Positions 1 through 64,000 of a stretch of DNA of 64,000 nt are shown piece by piece (positions within the stretch are counted from its first letter, which is position 1; every line of letters begins with the position of its first letter). The translations under genes and the position numbers were made by a program. Source of the stretch: Luteimonas sp. (GTDB taxonomy: Bacteria > Pseudomonadota > Gammaproteobacteria > Xanthomonadales > Xanthomonadaceae); contig JANPZU010000003.1 in assembly GCA_024707405.1 (NCBI GenBank), positions 62,001 through 126,000 on the forward strand, read 5' to 3'. The notes under the pieces are model-generated. The model was not told where the DNA came from and did not search any database. It saw only the letters and a program-made list of their open reading frames with translations.

Positions 1-655
1 CCAGCCGCTGGAACCGCGGGTTGGTGAAGATCGCCACGTAGTCGCGCAGCATGCGCCTGGGCACGATGCCGATGCGCGCTTCGCGCGGATGCGTCTCGGG
101 CAACCAGCGCCAGGTCGCCGCGAGCAGCAGCAACGAAAACCCGACCAGGAACCAGAAGATCAGCGGCCAACGGCCCCAGCCCAGGATCCAGCCGCCGATG
201 ACCGGCGCGATCGCCGGCGCGATGCTGAAGATCATCGACACCTGGCTGAGCAGGCGCTGCGCGTCGTCGCCCTGCAGCACGTCGCGGATCACCGCGCGTC
301 CCACGATCAGCCCCACGCCCGCCGACAACCCCTGCAGCACGCGGAACGCAAGCAGCGTCGGCAGATCGGTCGCCAGCGCGCAGCCGACCGACGCCAGCGT
401 GAACACCACCAGCCCTCCGAGGATCACCCGCTTGCGCCCGATGGCATCCGACAGCGGGCCATGCACCAGGCTCATCAGTGCGTAGGCGATCAGGTAGGCA
501 CTGATCGTCTGCTGCATCGCCACCTTGTCGGCGCCCAGGTCGGCACCCATCGCCGGGAATGCCGGGAAGATGGTGTCGATCGAAAACGGCCCGAACATCG
601 CCAGGCCTGCCAGCAGCAGCGTGAGGCGGCGCAAGCCCGGGACGGATCGTGGCAT
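1..655 (-). CDS. Bcr/CflA-type MFS drug efflux transporter, 3' part missing
   Basis: The first 218 codons of a major facilitator superfamily transporter are present; the C-terminal half lies outside the window. The N-terminus (MPRSVPGLRRLTLLLAGL) is followed by regularly spaced hydrophobic segments. The loop after the second segment reads GPLSDAIGRKRVILGG, the MFS motif A (GxLaDrxGrkr) between helices 2 and 3, and RVLQGLSAGVGLIVGRAVIRD matches the fourth-fifth helix region typical of the Bcr/CflA 12-TM drug:proton antiporters. An AAGGA ribosome site lies about 10 bases before the ATG. Substrate cannot be read from sequence; bicyclomycin or chloramphenicol-type efflux is only the family name. 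It is divergent from gcvP and shares no operon in view. Confidence 0.85.
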   Translation of the reverse strand, partial: MPRSVPGLRRLTLLLAGLAMFGPFSIDTIFPAFPAMGADLGADKVAMQQTISAYLIAYALMSLVHGPLSDAIGRKRVILGGLVVFTLASVGCALATDLPTLLAFRVLQGLSAGVGLIVGRAVIRDVLQGDDAQRLLSQVSMIFSIAPAIAPVIGGWILGWGRWPLIFWFLVGFSLLLLAATWRWLPETHPREARIGIVPRRMLRDYVAIFTNPRFQRL

Positions 656-846
656 GGGGTTCCTTGCGTCTGATGGGGGGATGCCGGCAAGCACATCCGC
701 CACTACCGGCGATCGGGCGATGCCTTCGCTGCGTGACGGGCCGGCACGCCACTGTCCGCGGAGCCCGGCAGTATCGGCCATGGACGCCGGCTTAGCCATG
801 TACCCGGCCCGCTCGACGGGCCTGCCTCGCAGCGCCGGGCGGCAGG

Positions 847-852
847 TATAAT
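847..852 (+). promoter_or_regulatory. -10 element (TATAAT) before the glycine riboswitch
   Basis: A perfect TATAAT sits 14-20 bases upstream of the first base-paired helix of the riboswitch, so transcription would start near position 859-862 and include the whole leader. I do not see a good TTGACA at 16-18 bases upstream; the -35 is weak or replaced by an activator site. Spacing to the RNA element is the main support. Confidence 0.55.
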
Positions 853-863
853 CGGCATGCAGT

Positions 864-1066
864 CCAGGTGGGAGAAGCGCAGGGCCGGATGCCCCGCGCT
901 GCCGAAGGCGCAAACGCCCGTAATCGCTCAGGCCCGATACCACCGTCGCACCAACACTCTGGAGAGACCGACCGGCCCAGCCGGAACCGGCGCCGAAGGG
1001 GCACGAAGCAGGCGGATCCTCGTCCCGCACGCTTCCAAACTCTCAGGCAAAAGGACAGAGGGGCAC
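864..1066 (+). promoter_or_regulatory. Tandem glycine riboswitch (gcvT element)
   Basis: Two glycine aptamers lie back to back. The first begins at the GTGGGAGAAGC around 868 and contains GCCGAAGGCGCAAACGCC (901-917) and the closing GCTCAGGC (926-933). The second begins at CTCTGGAGAGACCG (957-970) and contains GCGCCGAAGGGGC (990-1002) and AACTCTCAGGCAAAAGGACAG (1038-1058). These are the conserved GGAGA, GCCGAAGG and CTCAGGCAAAAGGACAGAG blocks of the family, in the right order, twice, with a short linker. It lies just upstream of gcvP, so glycine should switch on its own cleavage enzyme. The expression platform is the roughly 90 bases up to the gcvP start; I could not assign it as transcriptional or translational. 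Confidence 0.95.
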
Positions 1067-1152
1067 CTCGCCGATCCCGGCGCGCACCCGTTCGTCGTCC
1101 ATCACGACGCGTGCGTCCCGGCGCGACAACGCCCCCTTCCCGGATGCCCGCC

Positions 1153-4041
<2,889 letters not shown>

Positions 4042-4071
4042 TCGGCCAAGTGATTGATCGCGGCTGCACCA

Positions 4072-4106
4072 AACGAAGCCGTCCCGCAAGGGGCGGCTTC
4101 GTCGTT
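4072..4106 (+). terminator. Rho-independent terminator of gcvP
   Basis: An inverted repeat, ACGAAGCCGtCCC paired with GGGgCGGCTTCGT around a GCAAG-type loop, begins 31 bases after the gcvP stop. It is followed by a short T-containing tract (CGTTT). The position fits the end of a monocistronic gcvP mRNA. Confidence 0.7.
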
Positions 4107-4191
4107 TCCGGGATGGTCATGATTTCGTCAAACTGCCCGCGACGCCCATGCCACGCGGGCTGTGGACGGTTGTTCCATCGCCCTTCCACAA

Positions 4192-4217
4192 TGTTGTCCA
4201 CAGCATGGGTGGATAAC
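4192..4217. other. Two DnaA-box-like nonamers between gcvP and potI
   Basis: TTGTCCACA at 4194-4202 and, on the other strand, TTATCCACC (4216-4208) each differ by one base from the TTATCCACA consensus. TGTGGACGG at 4161-4169 is a weaker match. They sit in the 225-base gap between convergent gcvP and potI. There is no replication gene nearby, so a titration or regulatory site is more likely than an origin, and chance is possible. Confidence 0.3.
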
Positions 4218-4266
4218 TTCGTTCGATCGACGGCACTGGCGATGGCCAAGGAATCGCCACGCCGCG

Positions 4267-5073
4267 TCAGCCGCCTCGCTGTCGCTCCATGCGGTGCATG
4301 AACACGCCGGCCACCGCGACGCCCACGGCGACCACGGTGATGATCAGCGTGGCCAGCGCGTTGATCTCCGGCGTCACGCCCAGCTTGACCTTCGAGTAGA
4401 TCAGCATCGGCAGCGTGCTCGCGCCCGGGCCCGAGGTGAAGCTGGCGATCACCAGGTCGTCCAGCGACAGCGTGAAGGCCAGCAGCCAGCCCGCCAACAA
4501 GGCAGGCGCGATCAACGGCAACGTGATCAGGAAGAACACCCGCCACGGCCGTGCACCGAGATCCATCGCGGCTTCTTCCAGGCTGCGGTCGAGCGATGTC
4601 AGCCGCGAGCGCACCACCACGGTCACGTAGCACGTGGTCAACGTGATGTGCGCCAGCATGATGGTGGACATGCCGCGCTGCGGCCAGCCGGTCATCTGCT
4701 GCAAGGCCACGAACAGCAGCAGCGACGACAGGCCCAGCATCACGTCCGGCATCACCATCGGCGCCGAGTTCATCAGGCTCAGCAGGCCACGCCCGGGGAA
4801 TCGCCCGAACCGCGACAGCGCCATCCCGCTCGCCGTGCCCAGGAACACCGCCGCCGTCGCCGCCGTGGCCGAAATCAACAGGCTGCGCCCAAGCGCGTCG
4901 AGGATCTGCTGGTTGCCGAACAATTCGCCGTACCAGCGCAAGGAAAACCCGCCCCACACCGTCGCCAGTCGTGATGCACTGAACGAATACACGATCACCG
5001 AGATGATCGGGATGTAGAGGAAGGCGAAGCCGGCGACGATCACGCCCCACAGCCACCAGTTGCGACGCTTCAT
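4267..5073 (-). CDS. potI: Polyamine ABC transporter, second permease (PotI/PotC-like)
   Basis: This inner-membrane permease has 268 residues and about six hydrophobic helices. The cytoplasmic EAA loop reads EEAAMDLGARPWRVFFLITLPL, which docks on the ATPase. Its start ATG overlaps the potH stop (ATGA at 5070-5073), so the two permeases should be made together. With PotF, PotG and PotH it forms an importer for putrescine or spermidine. The PotFGHI (putrescine-type) name is preferred because the cluster order is binding protein, ATPase, permease, permease. Substrate choice between putrescine and spermidine cannot be settled here. It is the last gene of the operon. Confidence 0.9.
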   Translation of the reverse strand: MKRRNWWLWGVIVAGFAFLYIPIISVIVYSFSASRLATVWGGFSLRWYGELFGNQQILDALGRSLLISATAATAAVFLGTASGMALSRFGRFPGRGLLSLMNSAPMVMPDVMLGLSSLLLFVALQQMTGWPQRGMSTIMLAHITLTTCYVTVVVRSRLTSLDRSLEEAAMDLGARPWRVFFLITLPLIAPALLAGWLLAFTLSLDDLVIASFTSGPGASTLPMLIYSKVKLGVTPEINALATLIITVVAVGVAVAGVFMHRMERQRGG

Positions 5074-6059
5074 GCCGACGCCTCGCGACGTTCGCGCTTG
5101 TTCTCGATGTATTCGAACAGCAGGGTCGGGATCACGATCAGCAGCAACATCGCAACGGCCACCGCCGATGCCAGTGGCCAGTCGCGGTTGGTGAAGAACT
5201 CCGTCCACAGCACGCGACCGATGGTAAGCGCGTCCGGCCCGCCCAGCAGGTCGGGGATCACGAACTCGCCCACCGCCGGGATGAACACCAGCAGGCAGCC
5301 GGCGATGATGCCCGGCATCGACAACGGCAAGGTGATGCGCAGGAACGACTGCACCGGCTTCGCACCAAGATCGGCCGCCGCTTCGAGCAGGGTGAAGTCG
5401 AGTCGCATCAGCGTCGCCGCCAGCGGCAGCACCATGAACGGCAGGTAGTTGTAGACGATGCCGATGTACACCGCGAGGTTGGTATGCAGAACCGCGGCGC
5501 CGGGTTCGATCACGCCGACCGCCGCCAGCGTGGTCGACAGCCAGCCGTTGGCCTTGAAGATGCCGATCATCGCATAGGTGCGCAGCAGCGAACTCGTCCA
5601 GAACGGCAGGATCACCAGCATCATCAAGCCCAGCCGCATCACCGGCTTGGCACGGGCAATGCCATAAGCCATTGGATAGCCGATCAGCAGGCAGAACAAC
5701 GTGGACACGCCGGCGAACAACAGCGAACGCAGGTAGGCCGCGACGTACAGCGGATCCTGCAGCAGCAATGCGTAGCTGGAAATGTGCAGGCGCAGAGATG
5801 CCGCGCCGTCGGCGGTACGTTCGATCAGTGCGGTGTACGGCGGCACCTGTCCGAACACCGCTTCGGCGAAGCTGATCTTGGCGACGATCAGGAACGGCAC
5901 CGCGAAGAACAGGCCCAGCCACAGCATCGGCACCAGCTTGACCAGCAAGCGCCCGCGGTTGGTGCGGAACTCGTCGCGCACCACGCGGAAGAAGCCGAAC
6001 AGGTTGCGGACGACATCCGCGAACAACTGCCATCCGCCGCCGTCGCGCACCTGGCTCAT
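5070..6059 (-). CDS. potH: Polyamine ABC transporter, first permease (PotH/PotB-like)
   Basis: This is the partner permease of PotI, 329 residues. It has an N-terminal cytoplasmic segment, about six membrane helices and the EAA loop EAAADLGAKPVQSFLRITLPL. A large segment after the first helix (roughly residues 60-100, containing ISSYALLLQDPLYVAAYLRS) is typical of PotB/PotH. The start at 6059 ([10 protein letters not shown]) was chosen over an upstream ATG at 6101 because its ATG overlaps the potG stop as ATGA (6056-6059). Translational coupling on both sides implies equal amounts of the two permeases. Confidence 0.92.
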   Translation of the reverse strand: MSQVRDGGGWQLFADVVRNLFGFFRVVRDEFRTNRGRLLVKLVPMLWLGLFFAVPFLIVAKISFAEAVFGQVPPYTALIERTADGAASLRLHISSYALLLQDPLYVAAYLRSLLFAGVSTLFCLLIGYPMAYGIARAKPVMRLGLMMLVILPFWTSSLLRTYAMIGIFKANGWLSTTLAAVGVIEPGAAVLHTNLAVYIGIVYNYLPFMVLPLAATLMRLDFTLLEAAADLGAKPVQSFLRITLPLSMPGIIAGCLLVFIPAVGEFVIPDLLGGPDALTIGRVLWTEFFTNRDWPLASAVAVAMLLLIVIPTLLFEYIENKRERREASA

Positions 6060-7201
6060 GCCGTCAGCACCACCGCACTGGTCGCGGGCCAACTCAGCCA
6101 CAACGTGCCGTCCCAGTCGTAATGCGGCTCCGAGCTGCGTTCGACGTGGGTTTCCTGCACCTGCAGGGTCGCGCCGGTCTCGGTCTGCACGTGGTAGATC
6201 GACACGTCGCCGAGGTAGGCGATGTCGCGTACCTTGCCGACCGCGACGTTATCCGCTTGTGGCCGCTCCTCGTGCACGTCGATCTTCTCGGGGCGGATCG
6301 CCACGCTCACCGTGGTGCCTTCGGGCACGAAGTCGGTATGTCGCGCCAGGATCGGCTCGGGCAGCGTGTCGCATTGCACGCGCACCAGCCCCAGCTCGAG
6401 ATCCTGCGACAACACGCGACCTTCCAGCAGGTTGATGCCGCCGATGAACTCGGCCACGAAACGCGTCGCCGGGAATTCGTACAGTGCCGCCGGCGTGGAC
6501 ACCTGCACGATGCGTCCGGCATCCATCACCGCGATGCGCGAGGACATCGTCATCGCCTCTTCCTGGTCATGCGTGACCATGATGAAGGTGGTGCCCACCT
6601 TCTCCTGGATGTTGACCAGCTCGAATTGCGTGCGTTCGCGGAGACGCTTGTCCAGCGCGCCCAGCGGTTCGTCCAGCAGCAGCAACTTGGGCTGCTTGGC
6701 CAGCGCACGCGCCAAGGCCACGCGCTGCCGCTGGCCACCGGACAACTGGTCGGGCTTGCGGTTGCCCAGTTGCGCCATCTGCACCAGTTCCAGCATCTGC
6801 TGCACGCGATCCTTGATCTCGTCCGCCGACAGCTTGTCCTGCTTCAGTCCGAAGGCGATGTTCTGCGCCACGGTCATGTGCGGGAACAACGCGTAGCTCT
6901 GGAACATCATGTTGACCGGCCGCTGGTACGGCGGCAGGTCGGTCACGTCCACGCCGTCGATCAGCACCCGGCCCTTGTCCGGCGTCTCGAACCCGGCCAG
7001 CACGCGCAGCAGCGTGCTCTTGCCGGAACCGGAACCACCGAGCAGCGCGAAGAACTCGCCGCGGTAGATGTCCAGCGAAATGTCGTCGCAGGCATAGAAC
7101 TTGCCGAAGGTCTTGGTGACGCCCTCGATGCGCACGAACGGCTGCGCATTCGCGTCGCGCCACGGTTCGATCGGTGGCGTCGCCCGTGCTGGTGCGGCCA
7201 T
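6056..7201 (-). CDS. potG: Polyamine ABC transporter ATP-binding protein
   Basis: This 381-residue ATPase drives the polyamine importer. It carries Walker [11 protein letters not shown]-loop [14 protein letters not shown], signature [15 protein letters not shown], Walker [14 protein letters not shown] and the switch histidine in MVTHDQEEA. The C-terminal third (from about residue 280) is a TOBE-type regulatory domain, as in PotA/PotG. It starts 18 bases after the potF stop. The N-terminus has about 25 residues before the first strand of the nucleotide-binding domain, slightly longer than PotA. Confidence 0.95.
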
Positions 7202-7219
7202 GTCGTCGCGTCCTTTGGC

Positions 7220-8353
7220 TCAGCGGCCGCTCTTGATCGCCGTCCAGGCGCGCACGCGCTGGCGCTGGATGTCCTCGGACAGCGAGGTCGGATCGACCAG
7301 CTTCGCGCGCACCTCGGCCGGCGGATACACGCCCGGATCATTGGCGATGTCGGCATCGACCAGATCAATCGCATCCTTGTTGGCATTGGCGTAGGCCACG
7401 TAGTCGGTGATCTTCGCGATCACCTCCGGCTGCAGCAGGAAGTCGATGAAGGCGTGCGCGTTGTCCTTGTGCGGCGCATCGTTCGGGATCGCCATCACGT
7501 CGATCCAGCGGATCGCGCCTTCCTTCGGGATCACGTAGCGGATGTCGGGCACCGGCCGACCCGCGGCTTCGGCGGCTTCCGCGGCCACGTCACGCGCCTG
7601 GCCGATGTCGCCGGAATAGCCCATCACCAGGCAGGCATCGCCGTTGGCCAACGCGTCCTTGTACTGCGCGTTATTGAAGGTGCGGATGTGCGGGCGGATC
7701 GCGGCATAGGTCTGCCTGACCAGCTCGATCTCGTCGGCACTGCCTGCGTTGGGATCCTTGCCCAGCCAGATCAACGCTGCGCCGAAGGCTTCCTGATCGT
7801 CGTCGAGCACCATGATGCCGCACGACGCCAGCCTGGCCGCGTTGGCCGGATCGAACAGCAGCGCCCAGCTGTCGAGCGGCGCGTCGGCGCCGAGTGCGGC
7901 CTGCACCTTGTCGACGTTGATGCCCAGCCCGGTCGTGCCCCACATGTACGGCACCACATGCGCGTTGCCGGCATCCATGTCGGCCAGGCCTTCCAGCACT
8001 TCGGGATCGAGGTGCGACCAATGCGGCAGCTTCGACTTGTCCAGCGGCGCGTACAGCCCGGCACGCACCTGCCGCTGCGCGAACGGACGCGCGGAGGGGA
8101 ACACCACGTCGTAGCCCGAGCTGCCCGTGGTCAGCTTGGTCTCGAGCGTCTCGTTTTCCGAGTACACGTCGTAGTTGACCTTGATGCCGGTCGCCGCCTC
8201 GAACTCGCGGATCGTGTCGTCTGCGACGTAGTCCGACCAGTTGTAGACGTTGAGCCGCTTGGCATCGCCATCGGCGCCACCCGATCCACCACCACAGGCG
8301 GCCAGCAGCACGACGCAGGCAAGCGGGGCAAGACGTAACGGAACTGGGCGCAT
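7220..8353 (-). CDS. potF: Polyamine-binding lipoprotein (PotF/PotD-like)
   Basis: This is the substrate-binding protein of the adjacent importer, 377 residues, extracytoplasmic solute-binding family 1. It begins MRPVPLRLAPLACVVLL and then the lipobox LAAC, so it should be acylated on Cys20 and anchored rather than free in the periplasm. The mature part opens with the family's LNVYNWSDYVADDTIREFE and has the YSGDIGQA and RWIDVMAIPNDAPHKDNA blocks of PotD/PotF. The ATG at 8353 was chosen because it gives a correct signal peptide; upstream in-frame codons do not. It is first in the operon and divergent from the porin gene. The residue after the acylated Cys is Gly, not the Asp that retains E. 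coli lipoproteins in the inner membrane. Confidence 0.93.
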   Translation of the reverse strand: MRPVPLRLAPLACVVLLAACGGGSGGADGDAKRLNVYNWSDYVADDTIREFEAATGIKVNYDVYSENETLETKLTTGSSGYDVVFPSARPFAQRQVRAGLYAPLDKSKLPHWSHLDPEVLEGLADMDAGNAHVVPYMWGTTGLGINVDKVQAALGADAPLDSWALLFDPANAARLASCGIMVLDDDQEAFGAALIWLGKDPNAGSADEIELVRQTYAAIRPHIRTFNNAQYKDALANGDACLVMGYSGDIGQARDVAAEAAEAAGRPVPDIRYVIPKEGAIRWIDVMAIPNDAPHKDNAHAFIDFLLQPEVIAKITDYVAYANANKDAIDLVDADIANDPGVYPPAEVRAKLVDPTSLSEDIQRQRVRAWTAIKSGR

Positions 8354-8502
8354 CTCGGGATCCCCTGCAGGTGGAAGAATCGGCGGGCCACGTCGCCCAC
8401 CGCCCGCCGATGGTAAGGCCTCGCCGTTTCCCTTGCACCGCCCGCGCAACCACGGCTGGCGCGTGTATCGTATGCGCCGCCTTCCTTGTCCCGGCCACCA
8501 CC

Positions 8503-9228
8503 ATGCGACTCTCGTCGACCTGCCTGTTGCTTGCCCTCGCCGCCAGCCCCGCCCTCGCCTTCGCCCAGGACGCGGATGCCGGCTGGGCGCTGGAAGGCAA
8601 CGTCACCGCCACCAGCGACTTCGTCTGGCGCGGCGTGTCGCAGACCGATGGCGATCCGGCACTGCAGGCCGAACTCGGCGTGTCGCATTCCAGCGGTTTC
8701 TATGCAGGCGCCTGGGCGTCGAACGTGGATTTCGGCGATCCCGACGACGGCATCGACTATGAGCTCGACCTGTTCGTCGGCTGGGCCGGCGAGATCGCCG
8801 ACGGCGTCGAACTCGACCTGTCGGTCATGCGCGTGAAGTATCCCGGCACCAACGAAGGTTACGAACTCGACTACACCGAGTACGCCGCCAACCTGTCCTT
8901 CGCCGAGTACTACACGGTGGGCGTCGCCTACTCGCCCGACATCTTCAAGCTGGGCGACCGCGGCATCTACTACAACGCCGCCGCGGAGTACCCGCTGGGC
9001 GACAGCGGCTTCGGCCTGAAGCTGGGCGCCGGCTGGTACGACCTCGACAAGGCCGCGGGCGACAGCTACGGCGACTACCTGATCGGCGTGACGCGCTCGT
9101 TCGGCCCGATCGATGCCGAACTGCACTACACCAACACCTTCAGCTACGGCGAAGCCCTGTCCGAAAACCTCGACGACGCCTCCAAGGCCGATGGCCGCGT
9201 GTCGCTGCTGCTAGGCTGGAGTTTCTGA
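8503..9228 (+). CDS. TorF-family putative porin (Gcw_chp domain outer-membrane protein)
   Basis: The product is 241 residues with a clear signal peptide (MRLSSTCLLLALAASPALAFAQD) and then alternating strands rich in Tyr, Gly and Asp that end in the aromatic C-terminus LLLGWSF, the usual signal for outer-membrane beta-barrel assembly. The start of the mature domain (GNVTATSDFVWRGVSQTDGDPALQ) matches the proteobacterial Gcw_chp/TIGR02001 family, where the phrase SDYxxRGxSQT is conserved. No transport substrate is known for most members. It is divergent from potF with a 149-base shared regulatory gap, so a link with polyamine uptake is possible but is only inference. Confidence 0.85.
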   Translation: MRLSSTCLLLALAASPALAFAQDADAGWALEGNVTATSDFVWRGVSQTDGDPALQAELGVSHSSGFYAGAWASNVDFGDPDDGIDYELDLFVGWAGEIADGVELDLSVMRVKYPGTNEGYELDYTEYAANLSFAEYYTVGVAYSPDIFKLGDRGIYYNAAAEYPLGDSGFGLKLGAGWYDLDKAAGDSYGDYLIGVTRSFGPIDAELHYTNTFSYGEALSENLDDASKADGRVSLLLGWSF

Positions 9229-9282
9229 GCATCGCCAAGCTCGAAGCGTGGTCACAGCACCTGCCCGCGTGACGCGCGCGAC

Positions 9283-9714
9283 TCAGTCGGTTCGCGACGC
9301 GCGGCAGGCGTAGCCCTTCCTCGCCGTATAGGCAAGCACGCCCACTGCGCCAGCCCCGACGGCAAGCATTGAGCCGACCTTGGCGATATCCAGCGGCGCG
9401 AACGCCCACAGCGCGGCCCACGTCAGGAAGGCCAGCGTCATCACCCAACTGGTCACGCGCGCCACGGCCTGCGCAAGCGTGGCTTCGTGGATCGAACGCG
9501 GCGGTGTTTCGTGCATCAGCTTGGGCAGGGCATTGCCGTATGCGGCCAAGGCAAGCCCCATGATCACGTTGTATCCGCGCATGACCAGGTCGTGGTCGGC
9601 CCATCCCTGCTTGCGTGCCCACGTGAGCAGCAATGCGCCGCCGATCATCACTGCCGCGATCTTCAGGGAAAACAGGATGTGTTTCCTTCCGCGGCCGTTC
9701 CGGTTCTCGTTCAT
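9283..9714 (-). CDS. Small membrane protein paired with an SdpR-type repressor
   Basis: The product is 143 residues with four predicted membrane helices (about residues 15-31, 46-58, 88-104 and 110-130) and a basic N-terminus. I do not recognise a named family. Its ATG overlaps the stop of the upstream ArsR-type regulator by ATGA (9711-9714), so it is co-translated with it. In Bacillus the SdpR repressor is paired with the membrane protein SdpI; this protein sits in the same position but I cannot show it is homologous to SdpI. A role as membrane partner or sensor for the repressor is inference. Confidence 0.75.
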   Translation of the reverse strand: MNENRNGRGRKHILFSLKIAAVMIGGALLLTWARKQGWADHDLVMRGYNVIMGLALAAYGNALPKLMHETPPRSIHEATLAQAVARVTSWVMTLAFLTWAALWAFAPLDIAKVGSMLAVGAGAVGVLAYTARKGYACRASRTD

Positions 9715-10043
9715 TCGTCGTTTCCTCCATGTCGTTTGTCTGACGATGTTTCGCCGGCAGGCTCTGCCGGCGCGTGTTCCCCGCTGCCGATGCCGAACAT
9801 CTGGCTGAAACCCAGCAAGGCTTCTTCCAGCACCGACAACCGCAACCGGTAGATGACGCTCGTGCCGATCTTGTCGGCCTCGATCAGGTCGGCCTCGCGC
9901 AGTACCGCGAAGTGCGCCGACATGGTCGGCCGCGACACCGGGAAATGCTCCGAGAGCTCCCCGGCCGTCATCGGGCGCTGGCGAAGCAGTTCCAGCACCT
10001 TGCGGCGGGTGGGATCGGCGAGGGCTTTGAAGACGGCGTTCAT
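9711..10043 (-). CDS. ArsR/SdpR-family autorepressor
   Basis: This 110-residue winged-helix DNA-binding protein has the N-terminus MNAVFKALADPTRRKVLELL, very close in pattern to SdpR and related metal-independent ArsR proteins. The recognition region is TAGELSEHFPVSRPTMSAHFAVLREADLI. There are no cysteines for metal binding, so it is unlikely to sense arsenic or zinc by the classical ArsR site. The acidic, charged tail after residue 90 is not part of the domain. An AT-rich operator with repeated ATTTAG/CTAAAT boxes lies immediately before its start, which supports autorepression. It is translationally coupled to the following membrane-protein gene. Confidence 0.85.
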   Translation of the reverse strand: MNAVFKALADPTRRKVLELLRQRPMTAGELSEHFPVSRPTMSAHFAVLREADLIEADKIGTSVIYRLRLSVLEEALLGFSQMFGIGSGEHAPAEPAGETSSDKRHGGNDE

Positions 10044-10049
10044 TGTCGT

Positions 10050-10079
10050 TATTTAGCTAAATATCTAAATAATAGTCAA
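10050..10079 (-). promoter_or_regulatory. AT-rich operator and promoter of the SdpR-type operon
   Basis: Reading on the minus strand, TTGACT (10079-10074, -35-like) is followed by ATTTAG, ATTTAG and CTAAAT boxes in a 20-base AT-only-like tract (10070-10050). TTTAGCTAAA is a perfect 10-base palindrome. In an otherwise GC-rich region this looks like a repressor site overlapping the promoter. A clear TATAAT is absent; CTAAAT lies 17 bases after TTGACT. The start codon follows 7 bases later. Confidence 0.6.
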
Positions 10080-10439
10080 GCGAAATCTCGAATTCAACGC
10101 AACCAATTGTTTTTTATCGATTTATGGTCAGACTTCTTGGCGTGATCCTGCTGAACAGAGCGAAGCCTCGCCCTGTCTCACTCGCGAAGTTCCAACCTTT
10201 CCCGCCGGCACATCGTCGCGCCCGCTTGCGAGCAGGACGTACTGCGTGCACGTGGCGAAAACGCCACGGTGGGCGACACCGACGCATTCAAGCCTTGCAT
10301 GGGCCGGCCGGATCCCGATGCGATCCACGGCTGCAGCTGACGAGCCTACGCAACTCGACGAAGGGAACCTGACGCCGCATACGCTGCACTCCGCACCGGG
10401 CACCAACAGTGCTGGCATGGCGACACAGTGGCAATCGCC
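10080..10439. other. Non-coding gap of about 360 bases
   Basis: Between the SdpR-type operon (divergent) and the end of the thioredoxin pseudogene I see no convincing gene. The first 50 bases are AT-rich (a TTTTTTATCGATTTAT tract around 10109-10124). The rest has short open frames on both strands (for example 10124-10372 plus and 10128-10418 minus) that are Arg/Ala-rich or Cys/Val-rich without recognisable motifs or ribosome sites. It may be decayed coding DNA; nothing is identifiable by eye. Confidence 0.5.
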
Positions 10440-10766
10440 TCAGCTGGCGAGCGCGAACTGCAGCGGCGCCAGATCTGATCTCGAGCGGGGCCGCACGACG
10501 CGCATCACCTCGTCACCATCGCGCAGCAATACCAGCGTCGGCCACAGTTTGACGGTGAACGAGCGACCGAGCGGCTTTCCACGCCCGTCCTCGATCTTGA
10601 AATGCGTCACGTCATCATGTTCCGCAAGCAACGCCTGCAACGCCGGCTGCGCGCCGATGCAGTGCGGGCACCACGATGCGCCAAACTCCAGCAACAACAA
10701 GCCTGATCGCGCGTCAACCTCGACGCGATCGGGCTACTGTGTGGCATATGCGTCCTGGTAACTCAT
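10440..10766 (-). pseudogene. Thioredoxin-like gene interrupted by an in-frame TAG at codon 11
   Basis: The frame from ATG 10766 reads MSYQDAYATQ, then TAG (10736-10734), then PDRVEVDARSG and LLLLEFGASWCPHCIGAQPA, a thioredoxin fold with CPHC active site, ending at 10440. The ATG overlaps the stop of the upstream host-attachment gene (ATGA, 10763-10766), the coupling arrangement used throughout this window, so 10766 is surely the original start. After the TAG the only possible starts are TTG codons at 10700 and just after, giving 86 residues that still contain CPHC and the cis-Pro (LWPTLVLL). Either the gene is recently dead, it restarts at TTG, or TAG is read through. A single-base sequencing error is also possible; Glu (GAG) would need only one change. 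Confidence 0.75.
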
Positions 10767-11164
10767 GCCGCCTGCAGTGCGCGCTCGATGTCTCCCAGCG
10801 GCGCGTTGGTCAAGGTCTTGTTGACCTCACCCAACAGGCGCTGCTGGGCTTCCTTGTGCAGCAAGGGGCGCACGCGGCCCAAGGTGGTCGGATCCGCCAC
10901 CAGCACCAGGTGCGCGTACATCTGTTTGAGCGCAGCCTTGTTCAAGGCATCGGCCAACTGCTTGGCGAACGTGGCTTCGTCGAGCTGCTGGCCCGTGGAT
11001 TCACTGGGCATGCTGCCAGCCGGGCCGTCATCGTTCATGTTGACCAGTTCGAGCAGCGCGTACTGGTGCAACGACAGTGCCTTCTCGTCACCGCGATTGC
11101 GGAACACGCGCGCGCCGCCACCATCGGCCACCACCACCATTGCATCCGTCGGAATCCTGTTCAT
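10763..11164 (-). CDS. Host-attachment protein (PF10116, release-factor-like fold)
   Basis: The product is 133 residues and belongs to the 'protein required for attachment to host cells' family, seen from the N-terminal MVVVADGGGARVFRNRG and the C-terminal HLVLVADPTTLGRVRPLLHK. The family is placed with the ribosomal L18p/S11 and archaeal-eukaryotic release-factor central domain fold, related to the baeRF proteins. The attachment role comes from Agrobacterium and is not established in general; a ribosome-associated role is plausible. Its stop overlaps the start of the thioredoxin-like gene, forming a two-gene operon. No membrane segment or signal peptide is seen. Confidence 0.85.
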   Translation of the reverse strand: MNRIPTDAMVVVADGGGARVFRNRGDEKALSLHQYALLELVNMNDDGPAGSMPSESTGQQLDEATFAKQLADALNKAALKQMYAHLVLVADPTTLGRVRPLLHKEAQQRLLGEVNKTLTNAPLGDIERALQAA

Positions 11165-11259
11165 GCCGTCTCCTGTTCGCGGTCTCCATCCATGCAGACC
11201 ACTTTCCCCGCGGCGGCATCAAGCCCACGTGAGAAACCGCAGGCTTGCGACGCCCCGCT

Positions 11260-11997
11260 TCAGGGCGGCGACAGCTTGGGCTCGAACAGGAAACCGTCGC
11301 CGACGTCCTCGATGCAGATGCGGCTGCGATCCGACAAACGCTGCCAGCGTTTGGGAAGCGCCTCTTCCTCTGCAGACCCTTCCGACACCAACGCACGTCC
11401 GGTGAGGTAATTGATGCTGACTTCCTTCATCGCCATCGATGCGCGATGCAGCTCCGTCGCGTCGTAGCCGATCAGCCGGAAGCAGCCATCCTGGTGACGG
11501 AACGTGAACGTCGTGTTGCCCATGTACCAGCTGCCCGCACTGGCAAAGCTGTGCAGGCTGATGCGGATGCTGCGGTTGTCCTGCAGCGTGATCGACCCTG
11601 CCGGATCATCCTGCAGGTAATCCGCCATCGTGGGCGATTCCCTACGCGGGATCAGCGCATGATTCATCAGCACCCGACGCCAACCACCCTTGCCGTCCGA
11701 GAACGCCACCACCAGCATCCTCGGATTGGTGTCCAGCTGCCGGCTGCCAAGGCCATCGTTGTCGATCACGTTGGCCGGATCGTCCATGCGCAGCAACAGC
11801 AACACGTCGTCATGCGTGTCGTCGTCAATCCGCCCATCGACACGATGCTCGATGCGCCAGCCGGCCGGCACGAAGTCTTCCGGCACATCCGCGTGCGACG
11901 CAATTTGTGGGGGCGCCACTGCAGGCGGCTCGACCACATGCGAAGGCGCCGCGGCAAGAATGGTCAAGACAAACAACACGAGAGGACTGAAGTTCAT
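11260..11997 (-). CDS. Secreted protein of unknown function
   Basis: The product is 245 residues with a signal peptide (MNFSPLVLFVLTILAAAPSHV) and a mature domain rich in Asp and aromatic residues (DDTHDDVLLLLRMDDPANV, WYMGNTTFTFRHQDGCFRLIGYD). The pattern of short strands, an acidic DxDxxxD-like segment (VDGRIDDDTHDD) and a statement-like central region resembles periplasmic proteins related to FG-GAP/VCBS or lipoprotein calcium-binding repeats, but I cannot assign a family. The ATG at 11997 was chosen over a TTG two codons upstream. No partner gene is obvious; it lies between the host-attachment operon and the purA terminator. Confidence 0.7.
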   Translation of the reverse strand: MNFSPLVLFVLTILAAAPSHVVEPPAVAPPQIASHADVPEDFVPAGWRIEHRVDGRIDDDTHDDVLLLLRMDDPANVIDNDGLGSRQLDTNPRMLVVAFSDGKGGWRRVLMNHALIPRRESPTMADYLQDDPAGSITLQDNRSIRISLHSFASAGSWYMGNTTFTFRHQDGCFRLIGYDATELHRASMAMKEVSINYLTGRALVSEGSAEEEALPKRWQRLSDRSRICIEDVGDGFLFEPKLSPP

Positions 11998-12083
11998 GGT
12001 CAACTGTTTAGACGCTTGCCGATGCCAGTCATGTGTCCTCCCCCAAGCATGAGGACTTTAGACCGGCGGGCACTCTGGCTCAA

Positions 12084-12112
12084 TGAAAGAAGCCCCGCTT
12101 TCGCGGGGCCTC
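12084..12112 (-). terminator. Rho-independent terminator of purA
   Basis: On the minus strand GGCCCCGC-GAAA-GCGGGGCT is followed by TCTTTC. This perfect 7-base-pair stem with a GAAA tetraloop begins about 77 bases after the purA stop, in the right direction for purA. Confidence 0.75.
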
Positions 12113-12130
12113 TAGTCAACACTGCGTCAG

Positions 12131-12162
12131 CCCGCCCGCCCCCGCATGCGGGAGAGGGAGCA
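12131..12162. repeat. Partial copy of the family's CCCGC...GCGGG intergenic repeat
   Basis: CCCCCGCATGCGGGAGAGGGAGC (12140-12161) shares the GCGGGAGAGGGAG core with the larger repeat at about 13950-14090. It forms the palindrome CCCGCATGCGGG and lies between the purA stop and its terminator. It is probably a degenerate REP-like element. Confidence 0.5.
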
Positions 12163-12188
12163 AATACGCATGGCCCGGGGTGAGCGAA

Positions 12189-13709
<1,521 letters not shown>

Positions 13710-13895
13710 TCAGTTGCGCACGAGGTACAGGGCCACGAGGCCCGCGGCCAGCACGATGGCGCCCACCGTGCGCACCTGGCGGTCGGGCATGGCCTGCATT
13801 TGCTCGGCCGCGCGCTTCCAGCCACCGGGGGAGACAAACAGGAACAGGCCTTCGAGGACGGCAACGAGGCAGAGTGCGGCCCAGAGGTCTTGCAT
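13710..13895 (-). CDS. DUF2065 (YjeT-like) small membrane protein
   Basis: This 61-residue protein has two hydrophobic segments (DLWAALCLVAVLEGLFLFVSP and VGAIVLAAGLVALYLV) joined by a short loop with GGWKRAAEQM and DRQVRTVG, the DUF2065 signature. In E. coli yjeT lies between hflC and purA, exactly as here. The ATG at 13895 was chosen because upstream in-frame residues do not belong to the domain. No function is established; position implies a link with the HflKC complex. Confidence 0.85.
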   Translation of the reverse strand: MQDLWAALCLVAVLEGLFLFVSPGGWKRAAEQMQAMPDRQVRTVGAIVLAAGLVALYLVRN

Positions 13896-13949
13896 GGGAT
13901 TGGACTCCTCGGTTGGCGCTGCCTGCAACGGCGTTGGATACGTTTCGCC

Positions 13950-14088
13950 TCTCGCTTGGAACGGGAGAGGGAGCCGGATGGCGCCGGGTGGAGGTACGTG
14001 TGAATCGAAGCACGCGCCTTCGGCGCCCCCTCATCCGGCCCTTCAGGCCCCCTTCTCCCGCAAGCGGGAGAAGGGACGACATCGGCCC
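13950..14088. repeat. REP-like inverted-repeat element between hflC and DUF2065
   Basis: The left part (about 13957-14000) carries CGGGAGAGGGAGCCGGATGGCGCCGG. The right part (about 14020-14085) carries, on the other strand, GGGAGAAGGGGGCCTGAAG and GCCGGATGAGGGGGCGCC. Each half also contains its own small hairpin (CTCCCGCAAGCGGGAG at 14051-14066). Such pairs are common between genes in Xanthomonadaceae. It fills the 204-base gap after hflC and could form a long stem at the mRNA 3' side. Confidence 0.65.
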
Positions 14089-14099
14089 GGGCGGTTTTG

Positions 14100-14963
14100 T
14101 CAGCGGTCGCTGCGCAGGTACTGCAGGAACGGGTCGTTGCGTTCGAGCACGATCATGGCATCGCCATCGGCGAACGAAGCGCGGTACGCCTCCAGGCTGC
14201 GCTGGAAGGCGAAGAACGACGGATCGCGATTGGCGGCGGCGCCGTAGATGCGCGTGGCTTCGGCATCGCCCTCGCCTCGCAGCTTCTGCGCGTCGCGCTC
14301 GGCCTCGGCCAGCAACACCGTGCGGTCGCGGTCGGCTTCGGCGCGGATGATGCGCGCCTGCTCCTCGCCTTCCGCGCGCAGGCGGTTGGCCACCTGCAGG
14401 CGTTCGGCGCGCATGCGCTCGTACACCTGTCCGATCACGTCGCTGTCGGTCGGCAGGTCGATCTGCTTGAATCGGATGTCGATCACGCGCAGGCCGAGGT
14501 TGGCGGCGCCCTCGTTGATGCCGGGCAACTGCTTCTCGATCATTTCGCCGCGGTTGCCCGACACCAGCTGGGTCAGTGTGCGTGCGTTGATCTCGTTGCG
14601 CAGCGAGTCCTTGATGATCGGCGCCAGGCGGTCGATCGCGATCTCTTCGTTCCCGTTGGTCGAGCGATAGAAATCGCCGGCGTTCGACACGAGCACGACG
14701 GCGGCGAAGTCGACACTGACGTCCTTGCGCTCGGAGGTCAGGTAACGCTCGGGCGAGAACTCCGCGGCCATGAAGCGACGGTCGAACACGCGCGCGCTTT
14801 CGATCAGCGGAACCTTGAAATGCAGGCCGGGGCCGATGTCGGTACGCGCGACGCGACCGAGGTTGAGCACTAGCGCCACTTGGCCTTCGCGGACGATGTA
14901 GACCGAGCCCATCAGGCCCAGCAGCAGCGCCACCACCAGCGCGACGACGACTCCAGGCTTCAT
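14100..14963 (-). CDS. hflC: Modulator of FtsH protease HflC
   Basis: This SPFH/prohibitin-domain protein forms the inner-membrane HflK-HflC cage around FtsH. It has 287 residues, one N-terminal helix (VVALVVALLLGLMGSVYIV), then the SPFH domain opening with REGQVALVLNLGRV and a long charged coiled-coil (about residues 185-235). The start ATG overlaps the hflK stop as ATGA (14960-14963), ensuring equal synthesis of the two subunits. The C-terminus FLQYLRSDR is typical of HflC. No odd features. Confidence 0.96.
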   Translation of the reverse strand: MKPGVVVALVVALLLGLMGSVYIVREGQVALVLNLGRVARTDIGPGLHFKVPLIESARVFDRRFMAAEFSPERYLTSERKDVSVDFAAVVLVSNAGDFYRSTNGNEEIAIDRLAPIIKDSLRNEINARTLTQLVSGNRGEMIEKQLPGINEGAANLGLRVIDIRFKQIDLPTDSDVIGQVYERMRAERLQVANRLRAEGEEQARIIRAEADRDRTVLLAEAERDAQKLRGEGDAEATRIYGAAANRDPSFFAFQRSLEAYRASFADGDAMIVLERNDPFLQYLRSDR

Positions 14964-16105
14964 GGGTTACCTCCCTGGCCGCGCGTGGGTCGCGGCGTGT
15001 TGCGTGTTGCGGCAGGCCGCGGGTCTTCGGCCGTGACCGTGGGCGAAAGCACTTCAGGCGTCAGCAGCGGCTGCGACGGCGTGCCGCCGGCGCCCTGTCC
15101 GGCCATCGGCACGTAGATCAGCTGGCGGCCATCGCCACCGACGATCTTGCGGTTGTCGGCCAGCACCTGCTGCACGGTTTCCAGCCACAGGCGCTTGCGG
15201 GTCACTTCCGGCGCGTTGCGGTACTCGTCGACCAGCAGCGAGAACCGCTCGGCGTCACCCGTGGCGCGCGCGACGACGGCGGTCTTGTAGCCCTCGGACT
15301 CGGTGCGGGTGCGTGCGGCGGCACCGCGTGCTTCCGGCACCACCTGCGCGGCGTAGGCGCGCGCGCGGTTGATGAGCTGCTCGTTCATCTGCTGCGCGCT
15401 GTTCACTTCGTCGAACGCCGGCTTCACTTCCTCCGGCGGACGCGCGTCCTGCAGGTTGACCTCGGTGACGGTCAGTCCGGTGCGGTATGCCTCCAGCGAA
15501 GCCTGCAGCGCGGTGGACGCGGCCACCGACAGCGGGCCACGCGCGTTGAGCGCGGCGTCCAGGTCGGCGCGGCCGATCTGCTCGCGCACGACGCTCTGGG
15601 CGACCTGCTGCAGCATGGCTTCGGCGTCGCGGGTGCCGAACAGGAACAGTTCCGGATCGCTGACGCGGAACTGCACGTTGAACGACACGTTGACGATGTT
15701 CTCGTCGCGGGTGAGCACCGGCATGGTGCGCTCGAAGCGGCGGATCTGCGTGGCTTCGACCTTCTGCACGCTTTCGATCGGCCACGGCATCTTGAAGTTG
15801 GGGCCAGGCTGCATGATCCGGGCCACTTCACCGAAGCGCAGCACCACGCCGCGCTGCTGTTCGCCGACCAGAACGAAGCAGTTGAACACCAGCCACAGCG
15901 CCGCCGCGATGGCGACCCACCGCAACGGATTGCCGCCGGCACCACTTCCACCGCCGAAAATGTCGCGCAGGCCCTGGCCGATGCGGTCGAAGCCGCCACC
16001 ACCGCCGGAAGGCCGTTTGCGCTTGGGCGGCCAGGGGTTCTGGCCGTTGTTGCCGGAACCGCGGTCGGATCCGTTGTCGTTCTTGCCGGGGATGTTCCAG
16101 GCCAT
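14960..16105 (-). CDS. hflK: Modulator of FtsH protease HflK
   Basis: This is the partner of HflC, 381 residues. The N-terminal cytoplasmic tail is rich in Gly, Asn and Pro (GSGNNGQNPWPPKRKRP, GGGGGFDRIGQGL), as in E. coli HflK. A single helix follows (LRWVAIAAALWLVFNCFVLV), then the SPFH domain (GEQQRGVVLRFGEVARI) and a coiled-coil to about residue 310. The C-terminal 40 residues are Pro/Thr-rich and probably disordered. The start (MAWNIPGKND) was chosen at the conserved MAWN; the open frame upstream has no similarity to HflK. It is coupled to hflC by a 4-base overlap. Confidence 0.95.
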   Translation of the reverse strand: MAWNIPGKNDNGSDRGSGNNGQNPWPPKRKRPSGGGGGFDRIGQGLRDIFGGGSGAGGNPLRWVAIAAALWLVFNCFVLVGEQQRGVVLRFGEVARIMQPGPNFKMPWPIESVQKVEATQIRRFERTMPVLTRDENIVNVSFNVQFRVSDPELFLFGTRDAEAMLQQVAQSVVREQIGRADLDAALNARGPLSVAASTALQASLEAYRTGLTVTEVNLQDARPPEEVKPAFDEVNSAQQMNEQLINRARAYAAQVVPEARGAAARTRTESEGYKTAVVARATGDAERFSLLVDEYRNAPEVTRKRLWLETVQQVLADNRKIVGGDGRQLIYVPMAGQGAGGTPSQPLLTPEVLSPTVTAEDPRPAATRNTPRPTRGQGGNP

Positions 16106-16238
16106 GCCTGCTCCAGTCTGGGTGGTGCCACGCCCTGCCGCGGTGGCTGGGGACGTGCCGGATACGGTGTAGGGGTGCCCGATGGACGCAACCGGCGACC
16201 ATCGCACGGCCCGCGCCTACGTCCGCGGGTTCGATAGT

Positions 16239-17618
16239 CTACAGGGTGGGGTCGCCGGGGTCGGCGGGCAAGAGCCGGCTCAGCGCGGAACCCTCCGGCT
16301 GGGCCGCCAGGCGTGCGGCATCGGCCTCGGCGATGTCGAGCATGATGCGCCAGCCGTTTTCGTCATGGGTTTCGCCGCGCACGGCTTCCAGCGCATGCAG
16401 GCGGGCACGCAGCTTGCCTGCCGACGTGGGCAGGTCGAGCTGGCCGACGATCCGGCGCTGCCCCAGCCGTTCGCCCAGCGCCTGCTGCAACAGGTCGAGG
16501 CCGAGGTTGTCGCGGGCGGAAATCCACACGCGCTCGCGGCCTTCGTTGGGGATGTCGCGGCGTGGCGGGATGCCCTTCGACTGCGCATCGCCAGCCTCGG
16601 CAGAGGGCTCGACGCCCTCACTTGAAGCAACCTCGCCCCGGATCCGGTCGATCTTGTTGAACACCAGCATCTGCGGGATGTCGCCGGCGCCGATCTCCGA
16701 CAGCACCGCATCGACCTGCATGATGCGCTCCTCGCGCAGGGGATCGGCGGCGTCGATGACGTGCAGCAGCAAATCCGCCTCGCGCGCCTCGCTCAAGGTG
16801 GAGCGGAACGCGGCGACCAGTTCGTGCGGCAGGTCGCGGACGAAACCGACGGTATCGGCCAGCACGACCCCTCCGGAAGGCAGCTCGATGCGGCGCACGG
16901 TGGGATCGAGCGTGGCGAACAACTGGTCGGCCGCGTAGGCATCCGCGCCGGCCAAGGCGTTGAACAACGTCGATTTGCCGGCGTTGGTGTACCCCACCAG
17001 CGCCACGCGCGGCAGTTCGCTGCGCACGCGGGCACGGCGCATCTGCGTGCGCTGCACTTCCACCTTCTCCAGCCGCTTCTGCAGCATGTCCACGCGCTTC
17101 TGCAGCAGCCGACGGTCGGTTTCGAGCTGGGTTTCACCAGGCCCGCGCAGGCCGATGGAGCCGCCACGCTGGCGCTCCAGGTGGGTCCAGCCGCGCACGA
17201 GGCGCGTGGCCATGTGCTTTAGCTGGGCCAGTTCGACCTGCAGCTTGCCGTCGTGGCTGCGCGCACGCTGGGCAAAGATGTCGAGGATCAGCCCGGTGCG
17301 ATCCACCACGCGCCGTTCGAGAATCTTCTCGAGGTTGCGCTCCTGGCCGGGCGACAGCGGGTGATTGACGAGGATGAGGTCGGCGCCACTGGCATCGGCG
17401 GCCGCCTTCACTTCCTCCAGCTTGCCGCTGCCCAGCAGCGTCGCCGGGTTGGGACGGTCGATGCGCGCGGTCAGCAGCGTGGCCACGGTCGCGCCGGCGG
17501 AACGCGCCAGATCGGCGAATTCCTCCAGGTCTGCCTCGTCCGGCGGGCCGCCGGCATGGGGCTGGATCAACAGGGCGTGCTCGCCCTTGCGCGAGCGTTC
17601 GAAAAGTTGGGTCGGCAT
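16239..17618 (-). CDS. hflX: Ribosome-rescue GTPase HflX
   Basis: HflX is a GTPase that splits stalled 70S ribosomes under stress. The 459-residue product has the N-terminal HflX domain, the linker GLRGPGETQLETDRR, then the G domain: G1 GYTNAGKST (209-217), G3 DTVGF (255-259), G4 NKID (321-324) and G5 SARD (367-370). Between G4 and G5 is an extra stretch of about 30 residues (328-358) rich in Glu, Ser, Gly and Pro. The DNA inside it carries the palindrome GAGGGC-TCGAC-GCCCTC (16603-16619). The gene lies between hfq and hflK as in other proteobacteria. Confidence 0.95.
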   Translation of the reverse strand: MPTQLFERSRKGEHALLIQPHAGGPPDEADLEEFADLARSAGATVATLLTARIDRPNPATLLGSGKLEEVKAAADASGADLILVNHPLSPGQERNLEKILERRVVDRTGLILDIFAQRARSHDGKLQVELAQLKHMATRLVRGWTHLERQRGGSIGLRGPGETQLETDRRLLQKRVDMLQKRLEKVEVQRTQMRRARVRSELPRVALVGYTNAGKSTLFNALAGADAYAADQLFATLDPTVRRIELPSGGVVLADTVGFVRDLPHELVAAFRSTLSEAREADLLLHVIDAADPLREERIMQVDAVLSEIGAGDIPQMLVFNKIDRIRGEVASSEGVEPSAEAGDAQSKGIPPRRDIPNEGRERVWISARDNLGLDLLQQALGERLGQRRIVGQLDLPTSAGKLRARLHALEAVRGETHDENGWRIMLDIAEADAARLAAQPEGSALSRLLPADPGDPTL

Positions 17619-17700
17619 TGGATCTCGCTTGACGGCGTCAGCCTGTCAGATGTGGGCCGATCCAACGCGCTTCAACCGTCGCATCGCGACAGCCGCGGGA

Positions 17701-17979
17701 TCAGGCCTCGGGTTCTTCGCCTTCGCCTGCCTCGCCATCCGCAGCCTGCACCACGCCGCCACCCGGCCCCACGCGCACGTTGCGCGCCGGCACCACGGTG
17801 GAAATGGCGTGCTTGTAGACCATCTGGCTGACGGTATTGCGCAACAGCACGACGAACTGATCGAAGGATTCGATGGTGCCCTGCAACTTGATGCCGTTGA
17901 CGAGGTAGATCGACACGGGCACGCGTTCGCGGCGCAGGGCGTTCAGGAAAGGATCCTGCAAGGATTGTCCCTTGGACAT
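17701..17979 (-). CDS. hfq: RNA chaperone Hfq
   Basis: Hfq is the hexameric Sm-like chaperone for small RNAs. The 92-residue protein has the Sm1 region ([20 protein letters not shown]) with the uridine-binding Gln8-Phe of the proximal face, [17 protein letters not shown], and the Sm2 [12 protein letters not shown] with the KH motif. The tail after residue 70 is short and acidic ([12 protein letters not shown]), whereas E. coli has a long Ser/Asn/Gln-rich tail. It lies between miaA and hflX. No clear promoter could be fixed in the 184-base gap before it. Confidence 0.98.
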
Positions 17980-18104
17980 GGGTGCGTTTTCCCCAGTTAT
18001 GGTTCGTTATTGTTGTGTCCGGCCGTCCCGTCTCGGCGTGGATGGGCCGCATCGCCCGACCCGCGGTTCCCCCTGCGGCGGCGACCATCCGATGTTACAC
18101 AACC

Positions 18105-18121
18105 TTGCCCGCTTGCGGGCC
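18105..18121 (-). terminator. Hairpin between miaA and hfq
   Basis: GCCCGC-TT-GCGGGC (18107-18120) forms a perfect 6-base-pair stem 44 bases after the miaA stop. On the minus strand it is followed by AAGGTTGTGT, a poor T tract. It may be a weak terminator or attenuator, or a small REP-like palindrome. Confidence 0.35.
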
Positions 18122-18163
18122 AACATGCGTGATCGGCCGCACATTCCGGATGCCTGCCCGTGG

Positions 18164-19120
18164 TCAACCGCCCAGGAAGTCGACGACGGCACGTGCAAGT
18201 GCATCGCGTTGGCAGGCTGGATCGAACCAGCGCGCGGACAGGTCGCCGCGCAACCAGGTGAGTTGGCGCTTGGCGAGCTGCCGCGTGGCGAAGATCGCAC
18301 GATCACGGAACGTGGCCGCATCGGTGATGCCATCGAGGTGCTCCCAGGCCTGCCGGTAACCCACTGCACGGATCGCGGGCAGGTCGAGCGGCGCGGGATG
18401 CGCGCGCAGTTGCGTCAACGCGCGCAGGCGATGCATCTCGTCGAGGAAACCGGCGGCGAGCATCGCGTCGAAACGCAACGCGATGCGTTCATGCAACGTG
18501 GCACGATCTACCGGTGCCACCACCAGCTTCAGCACCTTCACCGGCAAGCGTGGCGACGACGACGGCTCGCGCTGCCAGTCGCTGATCGTCCGGCCGCTGA
18601 CCTGCAGCACTTCCAGTGCGCGCTGGATGCGTTGCGGATCGGTGGGCTTGATCCTGGCGGCAGCCTGTGGATCGGCCTTCGCCAGTTCCGCGTGCAACGC
18701 CGGCCAGCCGCGTGCGTCCGCCTGCGCTGCAATCGCGGCGCGCACGGTCGGGTCGGCTTCCGGCATCGGCGAAAGTCCATCCAGCAATGCACGGAAATAC
18801 AGCCCGGTGCCGCCAGCGAGGATCGGCAGCTTGCCGCGCGCGAGGATGTCGTCGATGGCGGCACGCGCATCATTGGCGAACTCCGCCGCGGAATACGTCT
18901 GCCACGGATCGCGCAGGTCGAGCATGTGGTGAGGTACGCGTCCCTGCTCATCGGCATCCGGCTTGGCTGCGCCAATGTCGAGTCCGCGATAGACCAGTGC
19001 CGAATCGACACTGACGATCTCGCCGCCGAAGCGTTCGGCCCAGTCCAGCGCGAGCGCGGTCTTGCCCGACGCGGTCGGGCCCATCAATGCGATGGCAGGT
19101 GGGCGATGATCGGCGGGCAC
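18164..19120 (-). CDS. miaA: tRNA dimethylallyltransferase
   Basis: MiaA adds the dimethylallyl group to A37 of tRNAs reading codons that begin with U. The P-loop GPTASGKT (residues 14-21) and the [20 protein letters not shown] block with the catalytic Asp are present, as are [15 protein letters not shown] and the C-terminal [18 protein letters not shown] start at 19120 ([14 protein letters not shown]) gives 318 residues, the family length. The frame stays open further upstream, but those residues are not MiaA-like and would overlap the divergent VWA gene. No strong ribosome site was found. First gene of the miaA-hfq-hflXKC block. Confidence 0.93.
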
Positions 19121-19223
19121 CGGGGCATTATCGCCGCCAAACCAGATCCTGCCTCGCCACGGCGTCAACCCCGTTCCCGCGAACCATGCGTTCAACCCCG
19201 TCGTCCACCACGGGAGAACCGCC

Positions 19224-20972
19224 ATGCAACGCAATGCCCTAGCCACCGCCCTGCTCTGCGCCATCGCCCTGTCCGCCTGCCAAAGCACTGCGCCTGCGGA
19301 GCAGGCTGCGGCCCGCGATGACCACGCCGGGCATGTTGCCCACGCTCCGCCCCCGCCGCCCGCGCCACCGGCACCTGCCGAACCCGGCGTGTCACTTGAT
19401 GCGCTCGTGGTCACCGGTGCCCGCATGCAGCGCGCCGAGTCCGAACGGATGCGCATGGCCTATGCCGCGCCCACGACCGGCGCGGTCATGTACGACACCC
19501 ATGCCCAGCCCTACTACACGCAACCGGCAAACACCGAGAACTACGCCGAGCGAAACGACAACCCGGTGCAGCGCGTCGCGGAGCAGCCGGTCTCCACCTT
19601 CTCCATCGACGTCGACACCGGCAGCTACAGCAACGTGCGCCGCATGATCCGACAGGGCGTGCGCCCGCCGGCGGACGCGGTGCGCGCCGAGGAATTCATC
19701 AACTACTTCAGCTACGGCCATCCGGGCCCGACGTCGCTGGACACGCCGTTCCGCGCGACCACCGAGATCGCGTCCGCGCCGTGGAATGCAAACCGCCATT
19801 TGCTGATGATCGGCATCAAGGGCTTCGACGTGGACAAGTCGGAACTGCCGCCCGCGAACCTCGTGTTCCTGATCGATACCTCCGGTTCGATGCATTCGCC
19901 CGACAAGCTGCCGCTGCTCAAGCAGTCGTTCGCCGAACTCACCCGCCAGTTGCGTCCGCAGGATCGCGTGAGCATCGTGGTCTACGCCGGTTCCGCCGGC
20001 CTCGTGCTGCCGCCGACCACCGGCGACCGCAAGGACGAGATCCTCGCTGCGCTCGACCGCCTGCAGGCCGGTGGCAGCACCAACGGCGGCGACGGCATCC
20101 GCCTCGCCTACGCAATGGCGAAGCAGGCCTACGTGAAGGGTGGCGTGAACCGCGTGATCCTGGCCACCGACGGCGACTTCAACGTCGGCACGGTCGATGG
20201 CGGCTCGCTGGAAACGATGGTCGCCGACCAGCGCAAGCACGGCATCGCATTGACCACGCTGGGCTTCGGGCAGGGCAACTACAACGATCATCTCGCCGAA
20301 CGCCTCGCCGATGCCGGCGACGGCAACCATGCGTACATCGACACGCTGCAGGAAGCGCGCAAGGTGCTGGTGGAGGAAATGTCGTCGACCCTGCTCACCA
20401 TCGCCCAGGACGTGAAGATCCAGGTCGAATTCAATCCGGCGCTGGTCGCGGAATACCGGCTGATCGGCTACGAAAACCGGATGCTGGCGCGCGAGGATTT
20501 CGCCAACGACAAGGTCGATGCCGGCGACATCGGCGCAGGGCACGAAGTCACCGCGCTATACGAGATCACGCTCGCTGGTTCAGGCGCGGAACGCCTGCCG
20601 CCGCTGCGTTATGGCGACACGAAAACCGCCGGCAATGCCACATCGGGCGAACTCGCCCATCTGCGCCTGCGCTACAAGCGTCCGGGCGAGTCCGACAGCC
20701 GCCTGATCGAAACACCGGTGCTGCGCAGCGCGATCCGCACGCAACCCAGCGAGACGATGCGCTTCGCCGCCACTGTCGCCGCATGGGCCGACGCATTGCG
20801 TGGCGGCAAGCACCTCGATGCATGGAACTGGCAATCGATCCTGGCCAGCGCGAATGCAACACAGGGCAGTGACCGCTGGAAGCTGCGCGCGGAATTCACC
20901 GAACTTGTCGATGCCTCACGCGCACTGGTGGGCGGCGACGCCCGGCCCGAGGTCAGCGTGGCTTACGACTGA
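19224..20972 (+). CDS. VWA-domain (YfbK-like) lipoprotein with a TonB-receptor-like motif
   Basis: The 582-residue product begins with a lipoprotein signal ([19 protein letters not shown], acylated Cys19). A proline-rich linker (residues 42-53) is followed by [14 protein letters not shown] (57-70). The YfbK-type segment [17 protein letters not shown] leads into a von Willebrand A domain with an intact metal site, DTSGS at 218-222 and TDGD near 306. The C-terminal 180 residues match the DUF3520 region of YfbK. Such proteins are anchored in the envelope; ligands are unknown. It is divergent from miaA, and its last 20 bases overlap the convergent GGDEF-EAL gene. The SLDxxVVTG motif resembles the N-terminal region of TonB-dependent receptors. 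Confidence 0.88.
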
Positions 20973-23892
20973 GTTTCCTGCGCTTGGTGCCCGCGCCTTC
21001 CTTCACCGGGGGCGCGGGCCTGGGCCTTCCGAACAGGAAGCCCTGGCCGTAGGTACAGCCGAGGTCGGACAGCAGTTGGCGCTGCTGCTCGCTCTCGACG
21101 CCCTCGCCGATGGTGTCGATGCCCAATGTCCCCGCCAACGCGAGGATCGCACGCACCAGCGCAAGACTTTCGGCATGCATCTCGCCGTCGAGTCCCGCGA
21201 CGAAGCTCTGGTCGATCTTCAGCGCCTGGATGGGAAACCGGTGCAGGTACGACAAGGCAGAGAATCCCGTGCCGAAATCGTCCAGCAACGCCAGCACACC
21301 GTGGCTGCGCAGTGTCTTGAGGATGCGCAACGCACGCGGCGCGTCGTCAAGCAGCGCAACCTCGGTGATCTCGATGCGAAGGCGCTTCGGATCCACGCCG
21401 GCCTCCTCCAGCATCGACAGCAGGCGATCTGCGAAATCGTCGGCATGGAAGTGTCGTGGCGAGACGTTGATCGACACATAGCCTTCGTGGTGGTGCGCCA
21501 TCCAGTCGACGACGCGCCTGTAGAGCAGCCAGTCGACCTGTTCGATCAGGCCGCTGTCCTCGCCCACGCCGATGAATTCCGATGGCGGCAACGGCCCGTG
21601 CAGCTCGTGCTTCCAGCGCAGGAGCGCTTCGTGCCCGACCACGCTGCCGTCGCGCAGGCGCACGATCGGCTGGAAATGCGGTTCGAATGCATCGCGCTGG
21701 ATCGCACGGCGCAGGTCGGCCTCGAGGTCGAGCAGGCGCATCGCTTCGGCGCGCATTTCCTCGTCGAACAATTCGCTGCGGTCGCGGCCACGCGCCTTGG
21801 CGCGATACATCGCCGCATCGGCATCGCGCAGCAGTTCCTCGCCATGGCGATAGCGCGGCTGCCAGGTGGCGATGCCGATGCTGGCCGACGGAAACACCTC
21901 GCGCCCGGCCACCCACATCGAGCGTCCGAGCTTGCGCAGGATCCGCGCGGCGGCTTCCTCCGCCTGTGCCGGGGACTCGATGCGATCGATCAGCACGGAG
22001 AATTCGTCGCCACCCAGGCGCGCGACCATGTCGTCGTGGTCGATGGCGCTGGCGATGCGACGACCGATCTCCACCAGCATCGCGTCGCCCGCCGCGTGCC
22101 CGAGGCTGTCGTTGACCAGCTTGAAGCGATCCAGGTCGAGGAACAGCACCGCGAACGGCGGGTGTCCGGGCTCGTGCATGGCCGCCAGGGACTGGTCGAG
22201 GCGATCGACCAGGTGCACCCGGTTCGGCAAGCCGGTCAGGTGGTCGTGACGCGCCTGGTGGGTCAGGCGTTGCTCGGCGCGCACGCGCTCGCCGATCTGC
22301 GAACGCAACTCGCGGTTTGCGCGCTCGAGTTCCTGCGTCCGCGCCTCGACCCTGAATTCCAGTTCGGCATGCGCGGCCTTGAGCACTTCCTGCGCGCGCT
22401 TGCGCGCAAGTGCGCCGTCGATGTGATGGGCGACGAAGGTCAGCAATTCCTGGTCGGCCTGGCTGAACGCAATATCGGAGGTGTAGCTCTGCACCGCGAT
22501 CACCCCGACCGGCACGCCGTCCCGGGTGAGCGGCACGCCCAGCCAGCAGTGCGCCAGTGCGCCGCGGCTGCGCACCCGGCCTTCAGATTCGAGGGCCGTG
22601 ATCGTATCGCGCGTGGCCAGCACCGGCTTGCCGCTGGCCAGCACGAACTCGCTCAATCCCTTGGCCAGGCGGCGCGGGCGGCGCACCTGGTCGCGCTCGT
22701 CGACCGAATACGGGAATTCGATCTGCGTCCCGTCGTCGTTGAGCATGGCGATGTAGAAATTCTTCGCGAACAGCAGCTCGCCGATGACGGCATGCAGGTC
22801 GGCGTAGAACTTCTCCACGCTACCGGCCATGACCGACATTTCGTTGATGCGGAACAAGGCCCGTTGCAGGCGTTCGGCACGCTCGCGCTCGACGATCTCG
22901 GCCTCAAGCACGCGGTTGGCCTGCTGCAGTTCCCGCGTGCGCAAGTCGACGCGGCGCTCCAACTCCTCCTGTTCGCGCTTGCGGTCGAGCGCGGTGAGGA
23001 TGTGCTGTGCCACGAACTCGAGCAGCGCGCGGTCTTCGTGGCTGTAGCGCGAAGGCCGGTCGTAGCTCTGCACCACGATCGCGCCGCACACCCGGCCCTC
23101 GCGGCGCATCGGCACGCCCAGCCAGTCGGCGCTGTCGGGACCGTGCGCGGAGTCCTTGGTCACGCCCAGTTGCCGGCGCACGGCAGCCGATGGCCCGAGC
23201 AGGGGATGCCCGTGGCGCAGCATGGCCACGGTCAGGCTGTTGGGCATCTCCGACACTGGGATGTCCTGGTCGGGCTGCGCGACCCATGGGTCGCGTTCGT
23301 CGGCGAAATAGATGAAGCGCAGGGTCTCGCGGACATCGTCGTACAGCACGATGTAGAAATTCTCCGCCGGCATCAGCGTGCCGACGATGGCGTGGATGCG
23401 CCCGAGCACCTCGCGCATGTCGAGCGACGAACTCGACAGGTCGGCGATCTCGTACAAGGCCTGGCGGAGGCGTTCGGAACGGCGCAGCGATTCGATGCGC
23501 TGCAATGCCAGCGCATTGCGCAGCGTCGAAGCCACCATCGCGCGCGCCAGCACCAGCCAGCCGTCGCGCACGGCGCCGGGCAGGTCGCGCCCCGGCTGCG
23601 CGACGATCGCCACCCGCCCGCGGCCTTCGCTCCAGGCATCCTCGATGTGCATGCCCCGCAGCGGCAGGCGTCCCGGCCCGTGCTGCAGCAGCGCCGCCAC
23701 CATCTCCCGCAGCGACGATGCCCCTTGTCCATCGTGGCTGCTGGTACCCGTCCCCAGCAAGGGATCGTCCCAGGCGACAGCCACGGTGGAGCCGGCCGGC
23801 AAGGCCTCGGCCAGCTGCTCCGCGAGCGACGCTAGGTCGTCGGAAGCGCTGGCCGCCTCCGCGGACTGTCGTTCGATCGCAGGCGCCGTCAC
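20953..23892 (-). CDS. Dual-GAF GGDEF-EAL protein (c-di-GMP synthesis/degradation)
   Basis: The product is 979 residues, cytoplasmic (no signal or membrane helix). Two sensor modules repeat: coiled-coil plus GAF at about 130-300 and again at 330-495, with matching phrases (AENFYIVLYDD / AKNFYIAMLNDD; ADWLGVPMRREG / HCWLGVPLTRDG). A further coiled coil leads to the GGDEF domain with intact GGDEF at 627-631. The allosteric RxxD I-site is absent (DHDD in its place). The EAL domain has EALLRW (755-760), INVSPRHF, EITE, LLDDFGTGFS, KIDQSF and GEGVE, all the catalytic residues. Both activities could exist, switched by whatever the GAF pair senses. The 3' end overlaps the VWA gene by 20 bases. Confidence 0.93.
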   Translation of the reverse strand: MTAPAIERQSAEAASASDDLASLAEQLAEALPAGSTVAVAWDDPLLGTGTSSHDGQGASSLREMVAALLQHGPGRLPLRGMHIEDAWSEGRGRVAIVAQPGRDLPGAVRDGWLVLARAMVASTLRNALALQRIESLRRSERLRQALYEIADLSSSSLDMREVLGRIHAIVGTLMPAENFYIVLYDDVRETLRFIYFADERDPWVAQPDQDIPVSEMPNSLTVAMLRHGHPLLGPSAAVRRQLGVTKDSAHGPDSADWLGVPMRREGRVCGAIVVQSYDRPSRYSHEDRALLEFVAQHILTALDRKREQEELERRVDLRTRELQQANRVLEAEIVERERAERLQRALFRINEMSVMAGSVEKFYADLHAVIGELLFAKNFYIAMLNDDGTQIEFPYSVDERDQVRRPRRLAKGLSEFVLASGKPVLATRDTITALESEGRVRSRGALAHCWLGVPLTRDGVPVGVIAVQSYTSDIAFSQADQELLTFVAHHIDGALARKRAQEVLKAAHAELEFRVEARTQELERANRELRSQIGERVRAEQRLTHQARHDHLTGLPNRVHLVDRLDQSLAAMHEPGHPPFAVLFLDLDRFKLVNDSLGHAAGDAMLVEIGRRIASAIDHDDMVARLGGDEFSVLIDRIESPAQAEEAAARILRKLGRSMWVAGREVFPSASIGIATWQPRYRHGEELLRDADAAMYRAKARGRDRSELFDEEMRAEAMRLLDLEADLRRAIQRDAFEPHFQPIVRLRDGSVVGHEALLRWKHELHGPLPPSEFIGVGEDSGLIEQVDWLLYRRVVDWMAHHHEGYVSINVSPRHFHADDFADRLLSMLEEAGVDPKRLRIEITEVALLDDAPRALRILKTLRSHGVLALLDDFGTGFSALSYLHRFPIQALKIDQSFVAGLDGEMHAESLALVRAILALAGTLGIDTIGEGVESEQQRQLLSDLGCTYGQGFLFGRPRPAPPVKEGAGTKRRKLSRKPR

Positions 23893-24098
23893 ATCGTTCT
23901 CACTGTTCCCCGGGAAACCTAACGTGAATCGCGCCCGGAACAGGCAAACCCCGCCGCGGGGCGACGCCCGTTACTCCCTGCATGGCCGCCAACCCCGCCC
24001 TTTCCCGCTCCCCCATGCCGGCCCGGAGCCGCCGGTCGGGCCGCTTGCCGCGCGTTGCCGGCTTCACGGCGTCGGCATCACCCCTTACCCTGACATCC

Positions 24099-24674
24099 AT
24101 GGACGATGGGGTCGACACCGGGACAGGCATCAGCGACGAGTCGCTGATGCTGGGCTGGGTGTCCGGCGACGCGAGCGCCTTCGAGGAACTCTATGGCCGC
24201 CATCGCCAACGCCTCTACCGCTTCCTGCTACGGCAACTGCGCGACAACGCGCTGGCCGACGAATTGTTCCAGGACGTCTGGCAGAAGGTGATCGCCGCAC
24301 GCGAGGGCTGGCGGCCGGAAGCGGCCTTCGCCACCTGGCTGTACCGGATCGCGCACAACCGCCTGGCCGATCACTGGCGCGCACTGCAGCACCGTCCGCC
24401 GGCACCGGACAACGCTGACGAACGCACCGAGCGCGTCCCGGATCCGGACACGCCGGAACGCCAGTTGTCGGATTTCGAGCAACGCCGCCGCCTGCAACTG
24501 GCGCTGGACGAATTGCCCGCCGAGCAACGGGAAGTGATCCTGCTGCGGCTGGAACAGGAACTGACGCTGGAGGAAATCGGAGAGGTCACCGGCGTCGGCC
24601 GGGAAACCGTGAAATCGCGCCTGCGCTACGCCATGGACAAGCTGCGCGCAAAACTGGGAACCGTCGCCGCATGA
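24099..24674 (+). CDS. ECF-type RNA polymerase sigma factor
   Basis: The 191-residue product has sigma region 2 (DASAFEELYGRHRQRLYRFL, ADELFQDVWQKV) with the -10 recognition segment FATWLYRIAHNRLADHWR, and region 4 (LPAEQREVILLRLEQELTLEEIGEVTGVGRETVKSRLRYAMDKL). The ATG at 24099 (MDDGVDTG) was chosen; the longer frame begins 39 codons earlier with low-complexity Arg/Ser residues. The stop overlaps the start of the next gene (ATGA, 24671-24674), the usual layout for a sigma factor and its anti-sigma factor. It is distinct from the RpoE-like factor at 43 kb. Target genes are unknown. Confidence 0.93.
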   Translation: MDDGVDTGTGISDESLMLGWVSGDASAFEELYGRHRQRLYRFLLRQLRDNALADELFQDVWQKVIAAREGWRPEAAFATWLYRIAHNRLADHWRALQHRPPAPDNADERTERVPDPDTPERQLSDFEQRRRLQLALDELPAEQREVILLRLEQELTLEEIGEVTGVGRETVKSRLRYAMDKLRAKLGTVAA

Positions 24675-25705
24675 ACACCCGCGACCACGAACCGCTGACG
24701 CCTGAAGAGCGCGAACTCGCCCAGCGCCTTTCGCGCCTGGGCGGGCACGCCGAACCTTCGGCCGCGCTGGACGCGAAGATCCTCGCTGCCGCGCGCAGCG
24801 CCGTGCAGCCGAAGCCACGCAGGCTGCAATCGCGCTGGCCGTTGGGCGTGGGCATCGCCGCGTCGCTCGCGCTCGCGGTCGGCGTGGCCTGGCAATTGCG
24901 TCCGATGCCCGGGACGGAGGCCGTGCCTGCCCCCAGTGAGTCTGATGTCGCCGCGATCCTGCAAATCGAACCCCCCGCCGCGGATACCACGCAGCCCCCC
25001 GCACTGCGGGAAGCCGTGGTCGCGCCCCCGCCCGACGAAGCCGCGGATGCGCCGGCGATGCCGGCCATCGAAGCGCCGCATGAGCCAGCACCGCAAACGC
25101 GCGCCGTGCAGGAAGACGACGCCCGCCAGACGCTGCGTTACGCACCGGCCCCCACGCGCGTGGAGGCTCCCGTCGTCTTCGACGATCCGGCTCCCGTGCA
25201 GCCACCGCCACCCGCACCGCCCGCACCACCGCCCCCTCCTGCCACGGCAGCGCCCGCCAGCAGTGCGATGCCGACGCCTGTCTTCGTCCCGTCGCCGCCC
25301 GCCGAAGCCGCACTGGCCGAGGCACGGTCACGCGAAGAGGCCCGATCCCGTGAACAGGCGCAGCAGGCACGCAAGGCCGAGAGTGCCGCCGCCATGCGCG
25401 CCAGCCAGGCGAGCGAAGCGGAGTCGCTGGACAGGGTGATGGTGACCGGCTCACGCATGGGCCGGACACGCGCCGCCTCTGCCAACCGAGCCGACCAGTC
25501 CCGCGACACCCAAGATTCCGCGCTCGGCGAACAACCGCCGGCATCGTTCTCCACGCCCGCCGCGCGCGATGCGTGGCTGCAGCGCATCCGCGAATTGGTG
25601 AGCGAAGGCGACCTAGACGGTGCCCGGGAAAGCCTGCGCGAATTCCGTCGCCGCCATCCCGACCACGCCGTGCCCGAAGACCTGAAGGCACTGCTGGACG
25701 AATGA
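24671..25705 (+). CDS. Putative membrane anti-sigma factor with proline-rich periplasmic region
   Basis: The 344-residue product has a cytoplasmic N-terminus of about 50 residues, one membrane helix (WPLGVGIAASLALAVGVAWQL, 56-76), then a long low-complexity region of Pro, Ala and Glu ([15 protein letters not shown] at 178-191) with Arg/Glu-rich coiled-coil (213-245). Next comes SLDRVMVTGSRMGR (252-265), and the C-terminal 50 residues look like a small helical domain (RDAWLQRIRELVSEGDLDGARESL). Coupling to the ECF sigma gene suggests an anti-sigma factor, though I do not see the ZAS zinc motif. The VTGSR motif is shared with the VWA lipoprotein at 19 kb. A role in sensing an envelope signal is inference. 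Confidence 0.75.
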   Translation: MNTRDHEPLTPEERELAQRLSRLGGHAEPSAALDAKILAAARSAVQPKPRRLQSRWPLGVGIAASLALAVGVAWQLRPMPGTEAVPAPSESDVAAILQIEPPAADTTQPPALREAVVAPPPDEAADAPAMPAIEAPHEPAPQTRAVQEDDARQTLRYAPAPTRVEAPVVFDDPAPVQPPPPAPPAPPPPPATAAPASSAMPTPVFVPSPPAEAALAEARSREEARSREQAQQARKAESAAAMRASQASEAESLDRVMVTGSRMGRTRAASANRADQSRDTQDSALGEQPPASFSTPAARDAWLQRIRELVSEGDLDGARESLREFRRRHPDHAVPEDLKALLDE

Positions 25706-26292
25706 GCGTCGACACACTGGCCGCGCGCACCACGCACGCCATCGAGGTCAAGCACAGTCGCTTCATCGCGCATGCCGCGCCGGTGGCAACGCCCGCCGAA
25801 GCGATGGTCTTCCTGAAAGACGTCGAAGTCCGCGACGCCACGCACAACTGCTGGGCGTGGCGGATCGGTGGCGACTATCGTTCCAGCGATGACGGCGAAC
25901 CGGCCGGCACGGCCGGGCGGCCGATCCTGGCGGCCATCGACGGACAAGGCTTCGATCGGGTGATGGTGGTGGTGACACGCTGGTACGGCGGCATCAAGCT
26001 CGGCGCGGGCGGACTGGTGCGCGCCTACGGCGGCGCCGCGGCGGAATGCCTGCGGCTGGCCGAACGCATGCCCATCGTCGAAACGACGCTGCTGTCGCTG
26101 CACGTCGCCTTCGACGACCTCGGCGTGGTGCACCACCTGTTGCCCGGCTTCGGCGCACAGCGGCTGGACGAAGGATTCGACGCGGACGGTGCACGGATCG
26201 CCATCGAACTGCCGGCCACCGAGGTCGAAGGCTTGAAATCGCGGCTGCGCGATGCCACCCGTAACCGGATCCGTTTCGGCGACAATAGCTGA
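25702..26292 (+). CDS. YigZ/IMPACT-family protein
   Basis: The 196-residue product has the UPF0029 N-terminal domain with the family signature: KHSRFIAHAAPV, HNCWAWRI, SSDDGEPAGTAGRPIL and VVVTRWYGGIKLGAGGLVRAYGGA. A second small domain (from about residue 125) completes it. Members are related to eukaryotic IMPACT and bacterial YigZ; a translation or stress role is suggested but the reaction is not known. The ATG at 25702 overlaps the stop of the anti-sigma gene (ATGA), so it belongs to that operon. The stop overlaps the ABC start by one base. Confidence 0.88.
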   Translation: MSVDTLAARTTHAIEVKHSRFIAHAAPVATPAEAMVFLKDVEVRDATHNCWAWRIGGDYRSSDDGEPAGTAGRPILAAIDGQGFDRVMVVVTRWYGGIKLGAGGLVRAYGGAAAECLRLAERMPIVETTLLSLHVAFDDLGVVHHLLPGFGAQRLDEGFDADGARIAIELPATEVEGLKSRLRDATRNRIRFGDNS

Positions 26293-28082
26293 TGGCTTTC
26301 ACTCCAGATCCGCACGCCCGCGCGGACAGCACTTCTCCGCCCGAACCCAAGGCGCGCATCGGCTCGTTGCGCACCCTGTGGCCGTTCGTCATGCGCCACA
26401 AGGGTTTGTTCGTGGCCTGGCTGCTCGCACTCGCCGCCTCGTCCACGGCCACGCTGAGCCTGCCGGTCGCGGTGCGCTACATGATCGACCGCGGCTTCAC
26501 CAGCGGCAGCAACATCGATGCCGCGTTCGCCCTGCTCTTCCTGGTCACGCTGGCGCTGGCCTTCGCCACCGCGGCGCGCTTCTTCTTCGTCTCGCTGCTG
26601 GGCGAACGCGTGGTCGCCGACCTGCGCAACCGCTTCTACTCGCATCTCATCGGCCTCGACCAGGCCTTCTTCGAGAAGAACCGCAGCGGCGAACTGGTCT
26701 CGCGGCTCAGCGCCGACACGGAGCTGTTGCGCAGCGTGGTCGGCTCGACCATGTCGGTCGCGATCCGCAGCGTGGTGATGGTGCTGGGCAGCATGGCGAT
26801 GCTGGTGGTCACCAGCCCGCGCCTGGCGGCGTGGACGCTGGTCGGCATCCCGCTGTTCGTGCTGCCTCTGGTGCTGGGTGGACGACGGCTGGAGAAGATC
26901 TCGCGCCAGAGCCAGGATCGCGTGGCCGATGCCAACACGCTGGCCGCCGAATCGCTGGGCGCGATCCGTACCGTGCAGGCGCACGCGCGCGAGCCTTACG
27001 AACGCGGCCGCTTCGCCGACGCGGTGGCATTGTCCGTCGCCACCGCGCGCCGCCGCATCGGTGTGCAGTCGCTGGTCACGGCGGTCGCGATTTCGCTGAT
27101 CTTCGGTGCGATCACGCTGGTGCTGTGGTCGGGCGCGCACGACGTGATCGCAGGGCGCATGAGCGCCGGCACGCTGGGCCAGTTCGTGCTGTACGCACTG
27201 TTCGGCGCCGGATCGGTCGGGGCGCTGGCCGAAGTCTGGAATGAACTGCAGCGCGCGGCCGGCGGCATGGGCCGGATCAGCGAATTGCTGGAAGAACGCA
27301 ACGGCATCGCCGCACCGACGCATCCGGCAGCATTGCCCAGCCCACTGCGCGGCGAACTGCGCTTCGACGCGGTGTCGTTCCATTACCCCACGCGCCCGGA
27401 CGCGCCCGCGCTGGAAGGCTTCGACCTGCATGTCGCACCCGGCGAAACCGTCGCCCTGGTCGGCCCCTCCGGCGCCGGCAAGAGCACCGTGTTCGCGATG
27501 CTGCTGCGTTTCCACGACCCGCAATCGGGGCACATTGCCATCGACGGCGTCGACATCGACACGCTCGACCCGGCGCAACTGCGCGAAGCCATCGCGCTGG
27601 TACCGCAACAGCCGGCGATCTTCGCCGCCAGCGCGCGCGACAACATACGCTATGGCCGCCTGGAAGCCAGCGACGATGACATCGCCGCCGCCGCGAAATC
27701 CGCCGAGGCGCACGAATTCATCAGTGCCCTCCCCGCCGGCTACGACGAGCAACTGGGCGAACGCGGCGCGCGACTCTCCGGCGGCCAGCAACAGCGCATC
27801 GCCATCGCCCGCGCCCTGCTCAAGGATGCCCCGATCCTGCTGCTGGACGAGGCCACCTCCGCGCTCGATGCACAGAGCGAACGTGCGGTGCAGACCGCGT
27901 TCGAACACCTCATGGAAGGCCGCACCACGCTGGTCATCGCACACCGCCTCGCCACAATCCTCAAGGCAGACCGCATCGTGGTGATGGACAAGGGCCGCAT
28001 CGTCGCGCAGGGCACGCACGCCGAACTGCTGGCACAGGGTGGCCTTTACGCCGAACTGGCACGGCTGCAGTTCATCGACTGA
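26292..28082 (+). CDS. ABC exporter with fused membrane and ATP-binding domains (MsbA/ABCB-like)
   Basis: The 596-residue half-transporter has six membrane helices in the first 320 residues and a cytoplasmic ATPase domain after residue 350. ATPase motifs are complete: Walker A VGPSGAGKST, Q-loop VPQQPAIFAA, signature RLSGGQQQRIAIARAL, Walker B PILLLDEATSALD and switch His in IAHRLATI. It should work as a homodimer. MsbA-type lipid export or drug efflux are both possible; the helix region does not separate them. It is the last gene of the sigma/anti-sigma/YigZ string, its ATG sharing one base with the YigZ stop (TGATG at 26290-26294). Confidence 0.88.
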   Translation: MAFTPDPHARADSTSPPEPKARIGSLRTLWPFVMRHKGLFVAWLLALAASSTATLSLPVAVRYMIDRGFTSGSNIDAAFALLFLVTLALAFATAARFFFVSLLGERVVADLRNRFYSHLIGLDQAFFEKNRSGELVSRLSADTELLRSVVGSTMSVAIRSVVMVLGSMAMLVVTSPRLAAWTLVGIPLFVLPLVLGGRRLEKISRQSQDRVADANTLAAESLGAIRTVQAHAREPYERGRFADAVALSVATARRRIGVQSLVTAVAISLIFGAITLVLWSGAHDVIAGRMSAGTLGQFVLYALFGAGSVGALAEVWNELQRAAGGMGRISELLEERNGIAAPTHPAALPSPLRGELRFDAVSFHYPTRPDAPALEGFDLHVAPGETVALVGPSGAGKSTVFAMLLRFHDPQSGHIAIDGVDIDTLDPAQLREAIALVPQQPAIFAASARDNIRYGRLEASDDDIAAAAKSAEAHEFISALPAGYDEQLGERGARLSGGQQQRIAIARALLKDAPILLLDEATSALDAQSERAVQTAFEHLMEGRTTLVIAHRLATILKADRIVVMDKGRIVAQGTHAELLAQGGLYAELARLQFID

Positions 28083-28161
28083 CGCCCCGCGGCTTGCACC
28101 GGGGAAAGTGCGCCCCGTGATGACGGCATGGTCTTGTCGACCACACGCCTGTCATCAGCAT

Positions 28162-29421
28162 TCACCACGCTCCTGTCGTCGGTTCCCTGCGCCGGGCAAG
28201 GTACTCGCCAAGCGCATCGAGGAATCCGGCCTCCAGTTCCAGCGAACCGAACAGCCCGACTTGCGTGCCGCTCAGCACGCGCAGCATGTGCGTCCCGGCG
28301 AACGGCAGCCTGCCGGCGGGCCGCAAGGTCACGTCACGCAACCTGGCGACGGTGTCGCGCTCGGACTGGAACATCGGCGTCAGCCAGCGGCTCCACGCCT
28401 GGTAGATGGCGACATGGCGACGCCGCGAACGCTGGTACGCGGCCAGCGCATCGTCGATGCCGGGATTAGCACGCAATGCGTCCGACAAAGCCATCGCATC
28501 CATCAATGCCATGTTGACGCCCTGTCCAAGCTGCGGGCTCATCGAATGCGCGGCATCGCCCACCAACACGGCATGGCCACGGTGCCATTGGCCGAGCACG
28601 GCATCGCGGTACTGCGCACGCGCGAGCAGCGATGCGTCCTGGATCCGCGAGACGAGCGGCGCGATCTCCGGCCACAATGCCTCCACCTCGTGCTTCCAGC
28701 CTTCCAGTCCCTGCGCCTGCCATTGCGCGAATGCTGCAACGGGCAAGCTCCAGAAGAAACTCAACATGGGCGTGTCGGCACCCGGCCGCGTACCGACCGG
28801 CAGCAGGCCGATCATCTTCCGCGCGGCCACGTAGCGTTGGCGCAACTCGCACAGGTGCGGCCAGTCGCCACGCGGCAGCAAGCACCACAACGCGCCCCAT
28901 GGATACGGCGCATCCAGTCTCACGCGCCCCACCTGCGCGCGCAGCTGCGAGGCGGCGCCATCGGCGACCACGACGAGGTCGTAACGGCCATGGCGGATGC
29001 CGTCCGCATCGACCAGCGTCCTGCCTTCGTCCACGACATCGACGATCCGCACGCCCGCGCGGACAGTGGCATGCCCGGGGTTGGCGTCGGCGAGGATCGA
29101 GAACAACGCCCCACGCTGCATGCCGATCCCGGCCAACCGCGGGTCGAGCCCGTCGTAACGCATGTCCATCACCGCACGCCCGCAGCGGGCATCGCCGTAC
29201 AGCCGATCGACCACGGCTCCATGCGCCAGCACCCGTGGCAGCAAGCCCATGCGCCACAACACCTGCAGGCCACTGGGCTGCAACAGGAATCCCGCGCCGA
29301 CCGGGCCGGGCACGGGCACGCGCTCGAACACCTCCACAGCGTGCCCGTCGCGCGACAACAGCGTGGCCACGCATTGCCCGGCCGTGCCGTAGCCCACGAC
29401 GGCGACATGCAGCCGCCTCAT
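28162..29421 (-). CDS. FAD-dependent aromatic monooxygenase-type protein
   Basis: The 419-residue flavoprotein has the PHBH fold. It begins with the dinucleotide-binding MRRLHVAVVGYGTAGQCVATLLSRDG, has a DG-type motif (YDLVVVADGAASQLRAQ) and the FAD-ribityl motif VLVGDAAHSMSPQLGQGVNMALMDAMAL. These mark class A monooxygenases that hydroxylate phenolic or ring substrates with NAD(P)H. It could also be a UbiH-like quinone hydroxylase, but the neighbours give no support. The ATG at 29421 was chosen over an upstream in-frame start because the fold begins there. A terminator of the cspA-like gene lies just upstream, so it has its own promoter. Confidence 0.82.
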   Translation of the reverse strand: MRRLHVAVVGYGTAGQCVATLLSRDGHAVEVFERVPVPGPVGAGFLLQPSGLQVLWRMGLLPRVLAHGAVVDRLYGDARCGRAVMDMRYDGLDPRLAGIGMQRGALFSILADANPGHATVRAGVRIVDVVDEGRTLVDADGIRHGRYDLVVVADGAASQLRAQVGRVRLDAPYPWGALWCLLPRGDWPHLCELRQRYVAARKMIGLLPVGTRPGADTPMLSFFWSLPVAAFAQWQAQGLEGWKHEVEALWPEIAPLVSRIQDASLLARAQYRDAVLGQWHRGHAVLVGDAAHSMSPQLGQGVNMALMDAMALSDALRANPGIDDALAAYQRSRRRHVAIYQAWSRWLTPMFQSERDTVARLRDVTLRPAGRLPFAGTHMLRVLSGTQVGLFGSLELEAGFLDALGEYLARRREPTTGAW

Positions 29422-29440
29422 CCGCAGCGATCCGGGCAAG

Positions 29441-29463
29441 AAAAACCCCGCCATGGGCGGGGT
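29441..29463 (-). terminator. Rho-independent terminator of the cold-shock gene
   Basis: On the minus strand ACCCCGCC-CAT-GGCGGGGT is followed by TTTTCTTG. A strong 8-base-pair stem with a T tract starts about 25 bases after the stop of the cold-shock gene. Confidence 0.85.
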
Positions 29464-29488
29464 CTGGAAATCCCAGCAAGGGTCATCG

Positions 29489-29695
29489 TCAGGCGACCGG
29501 CGTCACCCCTGCCGCCTGTGCGCCCTTCGGACCCTGCGTGACTTCGTACTGCACGCGCTGGCCTTCCTGCAGACTGCGGAAGCCCTTGGAGTCGATCGCG
29601 GAAAAGTGGACGAATACGTCCGAACTGCCGTCTTCGGGTGCGATGAACCCGAACCCCTTGGCGTCGTTGAACCACTTCACAGTGCCGTATTGCAT
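29489..29695 (-). CDS. Cold-shock-domain protein (CspA family)
   Basis: This 68-residue single cold-shock domain binds single-stranded RNA and DNA. The RNP1 motif KGFGFI and RNP2 VFVHFSAI are present within [20 protein letters not shown] and [14 protein letters not shown]. The C-terminus ([19 protein letters not shown]) is normal. It is monocistronic: a promoter at 29764-29792 gives a leader of about 60 bases and a hairpin terminator follows. Whether it is cold-induced or constitutive cannot be judged; the leader is short for a cold-induced CspA. Confidence 0.95.
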
Positions 29696-29763
29696 GAGTC
29701 GTCGAACCTCGTGTGGATGCGATGTGCACGCACGGGGTGCAAGGTTCCCGGGCGCACCGCCCG

Positions 29764-29792
29764 AGTATGCAAAGCGCCGCGGGCACTTGCAA
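29764..29792 (-). promoter_or_regulatory. Promoter of the cold-shock gene
   Basis: On the minus strand TTGCAA (29792-29787) and CATACT (29769-29764) are separated by exactly 17 bases, a good sigma-70 promoter. Transcription would start near 29757, about 62 bases before the ATG. The element begins next to the last codon of the thioinosine phosphorylase gene. Confidence 0.65.
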
Positions 29793-30545
29793 TCACCGGG
29801 CGAGCATTCCTCGAACCAGTGCCGGAATACCCGACGATGCCGCTGCGACGTTGGCCAGCACGTCCTCCAGCGTGATCACCTCGTCCGGATCCGGGCCGGC
29901 ACCCGCCGCCCAGTTGGCGACGATCGCGAGGCAGGCGTAGTCAAGCCCCAGCTCGCGCGCGAGGCCGGCTTCGGGCATGCCGGTCATCCCGACCAGATCG
30001 CAACCATCGCGACGCATCCGCGCGATCTCCGCCTTCGTTTCCAGCCGCGGCCCCTGCGTGGCGCCATAACAGCCGCCATCCACCAGCACGACGCCCTCGT
30101 CTGCGGCGACGGCGAGCACCTTCGTGCGCAAGGCGGGCGTATAGGGGTCGCCGAAATCGACATGCAGCACCTCGCTGCCCGGCTCCTCGCAGAGGGTGGA
30201 CACGCGACCCCAGGTGTAATCGATCAACTGGTCGGGGCACGCCAGCACGCGCGGACCGAAGCGTTCGCCGATGCCGCCGACGGTATTGAGTGCCAGCACC
30301 TGCTGCACGCCAATCGCCTGCAGCGCAGCCAGGTTGGCGCGATAGTTCACAAGGTGCGGCGGCACCGAATGGCCTTCGCCATGGCGTGCGAGGAACGCTA
30401 CGCGCCTGCCGTCGAGCGTGCCGATGCGCACCGGCCCGGACGGCGCGCCGTACCGGGTGACGGGCTGGTGGCTTTCGACATCCTCCAGCCCGGCCAGCGC
30501 ATACAGGCCGGTGCCACCGATGACACCCAGCGCGACGTCGCCCAT
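29793..30545 (-). CDS. S-methyl-5'-thioinosine phosphorylase
   Basis: This is a purine nucleoside phosphorylase of the MTAP/PNP class 2 family, 250 residues. It has [13 protein letters not shown] at the N-terminus (phosphate site), [34 protein letters not shown] and the [17 protein letters not shown] block with the substrate Met in [20 protein letters not shown]. In Pseudomonas and Xanthomonas relatives this protein phosphorolyses methylthioinosine, made by deaminating MTA, to hypoxanthine and methylthioribose phosphate. The adjacent hpt, 3 bases upstream, would recycle the hypoxanthine, which supports the thioinosine assignment over direct MTA cleavage. Specificity residues were not checked. 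Confidence 0.85.
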
Positions 30546-30548
30546 CGC

Positions 30549-31112
30549 TCAGTCGTCCCCGAGCGCGTAGATGCCCGGCAGGTTGCGTCCCTGCTCGTGG
30601 TAATCCATGCCGTAGCCGAACACGTAACGGTCGGGCACGTCCACGCCGACGTAATCGGCTTCGATGCCTTCGACGAGGCGGTCGTGCCGCTTGACCGCCA
30701 GCACGGCGACGCGCACGTCGGCCGCGCCCTGGTCTTCGCACCAGTACTTCACCGCCTTGAGCGTATGGCCTTCATCGAGGATGTCGTCGACCAGCAGCAC
30801 GCGACGGCCGCGCATCGGCGTGGCCGGGCGATGCAGCCAGGCAAGGCCCGAGCCGGTCGTGCTGCCGCGGTAGCGCGTGGCGTGCAGGTAGTCGAACTCG
30901 AGGTCGAGCCCGCGCTCGCCCAACGCGAACGCGAGTTGCCCGGCGAAGGGCATGCCGCCGTGCATCACGGTGATGTAGAGCGGCGGGACGTCGCCGTCCT
31001 CGTAGTCGGCGCAGATGCCGTCGGCGATGTCCTCGATGGCCTCTTCCAGCACCTCGCGATCGTGGATCAGTTCCGCGCTGTCGAGGATGTCGTCGAGCCT
31101 GGGGGCACTCAT
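30549..31112 (-). CDS. hpt: Hypoxanthine phosphoribosyltransferase
   Basis: This enzyme makes IMP from hypoxanthine and PRPP, here completing purine salvage from methylthioinosine. The 187-residue product has the PRPP motif VLLVDDILDEGHTL, the N-terminal flexible-loop region LYITVMHGGMPFAGQL with the cis-peptide Gly, and PDRYVFGYGMDYHEQGRNLPGIYAL, which binds the purine. The ATG at 31112 was chosen since it overlaps the nagZ stop (ATGA, 31109-31112). Some relatives are called hypoxanthine-guanine phosphoribosyltransferase; guanine use is uncertain. Confidence 0.92.
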   Translation of the reverse strand: MSAPRLDDILDSAELIHDREVLEEAIEDIADGICADYEDGDVPPLYITVMHGGMPFAGQLAFALGERGLDLEFDYLHATRYRGSTTGSGLAWLHRPATPMRGRRVLLVDDILDEGHTLKAVKYWCEDQGAADVRVAVLAVKRHDRLVEGIEADYVGVDVPDRYVFGYGMDYHEQGRNLPGIYALGDD

Positions 31113-32116
31113 GCCACCTGCCCCAGCGATCCGCCCAGCCGCGCTTGCGCGTTGCCGTAGCGGGCATCGGCGAGCAGGCCGTCCCAGCCCAGTGCGCCGC
31201 GGCCGATCAGCGAGATCACCGTGGCGGTATTGAGTTGGCGATCGCGCACCGCGGCCAGCGATTCCTCGACCAGCTCCGGATGGCACACCAGCACCACGTC
31301 GCAACCTGCGTCCAGGTGCGCGTCGACGCGCGACTTGATGCCGCCTGCCGAGAATGCCGCGGCCATGCCGATGTCGTCGGAAAACACCACGCCGCGGAAA
31401 CCCATCTCTTCGCGCAGGATGTCGTTGATCCAGAACGGCGAGTAGCCCGCCGGTTCCGGCGCCACCTGCGGATACACCACGTGCGCCAGCATCACCGCAT
31501 CGGCGCCGGCATCGATGCCGGCCACGAACGGGATGAGGTCATGCGCACGGATCGCATCCAGCGGGCGGTCGTCGACCGCATCGTCGAAATGCGTGTCTTC
31601 GCGCACCGTGCCGTGGCCGGGGAAATGCTTGAGCGTCGCAGCCATGCCGACCGAATGCATGCCGCGCACATACGCGCGCGTGAACGCGGCGACCACCTGC
31701 GGGTCTTCGGAAAACGAACGGTTGCCGATCGCAAGGTTGCCGTGGCCCACGTCCACCACCGGCGCGAAGCTGAGGTCGACGCCGGTGGCACGGATCTCGC
31801 TGGCCATCAGCCATGCATGTTCTTCGGCCAGCTTCAACGCGGCCTCCGGATCGGTCGCGTACAGGCGCCCGAATCCGTCCAGCGACGGCAGCGCACTGTA
31901 GCCATCCTCGAACCGCTGTACGCGGCCGCCTTCCTGGTCGACGCAGATCAGTTGCGGCCGCGGCGCAGCTTCGCGGATCGCGGCCGAGAGTTCGGCGACT
32001 TGCGCTCGCGAGGCGAAGTTGCGCTTGAACAGGATCACGCCCGCGCAGGCGTCGTGCTGCAACCAGTCGCGTTCCTGCGCAGTGAGTTCCTTGCCGGCGA
32101 TGCCGATGACGAGCAT
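31109..32116 (-). CDS. nagZ: Beta-N-acetylhexosaminidase (glycoside hydrolase family 3)
   Basis: NagZ removes N-acetylglucosamine from anhydro-muropeptides during cell-wall recycling in the cytoplasm. The 335-residue product, without signal peptide, has the NagZ blocks VDQEGGRVQRF, SFAPVVDVGHGNLAIGNRSF, the substrate loop KHFPGHGTVREDTHFDD with the acid/base His, and GVVFSDDIGMAAAF with the nucleophilic Asp. Length is that of NagZ. It starts 10 bases after the CYTH gene and is coupled to hpt by a 4-base overlap. In some Gram-negatives NagZ products feed AmpR-controlled beta-lactamase induction; no ampR or ampC is near. Confidence 0.96.
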   Translation of the reverse strand: MLVIGIAGKELTAQERDWLQHDACAGVILFKRNFASRAQVAELSAAIREAAPRPQLICVDQEGGRVQRFEDGYSALPSLDGFGRLYATDPEAALKLAEEHAWLMASEIRATGVDLSFAPVVDVGHGNLAIGNRSFSEDPQVVAAFTRAYVRGMHSVGMAATLKHFPGHGTVREDTHFDDAVDDRPLDAIRAHDLIPFVAGIDAGADAVMLAHVVYPQVAPEPAGYSPFWINDILREEMGFRGVVFSDDIGMAAAFSAGGIKSRVDAHLDAGCDVVLVCHPELVEESLAAVRDRQLNTATVISLIGRGALGWDGLLADARYGNAQARLGGSLGQVA

Positions 32117-32125
32117 GGTGGATCC

Positions 32126-32647
32126 TTATCCTTGAATATCGATGGCGATGCGTTCGGACTCCGTCCAGGCCGAATACGGCCGGGACGCCAGTGCGAGATT
32201 GTAATAGCGCGGGGCATCGGTCACCTCGCGCCCTGCCCACGCCGGCTTTACGAAACCTTCACTCGCGTCTGCCAGTTCGATCTCGGCCACCACCAGCCCG
32301 GCGTTGTCGCCCAGGAACTCGTCCACTTCCCAGAGGTGGCCGGCATGGCGCACCAGGTGCCGCCGCTTGTCGATGACACCGCCCACGCAGAGTGCCAGCA
32401 GCGCGCGGGCATCGGCCACCGGGATGGGGTAGTCGAACTCTTGCCGGGTATGGCCAAGCTCACGCGACTTGAGGTTCAGGAAAGCCGCTTCGCTCTGGAT
32501 ACGGACGCGGACGGAGGCCTTCTGCTCGCCACGATCCATCGCGCGCATGTCGTTGATGTAGCCCTGCGCCATCGGTAGCACTTCGTGCGCCGCTTCGCGC
32601 CAGCCATCACCGACGACCAGGAATTTCCTTTCGATTTCGATGCCCAT
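32126..32647 (-). CDS. CYTH-domain phosphatase-like protein
   Basis: The 173-residue product opens with the CYTH signature EIERKFLV (residues 4-11), the conserved ExExK pattern that binds triphosphates and metal. Other beta-tunnel residues follow in VRVRI, NLKSRE, HLWEVDEFLGDNAGLVVAEIEL. Bacterial single-domain CYTH proteins are mostly inorganic triphosphatases or thiamine triphosphatases; adenylate cyclase activity is also known in the family. The substrate is not known. It starts 3 bases after the small ORF that carries a copy of the rlmD tail and is 10 bases from nagZ, so it belongs to the same transcript. Confidence 0.88.
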   Translation of the reverse strand: MGIEIERKFLVVGDGWREAAHEVLPMAQGYINDMRAMDRGEQKASVRVRIQSEAAFLNLKSRELGHTRQEFDYPIPVADARALLALCVGGVIDKRRHLVRHAGHLWEVDEFLGDNAGLVVAEIELADASEGFVKPAWAGREVTDAPRYYNLALASRPYSAWTESERIAIDIQG

Positions 32648-32650
32648 CGG

Positions 32651-32797
32651 TCACGCCTTCTCGAACAACGCAATGGACTCGACGTGCGCCGTCTGCGGGA
32701 ACATGTCCGCGCCACTGGCCCGCCAAAGCGCCGCGGAGATGAACGCGTCGCCACGCGTGACGTCATTCCCGCATCGAATATCGTCTTCCATATTCAT
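32651..32797 (-). CDS. 48-codon ORF ending in a copy of the RlmD C-terminus
   Basis: The ATG overlaps the rlmD stop (ATGA, 32794-32797), the same coupling used in real operons here, and the stop is 3 bases before the CYTH start. The product begins MNMEDDIRCGNDVTRG, has a middle of unknown origin, and ends DMFPQTAHVESIALFEKA. RlmD itself ends DMFPQTAHVESIALFERS. It is probably a by-product of a tail duplication: the DNA between the two copies became an in-frame ORF. I do not recognise the first 30 residues. It may be translated but non-functional, or the inner copy may be the remnant of an older rlmD allele. Confidence 0.5.
   Translation of the reverse strand: MNMEDDIRCGNDVTRGDAFISAALWRASGADMFPQTAHVESIALFEKA
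32660..32708. repeat. 49-bp direct repeat, copy A (outside rlmD)
   Basis: This 49-base segment matches 46 of 49 bases of the last codons of rlmD at 32803-32851, with no gaps. The three differences are two synonymous changes and one that does not alter the encoded motif. The copies are 143 bases apart and in the same orientation. Confidence 0.9.
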
Positions 32798-34140
32798 GAC
32801 CGCTCGAACAACGCAATGGATTCGACGTGCGCGGTCTGCGGAAACATGTCCATCACACCAGCACTTTTCAAAACCCACCCGCGCTCGTTGACCAGGTAGC
32901 CGGCATCGCGCGCCAGCGATGCGGGATGGCAGCTGACGTAGACGATCCGGCCAAACCGTTCCAACGGCAACTGCTTCAGCACGTCGATGGCACCCGACCG
33001 TGGCGGATCGAGCAGCAGCTTGTCGAACCCCTGCCGCATCCATGGCGTCCCGCGCTGATCCTGGGTCAGGTCTGCGGCATGGAACTGCACGTTGCCAAGC
33101 CCGTTGCGCGCGGCGTTGTCCTTCGCACGCGCCACCAGCCCGGCTTCGCCTTCCACGCCGACCACTTCGGCGACCGTACGTGCCAGCGGCAACGTGAAAT
33201 TGCCCAGTCCGCAGAACAGGTCGAGCACGCGGTCGCCCGGCTGCACGTCCAGCAATTCGAACGTGCGCGCGATCATCTTCTCGTTGAGCGAGGCATTGAC
33301 CTGGATGAAGTCGAGCGGACGGAAACCGAAGGTGATGTCCCACGGTTCCAGCCGGAACGCGAGCGCCGGCGCCTCGGGCCACAAGGCATGCACCGAGTCC
33401 ACGCCACCGGGCTGCAGGAAGACCGCCACGCGATGCCGCTCGGCGAACACGCGCAGTGCATCGACATCCTCGCCGGCCAGCGGCTGGAGGTGGCGGAACA
33501 CCAGCGCCACGCCATCGAACGCAGGCTCGGCATCGCCGACGATGAACTCGATCTGCGGAATGTCCCGCCGCGCCTGAAGGCCATCCACCAGCGCGGACAG
33601 CGGCTGGATCAATGCAGCGACTTGCGGCACCACGGTGTGGCACTCGGACAGGTCGGCGACGAAGCGCGGGTCGCGTTCGCGGAAGCCGACCAGCGTCTTG
33701 TCCTTCTTTTCCACTCGACGCACCGAGAAACGCCCCTTGCGGCGATAACCCCAGGGATCACCCGTCAATGGCGGCAGCACGGCCTGCGGCGTCACATGCC
33801 CGATGCGCTCGAAGTTCTCCATCAACACGCGCTGCTTGGCGAGGATCTGCTTCGATGCCTCGAGGTGTTGCAGCGCGCAGCCCGCACAGGTGCCGAAATG
33901 CGCACAACGTGGCGTGATCCGATCGGGCGAGGCCTGCAGCACTTCCACGGTCTCGGCTTCGTCGAAATGCTTCGACCGCGCGGTCTGCTTCGCCATCACC
34001 TGCTCGCCCGGCAAGCCCCCGGCGATGAACACGGCCTTCCCCGCATGCGGATGGTCGGGGCCACGGCGGGCGACGCCACGGCCATCGTGGCTCAGGTCGA
34101 GGATCTCTGCGGGAAACGGGGTCTGGTCGATGCGGGCCAC
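32794..34140 (-). CDS. rlmD: 23S rRNA (uracil-1939-C5)-methyltransferase
   Basis: RlmD methylates U1939 of 23S rRNA with S-adenosylmethionine. The 448-residue product has an N-terminal TRAM domain, the [4Fe-4S] cysteines Cys79, Cys85, Cys88 (CAHFGTCAGC) and a fourth in SECHTVV, then the SAM-binding VLDLFCGLGNFTLPLA. DPPRSGA and the catalytic Cys in YVSCHPASLARD follow. It ends in the conserved MFPQTAHVESIALF. Its last 50 bases are duplicated just downstream. The gene heads the minus-strand set rlmD, small ORF, CYTH, nagZ, hpt, phosphorylase. It is divergent from the REC-HPt gene. Confidence 0.96.
   Translation of the reverse strand: MARIDQTPFPAEILDLSHDGRGVARRGPDHPHAGKAVFIAGGLPGEQVMAKQTARSKHFDEAETVEVLQASPDRITPRCAHFGTCAGCALQHLEASKQILAKQRVLMENFERIGHVTPQAVLPPLTGDPWGYRRKGRFSVRRVEKKDKTLVGFRERDPRFVADLSECHTVVPQVAALIQPLSALVDGLQARRDIPQIEFIVGDAEPAFDGVALVFRHLQPLAGEDVDALRVFAERHRVAVFLQPGGVDSVHALWPEAPALAFRLEPWDITFGFRPLDFIQVNASLNEKMIARTFELLDVQPGDRVLDLFCGLGNFTLPLARTVAEVVGVEGEAGLVARAKDNAARNGLGNVQFHAADLTQDQRGTPWMRQGFDKLLLDPPRSGAIDVLKQLPLERFGRIVYVSCHPASLARDAGYLVNERGWVLKSAGVMDMFPQTAHVESIALFERS
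32803..32851. repeat. 49-bp direct repeat, copy B (3' end of rlmD)
   Basis: This is the partner of copy A at 32660-32708. It encodes MFPQTAHVESIALFE in rlmD, a conserved motif of RlmD/RumA methyltransferases (DMFPQTxHVE), so this copy is the functional original. Confidence 0.9.
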
Positions 34141-34242
34141 GTGGCGAAGGCTGCGTGCGGAAACGCGACATTGTCGCAGACACGGCCGCCAGCCCCGCGG
34201 GCGACGCTAAGATGTGGCATCGCAACGGATGCGGAGGCCGCC

Positions 34243-34953
34243 ATGACGCCACGATTGCTGCTGGTCGAGGACGATCCTGCCAGTCGCGCCTTCCTCGCCG
34301 CGGCCAGCGAAAGCCTGCCCGCGACCGTGGATGTCGCCGACTCCATCGCCTCGGCCATCGCGCTGGCCACGCAGCACCGGCACGCGCTGTGGATGATCGA
34401 TGCCAACCTGCCCGACGGCACCGGCGCGGACTTGCTCGACGCCCTGCGCAACAGCGGCCTCGATACCCCCGCCCTCGCCCACACGGCCGCCTGCGAGCAA
34501 CGGGAACTCGATGCCCTGCTCGCTGCAGGCTTTGCCGCCGCCGTCAGCAAACCGCTCCCGGCCGAATCCTGGCGCGACGCATTGCGATCCATGCTCGCGC
34601 GGCAGGCACCCCATGTCGCCGAAATCGCCGCCGAGCCTTCCGGCTCGGTTGAATCCCCGCTCTGGGACGATGGGGCCGCACTGGCCGCCATGAACGGCAA
34701 CCGCACGCATGTCGATGCGCTGCGTGGATTGTTCCGCGCGGAGTTGTCGACGATCCAGGCGACGATGCACGCCGCCTTCGCAGGAGGCGACACCGACGCA
34801 ATGCTGTCCACGCTGCACAAGCTCCGCGCGAGTTGCGGTTTCGTCGGTGCGAAACGGCTGGACGCGGCCGCATCGCGGCTGCGCGCATCGACCGGATCGG
34901 AAGACGCGCGGCGCGACTTCCTGGCGACGCTTCAAGACACGCTGTCGTCCTGA
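34243..34953 (+). CDS. Response regulator with a C-terminal HPt domain
   Basis: The 236-residue product joins a receiver domain to a histidine phosphotransfer domain. The receiver has the acid pair Asp10-Asp11, phosphoacceptor Asp53 (MIDANLPDG), Thr81 and Lys103 (VSKPLP). After a linker, the HPt helix reads [16 protein letters not shown] with the phosphorylated His192. There is no DNA-binding domain, so it should relay phosphate inside a hybrid-kinase phosphorelay; no kinase is encoded nearby. The ATG at 34243 has GGAGG 7 bases upstream, a strong ribosome site. The 3' end overlaps the convergent recO by 22 bases. Confidence 0.9.
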
Positions 34954-35681
34954 GCCCGCGTTGCGCGCGAGATGCGGCCTAGGTCGCCGACCAGCTCCCA
35001 GGATTTCAGTCCGCGGCCACCCAGGTGGTACGCAAGCACCTCTCGCATGGCCTGGCGCAAACCCGGCATGTCCTCCGCCTCCGGTTGCACGTCGCCGGCC
35101 AGCGAAAGCAGTCCGCGCCCACTGGCGCCGCGACCCTCGCCATTGCGCTGGCTCGACATGCGCCTGGCGCCATGCTCGGGATCGAGGCGGTAATACGCAG
35201 CCGGATCGATCGCCGCGCCATCGCCATCCATCGACAGGTCGAAGCCGAAGCCGAGCGCGTCCAGCAAGTCGCGTTCGAAACGTCGCAACGTCCACGCCAG
35301 CGGCGCGTTGGCGCGCAGGCGCTCGCGCACCTCGCCATAAAGCGCATGCAGCTCCGGGTGCGGATCGTCCCGGGGCGCCAGTCGCACCATCAATTCGTTG
35401 ACGTAGAACCCGCCGAGCATCGCGTCCCCCGCCAACAACGGCGCCACGTCCACGGCCTCGGCCGCGTTGAGCTGCGCCAGCTCGCCACGTTGGACGGCAT
35501 CGAAGCGGATGTACTGCAAGGGCTGCAATGCCGCGCGCAGGGCATGGCGTTTCGGCCCCTGCACGCCGCGCGCGACCAGGCCGATGCGACCGTGATTTTC
35601 GCTCAACGCCTCCACCAGCAGGCTGGTCTCGCGCCAGGCGCGTGCATGCAGTACGTAGGCACGCTCGCCGGCGTAACGCAC
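34932..35681 (-). CDS. recO: DNA repair protein RecO
   Basis: RecO loads RecA on SSB-coated DNA with RecR. The 249-residue product has the N-terminal OB fold ([38 protein letters not shown]) and the central helical region with [24 protein letters not shown] and the [15 protein letters not shown] turn. No zinc-binding cysteines are present, as in many gammaproteobacterial RecO. It lies 13 bases after era in the order rnc-era-recO found in most proteobacteria. The 3' end overlaps the REC-HPt gene. Confidence 0.94.
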
Positions 35682-35694
35682 GGGTCAGCGCCCG

Positions 35695-36609
35695 TCAGCC
35701 GTCATAGCCCAACGTGCGCAGCGCCGCATCGTCGTCGCTCCAGCCCGCGCGCACGCGCACCCAGGTCTGCAGGAACACCTTGGCATCGAACAGCCGCTCC
35801 ATCTGCTGGCGGGCCTTGGCGCCAATCTCCTTGAGCCGAACGCCGCCCTTGCCGATGACGATGGCCTTCTGGCCTTCACGCTCGACCCAGATCACCGCGC
35901 CGATGCGATACATCACCCCGGCTTGCGGTGACGGTTCTTCGACGAACGACTCGATCTCGACCGTAGTCGCATACGGCAACTCGGCGCCGAGCTGCCGCAT
36001 CAACTGTTCGCGCACCAGCTCGCCGGCCAGGAAACGCTGGCTGCGATCGGTGATCTCGTCCTCGCCATACAGCGCAGGCTGTTCCGGCAACAGCGGCAAC
36101 AGGGTCGCGACCAGATCCTCCAGGCCGACGCGCTTGAGCGCGGAGACAGGATGGATGCTGGCGAACGTGCGGCCTTCGGCCACCTGCTGCAGGTATGGCA
36201 GCAACGCGGTCTTGTCCTTGAAGCGGTCGACCTGGTTGACCGCCAGCACCACGGGCACGCCGGCTTCGCGCAGGGCGTCGTAGGCCAGCGTGTCCTCGTC
36301 GTCCCAGCGTCCGGCTTCGACCACCAGCACCGCCGCATCCACGCCTTCCAGCGCACCGCGCGCGGCGCGGTTCATCATCCGGTTCATCGCCTTCTTCTGC
36401 TCGCGATGGATGCCGGGCGTGTCGACCAGCACCAGTTGTCCTTCCGGGAAGGTGGCGATGCCGAGCAGCCGATGCCGCGTGGTCTGCGGCCGGTTGGAGA
36501 CGATGCTGACCCGTGCGCCGACCAGCGCGTTGACCAGCGTGGACTTGCCGACGTTCGGACGGCCGATGACGGCGACGTGGCCGGCACGATGCAGGTTGGG
36601 AGATGCCAT
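35695..36609 (-). CDS. era: GTPase Era
   Basis: Era binds 16S rRNA and aids 30S assembly. The 304-residue product has G1 GRPNVGKST (16-24), G2 TRHRLLG context, G3 DTPG (VLVDTPGIH), G4 NQVD and G5 SALK. The C-terminal KH domain has the RNA-binding [14 protein letters not shown] motif. Length and order match E. coli Era. It starts 27 bases after rnc, as in the rnc-era-recO operon. Confidence 0.97.
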
Positions 36610-36636
36610 GCCGCAATTGTATGCGGCGACTGCCCG

Positions 36637-37323
36637 TCAGACGGACTTGCGTGCCTCGATCAAGGCCAGCACGGCCTCGGCCGCCTGCTGCTCGGCGGCT
36701 CGGCGCGACCCGGCCTCACCCTCGGCCGCCAGCGGTGGCTGGGCCAGGCTGCAGCAAACCAGGAAGGTCTTGGCGTGGTCTTCGCCGCTCTCGGCCAGCA
36801 ACTCGTACTGCGGCAACGGCAGTTGCCGCCCCTGCAGCCATTCCTGCAGCCGGGTCTTGGCATCCTTGCCGACCTTGCCGGGCTGCAGGGCGTCGATCAG
36901 CGGCGCGAACCAAGGACGGACGACCTCGCGGCACGCCTCAAAGCCGGCATCGAGGTAGATCGCCGCGACCACCGCCTCCAGCGCGTCGGACAGGATCGAA
37001 TCGCGACGGTGCCCGCCGGATTTCATCTCGCCGGGGCCGAGCGTGAGCTTCGCCCCGAGGTCGAAGCCTCGTGCAAGCGCGGCCAGCGAGGATTCGCGAA
37101 CCAGTTCGGCCCGCGCGCGCGTCAGCACGCCCTCGTCGACGCCCGGCCAGCGCGCGTACAGCGCCTCGGCCACGATCACGCCGATCAGTGCGTCGCCGAG
37201 GAATTCGAGGCGTTCGTTGTGCGGGGTGCCCGCACTGCGATGGGTCAGGGCCTGCGCAAGCAGGCCCGGGGCACGGAAGGCGTGGCCGGCGAAGCTGCCA
37301 CCTTCACCTTCAGTTCGTGTCAC
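36637..37323 (-). CDS. rnc: Ribonuclease III
   Basis: RNase III cuts double-stranded RNA in rRNA processing and mRNA control. The product is 228 residues with the signature [13 protein letters not shown] (36-48), the second catalytic region [15 protein letters not shown], and a C-terminal double-stranded-RNA-binding domain ([23 protein letters not shown] ... [14 protein letters not shown]). A GTG start at 37323 (VTRTEGEGG) gives the family length and lies inside the end of the DUF4845 gene, overlapping it by 14 bases. A GTG one codon earlier is equally possible. Order lepB-DUF4845-rnc-era-recO is conserved in Xanthomonadaceae. Confidence 0.95.
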
Positions 37324-37705
37324 CACTGCGCGACAGGTTCTGCGTGACGTTGAACTTGCCCACCACATCGAGGTTGGCGACCAGCGGCTTGCGCACTTCG
37401 TACTGCACGGTCATCTGCCAACCGTTGTCGACGCGCTGGATCTTGACGTGTTCCTTCTTCACGTTCTGCGAATAACTGATGTACAGCCGACGGAAGAACA
37501 GATCCTGGATCCGGGCCGGATCCATGTTGGCCACCCCCGCCTCGGCGGACAGGCCCTTCAGCGCAGACTTCACGCTGTAGTACTCCGAGTACATCGGGAA
37601 CAGCTTGATGGTGATGTAGGCGAAGAAGCCCACCACCGCCATGACGATGATGAACCCAAGCAGGGTAATGCCCCGCTGACCGCGCCGCGTGTTGTTCGAT
37701 TGCAT
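37310..37705 (-). CDS. DUF4845 single-pass membrane protein
   Basis: The 131-residue product has a short basic N-terminus ([12 protein letters not shown]), a helix ([25 protein letters not shown], also resembling a type IV pilin-like N-terminus) and a periplasmic domain with [13 protein letters not shown] and [13 protein letters not shown]. It matches DUF4845, encoded between lepB and rnc across gammaproteobacteria and betaproteobacteria. No function is known; proximity to lepB suggests an envelope role. The ATG at 37705 was chosen by the start of the domain. Confidence 0.88.
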
Positions 37706-37749
37706 GTCCACCCACAGCCCCCTTTGCCGATGATGTCCGTCGCTTCGCC

Positions 37750-38541
37750 CTACTGGATGCGCTTGCCGATGCGGCCCCACGCGATCCAGCCAGGGGCGCT
37801 GCTGTCGAAGTTCATCCACACCAGGAACGCCTTCCCGCGCAGCTGGCTTTCGGGCAGCGTACCCCAAAACCGGCCGTCATCGCTCCTGTCCCGGTTGTCG
37901 CCCATGACGAAATATTCCCCCTCGGGCACCCGCCATTCGCCCTGGCTCCGGGGGTCGGCACCGGGGAACTCCAGCACCTGGTGGCGCCTGTCGCCCAGCG
38001 CCTCCTCGAGCACGGTCGCGCCGGTCATGTCCCGGCCCTTGCCCTGGCCTTGGTAGGTGCCGGCAACCGCGTACTGGAGGGGCTCGCCATTGATGTAGAG
38101 GGTGTCGCCCTGGAAGGCAACCAGATCGCCCGGCAATCCCACCACGCGCTTGATCCAGTCCTGGTCGGGGGCATGCGGCGGCCGGAACACCACCACGTCG
38201 CCACGTTCGGGCTCGCCGAGCGCGAAGACCTTCTTGTTGTTGATCGGCAACCGGATGCCGTAGGTGAACTTGTTGACCAGGATGAAGTCGCCGATCAGCA
38301 GGGTCGGCATCATCGAACTGGACGGGATGCGGAACGGTTCGGCGATGAAGCTGCGCAGGATCAGCACCACGAACAGCACCGGGAAGAAGGCGCGGGCGTA
38401 ATCCACGACCACCGGTTCCTTCTCTTCCAGCAGCCCGCCCGCCGCCGCACGCTTCTTCGCGAACAGCAGGCGATCCAGCAGCCAAGTGATGCCGGTGGCG
38501 AAGGTCAGGACGACCAGCGCGATCTCGAACCATTTCATCAT
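37750..38541 (-). CDS. lepB: Signal peptidase I
   Basis: LepB cleaves signal peptides from exported proteins at the inner membrane. The 263-residue product has an N-terminal hydrophobic helix, a second helix (FFPVLFVVLILRSFIAEPF), then the serine-lysine dyad: Ser76 in IPSSSMMPTL and Lys131 in WIKRVVGLPGD. The box GDNRDRSDDGRFWG, conserved near the C-terminus, is present. The start (MMKWFEIAL) is the second Met of a double and has GAGGATGCAATG upstream. It is 30 bases downstream of lepA, as in E. coli. Confidence 0.97.
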   Translation of the reverse strand: MMKWFEIALVVLTFATGITWLLDRLLFAKKRAAAGGLLEEKEPVVVDYARAFFPVLFVVLILRSFIAEPFRIPSSSMMPTLLIGDFILVNKFTYGIRLPINNKKVFALGEPERGDVVVFRPPHAPDQDWIKRVVGLPGDLVAFQGDTLYINGEPLQYAVAGTYQGQGKGRDMTGATVLEEALGDRRHQVLEFPGADPRSQGEWRVPEGEYFVMGDNRDRSDDGRFWGTLPESQLRGKAFLVWMNFDSSAPGWIAWGRIGKRIQ

Positions 38542-38571
38542 TGCATCCTCGCTCGGGGCGCCGGCCCCGGC

Positions 38572-40377
38572 CTACTTGTCCACCTGCAATACCGCGAGGA
38601 AGGCCTCCTGCGGGATTTCCACGCGGCCGACCTGCTTCATCCGCTTCTTGCCCTCTTTCTGTTTCTCGAGGAGCTTCTTCTTGCGGCTGATGTCGCCACC
38701 ATAGCACTTGGCCAACACGTTCTTGCGCAGTGCCTTGACCGTGGTGCGGGCGATGATCTGCGAGCCAATCGCGGCCTGGATGGCCACGTCGAACTGCTGG
38801 CGCGGGATCAGTTCCTTCATCTTTTCGGTCAGCTCGCGACCGCGGCGGTCGGCATGGCTGCGGTGCACGATGATGCTCAGCGCATCGACCTTGTCGCCGT
38901 TGATCAGCGTGTCCACACGCACGAACGGGCCAGCGTCGAAACGCACGAAGTGGTAATCGAGCGAGGCATAACCGCGGCTCACCGACTTCAGCTTGTCGAA
39001 GAAGTCGAGCACCACTTCGGCCATCGGCAGTTCGTAGCTGATCTGCACCTGGCTGGCGAGGTACTGGATGCCGATCTGCACGCCGCGCTTGTCCTCGCAC
39101 AGCTTGATGATCGCGCCGATGTAGGCCTCGGGGGTGAGGATGTTGGCGCGGATGATCGGCTCGCGCACTTCCTGGATGAGGTTGGCCTGCGGCAGCTTGG
39201 CCGGGTTGTCGAGCGGCATCACTTCGCCGTCGGTGCGCAGCACTTCGTAGACCACCGTCGGCGCGGTGCTGATCAGGTCGAGGTCGTACTCGCGTTCCAG
39301 ACGCTCCTGCACGATTTCCATGTGCAGCATGCCGAGGAAGCCGCAGCGGAAACCGAAGCCCATCGCCTCCGAGCTTTCGGGCTCGAAGCGTAGCGCGGCA
39401 TCGTTGAGCCGCAGTTTCTCCAGCGCTTCGCGCAGGTCGGGATAGTCTTCGGCGTTCACCGGGAACAGGCCGGCGAATACGCGCGGCTGCATTTCCTGGA
39501 AGCCGGGCAGCGGCGTCTCGGCCGGCTTGGCGGCAAGCGTCAGCGTGTCGCCGACCGGCGCGCCGTGCACGTCCTTGATCGACGCGGTGATCCAGCCGAC
39601 CTCGCCCGCGCGCAATGCCGGCAGTTCCTTGCGCTTGGGCGTGAACACGCCGACCTTGTCGACATCGTGCGTGCGCCCGGTGCTCATCACCAGGATCTTG
39701 CTCTTGGGCGTGATCTCGCCCTGCATCACGCGCACCAGCGACACCACGCCGAGGTAATTGTCGAACCACGAGTCGATGATCAGCGCCTGCAGGCGATCGG
39801 TGTCGCGCGGCTTCGGCGGCGGAATGCGATGCACGATGGCTTCGAGCACCTCCACCACGTTCAGACCGGTCTTGGCACTGACCGCGACCGCATCCTCGGC
39901 ATCGATGCCGATCACCGCCTCGATCTCGGCCTTGGCCTTGTCGATGTCGGCGGTGGGCAGGTCGATCTTGTTGAGCACCGGCACCACTTCGAGGCCCTGC
40001 TCGACTGCCGTGTAGCAGTTGGCTACCGACTGCGCTTCCACACCTTGCGCCGCATCGACCACCAGCAGCGCGCCTTCGCACGCAGCCAGCGAACGACTGA
40101 CTTCGTAGCTGAAGTCGACGTGCCCGGGGGTGTCGATGAAGTTCAGGTGGTACACCTGCCCATCGCGCGCCTTGTATGGCAGCGACACGGACTGGGCCTT
40201 GATGGTGATGCCGCGCTCGCGCTCGATCGGGTTGGAGTCGAGCACCTGCGCTTCCATCTCGCGCGCCTCGAGGCCGCCGCAGATCTGGATGATGCGGTCG
40301 GCCAGCGTCGACTTGCCGTGGTCGACGTGCGCGATGATCGAGAAGTTGCGGATGTTCCGCATGGAATCGTGGGTCAT
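38572..40377 (-). CDS. lepA: Elongation factor 4
   Basis: LepA is a ribosome-dependent GTPase that back-translocates or aids 30S biogenesis. The 601-residue product has G1 [10 protein letters not shown]2 RGITI, G3 DTPGHVDF, G4 NKID and G5 SAKTG, followed by the LepA-specific C-terminal domain with [27 protein letters not shown]. The ATG at 40377 ([12 protein letters not shown]) was taken; an ATG five codons downstream begins the conserved [16 protein letters not shown]. lepA precedes lepB, and mucD/rseA/rpoE lie upstream on the same strand. Confidence 0.97.
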
Positions 40378-40431
40378 GAGGCGGCGGCCGTGCCGTCGTC
40401 CGGCGTTCGAGCGAAGCCGGCGATTATCGCA

Positions 40432-40544
40432 TAGGGCGGGCCCTGGCCCGCCGCACCATCTCTCCGGCAGCCCCCGAGCCATGGGCTCGCCCATGCGTCA
40501 CAACGGTCTCATCCGCGCCGATGGCGGGTCGAGACCCGCCCTAC
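40432..40544. repeat. Pair of inverted REP-like elements between lepA and mucD
   Basis: TAGGGCGGGCCCTGGCCCGCCG (40432-40453) and its opposite-orientation relative GATGGCGGGTCGAGACCCGCCCTAC (40520-40544) are two copies of one element, GTAGGGCGGGTcx(C/T)xGACCCGCC-like. Each is a small palindrome. The second reaches into mucD, supplying its TAG stop. Such elements are common between genes in Xanthomonadaceae. Confidence 0.7.
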
Positions 40545-42070
40545 TCGTCGCCTTCGCGCGGGGTCACGGCGATGTACTGGTTGCCGCCCCCGCTGCGCAC
40601 CAGCAGCATGACCGTCTGGCCCGGCTTCACGTTGCGCAATTCGCGGTCGAGGTTGGCAGCCGTGCCGACCGGCGTGCTGCCCACGCGCAGGATCACGTCG
40701 CCAGGAGAGATACCGGCGCTGCGGGCGGCCAATCCATCGACACGGACGATGCGGACGCCTTCGCCGGCAGCCAGTCCCAATTGGCGACGCTGTGCGGCAT
40801 CCAGATCCTGGCCGACGATGCCGAGTGCATTGGAGGCCGACTGGCCCGGCGTCGCGGGACGGGTCTGGGAAGGCGCGCCGGCCACGGCGGACTCGTCGAG
40901 CTGGGTCAGGGTGACGTTGACCTCGCGCTCGCGGCCGCCACGGAACACGGTCAGCTTCACCCGCGTGCCCGGTGCCTTGGCACCAATGAGCGGCGGCAGG
41001 TCACTGGACTGGTTGATGGCCACGCCATCGACGGCACGGATCACGTCCATCGGTTCGATGCCAGCCTTCTGCGCGGCACCGCCCGCGACCACATCCGCCA
41101 CCAGTGCGCCACGCGTGTCGGGCAAGCCCAGCCCCGACGCCTGTTCGCGATCAATGCCCTGCACCTGCACGCCGATCTGCCCACGGCGCACTTCACCGGT
41201 GGTCTTGATCTGCTCGACCACGTTCATCGCCACGTCGATCGGGATCGCGAAGCTCACGCCCTGATAGCCGCCGGAGCTGCTGAAAATCTGCGAATTGATG
41301 CCGATCACCTCGCCGCGGGTGTTGAGCAGCGGGCCACCGGAATTGCCGCGGTTGATGGCGACATCGGTCTGGATGAACGGTACGTAGCGCTGGTTGGCGT
41401 AGGGATTGGCGCGACCGACCGCACTGACGATGCCGGCAGTGACCGACTGGTCGAGGCCGAACGGCGAGCCGATCGCCACCGCCCATTGCCCCGGCTTGAC
41501 CGAGGCGCCATCGCCCGTGCCCAGCACCGGCAAGCCGCTGGCTTCGATCTTGAGCAACGCCACGTCCGATTGCTGGTCGCTGCCGACGACCTTGGCATCG
41601 AACTCGCGACGATCGCTCAGCCGCACCTTCACTTCATCGGCGCCGTCGATCACATGGTGGTTGGTGAGCACGTAGCCATCGGCGGTGATGATGAAACCGG
41701 TGCCCATCGAGCGACCGCCGCGCGGCGCGCCCGGCGACTGGCCCGGCCCCGGCATCTGGAAGCCCGGGCCGAAGAAGCGCCGGAAGATCTCGGGGATCTG
41801 CTCGTCGTCGGGAGAGGACTGTTGCCCGCGCTGCGCGGTGCGCGTGCCGATCACGGTTTCGATGTTGACCACGGCCGGCCCGACCTGTTCGACCAGTCGG
41901 GTGAAATCGGGAAGCCCGCTCACCAAGGGTTCGGCCTGCACGCGTGGCGCAGACGCCGGGGCCGGCAGCGGTTCGGCGGCCGATTGCGCGGTCGCGACCG
42001 GCAGCACTACCGCGGTAGTCGCGGCGGCCGTGAGCAGGATCAGCAGGAAGGCAGGAACAGGAGCTTTCAT
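40541..42070 (-). CDS. mucD: Do-family periplasmic serine protease (MucD/DegP-like)
   Basis: The 509-residue protease has a signal peptide (MKAPVPAFLLILLTAAATTA, cut near Ala28) and a trypsin-like domain with His139 (TNHHV), Asp169 (SDVALL) and Ser244 (RGNSGGPLLN), the catalytic triad of DegP. Two PDZ domains follow (about 290-390 and 410-505). It degrades or refolds misfolded envelope proteins. It follows rpoE and rseA in the same direction, 70 bases after rseA, the classical algU-mucA-mucD layout, and so is expected in the sigma-E regulon. The stop codon lies inside a REP-like repeat. Confidence 0.95.
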   Translation of the reverse strand: MKAPVPAFLLILLTAAATTAVVLPVATAQSAAEPLPAPASAPRVQAEPLVSGLPDFTRLVEQVGPAVVNIETVIGTRTAQRGQQSSPDDEQIPEIFRRFFGPGFQMPGPGQSPGAPRGGRSMGTGFIITADGYVLTNHHVIDGADEVKVRLSDRREFDAKVVGSDQQSDVALLKIEASGLPVLGTGDGASVKPGQWAVAIGSPFGLDQSVTAGIVSAVGRANPYANQRYVPFIQTDVAINRGNSGGPLLNTRGEVIGINSQIFSSSGGYQGVSFAIPIDVAMNVVEQIKTTGEVRRGQIGVQVQGIDREQASGLGLPDTRGALVADVVAGGAAQKAGIEPMDVIRAVDGVAINQSSDLPPLIGAKAPGTRVKLTVFRGGREREVNVTLTQLDESAVAGAPSQTRPATPGQSASNALGIVGQDLDAAQRRQLGLAAGEGVRIVRVDGLAARSAGISPGDVILRVGSTPVGTAANLDRELRNVKPGQTVMLLVRSGGGNQYIAVTPREGDE

Positions 42071-42139
42071 CGGGGAGGCATCCTCGACAAACCATCAGGG
42101 AAAAAGGAGGCGCCGGCTGCGGCGCCACGCGGCAAGGGC

Positions 42140-43087
42140 TCAGGGCGTGCGATTGGCGCCGCCAGCGGTCTCTGTCGGCACCGTCGATGCCGGCGACGTC
42201 GTGATTGACGGGTCGGCAAGCTGCGGGCGGAAGGGATCGTACTCGTCCGCACTGGCCGTCAGCATCGTGAGCCGACCATAGCCGACGGCGAACGACGCAT
42301 CGGATGCCCCGGGCAGGATCGCGCGTGGCCAGGGCCTGGGCTGCAAGGCCGGCGGCGTCGGGAACGCTTCGGTCACGGCGAGCGCGTGCCGGGGACGGGG
42401 CAGGATGTCGTCCGGGGCGAGTGCCATCGCATCGGGCGCGGCATCTTCCGCGACGGCAACGGCGGTGGTTGCCCGGCGCGGTTGCTGGGCGCGGGCACGA
42501 CGCTCGGCGTTGCGGCGTGGCGCTTCGGCTGCGGCCAGTGCCGTGGCTAGGATCGCCGGGGCGGCATCAATGGGGGATGGCGATGCCGGGTTGGCATCGG
42601 CGGCATCTGCGACCGCCACAGCCGCAGGCATGGGGGATCCGGACGACGCAATGATCGGCTGTCCGCCAGGGGACTGCGGCGATTGCATCGGATCTGGCAA
42701 TTGCCGTGCGGCGAACACCGCCACCAGTGCGACCGACGCCGCCAATGCAGCGCCACCGCTCCAGCGCAGGAAGCGCGGCGACCTGGCAACCGCCTGTTCG
42801 GCGGCCATGGGCGTCGAACCACCGCTGATCCCGCGCGCCACGCGATCGGCGAAATCCGAAGGCAGCAGTGCGTGGTGGCGACCGCGCAGCATGTCGCCGC
42901 ATACCTGCCAGCGCTCCCAGCACGCGGCGAGTTCGCCATCGTGCTGCAGGCGTCGCAGCATGAACTTCGCCTCGTCGGGCGACAACTCGCCATCGAGCAT
43001 CGCGGACAGTTGCTGGCGGTTGTAGGCCAGCAATTTGTCCGGATCTGGCCCGATCCGGATCGCGTCGATGTCGTCTGCGTTGGTCAT
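42140..43087 (-). CDS. rseA: Anti-sigma-E factor (RseA/MucA-like)
   Basis: The 315-residue product has an N-terminal sigma-binding domain (QQLSAMLDGELSPDEAKFMLRRLQHD, with the ASD-type LSALxDGE start) and one membrane helix at about 112-127. The long Ala/Pro-rich periplasmic part ends in low-complexity sequence (TTSPASTVPTETAGG). It is longer than E. coli RseA. The start overlaps the rpoE stop by ATGA (43084-43087), so sigma factor and inhibitor are made in fixed ratio. Release would need a DegS/RseP-type cascade; rseP and degS are not in the window. Homology beyond the N-terminal domain is weak. Confidence 0.92.
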   Translation of the reverse strand: MTNADDIDAIRIGPDPDKLLAYNRQQLSAMLDGELSPDEAKFMLRRLQHDGELAACWERWQVCGDMLRGRHHALLPSDFADRVARGISGGSTPMAAEQAVARSPRFLRWSGGAALAASVALVAVFAARQLPDPMQSPQSPGGQPIIASSGSPMPAAVAVADAADANPASPSPIDAAPAILATALAAAEAPRRNAERRARAQQPRRATTAVAVAEDAAPDAMALAPDDILPRPRHALAVTEAFPTPPALQPRPWPRAILPGASDASFAVGYGRLTMLTASADEYDPFRPQLADPSITTSPASTVPTETAGGANRTP

Positions 43088-43698
43088 CGCGTCGCACGCT
43101 CCATGGTGTCGTTCCTGTCCAGCAAGGGCTTCATCTCCTGGTCGATCGCTTCGCGGGCGCGGAAGATCCGCGAACGCACCGTGCCGATGGGGCAATCCAT
43201 CCGCTCGGCGATCTCCTCGTAGCTCAGGCCGTCGACCTCGCGCAGCGTGATCGCCAGCTTCAGCTCCTCGGGCAATGCTTCGACCGCGCGCATCACCGTT
43301 TGTTCCAGTTGTTGGCGCATCAGTTCCCGTTCCGGGGTGTCGTTGTCGCGCAGGCGCACGCCGGCGTCGTACTGCTCGGCATCCTCCACGTCGATGTCGC
43401 CGGTGGGCGGGCGACGGTTGCTGGCGACGAGATGGTTCTTTGCGGTGTTCACTGCGATGCGGTGGAGCCATGTGTAGAACTGGGCATCGCCGCGGAAGTT
43501 CCCGATCGCGCGATAGGCGCGGATGAAGGTCTCCTGCGCGACGTCCTGGCACTCGCTCCAGTCGGGGATGTAGCGCCCGATCAGCGCTGCGATGCGGTGC
43601 TGGTACTTGCGCACCAGCAGGTCGAACGCCGCGCTGTCGCCGCGCTGCACGCGCTTGACCAGCTCGAGATCCAGTTGTTGCGTGTCGTTGTCGGCCAT
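43084..43698 (-). CDS. rpoE: RNA polymerase sigma factor RpoE (AlgU-like)
   Basis: This envelope-stress ECF sigma factor has 204 residues, with region 2 (RKYQHRIAALIGRYIPDWSECQDVAQETFIRAYRAIGNFRG and FYTWLHRIAVNTAKNHL) and region 4 (LPEELKLAITLREVDGLSYEEIAERMDCPIGTVRSRIFRAREAID), near-identical in pattern to E. coli RpoE and Pseudomonas AlgU. The ATG at 43698 (MADNDTQQL) has AGGAG upstream. A sigma-E-type promoter ends 38 bases before it, so it is self-activating. The operon is rpoE, rseA, mucD. It is divergent from the fatty-acid oxidation gene. Confidence 0.96.
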   Translation of the reverse strand: MADNDTQQLDLELVKRVQRGDSAAFDLLVRKYQHRIAALIGRYIPDWSECQDVAQETFIRAYRAIGNFRGDAQFYTWLHRIAVNTAKNHLVASNRRPPTGDIDVEDAEQYDAGVRLRDNDTPERELMRQQLEQTVMRAVEALPEELKLAITLREVDGLSYEEIAERMDCPIGTVRSRIFRAREAIDQEMKPLLDRNDTMERATR

Positions 43699-43736
43699 CG
43701 GCCAGGCGCTCCTGCCCCGGCCATCCGACCGGGCTG

Positions 43737-43763
43737 TGTGACCCCCGTGGAGGACGGAAGTTC
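43737..43763 (-). promoter_or_regulatory. Sigma-E-type promoter of rpoE
   Basis: On the minus strand GAACTT (43763-43758) and TCACA (43741-43737) are separated by 16 bases, against the GAACTT-N16-TCTGA consensus of RpoE. Transcription would start near 43730, leaving about 32 bases before the ATG. Confidence 0.7.
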
Positions 43764-43910
43764 CGGCCTCCTGCATCCCGACGATCTGGGGGCGGCCCGC
43801 ATGCGGCGCAAGCGGGGCCGCCGCCCGCGTGTTTCAAACAGCGATTTGACGCCGCCGGAACATCCCCGGGATCATAGGTGGCTGACCCGTACCCTAACGG
43901 ATGGTGCCGC

Positions 43911-45980
43911 ATGATTGCTGGCCTTGATGGATTGCGCTTCAGCCACTGGCAAGCCGAGTTGCGCCCGGATGGCGTATTGCTGCTCTCGTTCGACCGCGCC
44001 GGCGAGTCGGTCAACACCTTCTCGCAGGACGTGCTGATCGAACTCGACGCCCTGCTCGAACGACTGGTGCTGGATCCGCCCAAAGCACTGGTGCTGCGTT
44101 CGGTGAAGGAGAAGGGCTTCATCGCCGGGGCCGACATCCGCGAGTTCGCGGAGTTCGACCGCAAGGGCACCATCGCCGACACCATCCACCGTGGCCAGCA
44201 GGTGTTCCAGCGCCTCGCCGACCTGCCCTTCCCCACCGTGTCCGCGATCCACGGCTTCTGCATGGGCGGCGGCACCGAAATTTCGCTGGCCTGCGATTAC
44301 CGCATCGCCAGCAACGACCCGTCGACCAAGATCGGCCTGCCGGAAGTGAAGCTGGGCATCTATCCGGGCTGGGGCGGCAGCGTGCGCCTGCCGCGCCTGG
44401 TCGGCGCGCCTGCCGCGATGGACGTGATGCTGACTGGACGCAACCTCTCGGCCAAGGCCGCCAAAGCGATGGGCGTGGTCGACAAGGTGGTCGAACCCGC
44501 GCTGCTGATCGACGAAGCGGTCAAGCTCGCCCTCAAGGGCACGCAACGCCCGTTCAAGCAGCGCTTCCTCGGCTGGTTCACCAACACCTGGCCGGTGCGG
44601 CAACTGCTGGCGCCGATGCTGGTCAAGCAGGTCGCACGGAAGGCGCGCAAGGATCACTATCCGGCACCGTTCGCGCTGATCGAGACCTGGCGCCGCAGCA
44701 GCGGTGGCACGCAGGCACTGCTCAAGGCCGAGCAGAAGTCCGTGGTGAAGCTGGCGGGCACGCCAACGGCGCGCAACCTGACTCGCGTGTTCTTCCTGAT
44801 GGAACGACTGAAGGGACTCGGCGGCAAGGATCCACACGGCATCACGCATGTGCATGTCGTCGGTGCTGGCGTGATGGGCGGCGACATCGCCGCGTGGTCG
44901 GCCTACAAGGGATTCGAGGTGACGCTGCAGGATCGCGAACAGCAATTCATTGACAAGGCACAGTCCCGTGCGCAGGAACTGTTCGCCAAGCGCGTGAAGG
45001 ATGATGCGAAACGCCCGGCGGTCGCGGCACGGCTGAAATCCGATCTCGCAGGCGATGGCGTCGCCGATGCCGACCTGGTGATCGAGGCGATCATCGAGCG
45101 TACCGATGCCAAGCGCGAGTTGTACGCAACCGTCGAACCGAAACTCAAGCCCGACGCGCTGCTGACCACCAACACCTCGTCGATCCCGCTGGATGAACTG
45201 CGTGGACACATCGCGCGTCCGGTGCAGTTCGCCGGCCTCCACTACTTCAACCCGGTGGCGCTGATGCCGCTGGTGGAAATCGTGCGCCACGATGCGATGG
45301 CGCCGCAGACCGAGCAGCGCCTCGCCGCGTTCTGCAAGGCGCTGGACAAACTGCCGGTGCCGGTGGCGGGCACGCCTGGCTTCCTCGTCAACCGGCTGCT
45401 GTTCCCGTACATGCTGGAAGCGGCGACCGCGTATGCCGAAGGCATCCCCGGCGCGGCGATCGACAAGGTCGCTGTGAAGTTCGGGATGCCGATGGGGCCG
45501 ATCGAATTGATCGACACCGTTGGCCTCGATGTGGCCTACGGCGTGGGACAGGAACTCGCGCCTTTCCTCGGACTGTCGATTCCGCCTGCGTTGTCGAACC
45601 CGCCCGAACAAGGCAAGCGCGGCAAGAAGGACGGCCAGGGTATCTATGCCTGGGAACAGACCGACAAGGGCAGCAAGCCGAAGAAGCCGGACGTGCCGAA
45701 GGACTACAAGGTGCCCGACGACCTCGAGGATCGCCTGATCCTGCCACTGGTCAACGAAGCCGTGGCCGCGCTGCACGATGGCGTTGTCTCCGATGCCGAC
45801 CTGCTGGATGCCGGCGTGATCTTCGGCACCGGCTTCGCGCCGTTCCGCGGCGGCCCGATCCAGTACGCCAAGGAAACCGGCATCGAGGTACTGCTCGAAC
45901 GCCTCAAGGCGCTGCAGGCGAAGCATGGCGATCGTTTCGCCCCCAAGGCCGGCTGGGACAACCCCGCCCTGCGCGATTGA
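43911..45980 (+). CDS. Fatty-acid oxidation multifunctional protein (enoyl-CoA hydratase / 3-hydroxyacyl-CoA dehydrogenase)
   Basis: The 689-residue FadB/FadJ-like protein has two parts. The crotonase half (1-290) has the oxyanion-hole segment KGFIAGADIREF and both catalytic glutamates (in GFCMGGGTEISLAC and IGLPEVKLGIYPGWGG). The dehydrogenase half begins with the NAD fold HVHVVGAGVMGGDIAAWSAYKG, with LHYFNPVALMPLVEIV and GTPGFLVNR bearing the catalytic His. It would catalyse steps 2 and 3 of beta-oxidation. No fadA thiolase is adjacent. FadB or FadJ cannot be chosen from this alone. The ATG at 43911 follows a divergent promoter region of 212 bases with rpoE. Confidence 0.92.
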   Translation: MIAGLDGLRFSHWQAELRPDGVLLLSFDRAGESVNTFSQDVLIELDALLERLVLDPPKALVLRSVKEKGFIAGADIREFAEFDRKGTIADTIHRGQQVFQRLADLPFPTVSAIHGFCMGGGTEISLACDYRIASNDPSTKIGLPEVKLGIYPGWGGSVRLPRLVGAPAAMDVMLTGRNLSAKAAKAMGVVDKVVEPALLIDEAVKLALKGTQRPFKQRFLGWFTNTWPVRQLLAPMLVKQVARKARKDHYPAPFALIETWRRSSGGTQALLKAEQKSVVKLAGTPTARNLTRVFFLMERLKGLGGKDPHGITHVHVVGAGVMGGDIAAWSAYKGFEVTLQDREQQFIDKAQSRAQELFAKRVKDDAKRPAVAARLKSDLAGDGVADADLVIEAIIERTDAKRELYATVEPKLKPDALLTTNTSSIPLDELRGHIARPVQFAGLHYFNPVALMPLVEIVRHDAMAPQTEQRLAAFCKALDKLPVPVAGTPGFLVNRLLFPYMLEAATAYAEGIPGAAIDKVAVKFGMPMGPIELIDTVGLDVAYGVGQELAPFLGLSIPPALSNPPEQGKRGKKDGQGIYAWEQTDKGSKPKKPDVPKDYKVPDDLEDRLILPLVNEAVAALHDGVVSDADLLDAGVIFGTGFAPFRGGPIQYAKETGIEVLLERLKALQAKHGDRFAPKAGWDNPALRD

Positions 45981-46139
45981 GTCGTGAGGCGCAACGGCCG
46001 TGCCCGCACGGCCGCTGAACGACTGCACGTGATGTGCGCATCGACGCTGCCCACTAACTGATTTTTGACAGGCGACCGGCGCAGACTTCCGCGCGATCGC
46101 GCCGGGGTCGTCCCGCCGCCCCAACATGCGCCCGCCGCC

Positions 46140-48146
46140 ATGTCAGATCACGCCCTTCGTCGTCCGCTGGCACGGTTGCGGCCGTTCCTGCTTGCCTTCG
46201 CCGCAGGGCTTGCAATGTTGACGCTGTCGCGCATCGCGTTGTCGTGGTGGACGATGGATCGGATCGATCTGGTCGACGGCATGCGCGAAGTGTTCCTGGG
46301 CGGCCTGCGCGTCGACATCGCCACGCTCTGTGGCCTGCTCGGCGTTCCCGCGGCGCTGTGGATACTGCTGCCGGAGCGCTGGATACGCCATCGCGTCGTG
46401 CCGTTGGCCGCAACGCTTTACGCCTCGGCCCTGCTCGCCACGCTCGCCTTCCTCGAAGCCTCCACGCCGCCCTTCATCGCCGAATACGGATTGCGCCCGA
46501 ACCGGATCTTCGTCGAATACCTGGTCTATCCGCAGGAGGTCGCCGCGACCGTTGCGAAGGGACATGCCGGATCGGCCCTGCTGACGATGGCGGTGGCAGC
46601 CATCGCCGCGGTGTCCGGATGGCGTTGGCTGCGCCCCCGCTTCGCCGAGAGCGCGGGGCATTCGCCGGCCCTGGCGATCCGCGTCGTGCTGGCCATCGTG
46701 ATCGTGCTGGCCTCGGCATTCTGCGTGCGTTCGTCGTCCGGCCATCGTCCGATGAACCCGGCGATGCTCGCCTTCAGCGAGGATCCGACGGTCAACGTGC
46801 TTCCACTCAACTCGACCTACTCGGTGTTCTTCGCCGTCCGCGAACTGCTGCAGGACGAACCCGGCGGCGAGATCTACGGCGCGATGCCGGTCGCGGACAT
46901 CGTGCGCGAAATCCGCGCAGAGTCCGCCCTGCCACCCAATGCCTACGTAGACCCGGCACTGCCCACGCTCGCCCACCGCATGCCGGTCTATCACGACAAA
47001 CCGCGCAACCTAGTCATCGTGCTGGAGGAGAGCCTGGGCGCCGGCTTCATCGGGCACCTCGGCGGCTTGCCGCTGTCGCCCGAGATCGACGCACTCAGCC
47101 GCGAGGCATGGACGTTCGAACGGCTGTACGCGACCGGCACGCGTTCGGTGCGCGGCATCGAGGCAGTGCTGACCGGCTTCACGCCCACGCCTGCGCAGGC
47201 AGTGGTGAAACAACCCCGGAGCCAGCACGGCTTCTTCTCCCTGGCCCAATTGCTGGGACGCCGCGGATACGACGCCACGTTCTACTACGGCGGCGAGAGC
47301 CACTTCGACAACATGCGCGGGTTCTTCCTCGGCAATGGTTTCACCCGCGTGATCGAGCAGAAGGATTATCGCAATCCATCCTTCACGGGCTCGTGGGGCG
47401 TCTCGGACGAAGACCTGTTCGCGCGCGCCGACCAGGAGTTCGACCGATTGCATGCCGAAGGAAAACCGTTCTTCGGCCTGGTCTTCAGTTCCAGCAACCA
47501 TGACCCGTTCGAATTCCCGGATGGTCGCATCGCATTGCACGAACAACCGAAGCAGACCCGCAACAACGCGACGAAATATGCCGACCATGCGGTCGGCACC
47601 TTCTTCCAGCGTGCGAAGGCATCCGACTACTGGCGCGACACCGTGTTCCTCGTGGTCGCCGACCACGACGCCAAGGTCTTCGGCAAGGAGTTGGTGCCGA
47701 TAGAAAATTTCCACATCCCCGGTCTGATCCTCGGCCCCGGCATCGCGCCGCGACGCGACGGACGCATCGTCAGCCAGATCGACCTGGCACCAACGTTGCT
47801 GTCGCTGGTCGGCAGCGACGATGCCACGCCGATGACCGGGCAAGACCTCACCGATCCGACGCGACTGCAACCGGGCCGCGCAATGATGCAGTACGACGCG
47901 AACTACGCATGGATGGAAGGCAACCAGGTCGTCATCCTGCAGCCAGGACAAGCCGCGAGGCAGTTCTCCTATCGCAAGGACACGGAGGCATTGCTGCCAT
48001 CGCAACTGGATCCCGCCCTGTCGCGTCGCGCACTGGCGCAGGCGCTATGGGCCACCCACGCCTATGAGCAGGGCCTGTATCGATTGCCCGAAGCACCGGC
48101 GAAGTGCGCGCGAGCGCCAGCACCACGCGCCTGTGCCAAGGGTTGA
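46140..48146 (+). CDS. LtaS/OpgB-like membrane phosphoglycerol transferase (sulfatase fold)
   Basis: The 668-residue product has four or five N-terminal membrane helices in the first 195 residues and a large periplasmic alkaline-phosphatase/sulfatase domain. Metal and nucleophile residues fit the family: the VIVLEESLGAGF strand with the metal Glu, Thr334 in YATGTRSVRG as nucleophile, FYYGGESHFDNMRGFF, and VVADHDAKVFG near the end. Related enzymes transfer phosphoglycerol to glucans (OpgB/MdoB) or to lipoteichoic acid; in a Gram-negative the glucan or lipid modification is more likely, but the substrate is not established. The ATG at 46140 follows an open frame upstream. Convergent with the TPR gene. 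Confidence 0.85.
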   Translation: MSDHALRRPLARLRPFLLAFAAGLAMLTLSRIALSWWTMDRIDLVDGMREVFLGGLRVDIATLCGLLGVPAALWILLPERWIRHRVVPLAATLYASALLATLAFLEASTPPFIAEYGLRPNRIFVEYLVYPQEVAATVAKGHAGSALLTMAVAAIAAVSGWRWLRPRFAESAGHSPALAIRVVLAIVIVLASAFCVRSSSGHRPMNPAMLAFSEDPTVNVLPLNSTYSVFFAVRELLQDEPGGEIYGAMPVADIVREIRAESALPPNAYVDPALPTLAHRMPVYHDKPRNLVIVLEESLGAGFIGHLGGLPLSPEIDALSREAWTFERLYATGTRSVRGIEAVLTGFTPTPAQAVVKQPRSQHGFFSLAQLLGRRGYDATFYYGGESHFDNMRGFFLGNGFTRVIEQKDYRNPSFTGSWGVSDEDLFARADQEFDRLHAEGKPFFGLVFSSSNHDPFEFPDGRIALHEQPKQTRNNATKYADHAVGTFFQRAKASDYWRDTVFLVVADHDAKVFGKELVPIENFHIPGLILGPGIAPRRDGRIVSQIDLAPTLLSLVGSDDATPMTGQDLTDPTRLQPGRAMMQYDANYAWMEGNQVVILQPGQAARQFSYRKDTEALLPSQLDPALSRRALAQALWATHAYEQGLYRLPEAPAKCARAPAPRACAKG

Positions 48147-48158
48147 TTGCTCCCAGTC

Positions 48159-49850
48159 TCAGATCCGCGATGCGGAGAGTTCGATGTCCGCGTTGCGCCA
48201 CGCCTCGGCGAATTGCCTGCGCACTTGTGCGGCTTCGGGCTTGCGTTGCGCCTCGAGGCTCTTCGCCAGGCCGAACAACGACCAGCCGTTGCCGGGATTG
48301 CGCCGCAGTTCCTCGCGATAGACCGCCTCCGCATCGGCCGCACGCCCGGCGTCGAGCAGTACCGCGCCCAGCGTCTGCCGGACCGGCGCGTGCCAGCCGG
48401 GCGGTTCGTCATAGGGAATGCCGTCCTCGATCGCGACAGCCTCGTGCAATGCGGCCACGGCTTCGTCGTACTGCTTGCGCGAGGCGGCGACCTCCGCGGT
48501 GAGCGTGCGCTCGGCGATGCGTGCGGCATGGGCCAGCGGATAGCGATCCCACACCAGCAGCGCATCCATCGCGGGATCCGCGGCCAGCGGGCGCAACGCG
48601 GCCAGGTGTTCGTCGGCGGCATCGCCCCGCCCTTGCCGGATCGCGGCCATGCCTTGGGCGTAATGCCAGATCGCGGTGACATACGGTAGGTTGGGCGCGG
48701 GATTGTCTGCCGCGACGATGTCATCCCAGCGTCCGAAACGCACGCGGTCGAACCACGGCGTCAGCCAGTAATGCTGCAGGCCGGCGAAGCCCGGCTCGCG
48801 CATCAGCTGCTGCAGGTTCGTGCGCTCGGCCGTGGTATCCGCCGCACCCTTCGCCACCGCGCCATTGCCTTCCATGCTGGCCGCGAACCACAGGAAATGA
48901 TGGTTGTGCGGCACGTAGCCGAGCGGGTAGACGCCCTGCGTATTGCCACGGCACAACGCGAGGTAGGCATCGTCGGCCTCGACCGCACGCTGGTTGGCGA
49001 TCACCGCATCGTGCCAGCGGCCGACGCGCGCGTAGATGTGCGCCGGCATGTGCACGAGGTGGCCCGATCCCGGCACCAGTTCGCGCAGGCGATCGGCCGC
49101 GGCAACGCCGCGCCCCGGATCGGCCGACGCTTCGACGGCATGCACGTAGAGATGCAGCGCGCCGGCATGGTCGGGATCGCGCGCCATCACCGATTCCAGC
49201 ACCTGCACCACTTCCGCGGTGTGCCCCTTGGGCTGCAGTTGCGCGTCGTAGTAATCCCAAGGCTGCAGATCCATCAGCGCCTCGGCCAGGAACACCGCGG
49301 CATCCAGGTCGTCCGGGCGCTTGCGCACCAGTTCGCGCGTGGCGGTGGCATAGGCTTCGTCGAGCGCACTGCGATCCTCCGGCGGATGCTCGGCGTAACG
49401 CGCGGACAAGGCTTCGATGAACGACTGCTCGCGCTCACCCGCACCCGGCGCAAGCTCGCGCGCACGCTGCAGCCTGTCCCAGGCGTCTGCATTGTCGACA
49501 GGATCCATCGCCGCATTGACGTGCGGCCCGAGCACCAGCGACGCACCCCACCAGCACATCGCGCATTGCGGATCGAGTTCGGCGGCCTTGAGGAACGAGC
49601 GCTCCGCGGCATCGTGATTGAAGCCGTAGGTCAGCATCAGCCCTTGGTCGAACCAGCGCTGCACCTCGGGATGCTTGGTCGTCACCGGGAAACTGTGGTT
49701 ACCGAGACCGTCGAGCAGATGCGCGCCCACCATTGCCATCTCGGGTGGCGACACCACCGGCTGCGTGGACGGTTCTTTCCTGCAACCGGCAACGGCGAGC
49801 ACCAGCAGCACGACGCCGCACGACAAGGCGGCAAGACCTCGGACGTCCAT
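48159..49850 (-). CDS. TPR-repeat lipoprotein
   Basis: The 563-residue product begins with a lipoprotein signal (MDVRGLAALSCGVVLLVLAVAGC). Repeated helix pairs of TPR type follow, for example RWFDQGLMLTYGFNHDAAERSFLKAAELDPQCAMCWWGASLVLGP and GHLVHMPAHIYARVGRWHDAVIANQRAVEADDAYL. The region PHNHHFLWFAASMEGN is repeated in relatives. It is anchored in the envelope and probably scaffolds proteins. Substrate or partner is not known. The ATG at 49850 was chosen for the signal sequence. Convergent with the phosphoglycerol transferase; about 85 bases from pilZ. Confidence 0.82.
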   Translation of the reverse strand: MDVRGLAALSCGVVLLVLAVAGCRKEPSTQPVVSPPEMAMVGAHLLDGLGNHSFPVTTKHPEVQRWFDQGLMLTYGFNHDAAERSFLKAAELDPQCAMCWWGASLVLGPHVNAAMDPVDNADAWDRLQRARELAPGAGEREQSFIEALSARYAEHPPEDRSALDEAYATATRELVRKRPDDLDAAVFLAEALMDLQPWDYYDAQLQPKGHTAEVVQVLESVMARDPDHAGALHLYVHAVEASADPGRGVAAADRLRELVPGSGHLVHMPAHIYARVGRWHDAVIANQRAVEADDAYLALCRGNTQGVYPLGYVPHNHHFLWFAASMEGNGAVAKGAADTTAERTNLQQLMREPGFAGLQHYWLTPWFDRVRFGRWDDIVAADNPAPNLPYVTAIWHYAQGMAAIRQGRGDAADEHLAALRPLAADPAMDALLVWDRYPLAHAARIAERTLTAEVAASRKQYDEAVAALHEAVAIEDGIPYDEPPGWHAPVRQTLGAVLLDAGRAADAEAVYREELRRNPGNGWSLFGLAKSLEAQRKPEAAQVRRQFAEAWRNADIELSASRI

Positions 49851-49934
49851 GGCGTTATCCGGGGAGACGGGGGAATACGCCAGCAAACGCCACGACCACG
49901 CGCGACCGGACAAGCCGGCCACCCGCGACCGGCC

Positions 49935-50294
49935 CTACATGGTGTGCGTCGGCTTCTCGGCGTTGAGCGTGCCCGCCAGCAGGGTTTCGATCCGCCCCTT
50001 CACGCTTTCGCCTTCGGGCGTGTCGGCGAACTGCACGCCCACGCCTGCGGTGCGCGCACCCTGTGCGCCGGTGGGCGTGACCCAGACCACCTTGCCGGCC
50101 ACCGGCAGGCGTTCGTTGGATTCTGGGAGGGTGAGCAGCAAGAAGACTTCGTCGCCCAGGAAATAGCGCTTGGGCGTGGGCACGAAGATGCCGCCGTGCT
50201 TGAGGTACGGCATGTAGGCGTTGTACAGCGCCGCCTTGTCCTTGACCGCGAGCGACAGGATGCCCTGCCGTGCGCCGCCTGCGGTTGCATTCAT
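49935..50294 (-). CDS. pilZ: PilZ-domain type IV pilus protein
   Basis: The 119-residue product has the PilZ fold (GILSLAVKDKAALYNAYMPYLKHGGIFVPTPKRYFLGDEVFLLLTLP and GVGVQFAD). It lacks the RxxxR/DxSxxG residues that bind c-di-GMP, as in founding-type PilZ proteins that act through partners in type IV pilus assembly (in Xanthomonas it binds FimX and PilB). It is encoded 4 bases after holB, the conserved tmk-holB-pilZ order. The ATG at 50294 (MNATAGGARQG) was chosen by domain extent. Confidence 0.92.
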   Translation of the reverse strand: MNATAGGARQGILSLAVKDKAALYNAYMPYLKHGGIFVPTPKRYFLGDEVFLLLTLPESNERLPVAGKVVWVTPTGAQGARTAGVGVQFADTPEGESVKGRIETLLAGTLNAEKPTHTM

Positions 50295-50298
50295 CCGT

Positions 50299-52933
<2,635 letters not shown>

Positions 52934-52971
52934 CCGGCGACCCCGTGTTGCGTTCGTCCGTCTTCATCCGC

Positions 52972-54345
52972 TCAGGATACCTCGCCCGGCCGTTCCTCCG
53001 GGTACAGCGCGGCCAGCATGCCCCGCGCCTTGGCCCGTGTTTCATCCAGCTCGCGCAGTGGGTCGGAGTCCGCAACGATGCCGGCACCGGTGCGGAAACG
53101 TGCCACGCCGCCTTCCACTTCGGCGCTGCGGATCAGGATGTTCAGGTCGAGGTCGCCATCGCGGTTCAGCCAGCCCATCGCGCCCGTGTACGCGCCGCGA
53201 CCGCCTGATTCCAGCTCGGCGATGATCTGCATGCAGCGCACCTTGGGGCAGCCGGTGATGGTGCCGCCGGGAAAGACTGCGCGGATCACTTGGCCCGGCG
53301 TGGCATCCTCGCGCAGGCGGCCGCGCACATTGCTGACGATGTGGTGGACGTGCGCGTAGCTTTCAACCGTCATCAGTTCGTCGACCTCGACGCTGCCCGG
53401 CGTACAGACGCGACCCAGGTCGTTGCGCTCCAGATCGACCAGCATCACGTGCTCGGCACGCTCCTTGGGATGGCCGACCAGTTCACGGATACGCGAAGCA
53501 TCGTCGTCACCTTCAAAGCGCGGGCGGGTGCCGGCAATGGGGCGCGTTTCGACCACGTCACCGCGGATCGACACCAGCCTCTCGGGCGATGCGCTCACTA
53601 CGGCCCAGCCATCGCCGGCGAACAGGCCGGCGAAGGGTGCCGGATTGGCAACGCGCGATCGCGCGTAGAGGCGCGCCGGATCCAGCGTCGATTCGAAGCG
53701 CGCCTGCCAGCCACGCGACAGGTTGGCCTGGAAGATGTCGCCGGCTGCAAGATAGTCGAGGATGCGCGACACACCGCGAGTGAATGCTTCCGGTGCATCT
53801 TCGTCCAACGCAACGGGCGGCGTCCACGCCGGCAACGGCGGCAGCGTTCGCGACGCTGTCGCATCCGCGGCGATCGCATCGAGCATCGCTTCGTTGCCCG
53901 ACTCCGCCACCGCGATGCATTCGCCGGTGGTGCGATCGCGCAGCACGGCGGCGGGACAACGCAAGGCGACAGCGACCGGCAGCCCGCCGCGTGCCGCCGG
54001 CAGGTCGAGTACCGGTTCCACCTGCGCGGCGAGTTCATAGCCCAGGAACAGGGCCCAGCCGCCGCGGAACGGCCATCGCGGCTCTTCGCGCGTGATGCGA
54101 AGTGACTGCCATCGTGCATCCAGCGCATCGAGGAACGATGCTTCAATGCGTGCGCCGGACTGGTCACGCACGATGCCCTCGGCATCGAGCCCGAGTTGCC
54201 CGCCATCCGTCGCGAGCAGCATGTCCCAGCGCGCCTGCGCGGTGCCGTGCGCCACCGATTGCAGCAGCAGCGGATGACGCGACGGATCGGCCCGGTGCAG
54301 TGCGAGCAGGTCGGTATCCGGCGGAAGCGGTCGGGTGGTCAGCAT
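52972..54345 (-). CDS. pabB: Aminodeoxychorismate synthase component I (PabB-type)
   Basis: This chorismate-utilising enzyme starts p-aminobenzoate (folate) synthesis with PabA. The 457-residue product has the family core: EAFTRGVSRILDYLAAGDIFQANLSRG, SASPERLVSI, RPIAGTRPR, KERAEHVMLVDLERNDLGRVC, SYAHVHHIVSNV and GGTITGCPKVRCMQIIAELE. At position 271 the residue is Ala (PIAGT), where E. coli PabB has the Lys of PIKGT; anthranilate synthase TrpE also has Ala here. So an anthranilate-synthase-like activity is possible. The locus, between fabF and mltG, is the pab locus of gammaproteobacteria, which favours PabB. The ATG at 54345 was chosen. Confidence 0.85.
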   Translation of the reverse strand: MLTTRPLPPDTDLLALHRADPSRHPLLLQSVAHGTAQARWDMLLATDGGQLGLDAEGIVRDQSGARIEASFLDALDARWQSLRITREEPRWPFRGGWALFLGYELAAQVEPVLDLPAARGGLPVAVALRCPAAVLRDRTTGECIAVAESGNEAMLDAIAADATASRTLPPLPAWTPPVALDEDAPEAFTRGVSRILDYLAAGDIFQANLSRGWQARFESTLDPARLYARSRVANPAPFAGLFAGDGWAVVSASPERLVSIRGDVVETRPIAGTRPRFEGDDDASRIRELVGHPKERAEHVMLVDLERNDLGRVCTPGSVEVDELMTVESYAHVHHIVSNVRGRLREDATPGQVIRAVFPGGTITGCPKVRCMQIIAELESGGRGAYTGAMGWLNRDGDLDLNILIRSAEVEGGVARFRTGAGIVADSDPLRELDETRAKARGMLAALYPEERPGEVS

Positions 54346-54498
54346 CTGGAGCGGATTGTCTCGCGAACGGGAGGCGAATGCCTTCGCGATGGACGGCGCA
54401 TTCCGTGGATGCGACCCAGGTCGAGCCATCGAGCCCTGCGGTGCAGCCAGGGCACGATGGCAGCGGCTCCGTCGCCCGCGCGGGACGACGGGCAGGCG

Positions 54499-55737
54499 TC
54501 AGACGCGGCGGAAGATCAGCGTGCCGTTGGTGCCGCCGAAGCCGAACGAATTCGACAGCGCGATGTCGATCTTCTTCTCGCGCGCGGTGTGCGGCACATA
54601 GTCGAGGTCGCAACCTTCGGACGGGTTGTCCAGGTTGATCGTCGGCGGGATCACGCCGGCATGGATGGCCATCGTCGAGAACACCGCCTCCACGCCACCC
54701 GCTGCACCCAGCAGGTGCCCGGTCATCGACTTGGTCGAGCTGACCATCAGCTTCGAAGCGTGCGCGCCGAACACCGACTTGATGCCCATGGTCTCGGCCA
54801 GGTCGCCCGCAGGCGTCGAGGTGCCGTGCGCGTTGATGTAGTCCACCTGCGACGGGTCGATGCCGGCATCGTGCAGCGCGGCGACCATGCAGCGCGCGCC
54901 ACCCTCGCCGTTCTCGCTCGGCGCAGTCATGTGGTGGGCGTCGCCGCTCATGCCGAAGCCGGCGAGTTCGGCGTAGATGCGCGCGCCACGCGCCTTCGCG
55001 CGCTCGTACTCTTCCAGGATCAGCACGCCGGCGCCGTCGCCCATGACGAAACCGTCACGGCCTTCGTCCCACGGGCGCGAGGCGCGCTCGGGATCATCGT
55101 TGCGCGTGGACAGCGCCTTCATCGCGCAGAACCCGCCCAGCGAGGTCGGCGAGGTGGCATATTCGGCGCCGCCGGCGATCATTGCGTCGGCATCGCCGTA
55201 CTGGATCATTCGCGCGGCCAGGCCGATGTTGTGCGTGGCCGTGGTGCATGCGGTGACCACCGCGATGTTCGGGCCCTTGGCACCGGTCATGATCGACACC
55301 TGGCCCGAGACCATGTTGATGATCGTGCTGGGCACGTAGAACGGCGAGATCTTGCGCGGGCCGCCCTCGTGGTACTTGATCGCGGTTTCCTCGATGCCCT
55401 TGAGGCCACCGATGCCGGCACCGACCGCCACGCCGATGCGCTCGGCATCGGCGCCGCCGATCTCGAGGCCCGCGTCGGCGATCGCCATCATCGAGGCGGC
55501 AATGCCGTAGTGCACGAAGGGATCCATCTTCTTGATGTCCTTCGGCGCGATCCACCGAGCGGGATCGAAATCCTTCACTTCACCGGCAATGCGCGTGGCG
55601 AAGGCGGAGACATCGAAACTGGTGATCGGGCCGATGCCGGAACGGCCGTTGGCGATGCCGTCCCAGCTCGATGCCAGGTCGTTGCCCAGCGGCGACAGGA
55701 TGCCGAGACCGGTGATGACGACGCGACGCTTGGACAT
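54499..55737 (-). CDS. fabF: Beta-ketoacyl-ACP synthase II
   Basis: FabF extends acyl-ACP chains and makes cis-vaccenate. The 412-residue thiolase-fold protein has the active Cys164 ([10 protein letters not shown]) and the two His in [10 protein letters not shown] and [13 protein letters not shown], with [11 protein letters not shown] near the end. The ATG at 55737 ([10 protein letters not shown]) gives the family length and has a CAGGAG ribosome site 8 bases upstream. It lies 149 bases after acpP, a gap with GC-rich hairpins that may reduce read-through from the highly expressed acpP. Confidence 0.97.
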
Positions 55738-55886
55738 TGCTGACTCCTGCATGGATCTGCCTGCGCGCGGCATGCCCGCCGCGCAAACGCACGAGGCCGC
55801 AACGCGGCCCCGTGGTGTTTGTCCGGGAACCGCGCGAGGGCGGCTCCCGATTCCCTGCCCGGATGCAAGGCCGGGCAAGCAAGGCG

Positions 55887-56126
55887 TCAGCTCTTGACGT
55901 GCGCCTTGATGTAATCGATGGCCTGCTGCACCGAGGTGATCTTCTCGGCTTCCTCGTCCGGGATCTCGCACTCGAACTCTTCTTCGAGCGCCATCACCAG
56001 CTCGACGGTATCCAGCGAGTCGGCGCCGAGGTCGTCGACGAAGGAGGCGCTGTTGCTGACTTCTTCTTCCTTGACGCCCAGTTGTTCGACCACGATCTTC
56101 TTGACGCGTTCTTCGATGCTGCTCAT
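55887..56126 (-). CDS. acpP: Acyl carrier protein
   Basis: ACP carries growing acyl chains on phosphopantetheine attached to Ser37 ([13 protein letters not shown]). The 79-residue acidic protein has the usual four-helix sequence. It is flanked by fabG and fabF, as in E. coli. A stem over the fabG stop and a candidate promoter at 56163-56168 suggest it also has its own transcript. Confidence 0.98.
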
Positions 56127-56162
56127 GGGTTGTTGGCTCCGCGGAGGGATGTTTCGGTGGAT

Positions 56163-56168
56163 AGTGTA
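56163..56168 (-). promoter_or_regulatory. Candidate -10 element for acpP
   Basis: TACACT (inside TTACACTAT) lies 37 bases before the acpP ATG in the fabG-acpP gap. No good -35 is seen. It would allow separate, strong expression of acpP. Confidence 0.4.
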
Positions 56169-56224
56169 AGGGAAAGCCGGAGGGCGGGCGCAGCGACGCG
56201 CATCGCCTTTTGGTTCAATGGTTT

Positions 56225-56250
56225 GCCGTGATGTCCGGTGGCATCACGGC
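56225..56250 (-). terminator. Hairpin over the end of fabG
   Basis: GCCGTGATG (minus strand) and CATCACGGC form a 9-base-pair perfect stem with an 8-base loop, containing the fabG stop codon. It is followed by AAACCATTG rather than a T run, so it is more likely an mRNA-stabilising or attenuating stem than a full terminator. Confidence 0.5.
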
Positions 56251-56987
56251 ATGTACATGCCGCCGTTGACGTGCAGGGTCTCGCCGGTGATGTAACCGGC
56301 GCCGGGGCCGGCCAGGAAAGCCACTGCGTTGGCGATGTCGTTCGCTTCGCCCAGGCGTCCCAACGCGATCTGCGACAGCAACGCGTTCTTCGCGTCCTCG
56401 GGCAGCGCCGCGGTCATGTCGGTGGCGATGAAGCCCGGCGCGACCACGTTGACGGTCACGCCGCGCGAACCGATCTCCTTCGCCAGCGACTTGCTGAACG
56501 CGATGATGCCGGCCTTGGCCGCGGCGTAGTTGGTCTGCCCGGCGTTGCCGGTCACGCCGATCACCGAAGCGATGTTGATGATGCGGCCCTTGCGCGCCTT
56601 CATCATGTTGCGCATGACCGCCTTCGAGCTGCGGTAGACGCTGGTCAGGTTGGTGTCGAGGATGGCCTGCCAGTCCTCGTCCTTCATCCGCATCAGCAGG
56701 TTGTCGCGGGTGATGCCGGCGTTGTTGACCAGGATCGAGATCGCGCCGACGTTCTTGCCGACTTCCTCGACGAGTTCCTCGATGGCGCCGGGCTGCGACA
56801 CGTCGAGCACGCGGCCATGGCCGCCCTGCGCCTTCAGCCTTTCCGCGATCGCGTTGGCGCCCGAGTCACTGGTCGCGGTGCCGACCACCGTCGCGCCCTG
56901 CGCGGCCAGCGTGTCCGCGATCGCCGCGCCGATGCCGCGGCTTGCGCCGGTGACGAGCGCGATTTCGCCTTGCAATGCCTGTGCCAT
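56244..56987 (-). CDS. fabG: 3-oxoacyl-ACP reductase
   Basis: FabG reduces beta-ketoacyl-ACP with NADPH. The 247-residue short-chain dehydrogenase has the cofactor motif [17 protein letters not shown], the Ser-Tyr-Lys triad ([17 protein letters not shown]) and FIATDM. The ATG at 56987 ([11 protein letters not shown]) was chosen; the longer frame is not homologous. It lies between fabD and acpP. Confidence 0.97.
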
Positions 56988-57039
56988 GTTCGGTGTATCC
57001 GTTGGAATGCGTGGATTGTAGTGGGCGAAGGCCCCAGGG

Positions 57040-57987
57040 TCAGCCCGCGGGCCAGGCCTCGATGGCGCCGCCGAAATCTTCCGGCGAGCCGATCGCACGG
57101 GCATCGATGCCCTTGTCGATGCGCTTCACCAGTCCGGCCAGCACCTTGCCCGGGCCGGACTCGGCGATGCGCGTGGTGCCATCCGCCGCCAGTGCCTGCA
57201 CGCAGCGCGTCCATTGCACCGGCAGGTACAACTGGCGCACCAGCGCATCGCGGATCGCCTGCACGCCGTCGTGCACTTCAGCATCGACGTTCTGCACGAT
57301 CGGCAACACCGGTTCGCGCCAGGCCAGCCCCGCCATCGTCTCCGACAGGCGGTTGGCCGCTTCGCGCATCATCGGCGTGTGCGAGGGCACGCTGACAGCC
57401 AGCTTGACCACCTTTCGCACGCCCTTCTCCGACAGCATCGCGATCGCACGATCCACTGCGGCGGCATCTCCGCCGATGACGATCTGGCCGGGCGAGTTGT
57501 AATTGGCAGGCACCACGATATCGCTGTGCGAGGCGGCCTTGCAGACCTCTTCCACCAGCGCGTCGTCGGCGCCGAGGACTGCGGCCATCGCCCCGGTGCC
57601 GGCGGGCGCGGCGTCCTGCATCAACTGTCCGCGGATGCGTACCAGGTGCGCGGCATCGCGCAGCGACAACGTTTCGGCAGCGACCAGCGCGGTGTATTCG
57701 CCGAGACTGTGTCCAGCGAGTCGTGCCGGCATCGCGCCCCCCTCCTGCCGCCAGGCGCGCCAGACCGCCACGCCCGCGGCGAGCAGCGCCGGCTGGGTGT
57801 ATTCGGTGCGGTTGAGCTGTTCTTCCGGCCCCTGCTGCGACAGCGCCCAGAGGTCGACGCCGGCGCCGTCGGAGGCCTCGGCGAAGGTCTCGCGCACCAC
57901 AGGATGCAGGTCGGACAGGCTGGCCAGCATACCCAGCGATTGCGAGCCCTGGCCCGGGAAGACGAATGCAAGTTGCGAATCGGTCAC
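57040..57987 (-). CDS. fabD: Malonyl-CoA:ACP transacylase
   Basis: FabD loads malonyl groups on ACP. The 315-residue product opens with QLAFVFPGQGSQSLGML, the conserved start, and has the nucleophile Ser94 in GHSLGEYTA and the second His in SVPSHTPMM. Initiation is most likely at GTG 57987 (VTDSQLAF); a GTG four codons upstream and a TTG at 58014 are alternatives. It lies between fabH and fabG. Confidence 0.95.
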   Translation of the reverse strand: MTDSQLAFVFPGQGSQSLGMLASLSDLHPVVRETFAEASDGAGVDLWALSQQGPEEQLNRTEYTQPALLAAGVAVWRAWRQEGGAMPARLAGHSLGEYTALVAAETLSLRDAAHLVRIRGQLMQDAAPAGTGAMAAVLGADDALVEEVCKAASHSDIVVPANYNSPGQIVIGGDAAAVDRAIAMLSEKGVRKVVKLAVSVPSHTPMMREAANRLSETMAGLAWREPVLPIVQNVDAEVHDGVQAIRDALVRQLYLPVQWTRCVQALAADGTTRIAESGPGKVLAGLVKRIDKGIDARAIGSPEDFGGAIEAWPAG

Positions 57988-58069
57988 GCGGTCATCCACG
58001 CAAAACGGCCGCAAATGTTAACGGCCCGGTCGGTGGATTGTCTGTACCGTGGCGTATTGCGCGCCGGGA

Positions 58070-59053
58070 TCAGTAACGCAGCAGCGCCGAACCCCAGGTG
58101 AAGCCGCCGCCGAAAGCCTCCAGCAGCAGCAACTGGCCACGCTGCACCTGACCCGAGCGCACGGCCTGGTCGAGTGCCAGCGGCACCGAACCGGACGAGG
58201 TGTTGCCATGCTTGTCGACGGTCACCACCACGCGATCCATCGGCATGTCCAGCCGCTTGGCGGTGGCTTCGATGATGCGCAGGTTGGCCTGGTGCGGGAT
58301 CAGCCAGTCGAGGTCGTGCTTGTCGAGGCCGTTGGCCTCCAGGGTCTCGTCGACCACCGAGTCCAACGCCCTGACCGCGTACTTGAACACGTCGCTGCCG
58401 GACATCTGGATGGCGACGCCGGCGTTCTTCTCGCCTTCCTTGAACCCGACCGAGACGCCGACCGGGTTCCACAGCAGTTCCTTCTTGCCGCCGTCGGCGT
58501 GGAGATGGGTGCTGAGGATGCCGGTCTCGGTATCGGCCTTGAGCACCACCGCGCCGGCACCGTCGCCGAACAGCACGGCGGTGGTGCGCTCGCCCCAGTC
58601 GACCATGCGCGTCAGGGTCTCGGCACCGACGACGAGCACCGTCTTCGCATCGCCGGACTTGATGAACTTGTCGGCCACCGACAGCGCGTAAAGAAAGCCC
58701 GAACACGCGGCATTGACGTCGAACGCGCCGCAGCCATTGGCACCAAGGCGATGCTGCAGCAAGCAGGCGGTCGAAGGGAAGATCAGGTCGGGCGTGGTGG
58801 TGCCGACGACGATCAGGTCGATCTCGGCCGCGGTCACGCCTGCAGCCTCCATCGCGCGGACGGAGGCGTGGTAGGCCAGGTCGCTGGTGGTCTCGCCCTC
58901 TGCGGCGATGTGCCGCTGGCGGATACCGGTGCGCGCCGCGATCCATTCGTCGCTGGTATCGACGAACTTGGCGAGGTCGTCGTTGGTCAGCACCTTCTCG
59001 GGCAGGTAGCTGCCGGTGCCTGCAATGCGGGAATAGATGCGGTCGCTGCTCAT
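58070..59053 (-). CDS. fabH: Beta-ketoacyl-ACP synthase III
   Basis: FabH starts fatty-acid synthesis from an acyl-CoA primer and malonyl-ACP. The 327-residue thiolase-fold protein has Cys117 ([11 protein letters not shown]), His in IPHQANLRI and Asn in [22 protein letters not shown] start region is typical. Whether it prefers acetyl-CoA or branched primers (common in Xanthomonadaceae, which make iso fatty acids) cannot be read here. A terminator separates it from rpmF. Confidence 0.97.
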
Positions 59054-59106
59054 CTCGTGCGCGGGCCTCGCGTGGAGTGGGCCGGCATGGAGCGCCAGGC
59101 GCCTGC

Positions 59107-59139
59107 CGAAAAACGATCAGCCCGCGCGATGGCGGGCTG
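59107..59139 (-). terminator. Rho-independent terminator after rpmF
   Basis: On the minus strand AGCCCGC-CATCGC-GCGGGCT is followed by GATCGTTTTTCGG. A second stem, ACCCCGCC-TGC-GGCGGGGT-like (59150-59167), lies just before it. Together they should end most yceD-rpmF transcripts before fabH. Confidence 0.75.
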
Positions 59140-59177
59140 TCGGCCGGAACCCCGCCGCAGGCGGGGCGCCACGAGGA

Positions 59178-59372
59178 TCAATCTTCCTCGACGACCTTGG
59201 TCTTGGGCACGATGACCTGCTTGCCGCGGTAGTAGCCGTCAGCGGTCACGTGGTGGCGCAGGTGCGTCTCGCCCGTGGTCGGGTCGGTCGACAGCTGCTT
59301 GGCCGTCAGCGCGTCGTGCGAACGACGCTGGCCGCGGCGGGAAGGGGTGACTCGGGATTTCTGCACTGCCAT
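59178..59372 (-). CDS. rpmF: 50S ribosomal protein L32
   Basis: The 64-residue basic protein matches L32 ([39 protein letters not shown]). It is slightly longer than E. coli L32 at the C-terminus (KTKVVEED). It has no zinc-binding Cys pairs. It follows yceD by 22 bases, the conserved yceD-rpmF order. Confidence 0.97.
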
Positions 59373-59394
59373 GGGAATGACTCCGGAAAAAACT

Positions 59395-59916
59395 TCAGTT
59401 GTTTCGTTCTTGCTTCTTCAGTGCCGCCAAGGCCGAGAACGGATTGGCACGCACTTCCTCTTCTGTCGTCACCGGCCAGTCGCGCTCGACACCCTCCGAG
59501 CCCGGCTCCACCGGTACCACCGGTACCGCGAGGATCAACTCGTCCTCGACCAGTTCCGCGGGCCGCAACCCGCCATCCTCGGCAAGCAGCAGCGGTTCGT
59601 ATCCTTCCGGCAACCCGGCCTCGTCGGCTTCGTCGCGGATCAGGCCCAATCGCTGCACCAGCGCCACCGGGAGCACGAATCGACGCAGCGTCCGCTGGCA
59701 TACCAGCGGCAGGCCGGCATCGATCCGCAATTCCACGTAGGGCACCAGCATGGCGTCGCGATCGAAATCGAGCGAGAACGCCACGTCGCCGCCCTCGGCG
59801 TCAGCCAGCGCTTCTTGCAGCCGGGGCATCGACGACAACGGCAGGCGGCCCTCGAACCCACGGCGCGCGGCAACCATCCGCCAAGCGTCCAGGATCTCGG
59901 GCACATCGTTGGACAT
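59395..59916 (-). CDS. yceD: YceD family protein (DUF177)
   Basis: The 173-residue product has the YceD signature in [27 protein letters not shown] and the acidic C-terminus with [22 protein letters not shown] and [10 protein letters not shown]. Members act in 23S rRNA or L32 production, and the gene is nearly always in front of rpmF. The ATG at 59916 (MSNDVPEIL) was chosen. Confidence 0.92.
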
Positions 59917-60050
59917 AAGCCGCGGAATGTTAAGGATCGAGCCGCCGCCTGTCAAACCTGCACCCTGCCCGCAAGCCCTTGTCCGCCCACGGGTTTGCCC
60001 GGGGAACCAGCGGCGGGCAGACTGGCGCTCCTCCCTTCACGGCCTGCTGC

Positions 60051-60413
60051 GTGACCTGGATCCTCGCCACCCTTGCCGTGGCCGCCCTCGCGGCCTTCCT
60101 GGCCCAGATCGGCGTCCGCCGCCAAGGGCGCCAGCGCCGGCAGGCGGTCGCGCGGCTGCTGGACGCGGCCGACGCGCTCGAAGCGCGGCTGCGCGCCGCC
60201 CGATCCGAGATCGAAGCCATCGCCGGCAGCGACGAGAACCCGGTACGCGAGGCCATGCAGGAAATGCTCCGACACCGGCTCTGGCTGCAGCGCCACGGCG
60301 ATGCGGCGACGCTCGAAGACCTGGACACGGTGCGCGGCGCGATCGAATCCGCCCAGCGCAGCATCGACCACCAGTTGCTGCTGGTCGAACGCGCCCGCGC
60401 CCCGCTGCACTGA
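60051..60413 (+). CDS. Small membrane-anchored coiled-coil protein, unknown
   Basis: The 120-residue product from GTG 60051 has an N-terminal helix (WILATLAVAALAAFLAQIGV) and then two long Arg/Ala/Glu-rich helices (RQRRQAVARLLDAADALEARL, ATLEDLDTVRGAIESAQRSI) that look like a coiled-coil hairpin. I do not recognise a family. It is divergent from yceD and lies 11 bases before maf, so it is co-transcribed with maf. The start is uncertain; the frame is open upstream to 59979. Confidence 0.6.
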   Translation: MTWILATLAVAALAAFLAQIGVRRQGRQRRQAVARLLDAADALEARLRAARSEIEAIAGSDENPVREAMQEMLRHRLWLQRHGDAATLEDLDTVRGAIESAQRSIDHQLLLVERARAPLH

Positions 60414-60424
60414 AGCGCACCCAG

Positions 60425-61000
60425 ATGCCCCGCCTCGTCCTGGCGTCCACCTCGCCTTACCGCAAGGAACTGCTGTCGCGGCTGCGGTTGCCGTTCGATG
60501 TCGCCCGCCCCGACGTCGACGAGACACCTGGCGACGGCGAGCCACCCGACGCACTCGCCCTCCGGCTGGCCATCGACAAGGCCAAGGCGATCGCTGCCCA
60601 CTATCCGGATGCATGGATTCTTGGCTCCGACCAGGTCGCGGCCTTCGACGGACGCAAACTCGGCAAACCGGGCACCCGCGGCAACGCCATTGCGCAATTG
60701 CAGGCGATGTCGGGCCGTGAAGTCCTTTTCCTGACCGCGATCGCGCTGCTGCGCGGCGATGGAGTGCCCTGCACCCACATCGACACGACGCGGGTGCGGT
60801 TCCGCACGCTCGGCGGCGCCGAGATCGAGCGCTACGTCGATGCCGAACAACCCTTCGATTGCGCGGGCAGTTTCAAGTCCGAGGGACTGGGCATCGCGCT
60901 GTTCGAGGCGATCGACAACGAGGATCCCACCGCACTGGTCGGCTTGCCCTTGGTCGCGACCACGCGACTGCTGCGCCAAGCGGGTTTCGCACTGCCCTGA
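60425..61000 (+). CDS. Maf-family nucleotide pyrophosphatase (YceF-like)
   Basis: The 191-residue product is a Maf/HAM1-fold pyrophosphatase. It has LVLASTSPYRKELLSRL at the N-terminus and ILGSDQVAAFDGRKLGKPG with the catalytic Asp. YceF-type members hydrolyse m7GTP, and this gene is next to yceD-rpmF as in E. coli (yceF-yceD-rpmF), which supports the YceF type over dTTP/UTP-specific YhdE. The ATG at 60425 is 11 bases after the previous gene. It converges on the membrane protein gene, 6 bases apart. Confidence 0.93.
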   Translation: MPRLVLASTSPYRKELLSRLRLPFDVARPDVDETPGDGEPPDALALRLAIDKAKAIAAHYPDAWILGSDQVAAFDGRKLGKPGTRGNAIAQLQAMSGREVLFLTAIALLRGDGVPCTHIDTTRVRFRTLGGAEIERYVDAEQPFDCAGSFKSEGLGIALFEAIDNEDPTALVGLPLVATTRLLRQAGFALP

Positions 61001-61006
61001 GCGGCG

Positions 61007-62296
61007 TCAGTGTTCGCGTTCGTCGCTACCGGAAAATGGCGCGAAGCCGCGCGCCTGCAACGCGCCCAACCTTTCGTGCGCAAGTTCCGCGCGCCAGCCG
61101 TACGCGGCCGCCATCACTTCGCCATCGACATTCGGGTAGTGCGCGCGGATGTGCGCTGCATAGTCATTTGCACGCTGGTGGATCTGCTGTGCCTGCTTGA
61201 CCATGTGGATGCCGTTGGCGGACACGAAGACCAGCAGCACCGACAGCAAGGGCCTCACCCAGCGTCGCCACGCCTGCGCGCTGTCGCGCCAGCCGGCAAG
61301 CATCAGGCCGATCCAGCCGAACCAGAACAGCGAGGAAAAGCTTACGTAGCGGGTGACGAAGGCATGGTCGGGGCCGAATTCGGCCGCACGCCCCAGCGCA
61401 GTCAGAATTGCGCAACCGACCGCGAACAGCATCAGCGCCAGCCACGGCAACAGTTTGCGATGCCAATGCCGCACGGCCGTCCACGCCGCCGTCGCCAGCG
61501 CCAGCACGGCCCAGACGGGCGCAAGTGCAGTCGCCAGCCGTGATACGCCGGCACCGAGGTAATTGAGTACGTACAGCACGAATGCATCCGCATCGGGCAT
61601 CGCGGGCGCACCACCTTGGCGACCCGATGCCAACCACCACGACAAGCCCGCGCACGCCACGATCCATGGCAGTACCAAGGCGGCCTTCCGCTTGGCGTCG
61701 ATGACAGGATGCAAGGCGACCAGCACGATGGCAATCGGAAACACCGCCAGCGTGTTCGAGAATCCGAGCACACCGACCGTCGCGCAGGCCACGGCAAGCA
61801 GGTTTGCCGACATGCCCAGTCGCGGACGCGTCAACATGCCGATCGCAACCACCGCACCGAGCGTGCTGATGAACACCGCCACCTGCCATCCCCACTGCAG
61901 GTTGACCAGGTGCCCCGGATGGAACGCGACAAACAGCAAGGCGACGGCCCAGATGCCGTTGAAGCCATCGCCCAGGCCATCGCGCGCGATGCGCACGAGG
62001 ATCCAGCACTGGATCAGCAGCAGGAAGAGGCTGGCGAGGCAATCGAGCCACGGCTGGCCACCGGACAATGCCGTCGTGGCCAGCAATACCGCGTAGGCCG
62101 CGACATGCAGGTGGCTGTCGTCGTGGATGCGCCAGAACCCGGACTCCGCCAGTGCCCGCGCTTGCCACGCCTCGAACATCGGCACCAGGTCGATGTGATC
62201 CCACAGCATTAGCGGCAGGTGCCACGCAAGCGTGCCGACAAGCAACAATGCGGCAAAGGCCGCGAACACCGACCCGTTGCGCACCGGCGTGCTCAT
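61007..62296 (-). CDS. Polytopic membrane protein, glycosyltransferase-like, unknown
   Basis: The 429-residue product has ten or more membrane helices. The first extracytoplasmic loop (WDHIDLVPMFEAW, with HDDSHLHVA) carries acidic residues where GT-C glycosyltransferases hold their catalytic DxD-like motif, but I see no clear signature. The ATG overlaps the stop of the GT39-like gene upstream by ATGA (62293-62296), so they are coupled. A role in lipid or surface sugar modification is inference from the neighbour. Confidence 0.7.
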   Translation of the reverse strand: MSTPVRNGSVFAAFAALLLVGTLAWHLPLMLWDHIDLVPMFEAWQARALAESGFWRIHDDSHLHVAAYAVLLATTALSGGQPWLDCLASLFLLLIQCWILVRIARDGLGDGFNGIWAVALLFVAFHPGHLVNLQWGWQVAVFISTLGAVVAIGMLTRPRLGMSANLLAVACATVGVLGFSNTLAVFPIAIVLVALHPVIDAKRKAALVLPWIVACAGLSWWLASGRQGGAPAMPDADAFVLYVLNYLGAGVSRLATALAPVWAVLALATAAWTAVRHWHRKLLPWLALMLFAVGCAILTALGRAAEFGPDHAFVTRYVSFSSLFWFGWIGLMLAGWRDSAQAWRRWVRPLLSVLLVFVSANGIHMVKQAQQIHQRANDYAAHIRAHYPNVDGEVMAAAYGWRAELAHERLGALQARGFAPFSGSDEREH

Positions 62297-64000
62297 TCGC
62301 TGCGCAACACCACGCGACCGATGGCGAGCGATTCGACGCTGCCATCGCCACCGGTGATTTCAAGACCCAGCCGGTAACCCCCCGCAGGCAAGTCCGTCGC
62401 GTCCACTTCCACACGGAAACCGACGCGCGGCAGGGCGGGATCCTTCGACCGCCCCTGGTAGAACTGGCCGGGCAGTTCGTCGTCCAACCCGTACTCGGCC
62501 TCCGCCACGACGCGGCCATCCAGGGTCACCGCCACGCGATCCACGCCCACGACATCCTTGATCGCCCAACCGGACACGGTGAAACGCGGAGCGACTCGCG
62601 CATCGGGAACAGGCTCGTTGACGTGCGCGATGGCAGGCGTGACGCAGGCAGCATCTGCTTCACCCGTGCGTTCGGCAAGTGCGAACAACAGGAAGCGCTT
62701 CCCGCCATGGTCGACATCCACCACGCGCGGCGACGGCAGCGCACCGAATCCCGTGCACAGCCGTTGGTAGCGATCCAGCAGTTCGCTCAGCTTCTTGTCC
62801 GATGGCGAGGCCACCAACAGCAACGGCCCGTCACCGAGATCCTGGCGCGAGGTGATTTCCAGCCCCCACAGCCGGAGTTGCGGCGCCCGCCCGTGGGCAC
62901 GGTTGAGCGCGTGCTCGAGCACATGGATGCCCGGATCGCCCAGCGCGAACCCGAGTTCGGCCCCGACCTTGAAGTTGTCGGCCACGATGCGCGTGCCGGC
63001 AGGCATCTCCGCCTGCATCGTGCGCACGGCGTCGGCCAGTTCGCCCCATCCCGAGAAATTCTGCGGATACCACTTCGTGTTCGCGGTGCGCTCGCGGGCT
63101 TCAGGCATCGACACGACGGCGTAGTAGCCGAACATCAACAGCACGCCACAGGCCGCCGTCGCCCAGGTCAGGCCGCGCAACCAGAGCGGCCAGCGCATGA
63201 GCACCAGCGGCAGCAACGGCAGCAACGCAACGTATCCCGGCAACGGCCAGTGGAAGCTCACGCGCTCGGTGTCGGCGACGAAGCCCAGCACGAAGAAACC
63301 GAGCACCACGACCCCGCCGGCGAGCGCCAGGAACCGGATCGATGCGCGGGCATCGTCGCGGAACGACCATGCCGCCGACAGCAGCGCGACCAGCAGCAGC
63401 GGCGTGACGAAGGCGGCCTGGATCGGGATGAAGTCGAGGCCCTCGCCATGCAGGGCCCACGGATGCCGATCGACCAACTGGAAACGCAAGCCTGCTTCGG
63501 CGTTCTCGATGTTCCATGCCAGCAGCGGGATCCACGCCGCCGCGCCGAACGCCAGCGCGACCAGCACGCGAGGATCGCGCAGCAGCACGCGCCCCTGCGG
63601 CAACAGCAACAACGCCAGGCACCCGGCCCCGATCACCGCGATGAACCGGTAGTGGCTCAACGCACCGATCGCCAGCCCAAGCGCAAGCTGCAAGGCCACG
63701 CCGTGGGTGACGCCCTTGAACATGCGCGTCATCGCATCGAGGCAAATCACGGTGGCCAGCGTCATCGCCACGTCCGGCAGCGCCAGCAGGCCCAGCGTGG
63801 TGAACAGCGGCAACAGGAGGGCACAGCAACCCGCCACCCAGGCTTCGCGTTCGCCGACCTCGCGCGCCGTGATGCGTACTACCAGCCACGGCAGCAGCGC
63901 CGCGACCAGCAGGAACATCGTGCGCACCGCGAGCATGCCGTCGCCGAACAGCACTTCCCCGGAGCGGATCAACCACGCCGTCAGTCCCGGAAGATCGGAA
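62293..64000 (-). CDS. ArnT/GT39-type membrane glycosyltransferase, 5' end outside window
   Basis: The frame is open through position 64000, so the start lies beyond the window; about 568 codons are visible. The visible part starts after the first catalytic loop (LPGLTAWLIRSGEVLFG is like the PPL(V)AW(L)IR...LFG motif of PMT/ArnT proteins) and has nine or ten helices. The last 200 residues are a soluble domain; its end (FTVSGWAIKDVVGVDRVAVTLDG and YRLGLEITGGDG) resembles an Ig-like strand domain. A lipid-linked sugar is the probable donor; acceptor unknown. The gene is coupled to the following membrane protein gene. Confidence 0.8.
   Translation of the reverse strand, partial: SDLPGLTAWLIRSGEVLFGDGMLAVRTMFLLVAALLPWLVVRITAREVGEREAWVAGCCALLLPLFTTLGLLALPDVAMTLATVICLDAMTRMFKGVTHGVALQLALGLAIGALSHYRFIAVIGAGCLALLLLPQGRVLLRDPRVLVALAFGAAAWIPLLAWNIENAEAGLRFQLVDRHPWALHGEGLDFIPIQAAFVTPLLLVALLSAAWSFRDDARASIRFLALAGGVVVLGFFVLGFVADTERVSFHWPLPGYVALLPLLPLVLMRWPLWLRGLTWATAACGVLLMFGYYAVVSMPEARERTANTKWYPQNFSGWGELADAVRTMQAEMPAGTRIVADNFKVGAELGFALGDPGIHVLEHALNRAHGRAPQLRLWGLEITSRQDLGDGPLLLVASPSDKKLSELLDRYQRLCTGFGALPSPRVVDVDHGGKRFLLFALAERTGEADAACVTPAIAHVNEPVPDARVAPRFTVSGWAIKDVVGVDRVAVTLDGRVVAEAEYGLDDELPGQFYQGRSKDPALPRVGFRVEVDATDLPAGGYRLGLEITGGDGSVESLAIGRVVLRSE

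Follow-up and report, generated by a model that had tools for sequence, protein, structure and literature searches.

We report a thioredoxin-like gene of Luteimonas sp. whose reading frame is broken by a TAG at codon 11. Our sequence comparisons indicate that it very probably suffered a recent loss-of-function nonsense mutation and is an ordinary nonsense pseudogene of a dispensable accessory gene. The initial annotation of the locus had taken recent nonsense mutation as the simplest reading, and the evidence agrees with it: codon 11 encodes an amino acid in all 40 other genus orthologues, the nearest of which has GAG, and the gene is otherwise intact. The window, by which we mean the whole stretch of 64,000 nucleotides that was analysed, would hold one more recently broken accessory gene, and the release-factor fold of the protein encoded next door need not be invoked.

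Layout and identity of the interrupted gene

The gene lies on the minus strand at 10440..10766, begins with ATG, ends with TGA and comprises 108 codons, the TAG included, plus the stop. Its extent had been given as 10434-10770; the gene itself was correctly seen, but the low end was placed 6 bases too low. Translated from the ATG at 10766, the frame reads MSYQDAYATQ-TAG-PDRVEVDARSG-LLLLEFGASWCPHC..., in which ten codons precede the TAG (10734..10736 on the minus strand, read 10736-10734) and 97 sense codons follow it down to the TGA at 10442-10440. The start codon (10766-10764) shares the letters ATGA with the TGA (10765-10763) of the upstream gene. The sequence and its translation bear out this overlap, the TAG at codon 11 and the CPHC downstream, all of which had been described before. 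The claim that codon 11 alone interrupts the gene held as well: no second disabling change was seen besides this TAG, and the remainder is intact when set against the orthologues.

The part beyond the TAG matches Pfam Thioredoxin (PF00085) at 2.4e-11, with 44 bits against a curated cut-off of 23.5, and the CxxC redox motif is present as CPHC. The gene scores 35.6 bits against the TrxA equivalog TIGR01068, for which the cut-off is 96.8. Judged by these profile scores it is thioredoxin-like and is not filed as the housekeeping thioredoxin. When the TAG was read as Glu, with 18 distant relatives in the alignment, the predicted structure had a mean pLDDT of 91.3 and the elements H E H E H E E H. 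Elsewhere in the window, a glycine riboswitch aptamer was found at 949-1068 on the plus strand (54.3 bits), just 5' of a 965-residue gene at 1144-4041 that is probably gcvP, to judge from its length and place.

Codon 11 in the orthologues

We searched 52 genomes of the genus and found the orthologue in 41, the window's counted. All 41 were compared at a fixed offset from the core of the domain, and 26 distant orthologues were treated likewise. The initial annotation had proposed this alignment as a check, and it returned a sense codon at position 11 in all 40 other genus orthologues and in every one of the 26 distant orthologues; TAG was seen only in the window's copy (1/41). Among the 40, the residue is Ala in 20, Glu in 13, Thr in 6 and Gly in 1, encoded by GCG (11), GAG (8), GCA (7), GAA (5), ACG (4), GCC (2), ACC (2) and GGC (1). 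An in-frame stop where orthologues carry a sense codon, here in 40/40, is one mark of a nonsense pseudogene.

The segment before the TAG had been assigned to the N-terminus of the gene, and the orthologues support this. In all 40 of the genus, 32 or more codons are open 5' of the position that corresponds to TTG 10700 in the window; ATG or GTG stands at the exact place of the window's ATG in 30 of them, and the remaining 10 have a start at most 7 codons away. The open upstream frame and the matching starts indicate that the segment is real coding sequence. In the maximum-likelihood tree, the window gene pairs with the copy of genome G002, whose codon 11 is GAG (support 81/88), within a 12-member clade; of its 11 other members, nine carry Glu, as GAG or GAA, and two carry Ala, as GCA. 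Since codon 11 is sense in the relatives and GAG in the sister, the TAG was derived on the window's own branch, and one substitution from GAG would explain it.

State of the remaining gene

Conservation was assessed over the first 100 alignment columns in 37 relatives, three with a one-residue insertion being left out. The window gene keeps all of the 25 columns that are conserved at 95% or more, and the stop therefore looks recent. Over columns 23-100 it has 5 residues seen in none of the 37; the same count for each relative, when that relative was taken out of the set, ranges from 0 to 7. Its end branch in the maximum-likelihood tree (0.25) is shorter than that of the sister (0.42), and no acceleration was seen. 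Pairwise omega, estimated by maximum likelihood against nine clade members, ranged from 0.008 to 0.081, and every pair rejected omega = 1 (likelihood ratio 51-92). Saturation at synonymous sites put t at its bound in five of the nine pairs, and omega < 1 holds for the whole path and not for the window branch alone. The long path separating the window gene from the clade members has been under purifying selection. The gene is not an old ruin: either the event is recent or the gene is still in use.

Loss and interruption across the family

No orthologue was found in 11 of the 52 genus genomes, where only weak matches to other thioredoxins occur; 7 of these 11 genomes are at least 99% complete. 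Over the family, 247 genomes were searched and 102 have the gene, of which at least five, in five genera, carry an interrupted copy. The true number may be higher, since sequence was read for 28 of the 102 copies and the others were judged by search flags, and a distant match in G253 gave no clear reading. The 28 comprise 10 of the genus, four copies that were flagged, short or split (G251, G282, G063 and G074) and 14 others, which were intact. Besides the window's copy with TAG at codon 11, the interruptions are a TGA at the first catalytic Cys in G251, which could be selenocysteine, frame changes at or after LWP in G282 and G063, and a mid-gene frame change in G074. The gene is accessory, as the absences in the genus and the repeated interruption in the family indicate; it has been lost or interrupted repeatedly within the family, though it is often paired with a baeRF gene.

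The copy in G251, which belongs to another genus, is an observation in its own right. This thioredoxin gene (L157, G251:C1:2176500-2177700) reads W-TGA-GHC, and the close relative G208 has TGC there. G251 encodes SelB (413.5 bits, over its cut-off), and just downstream of SelB lies a tRNA-Sec match of 65.9 bits; ordinary tRNAs also exceed the tRNA-Sec RNA cut-off, at about 50 bits, and G208 has a similar tRNA-Sec match. No SECIS family of Rfam was matched, and no such element was recognised in the folds. Over the 60 bases past the TGA, the two genomes differ at two positions only. Selenocysteine at this TGA is possible, and a nonsense mutation is as likely.

Proposed course of events and alternatives

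We propose that the thioredoxin gene was, in an ancestor, the second gene of a closely coupled baeRF/Host_attach-thioredoxin pair, with Glu at codon 11, most likely as GAG. A single substitution would have converted this Glu codon to TAG, presumably directly from GAG. Ribosomes starting at ATG 10766 would then terminate after a peptide of 10 residues, and thioredoxin would be made in very small amounts or not at all. We infer that the change is real and no artefact of the assembly; the stop was seen once, in the one genome of the species.

The main rival is a sequencing or assembly error, the organism itself having a sense codon at position 11. We consider this unlikely. The species is represented by a single genome with a completeness of 92.86%, and an error would leave the rest of the gene just as intact as was found. 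Against this, the assembly has 8 contigs and a contamination value of 0.18, and the 60 open frames predicted by a simple gene call fill the window. This total takes no account of individual gene lengths, includes the TTG frame within the thioredoxin gene and misses at least one open frame (34.2-34.95 kb). The one long gap in the call, 34141-34931, falls inside an open frame missed by the caller. A search for breaks in the window against the corresponding regions of relatives gave few matched stretches, with antisense frames included, and carries little weight. Furthermore, the interrupted copies in other genera of the family make real loss of this gene plausible in itself.

Alternatively, the TAG may be tolerated, with basal readthrough or reinitiation supplying a little thioredoxin. 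The window would then hold a low-expression allele, whose dose falls before the final loss, and the interruptions in the other genera would be parallel steps of one process. The same conservation downstream of the stop would be expected of a gene still in low-level use. We regard this course as very unlikely.

Readthrough of the TAG at a useful level, giving a small and perhaps regulated amount of full-length thioredoxin, we hold to be highly unlikely. A C as the base after a stop codon makes a weak termination context, and C follows this TAG. The gene beyond the TAG is conserved, and in-frame stops with dN/dS < 1 are described as widespread in bacteria in the available passages of PMC7918605, where readthrough or regulation is proposed for them. 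However, the stop occurs in one species only (0/40 genus relatives), and the machinery for reading it was not seen. RF1 is present in the genome, over its cut-off; for PylS, the PylS_Cterm match in the genome is below cut-off; and ARAGORN named no CTA anticodon (CUA tRNA) over loci covering 39 tRNA-family places. The tRNA set so obtained is short of some expected anticodons (e.g. ACG and GCT), and the genome is 92.86% complete, so that a suppressor tRNA may have been missed. By a simple codon model, the 60 predicted genes of the window end in TGA (53), TAG (6) or TAA (1). TAG looks like an ordinary stop in the window, because 6 of 60 genes end in it. Programmed readthrough would call for a stop conserved in orthologues, of which 1/41 has the TAG, and for a dedicated UAG decoder, of which this 92.86% complete genome yielded none. 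If the TAG were read through all the same, the gene would offer a simple native test of UAG leakiness.

Recoding of UAG was also considered as a candidate and was rejected, neither PylS nor a CUA tRNA having been found and RF1 not being missing.

A separate observation concerns the tRNA genes of the same genome. Two short tRNA-like genes, Tyr(GTA) and Trp(CCA), of 72 and 71 nt, abut each other on the minus strand at 6626-6767 of locus L158 (G000:C6:638625-638766). As folded, the short Tyr(GTA) has an anticodon stem of 4 bp, and it is without a long variable arm; further Tyr and Trp tRNAs, these of the usual length, are present in the genome. The available passages of a paper on tRNAs with 4-bp anticodon stems (PMC13092985) deal mainly with UGA read by tRNA-Trp and with C-wobble tRNAs, and do not cover tRNA-Tyr.

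Translation could also restart at TTG 10700, or at one of the next two TTGs, and yield a functional protein of 86 residues. We find this most improbable. The frame from TTG 10700 (10440..10700, minus strand) is open for 86 amino acids and contains CPHC; the ATGA-coupled start just 5' makes reinitiation conceivable; and 8 of the 40 genus relatives have a possible start codon at the TTG position (GTG in 7, ATG in 1), each with a further start upstream. On the other side, the residue at this position is variable, and TTG itself stands there in 0/40 genus orthologues and in 1 of 26 distant ones (L050). The initial annotation had named orthologues that begin at the downstream TTG, with no conserved region before it, as the outcome that would speak against its reading; all 40 genus and 26 distant orthologues have a possible start upstream instead. 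Even the shortest N-termini, those of the distant orthologues L043 and L051, where a stop closes the frame 17 and 23 codons upstream, include an ATG that precedes the TTG position by 14 or 13 codons and so lies before the helix. In the predicted fold, the first helix covers residues 14-19 and the first core strand residues 23-29; a protein starting at residue 23 would begin at that strand and lose the helix. Finally, there is no in-frame ATG, GTG or TTG between the TAG and TTG 10700.

The baeRF/Host_attach neighbour and the gene pair

The upstream gene (10763..11164, minus strand), whose TGA shares bases with the thioredoxin ATG, encodes 133 amino acids. It had been assigned to the host-attachment family with a release-factor fold, and this assignment was confirmed: the protein matches baeRF_family12 (PF18856) at 3.8e-31, with 108.9 bits against a cut-off of 27.7, and Host_attach (PF10116) at 1.4e-24. 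Only single-domain families were matched over its 133 residues. A class-1 release factor would have a stop-recognition domain and an invariant catalytic Gln; this protein has 133 residues, and Gln occurs in the candidate catalytic-like loop, matched by eye, in 23 of 30 aligned genus members. Most baeRF families are without the conserved Gln, which suggests inactive hydrolases, and non-catalytic roles have been proposed, as far as the available part of the source goes (Burroughs and Aravind, PMC6514570). A word search of the available main text of the same paper did not return "thioredoxin", and our narrow literature searches found no description of a Host_attach/thioredoxin pair.

Both genes are present in 38 of the 52 genus genomes and neither in 9; thioredoxin occurs alone in 3 and baeRF alone in 2 (Fisher p 2.9e-6 for co-occurrence, a value that ignores relatedness). 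The pair is adjacent on one strand in 36/52, with baeRF first in 25 and thioredoxin first in 11, and in 2 genomes the two lie about 9.5 kb apart on opposite strands. A family sample added 92 further genomes with the thioredoxin gene: baeRF is directly upstream (within 700 bases) in 29, on a different contig in 10 and further apart in 8, and in 45 no baeRF was matched at 1e-8. Two rows were dropped before the pairs were counted, a second match to baeRF in G230 and the second piece of G074. With a genus baeRF profile, which recovered all of its 30 source sequences, no baeRF was found in flanks of up to 3 kb around the 26 distant orthologues.

The speculation that the release-factor-fold neighbour acts on the stop, by programmed readthrough or autoregulation by the pair, merits next to no credence: the pair is conserved (adjacent in 36/52 genus and 29/92 further family genomes), but among the adjacent pairs in the genus the window's alone has the stop and the other 35 are without it, the protein is a single domain of 133 residues with the candidate-loop Gln in 23/30 in a group most of whose families are without it (available part of PMC6514570), and interrupted thioredoxin copies, over the genus and the further family genomes together, are about as frequent beside baeRF (3/65) as elsewhere (2/68). 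A link between pair and stop was rejected, the pair being common and the stop found in one pair only.

The baeRF gene itself can be broken. At locus L180 (G283:C78:8200-9500), an in-frame TAA and, further on, a frame change break it, and the adjoining thioredoxin gene is intact. This was the one interrupted baeRF copy among 81 seen; the other stop flags fell in matches extending as far as residue 132, the expected natural end of the protein.

Comparison with known systems

Three known systems resemble parts of this locus. The upstream neighbour matches baeRF_family12/Host_attach (PF18856, PF10116) over nearly its whole length; the likeness belongs to the neighbour, and the stop is left unexplained by the family. 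For the thioredoxin-like protein, the best solved relative is PDB 2LRC ("Probable thioredoxin"): an intact orthologue-like query is aligned ungapped over its residues 5-97 with residues 3-95 of the chain (3.5e-31), and the alignment takes in the N-terminal segment. Unlike the window gene, 2LRC is intact, and it has CGHC where the window has CPHC. The closest parallel to the interruption is given by the nonsense pseudogenes of PMC7918605, the available passages of which describe in-frame stops as widespread in bacterial genomes and as tending to be short-lived. The window's stop differs from those treated there in being known from one genome only, where polymorphism and fixation look the same. 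It resembles them in being a single stop that can be reached by one substitution, in a gene otherwise conserved, and in its narrow distribution.
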